DNA of 32,531 bases from an uncultured Bacteroidales bacterium (GTDB lineage Bacteria; Bacteroidota; Bacteroidia; Bacteroidales; UBA932): positions 1 to 32,531 of the forward strand of contig CALZOR010000019.1 in assembly GCA_945827785.1 (NCBI GenBank), written 5' to 3'. The notes under the pieces are model-generated. The model did not search any database. It worked only from the letters and a program-made list of their open reading frames with translations, and was not told the origin of the DNA. A program made the position numbers and the translations under genes. Shown piece by piece: positions 1-32,531 of the stretch (positions within the stretch are counted from its first letter, which is position 1; every line of letters starts with the position of its first letter).

Positions 1-65
1 CATTGTCATCCCGATTACATATAACATTAACATAACATTGTCATCCCGAGCGAAGTCGAGGGAAC
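1..65. repeat. Dispersed-type intergenic repeat; CATTGTCATCCCGA at 1-14 and again at 36-49, the second copy extended to TGTCATCCCGAGCGAAGTCGAGGGAAC
   Basis: Exact 14-bp direct repeat, 35-bp period; TCCC...GGGA imperfect palindrome in the second copy; resembles TCATCCYGAGCGAAGTCGARGGA intergenic repeats I associate with Bacteroidetes genomes. Confidence 0.6.
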
Positions 66-71
66 AAAAAA

Positions 72-701
72 ATGGAATATCTAAACTACACGTTATTTAC
101 AATAGGAGGCGACACCCCCGTCCTGCTGATTGACCTGCTGACGTCAATCTTCGGCCTCACCTGTGTCTTCCTTGCAGGACGCAACAGCAAATATAACTTC
201 TACATTGGTTATATATATACATTCTTCCTCTTCCTGATGTTCTGGAACAAGCATCTCTATGCGAGCCTGTTCCTCCAGCCTATATCCCTGGCTATCAATA
301 TCCTCGGCCACTATCGCTGGACCCACCCGAAGAGGGAAGAAGAGAGCGCGGAAGACCATAAAGCACTGAAAGTCAGTATGCTAAGCTGGCCTCAGAGATT
401 CTTTACCATCCTTTCGGTTTTAGGAATCGCGGCTGTCTGGGGCTGGATGCTCGGCCTGTTTACACCAGACCCTGTACCGTATCTGGATGCATGCGTGACG
501 GTGCTCATCCTTGTAGCCCAGTTCCTTTCGGCCATAAAGAAATGGGACTGCTGGATTGCCTGGCTGCTTGTCAACATCACCCAGCTCATCCTCCACATTT
601 CCGTCGGCCATGTATTCATGCCGATTGTATGCTCACTGTACCTGATCAATGGAATATGGTCACTCTTCACATGGTATAAACTTTATAGAAAAAACGCTTG
701 A
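72..701 (+). CDS. pnuC: PnuC-like nicotinamide riboside/mononucleotide transporter
   Basis: ~209 aa multi-TM protein with PnuC-like pattern (GRNSKYNFYIGYIYTFFLFLMFW..., AIKKWDCWIAWLLVNI). Confidence 0.75.
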   Translation: MEYLNYTLFTIGGDTPVLLIDLLTSIFGLTCVFLAGRNSKYNFYIGYIYTFFLFLMFWNKHLYASLFLQPISLAINILGHYRWTHPKREEESAEDHKALKVSMLSWPQRFFTILSVLGIAAVWGWMLGLFTPDPVPYLDACVTVLILVAQFLSAIKKWDCWIAWLLVNITQLILHISVGHVFMPIVCSLYLINGIWSLFTWYKLYRKNA

Positions 702-703
702 TT

Positions 704-1453
704 ATGGCAAACGACATATTATTGGAAATACGCGGTCTTCATGCCTGCGTTGAGGACAAGGAAATTCTAAAAGGCGTGGACCTCACAATCCGCAAAGGCG
801 AAATTCATGCAGTGATGGGCCCGAACGGAGCCGGAAAAAGTACGCTTTCGGCTGTTCTTGCGGGCAAGCCTCAGTTCACCGTCACATCCGGAAGCATCAC
901 CTTCATGGGCCAGGACCTCCTTGCGATGTCACCTGAGCAGAGGGCATGGGCAGGCATCTTCCTGTCTTTTCAGTATCCCGTTGAAATTCCGGGAGTTACC
1001 ATCACTAATTTCATGAAGACGGCAGTGAATGCCCACCGTCAGGGGAAGGGACTCGAGCCCCTCAAGGCAGGAGACTTTCTTAAACTCATGCGTGAAAAAA
1101 TGGCATTCGTGCAGATGAAGCCTGAGTTTGCCAAGAGGGAAGTGAACGTGGGCTTTTCCGGCGGAGAGAAGAAACGCAACGAGATTTTCCAGATGGCCAT
1201 GCTCGACCCGACTCTCGCAATCCTTGACGAAACCGACAGCGGTCTTGACGTGGATGCACTTCGCATAGTCGCAAATGGTGTGAATGCCCTCCATACCCCG
1301 GAAAAATCGGCAATCGTCATAACCCACTACCAGAGGCTTCTGGACTACATCGTTCCCGACGTGGTCCATGTCCTCAAGGACGGAAAGATTGTCAAGACGG
1401 CGGGACGCGAGCTTGTCGCTGATATTGAAGAGAAAGGTTACGACATATATTAA
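704..1453 (+). CDS. sufC: Fe-S cluster assembly ATPase SufC
   Basis: Walker A GPNGAGKST, signature FSGGEKKRNEIFQ, ILDETDSGLDVDAL; ATG at 704 (ORF track also allows 698). Confidence 0.95.
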   Translation: MANDILLEIRGLHACVEDKEILKGVDLTIRKGEIHAVMGPNGAGKSTLSAVLAGKPQFTVTSGSITFMGQDLLAMSPEQRAWAGIFLSFQYPVEIPGVTITNFMKTAVNAHRQGKGLEPLKAGDFLKLMREKMAFVQMKPEFAKREVNVGFSGGEKKRNEIFQMAMLDPTLAILDETDSGLDVDALRIVANGVNALHTPEKSAIVITHYQRLLDYIVPDVVHVLKDGKIVKTAGRELVADIEEKGYDIY

Positions 1454-1462
1454 AGTCTGATT

Positions 1463-2140
1463 ATGAACGAATTGAACCAATTGACCGTCAGTTGTGGCCA
1501 GACCCTGCAAAAGGTGTTTGTGCTGGGGCCTGACAAGAAGGCTGCCGGGCAGATCCCTTCCTCCATCACTTTGGAAAGGGATTCGCGCCTGGATGTGGTC
1601 CTGGTCATCCTCCCGGGGGCAGAGTGCGATATCCCGCTCTCGGTCAGGCTTGCCGGAGAAGGCTGCGAGGCCAATGTCTCGGGCCTGTATGTCTGTGACT
1701 CCAGTCAGAAAGTGAAGATAGCCGTGGACATGTTCCATGTTGTGCCTCATTGCAATTCCCGCCAGCTTTTCAAAGGAATGGCGGCGGGGAATTCGCGTGT
1801 GGATTTTTATGGGAAAATCGTGGTCGCCAAAGATGCCCAGAAGACGGAGGCCTATCAGGAGAACCACAACCTCCTGCTTTCGGACTTTGCCAAGGTTGAC
1901 ACCAAACCGCAGCTGGAAATATATGCCGATGACGTGAAATGCTCCCATGGAGCAACGGTCGGCAGACTGAATGAAGAGGAGCAGTTCTACATGCGCTCCA
2001 GAGGAATTTCCCTGGAGGATGCCAAGGTTCTACAGATGATTTCATTCGTCTCACCTGTACTGGAGCATGTCCATGATGTGGAACTCAGGGAGAAGATTGC
2101 TTCCGAAGTGGAAGATTCTTTGAGAACGCTTGCTGTTTAA
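1463..2140 (+). CDS. sufD: SufD-like Fe-S assembly protein, short form (225 aa)
   Basis: SufB/SufD C-terminal core: YADDVKCSHGATVGRLNEEEQFYMRSRGISLEDAK; directly after sufC. Confidence 0.85.
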   Translation: MNELNQLTVSCGQTLQKVFVLGPDKKAAGQIPSSITLERDSRLDVVLVILPGAECDIPLSVRLAGEGCEANVSGLYVCDSSQKVKIAVDMFHVVPHCNSRQLFKGMAAGNSRVDFYGKIVVAKDAQKTEAYQENHNLLLSDFAKVDTKPQLEIYADDVKCSHGATVGRLNEEEQFYMRSRGISLEDAKVLQMISFVSPVLEHVHDVELREKIASEVEDSLRTLAV

Positions 2141-2151
2141 TTTTCTGGCCT

Positions 2152-3036
2152 ATGATCACTTATCCCAATGTCAAGATAAATCTCGGTCTGAACGTCCTAC
2201 GGAAAAGAGAAGACGGTTTCCATGATCTGGATACCCTTTTCGTGCCATATTTTGAGATTTCTGATACTCTCGAAATCATCGCGGGCGACGACTACAGCCG
2301 CACTTCCGCAGCCCTTTTTGCAAAATATTCCGCTTCGGACCATGCTCCGCAGCTTGCCCAGGCGGTGTCTGAGGACGGGAAGGTGATGATAACCATAGCG
2401 CGTGCAGAAGGCGTGGACTGGAATCCGCTCAAAGACTTGACAGTCAAGGCTTACAATGTCCTTGCCGAGGATTATGCACTTCCCCCGGTGAAGATATTTC
2501 TTGAAAAGACCTCCCCGGTCGGTGCCGGTCTTGGCGGTGGTTCTTCTGATGCCGCCTTTGCCCTGAAGATGCTGAATGAGATGTTCTTGCTCGGACTTGA
2601 TGATCAGGGCCTTGCCGGCTATGCCTCACGCCTTGGAAGCGACTGTGCCTTTTTCATATATAACTGCCCGATGCTCGGCCAGGGCAGGGGAGAAATCCTC
2701 ACTCCATACTCTCTGGAAGGCTTCGGATACGGTCAGGAAGGTGCGCCGGACCTGCCGTTCACAGTAAAAGTCGTGGTGCCTGAAGGAATAGCCGTATCGA
2801 CCGCCGAGGCCTATCGCGGAATCAAGCCTCAAATCCCTCAGATTCCTCTGTCAGAGGTACTTGCCTTGCCTGTTGACAAGTGGAAGGACTGCCTGGTAAA
2901 TGATTTTGAGACCACCGTATTTGCCGTCCATCCCGAGCTTGCCTCCATCAAGGATTCTCTCTATGAAAGCGGGGCGGTCTATGCCTCGATGTCCGGCTCG
3001 GGCTCAGCCCTGTTCGGCATATATCGCAACTGGTAA
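2152..3036 (+). CDS. ispE: 4-diphosphocytidyl-2-C-methyl-D-erythritol kinase
   Basis: GHMP kinase motif PVGAGLGGGSSDAAFAL; N-term VKINLGLNVLRKREDGFHDLDTLF. Confidence 0.93.
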   Translation: MITYPNVKINLGLNVLRKREDGFHDLDTLFVPYFEISDTLEIIAGDDYSRTSAALFAKYSASDHAPQLAQAVSEDGKVMITIARAEGVDWNPLKDLTVKAYNVLAEDYALPPVKIFLEKTSPVGAGLGGGSSDAAFALKMLNEMFLLGLDDQGLAGYASRLGSDCAFFIYNCPMLGQGRGEILTPYSLEGFGYGQEGAPDLPFTVKVVVPEGIAVSTAEAYRGIKPQIPQIPLSEVLALPVDKWKDCLVNDFETTVFAVHPELASIKDSLYESGAVYASMSGSGSALFGIYRNW

Positions 3037-3045
3037 GATTTCTCT

Positions 3046-3477
3046 TTATCGGGCAGCATCATCCCATGACAGGGTTCTGGAACCGTCCGGATTGACAAGG
3101 ATGTCCACGCGCAGGGTGTCTTCCGGAAGGAGTTCCTCTATGTTCTCAGGCCACTCCATGATGCAGAGGCATCCGCTGTAGAGGTAGTCCTCCAGCCCGA
3201 TGTCCATAGCTTCCGAGAGTTTGTTGATACGGTAGAAGTCGAAATGGTACATCGGTTCACCGTCTGCCCTCATATATTCGTTGACTATTGCAAATGTCGG
3301 AGAGCCGACTGGGTCGGTCACGCCCAGCGCCCTGCAGATGGCGGTAGTGAAGGTTGTTTTGCCTGCTCCCATCGGTGCAAAGAACGCCACAAGTTTCCTG
3401 TCCCCTATCTTCCTGAGAAATTCTTCAGCAGCTCTGTCGATATCCTTAATTCCTTGTATGGTAATCTCCTGTTTCAT
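3046..3477 (-). CDS. tsaE: tRNA threonylcarbamoyladenosine biosynthesis ATPase TsaE
   Basis: 143 aa; GAGKTTFTTAICRALGV, GSPTFAIVNEY, HFDFYRI. Confidence 0.93.
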   Translation of the reverse strand: MKQEITIQGIKDIDRAAEEFLRKIGDRKLVAFFAPMGAGKTTFTTAICRALGVTDPVGSPTFAIVNEYMRADGEPMYHFDFYRINKLSEAMDIGLEDYLYSGCLCIMEWPENIEELLPEDTLRVDILVNPDGSRTLSWDDAAR

Positions 3478-3529
3478 ATTGTCAAAGATTTTCCGCCCGG
3501 TTTATCTTGATTCCCGTTCAGTTCAGGTG

Positions 3530-3537
3530 CGAAGATA
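3530..3537 (-). promoter_or_regulatory. Possible variant Bacteroidetes -7 element TATCTTCG upstream of tsaE
   Basis: One mismatch to TAnnTTTG; ~50 bp before the tsaE ATG. Confidence 0.35.
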
Positions 3538-3630
3538 CATAAAAACGGCAAATAGTGACGAATGACGGGACGGTTTTTCTGTTTTAATAAATTTTCCTCG
3601 GCAGTTATCATTTCCTTTGGGGAAAAAAAC

Positions 3631-4869
3631 ATGAAATGGAATATTTTGATTTGTATGGCAGTACTGGGGATGCCGGTGGCCTGTGGCATCGTGGAACTGG
3701 AGTCGGGACAAAAGGAAGAAAATGGAGTGTGGGTCAGCCCGTCCCACGGGAACGGAAATCAGGATTCGGACAAACAGGATTCCGGGGTATCTCCAGCCAA
3801 AAAATCCTTGTATGTTACAGCCCTTGAGTATCCCAAAGACTATGACTGGAGATCCGATCTTGAAAAGGGCAGTGTCAGGTGCTCCCTTGTCGTCTATAGG
3901 GATGGAAGTCCGGTGATGAAGCTCGCAGTGGGTGACGAGTACCAGGTAAGCTCCGATGCAGACATGCACCGCATGGTAGGAAGCGATTTATACACTGACT
4001 ATTCAACTGATATTGAAACGATTATAAAGAAAAATGGACAGGAATGCTTCCGTTACTCCGGCCGCGAGTCAATCTATGGCATACATGTGGTCGGGAAGGA
4101 TATCTACACCCTCGGTCAGTCACGCTCCGGGGAAGGCTTTTCATTCAGGAAGAACGGTGAAGCCATCCTGGTGCGGGGCAGTGGCTCTCTGTACAGCCAT
4201 TTTGACTATGACCGGGACGATGGTTTCTCTTTTTCATTCAATGAGACTGTGTCATCCCAGTCAGGAAAGGTGCAGAGACATTATATGGTCAGGGATTCTC
4301 TGGTTTCACAGGTTGCGATGCGTGAGGATATCCGTTATGTCTGGGATGTGATTCTGCATGACGGCCAGCCATGCTATGTGGCCAGTGTCAGGGGAATCAA
4401 TGGTTTGCTTCTGGCTGACGGAGACAAGCTCTCTGCCCTGGATATCCCAGGTTCGGCCATGGTTTTCACCGCCAGAATCCTCCTGATAGAAGGCGATGTA
4501 GTGGTTGAGGCTGTAATTGGTGAGGATGTGGGCTTCACCAGCATCATCTGGAGAAATGGAGAACTTGTGAAAAGTTTTTCCGACTGCCTGACGGTCGTAG
4601 CTTTCGACTCTTCGTCTGAGGGCCTGAGCTGCGCCCTGAACTCTCCATTCCGAAAAGGGGGAGGGCTCATTTTCAACGATTCGGAAGAATATGAGATACC
4701 GGAAGGCTATGTATGTTCCACCAACAAGGCCGTTGCCCGCAAAGATGGGATTCTGCATGTCGGGCTTTCGTCCGTAAACGGAGGCCAGCCTTGTATATGG
4801 AAGGAATCCCGGATGGAACAGCTGCCGGTGAACGGTTTCATCACGGAGATCAAGGCATCGGCTCCTTGA
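3631..4869 (+). CDS. Hypothetical lipoprotein, possibly beta-propeller-like
   Basis: Signal plus lipobox-like MKWNILICMAVLGMPVACG; recurring blocks (NGQECFRYSG, DGQPCYVASV, GGQPCIWKE). ATG at 3631 preferred over upstream 3562. Confidence 0.7.
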   Translation: MKWNILICMAVLGMPVACGIVELESGQKEENGVWVSPSHGNGNQDSDKQDSGVSPAKKSLYVTALEYPKDYDWRSDLEKGSVRCSLVVYRDGSPVMKLAVGDEYQVSSDADMHRMVGSDLYTDYSTDIETIIKKNGQECFRYSGRESIYGIHVVGKDIYTLGQSRSGEGFSFRKNGEAILVRGSGSLYSHFDYDRDDGFSFSFNETVSSQSGKVQRHYMVRDSLVSQVAMREDIRYVWDVILHDGQPCYVASVRGINGLLLADGDKLSALDIPGSAMVFTARILLIEGDVVVEAVIGEDVGFTSIIWRNGELVKSFSDCLTVVAFDSSSEGLSCALNSPFRKGGGLIFNDSEEYEIPEGYVCSTNKAVARKDGILHVGLSSVNGGQPCIWKESRMEQLPVNGFITEIKASAP

Positions 4870-4895
4870 CAAAATGTCCTATATTTTGTCAAGGA
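4863..4895. terminator. Perfect 13-bp inverted repeat spanning both stop codons of convergent genes
   Basis: TCCTTGACAAAAT-gtcctat-ATTTTGTCAAGGA; includes the stop at 4867-4869 (+) and the stop at 4879-4881 (-). Confidence 0.7.
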
Positions 4896-6417
4896 ACCGG
4901 TATCCGGCAGCTTCGGCCAGGTCTCCCGGAAGAATGTCTTCGCGCAAGTCCATGTCCGCAATTGTCCTGGCAAGCTTCATGATTCTGAAATATGCCCTTG
5001 CAGACAGGCCCATCCTGTCGATTATCCTTTCGAGCATGCTTTTGCAGGAATGGTCCAGATGGCAGAATTCTTCAGTCATTTTGCTGTCCATGGCTGCATT
5101 GCAGAATACTCCCAGGCCCTTGAACCTCTCCTTCTGTATTTCTCTTACTTGTAGAACTCTTCTGGCAACGGTTCCGGAGTCTTCCGCCCGGTTTTTCTCC
5201 ACGAGTTCCCTGGCAGGAATGATATGGGTCCTGATCTGGAGGTCAATCCTGTCCAGAATTGGCCCTGAAAGCCTGGATATGTATGAGAGCCTTTCCCTTG
5301 GAGTGCAGGTGCACCGGTCTCCTTCTCCATAATATCCGCATGGGCACGGATTGGCTGCTGCGACCAGAATGAAATCAGCCGGGAAGATGATTTTCGATTT
5401 GAGCCGCGAGATTGTAACCATCCTGTCCTCCATGGGGCCCCTAAGTGCTTCAATGACACGTTTTGGAGCTTCGCAGAATTCGTCAAGGAATAGAACACCG
5501 TTGTGGGCGAGGGAGATTTCTCCGGGCATGATGCTCCCGCTGCCCCCGCCGATCAGGGCGGCTATTGACGCGCTGTGATGCGGAGATCGGAAGGGCCTCT
5601 GCTTCATCAGACCTCCGCTGGGGTTCCCCCGGCCCGCCACAGAGTAGATTTTGCTGGTCTGGAGCGACTCTTCAAGCGACATCGGTGGCATGATGCCTGC
5701 CATTGCTTTTGCGATGGAACTTTTCCCCGAGCCCGGAGGGCCCAGGAGCATAATGTTATGGCCCCCTGAGGCGGCAATCTCGATGCCTCTTTTTGCGCCT
5801 TCCTGACCGATTATGTCCGCAAGGTCCGGTGTCGCCGACAGCCTTGCATCGTTATTTCTGCCCATATCGGCCGGGCGGCAGTTCCTGACCAGAAGATGGC
5901 TGCAGTCCTGCTCTCCTGATAGTATGTCCAGCACATCTGTGAGGCAATCAACTCCAAAGACCTCGATATCTTGGAAATCAATGGCTTCCATCGCGGAGGA
6001 GCGAGGCAGGATACAGCCTCTGAATCCGCTTTTTCCTGCAAGTTCCACGATTGGGAGAGCTCCGGGGACAGGTCTTACCGAGCCGTCAAGTCCGAGTTCT
6101 CCCATGATGAGGAAGTTGTCCAGATAAGGCAGACGCCTCTGTCCGGATGCAGCGATGATGCCGAGTGCAATCGGGAGGTCATATCCGCTGCCTTTCTTGT
6201 GCATGTCAGCGGGGGCAAGGTTGATTACAATCTTCTTTCCCGGGATACGGAAATCCATTGACTGCATTGCGGTTATAGTCCTCAGAAGGCTTTCCTTCAC
6301 CGCTGCGTCAGCCAGGCCTACAAGGTGAATGCCCAGCCCTGCGGTGATATCCGTCTCCACTGTTACCAGAACGGCCTGGATGCCGATACATTTTGCGCTG
6401 TGAATAATGGTCATCAT
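4879..6417 (-). CDS. comM: YifB/ComM family Mg-chelatase-like AAA ATPase
   Basis: 512 aa; Walker A GPPGSGKSSIAKAMAGI, LAPADMHKKGSGYDLPIALGI, GVLFLDEF, CPCGYYG...C. Confidence 0.92.
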   Translation of the reverse strand: MMTIIHSAKCIGIQAVLVTVETDITAGLGIHLVGLADAAVKESLLRTITAMQSMDFRIPGKKIVINLAPADMHKKGSGYDLPIALGIIAASGQRRLPYLDNFLIMGELGLDGSVRPVPGALPIVELAGKSGFRGCILPRSSAMEAIDFQDIEVFGVDCLTDVLDILSGEQDCSHLLVRNCRPADMGRNNDARLSATPDLADIIGQEGAKRGIEIAASGGHNIMLLGPPGSGKSSIAKAMAGIMPPMSLEESLQTSKIYSVAGRGNPSGGLMKQRPFRSPHHSASIAALIGGGSGSIMPGEISLAHNGVLFLDEFCEAPKRVIEALRGPMEDRMVTISRLKSKIIFPADFILVAAANPCPCGYYGEGDRCTCTPRERLSYISRLSGPILDRIDLQIRTHIIPARELVEKNRAEDSGTVARRVLQVREIQKERFKGLGVFCNAAMDSKMTEEFCHLDHSCKSMLERIIDRMGLSARAYFRIMKLARTIADMDLREDILPGDLAEAAGYRFLDKI

Positions 6418-6527
6418 GATATGCTGTCGTTTTGAAAATTGTCCTTTGCGGCGTACTGCATTGATACGCTGGATGTCAAATTTCGCCGATTGGAGTGAGA
6501 AAGACTGCTTAAAACAGAAAAATGTGA

Positions 6528-6535
6528 TAAATTTG
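6528..6535 (+). promoter_or_regulatory. Bacteroidetes-type -7 element TAAATTTG(CA) for the mlaEF operon
   Basis: TAnnTTTG match 45 bp upstream of the mlaE ATG. Confidence 0.65.
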
Positions 6536-6546
6536 CACCCTCAAAC

Positions 6547-6579
6547 TTATTTGACAGTACACTAATTTTTATTTGACAG
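6547..6579 (+). repeat. Direct repeat TTATTTGACAG x2 (6547-6557, 6569-6579), 22-bp period
   Basis: Exact 11-bp repeats; second copy ends 1 bp before the mlaE ATG; inverted copy of the core (TGTCAAAT) at 6474-6481. Confidence 0.8.
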
Positions 6580-6580
6580 C

Positions 6581-7327
6581 ATGTTAAAAAAATCAATAGA
6601 GGCCGTCGGACGTTATTTCCTGTTCCTGAAGATGGTTTTCCGCAAGCCTGAGAAGTGGAAGATTTTCTGGAAACAGTTCGTTCAGGAAACCGACAAACTC
6701 ATACTTTCGTCAATCATCATTGTCGGAGTCATTTCTATTTTTATCGGCGGTGTGCTCGTCATCCAGACAGCATCCAACCTTGAAAATCCGATTATCGACA
6801 AGATGTACATCGGCTATATGGTCAGGGAAAGCCTTATCCTGGAGTTCTGCTCCACAATGGTTGCCCTCATCCTTGCCGGGAAAATGGGCTCGAACATTGC
6901 ATCTGAAATAGGCAGCATGCGCATCACCGAGCAGATTGATGCCATGGACATGATGGGAATCAATTCCGCGGGTTTTCTGGTTCTTCCGAAAATCGTTTCA
7001 GTGACCGTTCTCAGTCCGCTGCTCATGCTTATGAGCTTTGCCCTCGGGCTTCTTGGAGGATGGATAGTCGTCGACATAACCCAAATCATCCCGACGGCAT
7101 CCTATATTACCGGTATCAAATCATTCTACAATGGTTTCTATGTGTTTTATGGAGGATTCAAGATGTCTCTGTTCTGCTTCATGATTGCTTCTATTGCGGC
7201 CTTCAACGGCTATTACGCAAAGGGCGGTTCGCAGGGTGTCGGACATTCCAGCACCAAGTCCATCGTGATTACGAGCATATTGATTCTGCTGTCGGACCTG
7301 ATTGTGACACAGTTGATGTTGTATTGA
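6581..7327 (+). CDS. mlaE: MlaE/YrbE-family ABC transporter permease
   Basis: 248 aa; MlaE family features (GKMGSNIASEIGSMRITEQIDAMDMMGINSAGFLVLPKI). Confidence 0.9.
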   Translation: MLKKSIEAVGRYFLFLKMVFRKPEKWKIFWKQFVQETDKLILSSIIIVGVISIFIGGVLVIQTASNLENPIIDKMYIGYMVRESLILEFCSTMVALILAGKMGSNIASEIGSMRITEQIDAMDMMGINSAGFLVLPKIVSVTVLSPLLMLMSFALGLLGGWIVVDITQIIPTASYITGIKSFYNGFYVFYGGFKMSLFCFMIASIAAFNGYYAKGGSQGVGHSSTKSIVITSILILLSDLIVTQLMLY

Positions 7328-7345
7328 TTAGCGGGAAGTATAATT

Positions 7346-8098
7346 ATGATCAAAGTTGAACATCTCAACAAAAGCTTTGACGGGATTCAGATTCTCAACG
7401 ATATATGTGTGGAATATGAACCGGGCCAATGCAATATGATTATCGGAGCAAGCGGTTCCGGCAAAACTGTGCTGCTGAAGAATCTCATAGGCCTTTTCGA
7501 GCCTGACAGCGGCGACATCAGTTATGGCTCCACGAAGCTCTCCCAGATGAATTATTACCAGAAGAAGGCTCTGAGGCAGAAAATCGGTGTCCTTTTTCAG
7601 GGTAGTGCCTTGTTTGATTTTGCCACCGTGCTGGAAAACGTGATGTTCCCGATGGATTTCTTCACCGATATGTCGCAGGCGCAGAAAAAGGAGAGGGCGC
7701 AGTATCTGCTGGAAAAAGTAAATGTCGTCGATTCTGATGACAAATATCCGAATGAGCTCAGCGGAGGCATGCAGAAAAGGGTAGGAATCGCAAGAGCCAT
7801 TGCCCTCAATCCGGAATATCTGTTCTGTGATGAGCCTAATTCAGGTCTTGACCCCTATACCTCGATTCTGATTGACCAGCTCATAGGCGATCTTACGAAG
7901 GAATTCAACATGACCACGGTTATAAATACCCACGATATGAACTCAATATTTGAGATGGGGGATAAAATCGGATTCATTTACAAAGGAACAATGCTTTGGC
8001 AGGGGAGCAAGGATTCCATTATGCATACAGATTGCCAGGAACTCAGAGACTTCATCTGCTCCAATGCCCTGGCAAGAAATATTCTGGAGAGGGAATAA
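7346..8098 (+). CDS. mlaF: MlaF-like ABC transporter ATP-binding protein
   Basis: Walker A GASGSGKTVLLKNL, signature LSGGMQKRVGIARA, DEPNSGLDP; follows mlaE. Confidence 0.9.
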   Translation: MIKVEHLNKSFDGIQILNDICVEYEPGQCNMIIGASGSGKTVLLKNLIGLFEPDSGDISYGSTKLSQMNYYQKKALRQKIGVLFQGSALFDFATVLENVMFPMDFFTDMSQAQKKERAQYLLEKVNVVDSDDKYPNELSGGMQKRVGIARAIALNPEYLFCDEPNSGLDPYTSILIDQLIGDLTKEFNMTTVINTHDMNSIFEMGDKIGFIYKGTMLWQGSKDSIMHTDCQELRDFICSNALARNILERE

Positions 8099-8100
8099 TA

Positions 8101-9354
8101 CTAGATATGTATCCTGAGCCCGGCCTCGACTCCGAACATCAGAGGCTGGTAGGTGCGCAGGCTCTTCGGTTGTGAGTTGTTGAAATAGTACCTTACGCTC
8201 GGATCGAGGTAGATTCCTATGTATTTCCCGACCAGGAATTCGAGACCGAGGCCGGCATCAACGGAAAACTGAATCCCTTTGGCCGGTTCGCGATGGACGG
8301 TGCTGCTCCTGAGCATCAGGTAATTGTTGTCCACACATTTCTCGGCGGCACCTCCGGCATAGACATAGAAATTCAGCAGATTCGAGGTTATGATATTGAA
8401 AGAGGCCTGAAGCGGAATACCTATATAGTGCTGGGTGTTCCTGATATCACATGACTCAGACCAGTCGGAAAGACCGTCTTCACTGACATAATTGTACGTT
8501 CCGTAGAATTTCCTGGTAAGGAGGGTATATCTCAAACCTGCTGAAAGTGACCATCTTGGAGTGAAATCTATCTTTACGCCGGCTCCGATGGAAACCGGGA
8601 AGCCGAAGACTCCGTTCCCTGTTCCCTCAGACACTCCTGTCTCCTTCTGTACTTTTGCGATGGATGGGCGTTTCATCACGCCCGGAGTTTGCCGTGGCCT
8701 GTTGTCGGCCATTGCCGTAAGACCGGAGATGGAAAGCGAAGTCCTGATTTTTTGCTTCCTTGCAGGTGTCTCTTCCCAGATGACCGGTGTCCATGACCCT
8801 GTTTCCTGCTTCGCTGATTCAGATACCTGTTCTTCAATGCCCTCCCGGGATGGATCAGCACTGGCAATGTCTTCCTGGGATGGGATAGTCCCGTCAATGT
8901 TATCCTTAAATGAATCTGAATTGTCCTCCTGCAATGCGATTGTCATGTCCTCTGTGGAAGATTTCGTCTCATACTCCATAAAAGAGGTTGTGTCGTCCGC
9001 CTGGGAAGAGGTTGCTCCGTAAACCTGTGCATCCGCTGTGCAATCCTCCTGAGCCAGAGCTGTGCAATCCTCCTGAACAGGGGTCTCCACAAGAGAAATC
9101 AATTCTGGACTGGAACTTTCATTAATGATGTCCTGCTGCTCTCCGGCTCTGAAGCCAAGCACAGCTCCGGCAACAAGTCCGGCGGCCACCGCAGTCCCTG
9201 CACAGATTCGACGGAATATGATGACGGTATGCTTTCTGCGCGCAATCCGGTCGAGAGAGGAACTTATTCCCTCCCATACCTGCTCCGGAACTTCCTCCTG
9301 AGCATTTTCCAAGGTGGAACGGAACAGATTGTCTATGTTGTTGTTTTCAATCAT
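8101..9354 (-). CDS. Putative membrane-anchored protein with C-terminal outer-membrane beta-barrel; candidate dual membrane-spanning anti-sigma factor
   Basis: 417 aa: ~43 aa N-terminal region, TM segment (VIIFRRICAGTAVAAGLVAGAVLGF), ~170 aa acidic/Ser/Thr/Gln linker, then beta-barrel-like C-term (SIGAGVKIDFTPRWSLSAGLRYTL...YQPLMFGVEAGLRIHI); ATGA overlap with sigma gene. Confidence 0.7.
   Translation of the reverse strand: MIENNNIDNLFRSTLENAQEEVPEQVWEGISSSLDRIARRKHTVIIFRRICAGTAVAAGLVAGAVLGFRAGEQQDIINESSSPELISLVETPVQEDCTALAQEDCTADAQVYGATSSQADDTTSFMEYETKSSTEDMTIALQEDNSDSFKDNIDGTIPSQEDIASADPSREGIEEQVSESAKQETGSWTPVIWEETPARKQKIRTSLSISGLTAMADNRPRQTPGVMKRPSIAKVQKETGVSEGTGNGVFGFPVSIGAGVKIDFTPRWSLSAGLRYTLLTRKFYGTYNYVSEDGLSDWSESCDIRNTQHYIGIPLQASFNIITSNLLNFYVYAGGAAEKCVDNNYLMLRSSTVHREPAKGIQFSVDAGLGLEFLVGKYIGIYLDPSVRYYFNNSQPKSLRTYQPLMFGVEAGLRIHI
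9036..9076 (-). repeat. Short direct repeat, 24-bp period, in the linker of the beta-barrel protein
   Basis: ctgtgcaatcctcctga occurs twice, at 9036-9052 and 9060-9076; encodes the repeated QEDCTA. Confidence 0.75.
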
Positions 9355-9890
9355 TTTTCAAGCTTTTTGATTTTCTCCTGCAGAAGTGCCCGGGCTCTGC
9401 TGTACTGGGTTCTTGATGTCGTTTCAGAAATACCCAGAATCTGTGCAACCTCCTTGTGTACATATCCCTCGATTGCAACCATGTTGAAAACGGTCCTGAA
9501 TCCCGGCGGCAACTCCATCACGAGTTTCATCAATTCTTTATAGCCAATGTTCTGGGTCTGTGAAACAGTCTCTGCCTTCATTCCCCTGGCAAGTTCAAGG
9601 TTGTCGCTCATTTTCAATGCGTCTTTTTTTCTCAGACTCATCAGTGACGTCGTTACGAATATCCTTCTTGCCCATCCCTCGAACGAACCCTCGCCTTTGT
9701 AGTCGTCAATCTTGGAAAACAGCGTGACGAAACCGTCCTGCAGAATATCTTGGGCGGAATCCCGCTCGCCGATGTACCTCATACATAACGGAAACATCCG
9801 GGGTGCCAGCCGGTCATAAAGGACCTTCTGGGCTGCCCGGTCTCCATTCTTGCATAAGTTAATCAGTTGCTGGTCAAATAGTTCCGCCAC
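9351..9890 (-). CDS. ECF-type RNA polymerase sigma factor
   Basis: 179 aa; sigma-70 region 2 (RDSAQDILQDGFVTLFSKIDDYKGEGSFEGWARRIFV) and region 4 (LPPGFRTVFNMVAIEGYVHKEVAQILGISETTSRTQYSRARALLQ). Confidence 0.93.
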   Translation of the reverse strand: MAELFDQQLINLCKNGDRAAQKVLYDRLAPRMFPLCMRYIGERDSAQDILQDGFVTLFSKIDDYKGEGSFEGWARRIFVTTSLMSLRKKDALKMSDNLELARGMKAETVSQTQNIGYKELMKLVMELPPGFRTVFNMVAIEGYVHKEVAQILGISETTSRTQYSRARALLQEKIKKLEK

Positions 9891-10019
9891 GTATTATTCG
9901 TCGGGCCCAGTTTATCCGTGCCAAACTGACAACGGGGAAAAGATGCAAATTCGGCCCTTTTTGTTGCATCATTCATACATTTTTCCCAAATTTATGCAAA
10001 TGTTCCGAATTTTGCGTAT

Positions 10020-10027
10020 TATTTTTG
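10020..10027 (+). promoter_or_regulatory. -7 element TATTTTTG(CA)
   Basis: TAnnTTTG match ~50 bp upstream of the TPR gene ATG at 10077. Confidence 0.6.
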
Positions 10028-10076
10028 CACGATTGTTCGGGTTTTTAAAAATGACACTTTGTCAAAAGGCAATTAT

Positions 10077-11780
10077 ATGAACAGATTCCTATATTATATA
10101 ATAGTTGTTCTCATTCTTCTGGTTCTCTTCCCAATGGGAACCCATGCTCAGGATATTGACAAATTATCCGAGAATAAGGTTGTGACGGCCGTAACTGCTT
10201 TCAATTCAGGAGATATTGATTCTGCAATCAGGCTTTTGGAAGCCTCGATTGAAATGAGTCCTGAAAATGATGCGGCGTACTACTATTTGTCGCTTTGCCA
10301 TGCATCAAAGAAAGACATGGCTAAGGCGGAAACCTTTATGAAGAAGGCATGTGAACTTGATCCGGGAAATTTCTGGTACCGTTACCGTTTGGCTTCCATC
10401 TACGGTGTGACTTCCCGTGAAGAACTTACGACAGAAATTTATGAGAAACTTGTAGAGGATTTCCCCCGCAGGAGCGACCTGTATTTTGACATGGTCGAGC
10501 TGTATTCCTCTCAGGGAGAATATGATAAGGCTCTGAAAACCCTTGATGAGGTGGAAACGGTATTTGGCAAGACGGAATCCACGGCAGTCTTCCGTTTCAA
10601 CCTGCTCAGACAGATGGACAAGAACGAGGAAGCATTTGCTTCCCTGGAGGAATACAACAGGGAATATTCGTCTCCTTATGTGCTTTCCACCCTTGCCGAC
10701 TGGCAGATGTCAATGTATAATGACTCCACTGCGCTGGCATATTACAATGAGGCCCTTGACCTTGCTCCGGATTATGCTCCAGCCCTTCTCGGCAAGGCGG
10801 AAACCCTCAGGATGACAAGACATTATGACCAGTATTTCTCAACTCTTGACCGCTTCATGCAGGTTGAGGACTATGCTCCACAGGGCAAGGCGGAATATAT
10901 GATGGCAGTAGTACAGAGAACGGACCCGAAATTCGTCAAATCATTTACCCCTCAGATTGATTCCGTGTTTGCAACAATGAGGCGTGTTCATCCTCAGGAC
11001 AGTACAATCATCCGCACATCTGCGGTCTATTTTTATACCACAGGACGTAATGCTCAGGCTGACAGTTACTTCCGTATGAATGCCGAATTGTACAAGGACA
11101 GTTTCACAGCCAATGCGGACTATGTGGAATTCCTGATGTATGCACAGGACTGGGAGAGTCTTGCGTCAGAGGGCAGGAAGGCATTTGCCAAATTCCCTGA
11201 TACAGCCTTCCTTGAAATGGCAAGTGTCGGTGACTTCAATCTCGGAAGATATGACAAGGTCCTTGAAATCTGTGACAAGGTTCTGGAAGTCGCCCCGAAG
11301 GACAGTTCTGCAACTCTGAGGGCGTGGTCGACGGCCGGAGACATATACCACAAGCTCGGTGAACCGAAAAAGGCATACAAGGCATACGAGAAGGCCTTGA
11401 AAATCAATCCGGACTATGTCTATGTGCTGAACAATTATGCTTACTATCTCAGCATGGAAGGCAAGAAACTCAAGAAAGCCTATGCCATGAGCAAAAAAAC
11501 GATTGAGGCAGAGCCGGATAATGCAACATATCTCGATACCTTCGGCTGGATTCTGTATCTTCAGGGCAAGGCCCTGGAGGCAAAACCGTTCTTCAAGCAT
11601 GCAATGTTGTATGGCGGCAAGGAAAGCGTCGTGGTGATGGACCATTATGCCGAGGTTCTCTATGCTCTCAAGGAATATGACCTTGCATTTGTCTATTGGA
11701 ATCTCGCATTGAAGAAAAATGACGGGGATATTCCTGACCTTGAACGGAAAGTGGAAGAAAGAAAACAGGCCGCCAAATAA
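10077..11780 (+). CDS. Tetratricopeptide repeat protein with signal peptide
   Basis: MNRFLYYIIVVLILLVLFPMGTHAQ signal; multiple TPR units (AYYYLSLCHASKKDMAKAETFMKKACELDPGN, AYKAYEKALKINPDYVYVLNNYAYYLS). Confidence 0.88.
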   Translation: MNRFLYYIIVVLILLVLFPMGTHAQDIDKLSENKVVTAVTAFNSGDIDSAIRLLEASIEMSPENDAAYYYLSLCHASKKDMAKAETFMKKACELDPGNFWYRYRLASIYGVTSREELTTEIYEKLVEDFPRRSDLYFDMVELYSSQGEYDKALKTLDEVETVFGKTESTAVFRFNLLRQMDKNEEAFASLEEYNREYSSPYVLSTLADWQMSMYNDSTALAYYNEALDLAPDYAPALLGKAETLRMTRHYDQYFSTLDRFMQVEDYAPQGKAEYMMAVVQRTDPKFVKSFTPQIDSVFATMRRVHPQDSTIIRTSAVYFYTTGRNAQADSYFRMNAELYKDSFTANADYVEFLMYAQDWESLASEGRKAFAKFPDTAFLEMASVGDFNLGRYDKVLEICDKVLEVAPKDSSATLRAWSTAGDIYHKLGEPKKAYKAYEKALKINPDYVYVLNNYAYYLSMEGKKLKKAYAMSKKTIEAEPDNATYLDTFGWILYLQGKALEAKPFFKHAMLYGGKESVVVMDHYAEVLYALKEYDLAFVYWNLALKKNDGDIPDLERKVEERKQAAK

Positions 11781-12970
11781 TGTTTACGATGAAAAAGCTA
11801 TTTTCAGTAATAATTTGTGTAATTGCTTGTCTGACAGTCTCAAGGCCTGCTTTGTCGCAGAGTGTCAATGCCCAGAAGGACAAGAAGGCGAGGCTTGAAA
11901 GGGAGATTGCCATCATTGACAAGCAGCTGGCCGAGGCTTCTTCCCAGAGCCTGTCCAAACTTACCGAGCTTGAACTTATACGCAAGAAGATAGATAACCG
12001 CAAGGAACTTCTTGGCGAGGCGGATGCGCTCGTCCGTCATTATGACGACCGTATATATCGGGCCCAGCGTCAGATCAACAGGCTTCAGGCTCGGGTAGAC
12101 ACCTTGTCGAATCATTATACAAGACTTGTCAGAAGTGCTTACAAGAATCGGGATACCCGTCTTTGGTATATGTACATTCTCTCGAGCGAAAATCTTTCTC
12201 AGGCATTCCGGCGTTTCGGCTATTTCCGCAATCTCTCTTCTCAGATGAATGAAGATGCAAGGAAAATCAAGCAGGCTCAGGAGGAACTCCAGAAAGAGAA
12301 ATCGGCAATGAGGGAGTTGAAGGCAGAGGCGGAGAGCGTCCGTCAGGAGCGTGCAGCGGAACTTCAGAAACTTAAGGATGAAGAAAAAAGTGTGGATGCA
12401 GTCGTCCGCCAGCTGAACAAGGACAAAAAGAAATACCAGGCCCAGCTCGCTTCAAAGAAGAAGCAGGTCGAGGCCTTGAACAAGGAACTTGCCAGGGCTG
12501 TTGCTTCTGCCATGAAGGGCTCGTCCGGAAAGACATCGAAAACAGATCCGGAAGCAGTCAGGCTCTCCTCAGAGTTTGCAAAGAACAAGGGTAAGCTTCC
12601 ATGGCCGGCAGCAGGCCCTGTCGTTGACCATTTCGGGGAACGTTATCATCCTGTATATAAGAATCTTAAGCTCCCGCCGAAGAACGGAATCGAAATTGCC
12701 CTTGACCCAGATACGGAAGTCAGGGCCGTGTTCGAAGGTGTGGTGAAACAGATAATGGTCCAGCCTGGCTACAATATGTGCGTCATTGTCCAGCATGGTA
12801 ATTATTTCTCATTCTATTGCCGCCTGAAGAGCACCTCGGTCAAAGCTGGCGACAAAGTCAGCACCGGTCAGAGAATCGGCATAGTAGATACTATGAATTC
12901 CCAGACCAGACTCCACCTTGAAATATGGCAGGGTAGCAAGCCGCAGAATCCGATGCAGTGGCTCAGATAA
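11780..12970 (+). CDS. envC: EnvC-like murein hydrolase activator (coiled coil + degenerate LytM/M23 domain)
   Basis: Signal peptide, long coiled coil, LytM-like C-term (PWPAAGPVVDHFGERYHP...RLHLEIWQGSKPQNPMQWL); M23 His residues replaced; 1-bp overlap (TAATG) with the TPR gene; alternative start at 11789. Confidence 0.87.
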   Translation: MFTMKKLFSVIICVIACLTVSRPALSQSVNAQKDKKARLEREIAIIDKQLAEASSQSLSKLTELELIRKKIDNRKELLGEADALVRHYDDRIYRAQRQINRLQARVDTLSNHYTRLVRSAYKNRDTRLWYMYILSSENLSQAFRRFGYFRNLSSQMNEDARKIKQAQEELQKEKSAMRELKAEAESVRQERAAELQKLKDEEKSVDAVVRQLNKDKKKYQAQLASKKKQVEALNKELARAVASAMKGSSGKTSKTDPEAVRLSSEFAKNKGKLPWPAAGPVVDHFGERYHPVYKNLKLPPKNGIEIALDPDTEVRAVFEGVVKQIMVQPGYNMCVIVQHGNYFSFYCRLKSTSVKAGDKVSTGQRIGIVDTMNSQTRLHLEIWQGSKPQNPMQWLR

Positions 12971-12983
12971 ACTATTCACATTT

Positions 12984-14405
12984 ATGATAAAGACAGTATT
13001 CCTTACCGGTGCAACCGGAAATATGGGATGGGCGGGCTTCAAGGAACTTTATGCCCGCCGGGATGAATTCAATATCCGCATCCTCGCAAGAAAATCAAAA
13101 AAGAACATAAAGAAACTCTCTCCATATATGGATGACCCTTCGGTCACCATAATCTGGGGAGACCTTACCGTGTATGAAGATGTCTTTAAGGGAGTTGAGG
13201 GTTCTGACTATGTCCTGCATGTCGGAGGTATGGTTTCTCCAGCTGCGGACTATTATCCGCAAAAGACTCTGAAAGTCAATGTGCTTTCTGCAGAGAATGT
13301 CGCAAAGGCCGTTTTGGCCCAGCCAAATGCCGATGAAATCAAGGTTGTATATATCGGATCCGTTGCCCAATATGGGGACAGACGGCTTCCCTTCCATTGG
13401 GGACGTACCGGAGACCCTGTCCTTGCCAGCCGCTATGACATGTATTCGGTGTCGAAGTGCAAGGCGGAAAAGGCCATTGTGGATTCCGGAATCCGTCATT
13501 GGGTGTCGATTCGCCAGACCGGTATCCTCTATCCGGGAATATTGCGTGTGGTAAATCCGACAGCCTTCCATGTTCCGGTGAGCGGAGTGCTCGAGTGGGC
13601 AACGATTGAAGATTCCGGCCGTTTGCTTGCGAATATCTGCGGGGACGATGTTCCTGATGAATTCTGGAACAGGTTCTACAACCTCAGCAGCGGCGAACAG
13701 TACAGGATGACCAATTATGAGTTTGAGAAGCGCATGCTCTCGGCCCTCGGCCTGCCAGGTCCTGAGAAAATCTTTGAGCCTCAATGGTTTGCAACCAGAA
13801 ACTTCCATGGAATGTGGTACACCGATGCAGACTTGCTCGAGTCATATCTTCATTTTAGAGCCAATATTCCTGTGGACGAATATTTCAGGAACATGAAGAA
13901 GTCCCTGCCATGGTTCTACTCCCTGGCTTTTCTGGCCCCGGCATTTGCCGTCAAGATGTTCATGAAGCCTTATGCCTTTGAAAAAGGCCTCGGAACCCAG
14001 ACCTGGCTCAGGGATGATCCCGACAAACTTGAGGCTTATTACGGTTCCAAGCAGGAATATGAAAGCATACGCAGCTGGGATGATGTCCGTCCGCCATATC
14101 TTGAGAAAAATCTTCAGAAGGCAGGCGAACAGGTCAGACTGCTTGAGCATGGATGGGATGAAAGCAAGTCACTGGATTCGCTTTCAGATGAAGAACTTGA
14201 GGCAGCGGCGGCTTTTCGCGGAGGGCATTTCATCCGCCGCATCGAAGGAAGTATGTGTGAGTGGGAGTGCGAGAAAGGACACCTTTTCATGGCTTCGCTG
14301 GAATATGTCCTTCTTGGCGGAGGATGGTGCCTTGACTGCAATATCGACAAATGGGTTGTCGAGACGGGACCTTCCAACAGGTTTGTCAGCCAGCTCAAGC
14401 ACTAA
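12984..14405 (+). CDS. NAD-dependent epimerase/dehydratase (extended SDR) with Cys/His-rich C-terminal extension
   Basis: N-term TVFLTGATGNMGWAGFKEL; C-term CEWECEKGHLF...GGGWCLDC; ATG at 12984 chosen over 12918, which overlaps envC. Confidence 0.85.
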   Translation: MIKTVFLTGATGNMGWAGFKELYARRDEFNIRILARKSKKNIKKLSPYMDDPSVTIIWGDLTVYEDVFKGVEGSDYVLHVGGMVSPAADYYPQKTLKVNVLSAENVAKAVLAQPNADEIKVVYIGSVAQYGDRRLPFHWGRTGDPVLASRYDMYSVSKCKAEKAIVDSGIRHWVSIRQTGILYPGILRVVNPTAFHVPVSGVLEWATIEDSGRLLANICGDDVPDEFWNRFYNLSSGEQYRMTNYEFEKRMLSALGLPGPEKIFEPQWFATRNFHGMWYTDADLLESYLHFRANIPVDEYFRNMKKSLPWFYSLAFLAPAFAVKMFMKPYAFEKGLGTQTWLRDDPDKLEAYYGSKQEYESIRSWDDVRPPYLEKNLQKAGEQVRLLEHGWDESKSLDSLSDEELEAAAAFRGGHFIRRIEGSMCEWECEKGHLFMASLEYVLLGGGWCLDCNIDKWVVETGPSNRFVSQLKH

Positions 14406-14449
14406 TCTTTTTGTCTGCGGGCTTCAATTTTGACTGACAGCGGCCAGAG

Positions 14450-14980
14450 CTATTTGGGCTGTATCAGTGTCACGGTCCCGGGAATATAGTCATCAGGCTT
14501 TCCCTTCAGGTAGATGATTCTCTGATTGGAACTGCCTCTGAAAAGCAGCTCGGGATCCCTCAGAGCCTGAATGAAAGGCCCGTCAACAATCACGTCCAGA
14601 TATGGAAGAATCATGGACATTCTCTTGTCCGCAAGAATCTCTTCATAAGTGAAACCGGTATAGCACCAGATGGTCTTGCCGGTTTCTTCCTTTATTCTGC
14701 GGGCAAGTTCGGTGAAACCCTCGACCTGGTACATCGGATCCCCTCCCGAGAAGGTCACATTGCTGAACTCGTCGTCCTTGATGACTCCGAGAATCTCCTC
14801 GACCGTCATTTCCCGACCCCCGGCAAAGTCCCAGGACTGGGGATTGTGACAACCGGGACAATGGTGTGCACATCCCGCACAATAGACAGATGTGCGAAGC
14901 CCCGGCCCGTCGGCCATTGTTTCTTCAAGAATGTCCAGGATCCTGAGGGTCCCGGACATTCCAAAATCATTGTTCTGCAT
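14450..14980 (-). CDS. nrdG: Anaerobic ribonucleoside-triphosphate reductase activating protein (radical SAM)
   Basis: ADGPGLRTSVYCAGCAHHCPGCHNPQSWDF, TFSGGDPMYQ; ATG at 14980 preferred over the 15154 start that overlaps nrdD. Confidence 0.93.
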   Translation of the reverse strand: MQNNDFGMSGTLRILDILEETMADGPGLRTSVYCAGCAHHCPGCHNPQSWDFAGGREMTVEEILGVIKDDEFSNVTFSGGDPMYQVEGFTELARRIKEETGKTIWCYTGFTYEEILADKRMSMILPYLDVIVDGPFIQALRDPELLFRGSSNQRIIYLKGKPDDYIPGTVTLIQPK

Positions 14981-14987
14981 TTCCTGA

Positions 14988-17195
14988 TTATTTGTGCACC
15001 ACGCGGTCTTTGAGTTCGGCAAGCTTCGCGCTGTTCCAGCGGTCAGTGGTTCCCACAAGGTAGCCGGTGATTCTCTGGAGCTTGTCAATCTTCTGGCTTC
15101 CGCAGTGAGGGCAGACTTCCATTTCTGTGTCCGCATTCTCGAACCCGCAGTCAAGGCAGCGGTTGCGGTTGTGGTTGACAGAGCCGTATCCGATGTTGTA
15201 TTTGTCCATCAGGTCCACGATGGCCATGATTGCTTCGGCATTGTGGGTTGCATCACCGTCAATCTCAACGTAGAAGATGTGTCCGCCGCGGGTGAGGTCG
15301 TGGTAAGGTCCTTCGATTTCAGCCTTGTGCTTAGGGGTACATTTGTAATAGACCGGTACATGGTTGGAATTGGTGTAGTAATCCTTGTCGGTAATGCCCG
15401 GGATGACACCGAATTTCTTCTTGTCTAATCTGGTGAATCGTCCTGACAATCCTTCCGCAGGAGTTGCAAGCACGCTGAAATTGTGCTGGAACCTCTCTGA
15501 AAACTCGTTGGCCTTGTCTCTCATGTAGGTGACGATTCTCAGACCAAGCTCCTGAGCCTCCTCAGACTCTCCATGGTGTTTGCCTACAAGGGCAATGAGA
15601 GCTTCTGCAAGGCCGATGAAACCGATTCCGAGGGTACCCTGGTTGATAACGGCCTCGATGCTGTCGTTTTCCTTAAGATTCTCACATCCGAGCCAGAGTG
15701 CACCCATCAGGAGCGGGAACTGTTTCTTGAGGGCTGTTTTCTGGAAATTGAACCTCTCACAAAGCTGTTTTGCCGAAATGTTCATTGCCCAGTCGAGTTT
15801 TTCGAAGAATTTGCCGATTCTCTCCTGCTTGTCCTCAATGCCCATGCACTCGATGGCGAGTCTTACGATATTGATGGTAGTGAAGGAAAGGTTACCCCTT
15901 GCAATTGATGTCTTTGGACCGAACCTGTTCTCGAACACCCTGGTGCGGCAACCCATAGTCGCACACTCCCACTGGTAACGCTGAGGGTCGTCGGCTTTCC
16001 AGAGCTCGTGGTGGTTGAAAGGAGCGTCGAGGTTGATGAAATTAGGGAAGAATCTTCTCGCTGACACCTTGCAGGCAAAGCGGTAGAGGTCGTAGTTCTT
16101 GTCTTCTGGAAGGTAGCTTACTCCTCTCTTCTTCTTCCATATCTGGATAGGGAAGATTGCAGTCGATCCGTTTCCTACTCCCTCATAAGTCGTGTTGAGG
16201 ATTTCGCGGATTACGCAGCGGCCTTCGGCAGAGGTGTCTGTTCCATAGTTTATCGAACTGAATACCACCTGGTTACCACCTCTTGAATGGATTGAGTTCA
16301 TGTTGTGGACAAAAGCCTCCATTGACTGGTGCACCCTGCTTACGGTCATGTTGATGGCATGCTGCACGATGCGTTCGTCGCCCTGTATGCCGACAAGGTC
16401 ACGCTTGATATAGTCGTCTATTTCGATGTCGTTGAGCCTGCTGTAGTCCTCGCCATAGAGCTCGCTGAGCTTTTCAAGTTCCTCGTGGAATGTCTTCCTT
16501 ACGAAAGGAGCCATATAGAAATCGAATGCAGGGATGGCCTGACCGCCGTGCATTTCGTTCTGCACGGTTTCCATCGAGATACAACCGAGGATGCTGGCGG
16601 TCTCGATTCTTTTTGCAGGGCGTGATTCTCCATGTCCGGCAAAGAAACCATTCTTGAGAATTTTGTCAAGAGGGTGCTGAACGCAGGTAAGGCTCTTTGT
16701 CGGATAGTAGTCCTTGTCATGGATGTGGATATATCCGTTCTTGACAGCTTCCTTGACATCTTCGGAAAGAAGGCACTCGTCAACGAAAGACTTTGTTGAC
16801 TCTGAAGCGAACTTCATCATCATGCCGGCAGGGGTGTCGGCATTCATGTTGGCATTCTCACGGGTGATGTCAGTGGCCTGAGCCTCGATAATCTCCTTGA
16901 AAATCTCGCGTGACTTTGCCTTGCGGGCAAGGTTTCTCTGGTTGCGGTATGCAATGTATTTCTTCGCGACTTCCTTTCTCGGGCTCTTCATCAACTCCAT
17001 TTCCACCTGGTCCTGGATGTCCTCCACGCTCATGTCCTCAGTCTCGATCTTGGAGATGGCTGAGGCGATTTCTGCGGCGAGAACAATGTCCTCTCCGTCT
17101 TCAGTTACATTCATTGCCTTGAGGATGGCGTCAACAATTTTTCTCTTGTCGAACAATACAATTCTACCGTCGCGTTTAATTACATTCTTTACCAT
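14988..17195 (-). CDS. nrdD: Anaerobic ribonucleoside-triphosphate reductase (class III)
   Basis: 735 aa; N-terminal ATP-cone; Zn motif CLDCGFENADTEMEVCPHC; glycyl-radical region RITGYLVGTTDRWNSAKLAELKDRVVH. Confidence 0.96.
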   Translation of the reverse strand: MVKNVIKRDGRIVLFDKRKIVDAILKAMNVTEDGEDIVLAAEIASAISKIETEDMSVEDIQDQVEMELMKSPRKEVAKKYIAYRNQRNLARKAKSREIFKEIIEAQATDITRENANMNADTPAGMMMKFASESTKSFVDECLLSEDVKEAVKNGYIHIHDKDYYPTKSLTCVQHPLDKILKNGFFAGHGESRPAKRIETASILGCISMETVQNEMHGGQAIPAFDFYMAPFVRKTFHEELEKLSELYGEDYSRLNDIEIDDYIKRDLVGIQGDERIVQHAINMTVSRVHQSMEAFVHNMNSIHSRGGNQVVFSSINYGTDTSAEGRCVIREILNTTYEGVGNGSTAIFPIQIWKKKRGVSYLPEDKNYDLYRFACKVSARRFFPNFINLDAPFNHHELWKADDPQRYQWECATMGCRTRVFENRFGPKTSIARGNLSFTTINIVRLAIECMGIEDKQERIGKFFEKLDWAMNISAKQLCERFNFQKTALKKQFPLLMGALWLGCENLKENDSIEAVINQGTLGIGFIGLAEALIALVGKHHGESEEAQELGLRIVTYMRDKANEFSERFQHNFSVLATPAEGLSGRFTRLDKKKFGVIPGITDKDYYTNSNHVPVYYKCTPKHKAEIEGPYHDLTRGGHIFYVEIDGDATHNAEAIMAIVDLMDKYNIGYGSVNHNRNRCLDCGFENADTEMEVCPHCGSQKIDKLQRITGYLVGTTDRWNSAKLAELKDRVVHK

Positions 17196-17302
17196 AGCAG
17201 GAGGTGGTTATATATCCATCCGGGGTGTTTGCCTCGGATATGGAAACTGGTTATTTGATTCGGAAATTTGACACGCCAGATATGTGGCTATCTGACCGGG
17301 AA

Positions 17303-17310
17303 CAAAGATA
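17303..17310 (-). promoter_or_regulatory. -7 element TATCTTTG for nrdDG
   Basis: TAnnTTTG match ~108 bp upstream of the nrdD ATG. Confidence 0.55.
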
Positions 17311-17367
17311 TATCTTTTATTTATAGAAAATGCGGTGATAGGAGAAAAAGTTATTAACAATTAATGA

Positions 17368-17401
17368 AATAACCTGTTAACTTGATGGTTAACAGGTTAT
17401 T
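17368..17401. terminator. Perfect 14-bp inverted repeat between the PPTase gene and nrdD (terminator or operator)
   Basis: AATAACCTGTTAAC-ttgatg-GTTAACAGGTTATT. Confidence 0.6.
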
Positions 17402-17479
17402 ATATATGGATATAAAATAGAATTTATTAAAATTGAATAACAAATATGTTATTTTCCAGTGGCTCTGGCATTTGCATCG

Positions 17480-18115
17480 TCAGCTTACAAGCCATACGAG
17501 GACGTGGCGGTCGAAAGTGATGTATTCAAGCTCGAATTCTTCCTCGTGTCCGTCTTTGTGGATGAAGGTTGCCTCAAGTTCTCCCTCACCTTTCGGGTGA
17601 AATTTCTCAACCTCGATCTGCTCGGCAAAATCCACTCTGTTCTGGGACATTCTCTTGAAGATGGCCTCCTTTGCACACCAGTAGATTGCCAGCTGCTCGT
17701 TCCTCTTGTCCTGATCGAGGTCATCAATCTCATCTTCGGAAAGAGCCTTCTTCTCCACTGCGGAGAAATCCCTGTCAAGAGATTCGATATCAATTCCCAG
17801 ATCGTCCTCGTCGTGGGTGATGATTGCTACGTATTTCTCCGTGTGGGTTATGCTGATATTTGTAACGCAGTTTTCAAGGTATGGCTTGCCGTTGTCGTGG
17901 TGGTGGAGGTACATTTTTTCTTCGAACACCTCGTTCAGCAGTGCCCTGACGGCAAGTTTCTGCTTTCTCTGACTTTCGCTTCTTATCAGAGAGATTTCTT
18001 CCATTTCATCATTCGGAACCGAACTCAGTTCTGTCAGTTCCTTTTCTGTTTCCGTAATTTGCCAGACGGCGATTTCTGCTTTGTTGTCCAGTTTATTTCT
18101 AAGATATAGTGCCAT
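17480..18115 (-). CDS. 4'-phosphopantetheinyl transferase superfamily protein
   Basis: LGIDIESLDRDFSAVE...YWCAKEAIFK signature; ATG at 18115 (track starts at TTG 18136). Confidence 0.88.
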   Translation of the reverse strand: MALYLRNKLDNKAEIAVWQITETEKELTELSSVPNDEMEEISLIRSESQRKQKLAVRALLNEVFEEKMYLHHHDNGKPYLENCVTNISITHTEKYVAIITHDEDDLGIDIESLDRDFSAVEKKALSEDEIDDLDQDKRNEQLAIYWCAKEAIFKRMSQNRVDFAEQIEVEKFHPKGEGELEATFIHKDGHEEEFELEYITFDRHVLVWLVS

Positions 18116-18140
18116 AAGTTTAAATAAAGTAATCAATCTG

Positions 18141-18357
18141 TCCTATGAAACCAATCCGCATGGTGCGCCAATATACGACAAACCGGTGCGTGCAGACCAT
18201 GCACACACACAGAAAGACGCCTCTTCCTCACCGGAAGGGGTGCCCATTACCATAAAAACTGTCTGGGACAAAGGATCATCCGACTTGGGATCCGTAGATA
18301 ATTTCTGTTCTGTCAATATTGGACTGGGAGGTTCCACGTTTCAATCTGTATTTGAAT
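18141..18357 (-). ncRNA. Candidate structured RNA, rod-like; possibly a 6S RNA homologue, or a long structured leader of the PPTase gene
   Basis: Downstream of TATATTTG; nested complementary segments TGAAAC/GTTTCA (18338-18343 with 18146-18151), CCAATATtGACAGA/TTTGTCgtATATTGG, CAGACAG/CTGTGTG, apical CTTCC-ggtga-GGAAG, and an 8-bp hairpin GTGTGTGC-atggtct-GCACGCAC (18186-18208). Confidence 0.5.
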
Positions 18358-18363
18358 CGGCGG

Positions 18364-18371
18364 CAAATATA
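18364..18371 (-). promoter_or_regulatory. -7 element TATATTTG driving the structured RNA/PPTase region
   Basis: Exact TAnnTTTG match. Confidence 0.55.
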
Positions 18372-18445
18372 GTAAAGAGTTTTCAAATCGTAAAATTTTA
18401 TTTCAATCTGTAGGCAAAAGTAGTTTTATCTTACCGGAAATATGT

Positions 18446-18453
18446 TATATTTG
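18446..18453 (+). promoter_or_regulatory. -7 element TATATTTG(CA) for mdh
   Basis: Exact match; 38 bp upstream of ATG 18492. Confidence 0.65.
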
Positions 18454-18491
18454 CACTGCGAAAAATGAACGATTTTTTAGATACTGATATT

Positions 18492-19484
18492 ATGAAATTT
18501 TTAACTGACGAGAAACTCGTAATTGTAGGCGCCGGCGGAATGATCGGCTCCAACATGGTTCAGTCCGTGCTTATGCTCGGCCTCACTCCTAACATCTGCC
18601 TCTATGACATCTATGAGCCAGGCGTACACGGCGTGTATGACGAAATGTGTCACTGCGCATTCCCTGGTGCCCACCTTTCCTACACTGTAGATCCTGAGGT
18701 TGCATTCACAGGAGCAAAGTACATCATCTCTTCAGGTGGTGCACCTCGTAAAGAGGGTATGACCCGTGAGGACCTCCTGAAAGGAAACTGCCAGATTGCA
18801 GCTGATTTCGGAGAGAATATCAGAAAGTATTGCCCGGACGTGAAACATGTAGTGGTTATCTTCAACCCGGCTGACGTTACAGCTCTTACAGCTCTCATCC
18901 ACTCAGGCCTCAAGCCAAACCAGCTTACTTCACTTGCGGCTCTCGACTCAACCCGTCTTCAGCAGCAGCTCGCTCAAGAGTTCGGCGTTCAGCAGGACAA
19001 GGTGACAGACGCATTCACTTATGGCGGTCACGGTGAGCAGATGGCAGTATTTGCATCAAAGGCAAAGATTGACGGCAAGCCGCTTTCAGAGCTTCCTCTT
19101 TCGGCAGAGCGTTGGGCAGAAATCAAGCACATGACTACCCAGGGTGGTTCAAACATCATCAAGCTCCGTGGACGTTCATCATTCCAGAGCCCTGCTTATC
19201 AGGCTGTCAAGATGATCGAAGGCGCAATGGGCGGTGAGAAATTCAACTGGCCTGCAGGATGCTATGTGAACTGCGACAAATGCGGTTACAAGAACGTAAT
19301 GATGGCAATGCCTACCGTAATCGATGCAGACGGAGTTCATTTCACTGCTCCTGAAGGAACAGCTGAGGAAATGGCTGCTCTCCAGAAATCTTACGAGCAC
19401 CTTCAGAAGATGCGCGATGAGATTATCGGTCTCGGCATCATCCCACCAGTTGAGGAGTGGAGTGCTCTCAATCCGAATCTCTAG
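18492..19484 (+). CDS. mdh: Malate dehydrogenase
   Basis: MKFLTDEKLVIVGAGGMIGSNMVQSVLML..., VVIFNPADVTALTAL, TYGGHGEQMAVF; lactate/malate dehydrogenase family; ATG 18492 preferred over 18465. Confidence 0.88.
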   Translation: MKFLTDEKLVIVGAGGMIGSNMVQSVLMLGLTPNICLYDIYEPGVHGVYDEMCHCAFPGAHLSYTVDPEVAFTGAKYIISSGGAPRKEGMTREDLLKGNCQIAADFGENIRKYCPDVKHVVVIFNPADVTALTALIHSGLKPNQLTSLAALDSTRLQQQLAQEFGVQQDKVTDAFTYGGHGEQMAVFASKAKIDGKPLSELPLSAERWAEIKHMTTQGGSNIIKLRGRSSFQSPAYQAVKMIEGAMGGEKFNWPAGCYVNCDKCGYKNVMMAMPTVIDADGVHFTAPEGTAEEMAALQKSYEHLQKMRDEIIGLGIIPPVEEWSALNPNL

Positions 19485-19533
19485 TCGACGGAAATACGGA
19501 AATTTGCAGCATTTTTGCCAAATTTGAACAAAG

Positions 19534-19571
19534 AAAATCGCCCCTGGAAGCTCTTCCAGAGGCGATTTTTT
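19534..19571 (+). terminator. Rho-independent terminator after mdh
   Basis: AAAATCGCCcCTGGAAG-ct-CTTCCAGaGGCGATTTT followed by TT. Confidence 0.92.
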
Positions 19572-19574
19572 AAT

Positions 19575-19605
19575 TTATCCATTGACAATTTCAGTCAATG
19601 GATAA
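19575..19605. repeat. Second perfect inverted repeat (12-bp arms, 7-nt loop) directly after the mdh terminator
   Basis: TTATCCATTGAC-aatttca-GTCAATGGATAA. Confidence 0.8.
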
Positions 19606-19643
19606 TTCTTTGGAACTTTGCAGCGGATATAAAATATAAAGCT

Positions 19644-20897
19644 ATGGAGAGAAAGAAAAATTATCTGTTCGCAGCATTGCTCCTTATTTTTGCTACTGTT
19701 TCATGTGAACTTGTCGATGATGACTTGAACAAACACTGGAATCCTGATTCCGGTAATGACAGTACGGCTGTTGATCTGGATGCCGTTGCGGAAATCATTG
19801 CCGCTCTTCCCCTGGATGACATACATCTGAAGGAGGTTCATGCGGCCGTGAGCAGTTCGTCTCTAAACGGTTACGATGAAGAGTATACCATGCGCAATCT
19901 CTTTTCAAATCCGGGTTCCGGAGTCGGCGACCCCGAAGTGGAGTCCAAGGCTGCGCAGTTCATGCAAAATCCGCTCAGAAAGCTGATAGAAGAGCATGTA
20001 CACAGTTCTGCAGGCATACCGACCAAGGCCGGCACTTCCTCAGAGGTTGATCCGGACAAGTTTCTCAAGGCTCTGACTGACTCGGATATCCAGATTTACT
20101 GGCCTTTTTCAGAAAACTGGGACGGGAGCACTTTCCCAATTGTAACATTTGACCCGGAAGACGGAGCCGATGCGAATGTCGGCTATCGTCTGATTGTCGG
20201 CCGGGACGGGAGCCGGAGCATCGAAAGCGTGATTGTCGATGAAGAGATGGCTGCCGAAGAGCCGGTGTGGGTGGTGAACAGAAACTCGGATGCAGGTTAT
20301 ACTTCACTTGAAATGCTGCGCAGGAATGACCCTGACTGGGGAGAAGGAGGCGGTTCAATCATAGTCATGCCTTCCGGAAAACTGAACCTCTGCCCGGGAA
20401 CCAAAGCATCCTCAAAACCCCTTAGGTCGCTTGTCCTGAAGGACTTTACAATGAAGAGGAATTTTGACCCATGGTTTGCCGGGGCATCTGAATTCTTCGT
20501 CAAGACCGGCTATGTGGAGGACTTCACCGCAACGACTGAAGCCGAACTGAGGCTGTACAATCCTACCGTGACTGATTTTCTTGTCGTCGTGAAGCGCAAT
20601 CAGGTCGGGATTCCCCAGCCGTTCAATGCCATGCTGATAACAGACTGGAGCGACCAGATGACGCATTGTGCATTCATGATAACGGAAGATGACGGGGGCA
20701 CCAGGACGGAATGGAAGTGTACGGCTCTGGTAAGGGTTGCATCGAAGAGTTATGGCGTGGAAATAAACCTGCCTTTCAATTCCAGGGATGACTATGTCTG
20801 GAGAGGACAGCTTTCAAACAAGTGGATAAAGCAGAATAGCGGAATAACCTCGCATTTCGGGGATGTGGACCTTACTTTTGAGGTCCTTGAGCAGTAG
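19644..20897 (+). CDS. Hypothetical lipoprotein (417 aa)
   Basis: MERKKNYLFAALLLIFATVSCE signal/lipobox; no recognised domain. Confidence 0.75.
   Translation: MERKKNYLFAALLLIFATVSCELVDDDLNKHWNPDSGNDSTAVDLDAVAEIIAALPLDDIHLKEVHAAVSSSSLNGYDEEYTMRNLFSNPGSGVGDPEVESKAAQFMQNPLRKLIEEHVHSSAGIPTKAGTSSEVDPDKFLKALTDSDIQIYWPFSENWDGSTFPIVTFDPEDGADANVGYRLIVGRDGSRSIESVIVDEEMAAEEPVWVVNRNSDAGYTSLEMLRRNDPDWGEGGGSIIVMPSGKLNLCPGTKASSKPLRSLVLKDFTMKRNFDPWFAGASEFFVKTGYVEDFTATTEAELRLYNPTVTDFLVVVKRNQVGIPQPFNAMLITDWSDQMTHCAFMITEDDGGTRTEWKCTALVRVASKSYGVEINLPFNSRDDYVWRGQLSNKWIKQNSGITSHFGDVDLTFEVLEQ
20867..20886. repeat. 6-bp inverted repeat inside the convergent gene overlap
   Basis: GGACCT-tacttttg-AGGTCC. Confidence 0.5.
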
Positions 20898-22761
20898 CTT
20901 TGACTGTCATTTCGCATCTTGCGCAGTCAAATCCGAGAGCAAGGTATCGGCCATTGTTGTGAAGGAACAATTCCTTTCCGGCAATTTTCCCGGCTGCCTG
21001 TGGATGGTATTTAGGGCAGAGTCCAAGTTCATATCGGATACAGTACTTCGTTCTCATCAGCTCGGCATCAGCTATTGGCTCAAGTTCATAGGCTTTTCCC
21101 GTCATGCCTGCTCCATATTGTGAGTATATTTCCTCGGAAAGGGAATTGGATATGTTCTGTTTGTAGCTTGTCCGGCCGGATGGGAATGCTAGTCCTGCTT
21201 CAGGAATCTCTCTGTTTAACAGGGGTTTAGCAATGCATGTCCTTGTGTTGAGCGCATCGGCGAGACTCCTGCGGATTTCATTGAGGCATGCTGCACTGAC
21301 AAGCGGGAGGGGAACATCTCCGGCAATGGCTCCCAGGTGGAAGCGGTAGTGCTGCGCACTCTTTTCAAACTGGGTAAGGAGCAGGCTGCGGATGCGCTGC
21401 TGATTGTCTGCCATTGTATTTCCGGCTTCAGAAGTGATTTCTGCACGGCGTCCGTCTTCACTTATGGCGGAGGCTGTGAGCCGGTACATGCCCTTGTCAT
21501 CGCAAGAAACGGAGATGTCAACCTTGACGCCAACTTCTCTTTTTATTGCAGAGCGCTGGATTTCTTTTTCAAAGGCAGAGTCCAGGTTCCTGAAAATACG
21601 CGCTCCGATGAAAAGTCCGTCTATGGCCTTGCTCCTGATTTTGAAGCCGTTGCATACATCCCCTCTGAATCCCACAACATTCCCGTCCCTGGCAACGAAT
21701 GAGAATCCATCCCCGTTAGAAAGCTTCAGGTCTGGGGATAACGGGGCAATCTGTATCAATGTCCTGTCCTTGGAAATGCCGCTTACAGTACCGATTTCCT
21801 CGCCCATGGATTTGGCTGCATCCATGCTGGCCCATTTCCCCCGGCGGGAGTCTATGAAAAGCTCGGTGAATCCGCGGTTGAATGTTTTGGACAGGTCCGG
21901 GATGAATCCTCCGGAGGTCCTGCCGAATGAGGCTCTCTCCCATTTCCCGGGAACGGACTCAATTATCCTGTCAAGCTGGGCAGAATAGTCCAGAACGGTG
22001 TTCCGGACATAAGATTCATTTTTAAGACGCCCTTCGATCTTGAAGGAAGAAATACCTGCTTCGGCAAGCTCGGCCATCCTGTCCTTCAATCTGTAATCTT
22101 TCAGTGAGAGCAGGGCTTTGTCCCTGACGATGGTCTTGCCGTCCCGATCAACCAGGTCGTATTTCGAACGGCAGGCCTGAATGCATGCTCCGCGGTTGGC
22201 ACTCCTGCCTGCAATCATCTCGGACAGGTAACACTGGCCGCTGTAGCAGACACATAACGCCCCATGGACGAAAAACTCCAGCTCGCATGATGTTGCCTTG
22301 CGGATTACCCGGATCTGCTCAAGCGAAAGTTCCCTTTCAAGAATCAGTCTTGAGAAGCCGAGACTTTCCAGCCAGGCGGCCTGTTCCGGAGTGCGTATCG
22401 CACATTGGGTTGAAGCATGAAGCGGAAGGCGGAAATCCTTTCCCATCTTTTGTGCGAGACGCAGAATGGCCAGGTCCTGGACTATGATGGCATCAACTCC
22501 TGCCTCCTGCACCTGCATCATGGCGCTGGCTGCCTCGTCAAGCTCTTCCTCGTACAGTATTGTATTGAGAGTGACAAAAATGCGGCTACCGAATCTGTGG
22601 GCATGGCTGCACAGGATGGCAAGGTCCTCCATGCTGTTTCCGGCAGAAGCCCTTGCTCCGAACTTCGGCCCTGCCATATACACGGCATCGGCACCGCAGT
22701 CGATTGCCGCGATGCCGATATCCTTATTCCTTGCAGGAGCAAGAAGTTCGAGTGAATTCAT
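20872..22761 (-). CDS. U32 family peptidase
   Basis: 629 aa; LELLAPARNKDIGIAAIDCGADAVYMAGPKFGARASAGNS; FVHGALCVCYSGQCYLSEMIAGRSANRGACIQACR; SFKIEGRLKN. Confidence 0.92.
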   Translation of the reverse strand: MNSLELLAPARNKDIGIAAIDCGADAVYMAGPKFGARASAGNSMEDLAILCSHAHRFGSRIFVTLNTILYEEELDEAASAMMQVQEAGVDAIIVQDLAILRLAQKMGKDFRLPLHASTQCAIRTPEQAAWLESLGFSRLILERELSLEQIRVIRKATSCELEFFVHGALCVCYSGQCYLSEMIAGRSANRGACIQACRSKYDLVDRDGKTIVRDKALLSLKDYRLKDRMAELAEAGISSFKIEGRLKNESYVRNTVLDYSAQLDRIIESVPGKWERASFGRTSGGFIPDLSKTFNRGFTELFIDSRRGKWASMDAAKSMGEEIGTVSGISKDRTLIQIAPLSPDLKLSNGDGFSFVARDGNVVGFRGDVCNGFKIRSKAIDGLFIGARIFRNLDSAFEKEIQRSAIKREVGVKVDISVSCDDKGMYRLTASAISEDGRRAEITSEAGNTMADNQQRIRSLLLTQFEKSAQHYRFHLGAIAGDVPLPLVSAACLNEIRRSLADALNTRTCIAKPLLNREIPEAGLAFPSGRTSYKQNISNSLSEEIYSQYGAGMTGKAYELEPIADAELMRTKYCIRYELGLCPKYHPQAAGKIAGKELFLHNNGRYLALGFDCARCEMTVKATAQGPQK

Positions 22762-22762
22762 C

Positions 22763-23704
22763 CTAAAGAGTCTTCAGCTGCTCAGTTGCAGTTGCCCCGA
22801 ACTGAGGGTCGTTCACAATCTTCTCGTAGTACTCCTTTGCTTTAGCTTTGTTGCCAGCCTGCTGGTAAAGAACTGCAACGGTGCAGATTACACCTGCAGC
22901 ATCCTTTGCCTTAGGAGAAATCTCAAGATATTTCTCATAGAGGGCGATGCACTCTTCGTTCTTTCCGAGCTTCTGTGCTGCACTTGCTGAAAGTTTGTAT
23001 GCATTGGCATTCTCAAGAGCCTCGTTTGACTTGGCTGCCATGTCAATGACTTCCTGATATTTCTTTGCTTTGAGAGCGCTCTGGGCTTTCATGAGGTAGA
23101 TCTGTGAGATAACCTTTACTGCATTGTCTTCCTGACCGTTTGCCTTTGCAACTTCGAGTGCCTGAAGAGCATCGTCAAGCTTTCCGCCTTTCATATATGC
23201 CTGGCCAAGCTGGATTGCAGTGTTGCCGTTTTCCGGGTCGAGTTCAAGAACCTTCTTGAAATTCTCGGCAGCCTTAGCAAAATCTTTTGCTTTCATGGCC
23301 TCTTTAGCGTCAGTGTTGTATTTGAGTTTCCATGTCTGGCCAAGAAGTTCCTCTGCCTCAGAAGCGATTTCAGCTTCACCATAGTTGTCAGCGTTCTCCT
23401 TTGCTTTTCCGAATGCTGCGATTGCACCGTCAAAATCTTTTGAGTTGTAAAGGTCTTTTGCAATAGAAAGAGAAACTGAGCAGATTGCTTTTTTGCAATT
23501 GTTTATGAGGTCAGTTGCATCATCTCCGAGCGATTCTGCCATTGTGAGGGCATTCTGAAAATGCTCAAGAGCAGCGGCGTTGTTTCCCATCTGGAGTTCC
23601 ATCGCTCCATTATTGTAAGTCTCTGTTGCCTGTGCCAGATCCTGTGCTGACAAGGAGATAGCCGACATTACGACGGCAGCTACAATCAGTAAAACCTTTT
23701 TCAT
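22763..23704 (-). CDS. Tetratricopeptide repeat protein with signal peptide
   Basis: MKKVLLIVAAVVMSAISLSAQ; TPR units such as FAKAAENFKKVLELDPENGNTAIQLGQAYMKGGKLDDALQAL; 1-bp gap to the U32 gene. Confidence 0.85.
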   Translation of the reverse strand: MKKVLLIVAAVVMSAISLSAQDLAQATETYNNGAMELQMGNNAAALEHFQNALTMAESLGDDATDLINNCKKAICSVSLSIAKDLYNSKDFDGAIAAFGKAKENADNYGEAEIASEAEELLGQTWKLKYNTDAKEAMKAKDFAKAAENFKKVLELDPENGNTAIQLGQAYMKGGKLDDALQALEVAKANGQEDNAVKVISQIYLMKAQSALKAKKYQEVIDMAAKSNEALENANAYKLSASAAQKLGKNEECIALYEKYLEISPKAKDAAGVICTVAVLYQQAGNKAKAKEYYEKIVNDPQFGATATEQLKTL

Positions 23705-23773
23705 GTTGTCTGTTTTTAATGTTTATAATATGTAATTATTTATCTTATTCTTGCCCAAAAGGGCATATAAGTG

Positions 23774-23781
23774 CAAAAGTA
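23774..23781 (-). promoter_or_regulatory. -7 element TACTTTTG(CA) for TPR-U32 operon
   Basis: TAnnTTTG match. Confidence 0.55.
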
Positions 23782-23795
23782 GGGATTTTTTGTTT

Positions 23796-23803
23796 TAATT
23801 TTG
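23796..23803 (+). promoter_or_regulatory. -7 element TAATTTTG(CA) for M16 gene
   Basis: TAnnTTTG match 27 bp upstream of ATG 23831; divergent from 23774-23781. Confidence 0.55.
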
Positions 23804-23830
23804 CAAACAAAAATAAGAAACGTATTAAAA

Positions 23831-26458
23831 ATGAATAACAGGATACTATTATTGTTAATTTCATGGCTGTTTTCAGCTTTTCCTCTTGCCGCTCAGACCT
23901 TGCCGAAACTTCCGTCTGATCCGGCAATTCATCAGGGAATCCTGCCGAACGGTACCAAGTGGTTCATTGCAGTCAACCCGTCAACAAGGCAGACGGCTGA
24001 TTTCGCTTTGGTCCAGAAGGTCGGTTCCGGAAACGGGGATGCTGAAATCAATCCCGTTGAGATTGCTGGCCGAAATATGGCGTCCCTTCCCCATTTCAGG
24101 AAACAGTCTCCTGCACAGTTCCTTTCTTCAAAAGGAATAACGCCAGGGAAGGATGGCTATGTGAAGGTTTCGGAAGATGCTACGATATACAGGCTTTCCA
24201 ATGTGCTGATGTATGATGAGAAGTCAGTTACGGATTCCACCCTCCTTTTCTTATTTGATGTAATCAATTCGTCGGCATCCGTTGATGACGGGGAACGGGG
24301 AAGGTATGCCCCTTCAAATCAGGCAATTATTGTCAGTGGGGATGTCAAGCCGGAAAGTGTGGTAAGCATAATGTATGCAATGTCCCTGATGGTCAATGCA
24401 AAGTCTTCTCTTGAGCAGAAGGAGCTCTATCGGTGGGTTCATCCTGCAGAAGGACCTGTTGTCGTGTCCGATACAACCGGGTGCGGCTTATCAGAACTTT
24501 CATTCAAATGGCAGTTTCCGCGCACTCCCGAGGACTTGATGGAAACAATCCAGCCGGCATTGGTTGAGATGGTAATGAATGAGCTCGGGATATTGGCTGC
24601 AAGGACGGTTCAGGATAATTTCAAACTCTCCGGCATACCTTACTCCAATATGGAATGTGTCTATGTCCCAAGTTCCGCAACTTCCGGGAATGAGTCATTT
24701 ACAATCAGCATAGACTGTCCTGAGGAAAAGCTTGCAGATGCTCTTGGTGTAATGTCCGGAGCCATGTCGGCGATAGCTTCTTCACAGATTCCCTTGAGGG
24801 AATTCATTTCTTGCAAAAGCAAGGCAGTTGCCATGATGGCCGGAAAGATAGCTTCTCCGGTCAGGGATAACTCGGAATATATTGACCGGTGTGCCGATGC
24901 TTTCCTGCATCACGGTTCCCTGGCATCAGCCAAGCAGAAATACGATTTCTACACATCGCGGGTGATTGAGGATGAAACCGAACTCGGCTTGTTCAATTCC
25001 ATTGTGCATGCTTCTCTGTCAGATCTTTCCTGCCTGACAGTGTCTTGCTGCGGAGCTTCTTCCATGCCTGAGGCTCGGGTGAAAGACATATTCATGGAGG
25101 CATGGAAGAAGGCGGAATGTACGGTGCCTTCAAGGCCTTATTCAAATGTGGCTTATTCGGAGCTTCCGCCTGTCCCTCAGAAATTCAAGGTCATTTCTTC
25201 AAAGACGGACCGGACATCGGGCAGTTCCATCTGGGTGTTTTCCAATGGCTTTACGGTTGTGTACAAGAAAATGCCAACAGAGGGCAATCTGTTCTGTTCA
25301 CTTTCACTTAACGGGGGTTATGGCAATGTCCCGGACCTGGTACAGGGTGAAGGCGCGTTTTTCAGTGACTATCTCAACCTGTGCCTGATCAACGGCTGCC
25401 CAGGGTCGGATTTCTTCCGTGCATTGGAAGATGAAGGAGTATATCTCCATCCGAAAGTTTCCCTGGCTAACATGAAAATTTCAGGAGTTTCTCCCTCAGA
25501 GAAACTCCCATTGCTGATGAATGCTCTGATATCAGTGTTCAACCACAGAACGGAGTCCGCAGAATTATATCCATATTACAAAGAATGCCAACAGCTAAGG
25601 TACGATTCTACAACAACGGAATATGCGAGGATGGCTGAAATAGACAGGATAATCTGTCCGGACAACAAATATTCCGAATTTGCTGATCCGGATGTCCTGT
25701 CGGAAGATTTCCTTCAAAAGGGAGAATCCCTGTTCCGGGCACAGGCGGAAAAAATGGATGACGGAGTCTTGGTTCTGGTAGGCGACATGGATGAGTCTGC
25801 TCTGAAAAAGGTTCTTCAGGGATATGTCCATTGCTTCAAGACCTCACAAAAGGCCTTCCCGAGGTCATATTACCGTTACCAGCCGGTATCAGGGACTTCT
25901 GTATATTCGGTGGAAGGAGAAACTGACATGGTTGACATTGTCATGACCGCTCCATATTCCCTGACTTCTGAGAATATGATGTCAATGATGGCTGCCGAGT
26001 CTGTTCTCAGGAACCGTCTCGCTCCCGTAATGGCTCGGGCCGGTTATGCCGCGGACGTGAAACTGAGGCTTACAAGCCACCCTCAGGAACGTCTGAATCT
26101 GATAATAAGCGCAAAGAAGGCTGGTCAAGAGGGCTTCGGACAGGACTTTACGCAAGCAGATCCGATAGAAACCCTTGCCCTTATGAGAGAGGTCCTTGCC
26201 TCTCTGGATAAAATTGATGTACAGGAAGCTGAACTCAAAGCTTGCAAGGAGTCAATCAAGGGAAAAATTGAATACAGCATTTCAGACCCTGCCTGGTGGG
26301 TTTCGGTCTTGTCGAAGCGCTATATGGAAGGCAAAGATATGTACACCAGTATCAAAGCCAAGGCTGATGCAGTTTCTGCAGAAAAGATAAGCGCCATCTT
26401 CAATGCCTTGTCCAAGGGAACCCGCGTCGAATATGTAACCAAAGCCAAAGGAATATAA
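23831..26458 (+). CDS. M16 (insulinase)-family protein, apparently catalytically degenerate
   Basis: 875 aa with signal peptide; M16-like start LPKLPSDPAIHQGILPNGTKWFIAVNPSTRQTADFAL and M16 C-terminal regions (MVDIVMTAPY, LRNRLAPVMARAGYAADVKL, SDPAWWVSVLSKRYMEGKDM); no HxxEH motif. Confidence 0.8.
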   Translation: MNNRILLLLISWLFSAFPLAAQTLPKLPSDPAIHQGILPNGTKWFIAVNPSTRQTADFALVQKVGSGNGDAEINPVEIAGRNMASLPHFRKQSPAQFLSSKGITPGKDGYVKVSEDATIYRLSNVLMYDEKSVTDSTLLFLFDVINSSASVDDGERGRYAPSNQAIIVSGDVKPESVVSIMYAMSLMVNAKSSLEQKELYRWVHPAEGPVVVSDTTGCGLSELSFKWQFPRTPEDLMETIQPALVEMVMNELGILAARTVQDNFKLSGIPYSNMECVYVPSSATSGNESFTISIDCPEEKLADALGVMSGAMSAIASSQIPLREFISCKSKAVAMMAGKIASPVRDNSEYIDRCADAFLHHGSLASAKQKYDFYTSRVIEDETELGLFNSIVHASLSDLSCLTVSCCGASSMPEARVKDIFMEAWKKAECTVPSRPYSNVAYSELPPVPQKFKVISSKTDRTSGSSIWVFSNGFTVVYKKMPTEGNLFCSLSLNGGYGNVPDLVQGEGAFFSDYLNLCLINGCPGSDFFRALEDEGVYLHPKVSLANMKISGVSPSEKLPLLMNALISVFNHRTESAELYPYYKECQQLRYDSTTTEYARMAEIDRIICPDNKYSEFADPDVLSEDFLQKGESLFRAQAEKMDDGVLVLVGDMDESALKKVLQGYVHCFKTSQKAFPRSYYRYQPVSGTSVYSVEGETDMVDIVMTAPYSLTSENMMSMMAAESVLRNRLAPVMARAGYAADVKLRLTSHPQERLNLIISAKKAGQEGFGQDFTQADPIETLALMREVLASLDKIDVQEAELKACKESIKGKIEYSISDPAWWVSVLSKRYMEGKDMYTSIKAKADAVSAEKISAIFNALSKGTRVEYVTKAKGI

Positions 26459-26460
26459 AG

Positions 26461-27060
26461 ATGAAACATGGAATGATATTCCAGATAGATGATTGTCTGG
26501 TGTCGGAAGAGATTCTGACTGAATACTTTGCCTGTGATTATGAAAAATGCAAGGGATGCTGCTGCGTCATTGGTGACAGCGGTGCGCCTCTTGAGGAGTG
26601 TGAGGTCGAGGCCATAGAGAAGAATTACGACATATTTTCCCCGCTCATGCCGGAGGAAGGCCGCAAGGCCGTCAGCCAGAAGGGCTTCTTTGAAGTGGAT
26701 GTGGACGGAGACATAGTCACGCCTCTTGTAAGCGGGGGAGAGGAATGTGCATATACCCTTTTCGATGAGAATGGGAACTGCTTCTGCTCGATGGAACGCT
26801 GCTGGTTCCAAGGGAAGGGCGATTTCAGAAAGCCCATATCATGCTGGCTCTATCCTATAAGGGTGTCAACCCTGGGAAACGGTACAAGGGCGCTCAACCT
26901 GCATCGCTGGGAAATATGCAAGGACGCTTTTGAAAAGGGGAAACGTGAAGGCATACGCGTGTATCAGTTCCTTAAGGAACCGATTGAGAGATATTTCGGC
27001 GAAGATTTCTACCGGGCCCTGGATGAAGCTGCCGGAATGATTGATTCGGGAAAGCTGTAG
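26461..27060 (+). CDS. DUF3109-family Cys-rich protein
   Basis: 199 aa; FACDYEKCKGCCCVIGDSGAPLEECE, CFCSMERCWFQGKGDFRKPISCWLYPIR. Confidence 0.82.
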   Translation: MKHGMIFQIDDCLVSEEILTEYFACDYEKCKGCCCVIGDSGAPLEECEVEAIEKNYDIFSPLMPEEGRKAVSQKGFFEVDVDGDIVTPLVSGGEECAYTLFDENGNCFCSMERCWFQGKGDFRKPISCWLYPIRVSTLGNGTRALNLHRWEICKDAFEKGKREGIRVYQFLKEPIERYFGEDFYRALDEAAGMIDSGKL

Positions 27061-27061
27061 C

Positions 27062-27523
27062 TTAGCTGATGAACTTGTTCTCGATTCCCATGCAGAGCCT
27101 GATGACGTCTTTCCTCAGACCTTCGAGCTCTACAACGCCGTCTTTGCCAGCGACAAGGGTAATTCTGTCTTCATACATCTTGCTGATGCGGCCCACTATT
27201 GTCCTGTAACGGAAGGTAAGAGTCGTATCTGTTTCACTTTCAAGAATATAGTTTCTTTCGCGGAAGAGCTCGACAACGTCCTGCCGGGCTTCTGCCCACG
27301 GCTTTGCCGTGATGGCTTCCCTTTTGATGAAGCCGAGTTTCGGATAGACAGAGGCAACGGCAGCGAACAGGATTGCCATCTTCCATATGGCGTTCCACCC
27401 TCCGCGGAACATGGTGTCGATATTCCCGTCAACGGCTCCTACAAGAACGAGAGCTCCGACCATCAAAGCGACTATGAAGGCAAAATAAAAGAAGTATTTT
27501 ATGGCTCTGACCAGATATTTCAT
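27062..27523 (-). CDS. Hypothetical membrane protein with two N-terminal TM segments
   Basis: MKYLVRAIKYFFYFAFIVALMVGALVLVGAVDG; second hydrophobic segment WKMAILFAAVASVYP; ATG at 27523 chosen over the TTG-type start at 27580. Confidence 0.7.
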   Translation of the reverse strand: MKYLVRAIKYFFYFAFIVALMVGALVLVGAVDGNIDTMFRGGWNAIWKMAILFAAVASVYPKLGFIKREAITAKPWAEARQDVVELFRERNYILESETDTTLTFRYRTIVGRISKMYEDRITLVAGKDGVVELEGLRKDVIRLCMGIENKFIS

Positions 27524-27551
27524 CACTATTGGTTTTAAATTTGAAAAATAA

Positions 27552-27579
27552 TGCACCTGCCACAATTGTGGCGAGTGCA
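27552..27579. promoter_or_regulatory. 28-bp interrupted palindrome between divergent promoters (operator or 5'-end hairpin)
   Basis: TGCACctGCCACAATTGTGGCgaGTGCA; perfect 14-bp core at 27559-27572; sits at the expected start site of the minus promoter. Confidence 0.6.
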
Positions 27580-27585
27580 AATATA
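27578..27585 (-). promoter_or_regulatory. -7 element TATATTTG(CA)
   Basis: TAnnTTTG match upstream of the 27523 gene. Confidence 0.6.
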
Positions 27586-27597
27586 TCGGATTTTTCC

Positions 27598-27605
27598 TAA
27601 ATTTG
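27598..27605 (+). promoter_or_regulatory. -7 element TAAATTTG(C)
   Basis: TAnnTTTG match 37 bp upstream of ATG 27643. Confidence 0.6.
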
Positions 27606-27642
27606 CGACTTGTTTGGTAAAAATGAACAAAATAGAAAGACT

Positions 27643-28506
27643 ATGGAAGAGAAAAATCTCAAGACTGTGATGTATGCAATGATTGCAGTTGCAGTGCTGC
27701 TTGCCGGCGCACTGGCCTATATTTGGTGGGAGAAATCATCCCTTGTCAACGAACTTAACATTGACAAGCAGGAGCTGACCAGGCAGATGATAGACCTTCA
27801 GAATGATTATGCATCGCTTTCATCTGATTATGAGAGCATCAACTCCCAGCTGGATTCTTCACGAGAGGAGGTGTCCCAGCTGATAGAAAGGATAAAAAAA
27901 ACTGACGCTGCAAACAGAAGCAAGATGCGCCAGTATGAGAAGGAGCTCGGAACTTTGAGAAGCATAATGAGGAATTACATCGTCCAGATTGATTCGCTCA
28001 ATACACTCAACAAGAAACTTACGGCAGATGCCGCAGCTGCAAGACGCGAGGCCGCGGAGAGCCGCCGTCAGTCGGAGGAGCTTTCGAAGACCGTCGAGAG
28101 CCTCAGCGGCCAGGTTGCCGCAGGTTCTGTAATCAAGGCCCGTGGCCTGAGGATGGAGGCATACAATGCTTCTGACAAGGTGACTGACCGCAGCAGCAGG
28201 GTTGTACGCCTGCTCGCAAACCTCAGCCTCGTGGAGAATGACCTTGCACCGAAGGGCCCAATCAGAATCTACATCAGAGTCAAGGGACCTGACGGAATCC
28301 TGCTGACAAACGGCACCCAGAGAACGTTCGAGGTGGATGGAGAGCCGCTTATCTGCTCGGCTTCCCGTGAGGTGGACTATCAGGGCAAGGAGCTTGACGT
28401 AGCCATATATCTCAATGACATAACAGGCTATGTGAAAGGTATCTACACAATTGAAGCCTACACTTCTCAGGGTCGTCTCGGAGAGGCTGAAATGATGCTC
28501 AGATAA
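27643..28506 (+). CDS. Hypothetical TM-anchored coiled-coil protein
   Basis: VMYAMIAVAVLLAGALAYIWW TM then heptad-rich segment (SLSSDYESINSQLDSSREEVSQLIERIKKTDAANRSKMRQYEKEL). Confidence 0.75.
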   Translation: MEEKNLKTVMYAMIAVAVLLAGALAYIWWEKSSLVNELNIDKQELTRQMIDLQNDYASLSSDYESINSQLDSSREEVSQLIERIKKTDAANRSKMRQYEKELGTLRSIMRNYIVQIDSLNTLNKKLTADAAAARREAAESRRQSEELSKTVESLSGQVAAGSVIKARGLRMEAYNASDKVTDRSSRVVRLLANLSLVENDLAPKGPIRIYIRVKGPDGILLTNGTQRTFEVDGEPLICSASREVDYQGKELDVAIYLNDITGYVKGIYTIEAYTSQGRLGEAEMMLR

Positions 28507-28512
28507 TTTCTC

Positions 28513-29751
28513 GTGATATACATCCACATTCCGTTCTGCAGAAGTTTCTGCACCTACTGCGATTTCTATTCGGAGGCAGTACCGGGATGTGCAGGCAGCA
28601 GGAAGGCTGAATTCGAACAGGGACTTTTCCTGAAATATCAGAATGCTCTCTGTGCTGAAATCCTTTCCCGCCGCTCTGAAATCACCAGTGAAATAAATAC
28701 GTTATACATAGGTGGTGGCACTCCTTCGGTGCTGCCGCCTTCTTTTTTTGAGGCTGTGCTGGAGGCCCTCAATCATGCAGGAGTCCGGACGGATTTCGAC
28801 GAATTTACCGTCGAGGTCAATCCTGAGGATGTCGTTGAAAAGGGGGAAGAGTACATCAGGGCTCTGGCCCGGATGGGAGTGAACCGCATAAGTATGGGTG
28901 TGCAGTCTTTCGACGACGGGATTCTGAAGTGGATGAACCGCAGGCACAATGCTCAGACAGCCCGTAGAGCCTACGAAATAATCGAGTCTGCCGGAATGGA
29001 TAATATAAGCATAGACCTGATTTTCGGGCTCGGCCAGCTCAGTCCTGACCGGTGGGAAGATACTGTACATCAGGCCCTTGCAATTTCCTCCGTGGGGAAG
29101 ATGCCTTCTCATGTCTCCGCCTACCAGCTGTCCGTGGAGCCGGGCAGCATGCTTGCCGAATTTGTGCGCAGGGGGACATTCAGGGAGGCCTCGCAGGAGG
29201 AGTGCCGGCTTCAGTACGACATTCTGTGCAGGGTGCTGAAGGAAGCCGGCTACCATCATTACGAAATATCCAATTTTTCCCTTCCGGGAAAAGAAGCCGT
29301 ACATAATTCGGCCTATTGGGAACATGTGCCCTATTCCGGATTCGGCCCCGGTGCCCACAGTTTCCTTTTGTCGGAAGATTCTGATAATCAGCCTGTTATA
29401 ATGAGGAAGTGGAATAAATCCGACCTTAAGGCCTATCTTGACTATTTTTGCCGAACGGGGGAGAGAGGGGATTGTGCGGACTCTTCCATCTCGGTTAATA
29501 CGCTTGATTCGGTTAATCCGGTTGTCGGGTCTGAAACCCTCACGAAGGATCAGTATGACCTTGAAACCTTGATGCTTTCGCTGCGCACCTCAAAGGGAGT
29601 GGATGAGGGTTTTCTCCGGGCCCATTCTGATTCCCGTGCCCTAGAAAAAATGATTTCCTGCGGTTGTCTTGTTCCTGCCATGAACGGCCGCATCCGCATT
29701 CCTGAAGAGTCTTTCTTCATTTCTGACGGAATTATCGCAGAAATTGCCTAA
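28513..29751 (+). CDS. hemW: HemW-like radical SAM heme chaperone (coproporphyrinogen III oxidase-like)
   Basis: IYIHIPFCRSFCTYCDFYS (CxxxCxxC), YIGGGTPSVLPPSF, RISMGVQSFDDGILKWMNRRHN; GTG start at 28513. Confidence 0.92.
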   Translation: MIYIHIPFCRSFCTYCDFYSEAVPGCAGSRKAEFEQGLFLKYQNALCAEILSRRSEITSEINTLYIGGGTPSVLPPSFFEAVLEALNHAGVRTDFDEFTVEVNPEDVVEKGEEYIRALARMGVNRISMGVQSFDDGILKWMNRRHNAQTARRAYEIIESAGMDNISIDLIFGLGQLSPDRWEDTVHQALAISSVGKMPSHVSAYQLSVEPGSMLAEFVRRGTFREASQEECRLQYDILCRVLKEAGYHHYEISNFSLPGKEAVHNSAYWEHVPYSGFGPGAHSFLLSEDSDNQPVIMRKWNKSDLKAYLDYFCRTGERGDCADSSISVNTLDSVNPVVGSETLTKDQYDLETLMLSLRTSKGVDEGFLRAHSDSRALEKMISCGCLVPAMNGRIRIPEESFFISDGIIAEIA

Positions 29752-29755
29752 ATTG

Positions 29756-29802
29756 CAACCTTGTTGTAATTTTAGTTTCGCATGTCGCGAAACTTGAGGT
29801 TG
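29756..29802. promoter_or_regulatory. Nested inverted repeats upstream of aminopeptidase P
   Basis: CAACCT ... [AGTTTCGC-atgtc-GCGAAACT] tg AGGTTG; inner 8-bp and outer 6-bp arms; overlaps TAGTTTCG, a one-mismatch -7 element. Confidence 0.55.
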
Positions 29803-29819
29803 TAACGATTGAATTGGTT

Positions 29820-31643
29820 ATGAACGGATACATTCATGCCGGCAGGATAGCCGCGCTTCGCTCTCTGATGTCCGACAAAGGTTGGGACGCTGTAATTGTA
29901 TGTGGATCGGATCCTCACGCAAGTGAATATCCAGCACCCCGCTTCAAGCAGGTGGAATGGCTTACCGGATTCACCGGTGAAGCTGGGGATGTGGTTATTA
30001 CCATGGACCATGCAGGACTATGGACCGATTCCCGCTATTTCATCCAGGCCGACAACCAGCTTCGGGGCACAGGGGTGGAGCTTCACAAGACCAGGATGCC
30101 GGATTCAGTGCTTATACCTCAGTGGCTTTCCGGCAGGGCAAGGATTGTTGCTGTGGATGGCCTTTGCATGAGTTCCGGGTTCATTGCCCAGGTCCGCTCT
30201 TCCCTCGGAGAGGGAGGCCTTGTGGTTGATGTGCCGGATATGCTGGATGTGCTGTGGCAGGACCGTCCTCTGCTTCCGGTGAGCCCTATTACCACCATGG
30301 ACGTGGACAGTTTCGGGGGGACACAGCGTGTGGAGAAGATAGCATGGCTGAGAAAATGGATGATGGTCGAGGGCGCTTCGGCGCTGCTTCTTACCTCTCT
30401 TGATGAAATTGCATGGATGCTTAATGTCCGGGGCAATGACATTGAGTACAATCCTCTTGTGATATCCTATCTTCTTGTCACTCAGGATTATGTCAAATGG
30501 TTTGTAACCAAGCCCGTCGATGGGGACTATGACCCTGATACGGTGGACAGTTTTTCTGAACTTGAACTGGATGGGGTTACCATCTGCGAATATGAGTCCC
30601 TCATGCAGGGATTGGAGATACTTGCGGATGAAAATTCTGATACGGTGATTTTTGCAGATCCGTCGAGCCTGAACTATCACGTGGCTTCTTTTCTGGAAAC
30701 TCTGTTTGCAAACATAATTTCCGGGACTTCTCCGGTTATTCTTGAAAAGGCCATCAAGACGGAGTCGGAGATTTCTGCCCAGAGGCAGACCTACATCGAT
30801 GATGGAGTTGCGATGGAAACCTTCCTGTATTGGCTTGAAAATGAGGTTAATTCCGGACGGGAGGTTTCGGAATGGGATGCTTCCGAGAAGCTGACATCCC
30901 TTCGTGCGGATGTTCCGGGCTATCGGGGAAACAGCTTCGAGAACATATCGGCATATGGCGCCAATGCTGCGCTTCCGCACTACTGTACACCTCGTGAGGG
31001 TTCGGCAATCATAAGTCCGAAGGGCCTGTATCTCGTGGATTCCGGAGGACAGTATCTCACTGGCACTACCGATATAACTCGTACAGTTCCGATGGGGCCG
31101 TGTTCGGAACTTGAAAAGGAAGATTACACCCTGGTACTCAAGGGAATGATTGCGCTTTCGATGGCTCAGTTCCCTCGGGGAACGGCAGGATGTCAGATAG
31201 ATGTGCTCGCCCGCGAGCCGCTTTGGAAAGCCAAGCGGAATTTCGGTCATGGCACAGGGCACGGTGTCGGATTCTGGCTCTGTGTGCATGAGGGTCCGCA
31301 GGATATCAGGCAGAATTTCAACTCCCAGCCCCTTCTTCCCGGCATGATTACTTCAAATGAGCCTGGTCTCTACCGGGAGGGCATGCATGGAATCCGTCAC
31401 GAGAATGTCATCCTCTGCCGTGAATCTGGCAGCAATGAATTCGGCTCATGGCTGGAATTTGAGACGCTGACCTGCTGTCATATAGACACCGCAGCCATCA
31501 TTCCAGACCTTCTTTCAGATGAAGAAACCGAATGGCTGAACGCCTACAACGAAAGTGTATATCGTCGCCTCAGCCCTCAGCTGCCTTCGGAAACGGCTGC
31601 CTGGCTGCGTCGCAAAACCCTTCCGCTCGGCGGGGAGATATAA
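29820..31643 (+). CDS. pepP: Aminopeptidase P family (M24B, Xaa-Pro aminopeptidase)
   Basis: VDSGGQYLTGTTDITRT, NFGHGTGHGVGFWLCVHEGP, MITSNEPGLYREGMHGIRHENV. Confidence 0.93.
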   Translation: MNGYIHAGRIAALRSLMSDKGWDAVIVCGSDPHASEYPAPRFKQVEWLTGFTGEAGDVVITMDHAGLWTDSRYFIQADNQLRGTGVELHKTRMPDSVLIPQWLSGRARIVAVDGLCMSSGFIAQVRSSLGEGGLVVDVPDMLDVLWQDRPLLPVSPITTMDVDSFGGTQRVEKIAWLRKWMMVEGASALLLTSLDEIAWMLNVRGNDIEYNPLVISYLLVTQDYVKWFVTKPVDGDYDPDTVDSFSELELDGVTICEYESLMQGLEILADENSDTVIFADPSSLNYHVASFLETLFANIISGTSPVILEKAIKTESEISAQRQTYIDDGVAMETFLYWLENEVNSGREVSEWDASEKLTSLRADVPGYRGNSFENISAYGANAALPHYCTPREGSAIISPKGLYLVDSGGQYLTGTTDITRTVPMGPCSELEKEDYTLVLKGMIALSMAQFPRGTAGCQIDVLAREPLWKAKRNFGHGTGHGVGFWLCVHEGPQDIRQNFNSQPLLPGMITSNEPGLYREGMHGIRHENVILCRESGSNEFGSWLEFETLTCCHIDTAAIIPDLLSDEETEWLNAYNESVYRRLSPQLPSETAAWLRRKTLPLGGEI

Positions 31644-31675
31644 AAAATACTGGTCGTCTGACCAGTATTTTTTAT
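31640..31675. terminator. Bidirectional rho-independent terminator between pepP and sdhC
   Basis: ATAAAAAATACTGGTC-gtct-GACCAGTATTTTTTAT, perfect 16-bp arms. Confidence 0.95.
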
Positions 31676-31695
31676 GACTCTTGATTAAGGGATTC

Positions 31696-32403
31696 TTAGC
31701 AGCAACTGCAGCAGAGGAGGCCGTTTGCCTGCAGGCATGCGTTGATTGCTACAACTGCAAATCCGAGGAAGATGATGGTTGCGAAGATGTAACCGATGAC
31801 ATTGAGTCTCTTTACCCAGATCTGGTTGCTCCAACCTACTGTCTGGAATGCGCTCCAGAATCCGTGAGTAAGGTGGAACCAGAGAGCTCCGAACCATACG
31901 ATGTAAATAACGACTACCCACCACTGACCGAATGTTGCGTTGAGAAGAACATAAGGATCTTCTGCGTGTCCGCCAGTGAACTCGGCAAGCTGCATGTCAG
32001 CCCAGAAATGAGTGAGGTGGAAGGCGAGGATTCCAAGAACGATGATTCCAAGTGCGAGCATGTTCTTTGAAGCCCATGACTCTGTTTTGGCTTTGCTTGA
32101 CACTTCATAACGGCTGTAACCACCACGTGATTTGATGTTGCAGATTGTGAGGTAGAAAGCATAGATGATGTGGATAACGAATCCGAGTGCAAGCACAGGG
32201 ACCATGATGGTCACGATTGGAAGTGCCATGAAATCGCATCCAGCCTTGAACAATCCGTCTGCAGCGCCATAGCTACCTGTGAAACTGTCGATGACAGAGA
32301 ACAGGTTGATTGTCATGTGAAGAAGCAGGAAAAGAATTAGGAAAAGGCCGCTTATACTCATGATAAGCTTCTTGCCGATTGAAGATGTTAAAATATTAGC
32401 CAT
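31696..32403 (-). CDS. sdhC: Succinate dehydrogenase/fumarate reductase cytochrome b subunit
   Basis: 235 aa, multi-TM with conserved His (LLLHMTINLF, GFVIHIIYAFYL, FHLTHFWADMQ, WFHLTHGFWSAFQTVGW). Confidence 0.92.
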   Translation of the reverse strand: MANILTSSIGKKLIMSISGLFLILFLLLHMTINLFSVIDSFTGSYGAADGLFKAGCDFMALPIVTIMVPVLALGFVIHIIYAFYLTICNIKSRGGYSRYEVSSKAKTESWASKNMLALGIIVLGILAFHLTHFWADMQLAEFTGGHAEDPYVLLNATFGQWWVVVIYIVWFGALWFHLTHGFWSAFQTVGWSNQIWVKRLNVIGYIFATIIFLGFAVVAINACLQANGLLCCSCC

Positions 32404-32470
32404 ATCTTTTTAATGTATAGTTAGCTTTGGAGGGTGTTGACAAATTTGAATAATAGCCCAACACAAGGTG

Positions 32471-32478
32471 CAAAGATA
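32471..32478 (-). promoter_or_regulatory. -7 element TATCTTTG(CA) for sdhC
   Basis: TAnnTTTG match ~68 bp upstream of the sdhC ATG. Confidence 0.6.
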
Positions 32479-32531
32479 TAATCTTTCTTGCAAGTTTCAT
32501 AATAATTCGATACTTTTGTTTGCTCGAATTG

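Follow-up and report, generated by a model that had tools for sequence, protein, structure and literature searches.

The locus raises the question of whether an ECF sigma factor gene and the overlapping gene for a predicted membrane-spanning beta-barrel protein form a sigma/anti-sigma switch, and which genes such a switch would control. The window (i.e., the whole stretch of 32,531 nucleotides that was analyzed) is contig C19 of a draft genome of 1.99 Mb that is 88% complete, and the nearest named loci came from Bacteroidales of the gut and rumen that have not been cultured, Candidatus Cryptobacteroides species among them. The two genes and the parts of the second product were delimited as follows.

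9351..9890, minus strand: ECF sigma factor gene, 179 aa, GTG start (open reading frame and Pfam).
8101..9354, minus strand: Dma/Reo-family gene of 417 aa, predicted to encode an anti-sigma factor (open reading frame, Pfam, alignment, AF2 and homology).
9208..9354, minus strand: N-terminal domain, residues 1–49, predicted to be cytosolic and the putative sigma-binding part (alignment and AF2).
9145..9207, minus strand: single predicted inner-membrane TM helix, residues 50–70, with Arg-Arg just before it (hydropathy and AF2).
8746..9144, minus strand: acidic disordered tether, residues 71–203, predicted to be periplasmic (pLDDT and charge).
9034..9075, minus strand: two QEDCTA repeats within the tether (sequence).
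8104..8745, minus strand: predicted 8-stranded outer-membrane beta-barrel, residues 204–417 (PF13568, AF2 and Foldseek).
8335..8337, minus strand: Cys340 in the barrel motif GGxxEKC (family alignment).

The sigma factor matched Pfam region 2 (residues 24–90, E = 1e-11) and r4_2 (residues 118–170, E = 4e-13), in agreement with the ECF identity proposed by the first-pass annotation, which had also located both reading frames and the ATGA at 9351–9354, where the sigma stop codon overlaps the start of the 417-aa partner, exactly as we found them. Pairwise identity of the sigma factors within the family was 62%, and the genome encodes seven or more further ECF sigma factors. Homologues were detected in 123 of the 150 genomes searched from the same family (22 of 26 genera); in the order as a whole, 105 of 295 genomes had them. 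Both genes were retrievable for 139 pairs, spread over many Bacteroidales families. In all of these the sigma gene was immediately upstream in the same orientation, and the genes overlapped in 102 pairs, most commonly by 8 or 4 nt; with an order this constant and overlap this frequent, the coupling is not a matter of chance.

A TPR protein gene and an M23 peptidase gene (10059–12970, plus strand) diverge from the sigma gene and stood beside the pair in 77 of 80 related loci. On the other side, mlaE and mlaF homologues (6581–7327 and 7346–8098, respectively, plus strand) converge on the anti-sigma gene, as they did in 54 of 80 family loci. We considered mlaE-mlaF as a functional partner and rejected it, because these genes were mostly absent from the most diverged loci; they were treated as part of the neighborhood, not of the system. 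In distant families, the sigma and anti-sigma genes stayed joined while the flanking genes differed, and the pair was therefore treated as the unit.

The layout of the 417-aa protein bore out the earlier description of a soluble N-terminus, one TM helix, an acidic low-complexity linker and a small C-terminal barrel, and the structure prediction that had been suggested for the protein alone returned the helix, the disordered tether and the 8-stranded barrel. A motif, FDxxxRxxL...E.V...W.GI, was conserved at the N-terminus, with W27 invariant in the family alignment (A1), and the AF2 model placed helices there at residues 5–16 and 24–70, the latter running on through the TM stretch. This stretch (approximately residues 50–68) was the sole hydrophobic one, with a hydropathy peak of 2.03 at residue 50. 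The tether, of approximately 130 aa, had a pLDDT below 50 over residues 73–188 and a net charge of −24 over residues 73–200. The modeled barrel comprised eight strands spanning residues 204–416 with a pLDDT mostly above 90; PF13568 matched it above its cut-off (E = 2.5e-7), and its best fold matches in the PDB by Foldseek were OmpA, Ail, NspA, OmpX and OmpW (E = 1e-7 to 1e-4), while a sequence search of solved structures with the 417-aa protein gave no match. No Pfam anti-sigma domain, including the zinc/RseA-type ASD and FecR-type domains, was found among 85 family members, consistent with the earlier observation that no classical anti-sigma domain is evident in the N-terminus.

Pairwise identity within the family was 49% for the barrel, 41% for the TM region, 36% for the N-terminus and 16% for the tether. 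Despite the divergence of the tether sequence, the distance between the positions of A58 and P253 was 195 ± 20 residues across the family, and such constancy of length without constancy of sequence is what would be expected of a spacer between two membranes. The QEDCTA repeats reported earlier are real, being an exact 18-nt duplication with 24-nt spacing (9035 and 9059); as a family trait they were discarded, since they were absent from the five near relatives examined and look lineage-specific. The GGxxEKC cysteine was present in 96 of 140 aligned family proteins (69%). It was often the only cysteine beyond the TM helix, where usually zero or one other occurred, and we regard it as no more than a candidate sensor residue. 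A barrel cysteine is uncommon among the outer-membrane proteins of anaerobes.

Dma proteins are defined by a domain at the N-terminus that binds the sigma factor, followed by a TM helix, a disordered tether and a barrel at the C-terminus, together with an adjoining ECF21 sigma factor (PMC13088901). In Bacteroides thetaiotaomicron, Dma2-Das2 corresponds to BT_1558-BT_1559, the gene order is das2, dma2, DUF4943, DUF4858 and a nitronate monooxygenase-like gene, and the phenotype of the Dma2 deletion depends on its sigma factor (PMC13088901). A Bacteroides finegoldii record (L330) had exactly this order, for which reason its barrel protein was taken as the Dma2 ortholog; all comparisons with Dma2 were made via this ortholog, identified by gene order. 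The 417-aa protein matched it by BLASTP in both the barrel (E = 6.7e-17) and the N-terminus (residues 3–56, E = 1e-4), the family HMM scored it at 121.6 bits, and profile–profile comparison gave 99.9% (E = 1e-31). The paired sigma factor was 35% identical to the Das2 ortholog (E = 3.6e-35), and in the sigma tree a branch with a support of 95/98 separated the 54 Dma-linked sigma factors from seven other ECF sigma factors of the genome, although long branches call for caution here. The comparison with Dma proteins that had been advised gave a match to the Dma2 ortholog, and the Dma-like identity proposed in the first-pass annotation rests on sequence homology to this ortholog and to Das2, beyond a similar layout. 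The comparison supports placing the pair in the Dma/Reo family, as a member from another Bacteroidales family.

The likeness to Dma2-Das2 extends to the overlapping genes for a sigma factor and a predicted envelope-spanning anti-sigma factor, the four-part layout, homology at both ends of the protein and the barrel cysteine, which the Dma2 ortholog also carries. The differences are the low identity to the 417-aa protein (24%), the missing DUF4943, DUF4858 and nitronate monooxygenase genes, and, in the window's family, the position of the pair divergent from the TPR/M23-peptidase operon and convergent with mlaE-mlaF. The same layout is found in Dma1-Das1 and in EcfO-Reo of B. fragilis and Phocaeicola vulgatus (PMC9308784, PMC13114119). 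In the latter species, EcfO-Reo ranks with the genes that show the strongest induction by BcpT and by the BamA inhibitor bacteroidetocin, and it controls nigD genes (PMC9308784, PMC13114119). Sigma-barrel-NigD operons were found in other Bacteroidales (L154, L156 and L158), along with a similar P. distasonis locus, with sigma factors approximately 50% identical to that of the window. Unlike these, the window pair had no adjoining NigD gene and none was found in its genome (88% complete), where a search for NigD_N gave no match, as did the control search.

The upstream region of the sigma gene contained a putative promoter, TGCAAC-N16-GCATCT, whose elements were predicted from an alignment of 79 upstream regions as follows.

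9963..9968, minus strand: predicted −35 element TGCAAC of the sigma-dma operon.
9941..9946, minus strand: predicted −10 element GCATCT, separated from the −35 element by a 16-nt spacer.

The motif was exact in 74 of the 79 orthologous loci, the motif loci being the window, L042–L121, L192–L198 and L248–L327; in the window, it occupies 9941–9968 (minus strand), 50 nt ahead of the sigma start codon. Related elements, TGCA[AG]C and [GA]CATC, were observed ahead of Dma-linked sigma factors in other families. The window's genome contained seven exact copies versus none of the reversed pattern, and 41 genomes of the genus contained 134 copies versus 11 for the reversed control. At least one copy was present in 31 of 33 genomes with an ortholog versus 3 of 8 without (p = 0.0014, not corrected for relatedness); there were thus two ortholog-bearing genomes lacking the exact motif and three genomes with the motif but no detected ortholog, the latter being 63–84% complete.

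Among 87 sampled loci, the genes behind the motif included the sigma gene itself (17), secreted M6 peptidases (15), lpxD (6), NigD_C lipoproteins (5, all in other genomes of the genus) and a PagL (lipid A deacylase)-like group (3), where LpxD and LpxC were named by eye from the sequence and the M6, NigD_C and PagL names derive from one scanned member per group. Several further lipoprotein and outer-membrane protein groups also followed the motif, including VWA and CarboxypepD_reg lipoproteins. Within the window's genome, convincing sites lay ahead of the sigma gene, of lpxD-lpxC, of a lipoprotein gene and of genes for a predicted outer-membrane protein and a lipoprotein. The lpxD site (L195, G000:C7:14045-14072) is 141 nt upstream of lpxD, which is followed by lpxC, and five further genomes of the genus had the motif and lpxD in a similar arrangement. 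The site L197 (G000:C20:2522-2549) is approximately 23 nt before the genes for a 302-aa outer-membrane-like protein without a Pfam match and a lipoprotein, and L194 (G000:C4:27559-27586) directly precedes the gene for a 166-aa lipoprotein, also without a Pfam match. The remaining copies, inside genes, may have arisen by chance. We infer that the window's sigma factor reads TGCAAC-N16-GCATCT, and the predicted regulon would be an autoregulated outer-membrane and lipid A response. The conserved predicted promoter and the predicted target set are new here; the literature searched yielded no published motif for promoters of this sigma group, and one may still exist.

Taken as read from the DNA, the gene coupling, the domain layout, the homology to Dma2 and Reo-like loci, the conserved promoter and the downstream genes point to a Dma/Reo-type switch, in which an envelope-spanning anti-sigma factor would free its sigma factor upon disturbance of the outer membrane and the sigma factor would drive the TGCAAC-N16-GCATCT genes; we assign this reading a probability of approximately 0.85. 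The 417-aa protein would be anchored in the inner membrane by its single helix, with the short N-terminus holding the ECF sigma factor and the barrel sitting in the outer membrane, at the far end of the disordered tether. Disturbance of the outer membrane or of its assembly would cause the connection to be lost or cut, and the freed sigma factor would then transcribe the operon that encodes it, along with a few lipid A, lipoprotein and secreted-protein genes. That the barrel reports the state of the outer membrane through the tether would be consistent with the predicted regulon and with the published Reo data; the induction of EcfO-Reo by BcpT and bacteroidetocin and its control of nigD agree with the targets predicted here. 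NigD-domain lipoproteins among the predicted targets in sister genomes would be a further likeness to EcfO-Reo, whereas lpxD, M6 peptidase and PagL-like targets were seen only in the window's genus, the sole genus surveyed for the motif.

In Escherichia coli, outer-membrane trouble frees the ECF sigma factor sigma-E from RseA, and sigma-E drives its own operon together with lipid A and outer-membrane genes; RseA has no tether or barrel and depends on the separate sensors DegS and RseB. The pair is not a member of this system, as no RseA domain occurred in the 85 family proteins, and the likeness is one of principle: an autoregulated lipid A/outer-membrane response, predicted here, with lpxD in both. 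A stronger version, in which the family would serve this lineage as a Bacteroidales equivalent of the sigma-E lipid A response, with the barrel itself sensing lipid A or the redox state in the outer membrane, possibly via the GGxxEKC cysteine, and lpxD, PagL-like and NigD genes being driven from a promoter reserved for them, appears unlikely.

Other explanations concern the role of the barrel protein and the ownership of the regulon. The barrel could be an ordinary small one, in the outer membrane or anchored in the inner membrane, that is co-transcribed with the sigma gene and has no anti-sigma role. Pfam indeed recognizes the barrel only, and in mean-field DCA the top pair between the sigma factor and the N-terminus (N97-E21), the strongest overall, barely exceeded the sigma-barrel noise, which reached a z of 6.9. 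However, a plain barrel would have no use for a TM helix and a conserved N-terminus with an almost invariant Trp, it would leave the mostly overlapping position behind a sigma gene in 139 of 139 pairs unaccounted for, and the protein is homologous to Dma2, whose deletion phenotype requires its sigma factor; we therefore consider this explanation very improbable. Alternatively, the predicted regulon might be that of a different sigma factor that prefers the same promoters, and the pair would then have other targets. The further ECF sigma factors of the genome and the motif copies in three of the eight genomes without a detected ortholog would allow for this, but only one of the seven exact sites in the window's genome precedes an ECF sigma gene, namely the window's own, and motif presence tracks the ortholog, the three motif-bearing genomes without one being 63–84% complete, which makes such a mismatch quite doubtful.

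A closer variant accepts a true anti-sigma factor whose barrel would act mainly as a check on barrel assembly, the signal being failed assembly and not a ligand or the state of the lipids: with BAM active, the barrel would fold into the outer membrane, and a block of BAM would leave it unfolded in the periplasm, where it would set off cleavage of the tether. The strong induction of the related EcfO-Reo by bacteroidetocin and BcpT speaks for this variant, and a long, disordered, sequence-variable tether would suit a protease target. Yet no other part of the protein is as well conserved as the barrel (49% versus 36% for the N-terminus), and its cysteine and other positions are kept beyond what assembly needs, which fits a more specific sensor; this variant is accordingly possible, if somewhat unlikely. 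The preferred Dma/Reo-type reading, with a barrel reporting on the outer membrane, bears on proteins that were described only recently. The locus indicates that such proteins occur in most of the genomes searched from another gut and rumen Bacteroidales family, and it contributes a promoter motif, a handful of predicted direct targets in lipid A and outer-membrane functions, and a widely kept barrel cysteine, with which the signal sensed by the barrel becomes a testable question.

Elsewhere in the window, two open reading frames on the plus strand had no Pfam match (3562–4869, 435 aa, and 19515–20897, 460 aa). Four PLSDB records among the loci (NZ_OY725762, NZ_OY725958, NZ_OY725915 and OY726030; L328, L329, L330 and L331, respectively) are labelled as gut Bacteroidales plasmids; they bear metH, smpB, queC and other such genes and resemble pieces of chromosome.
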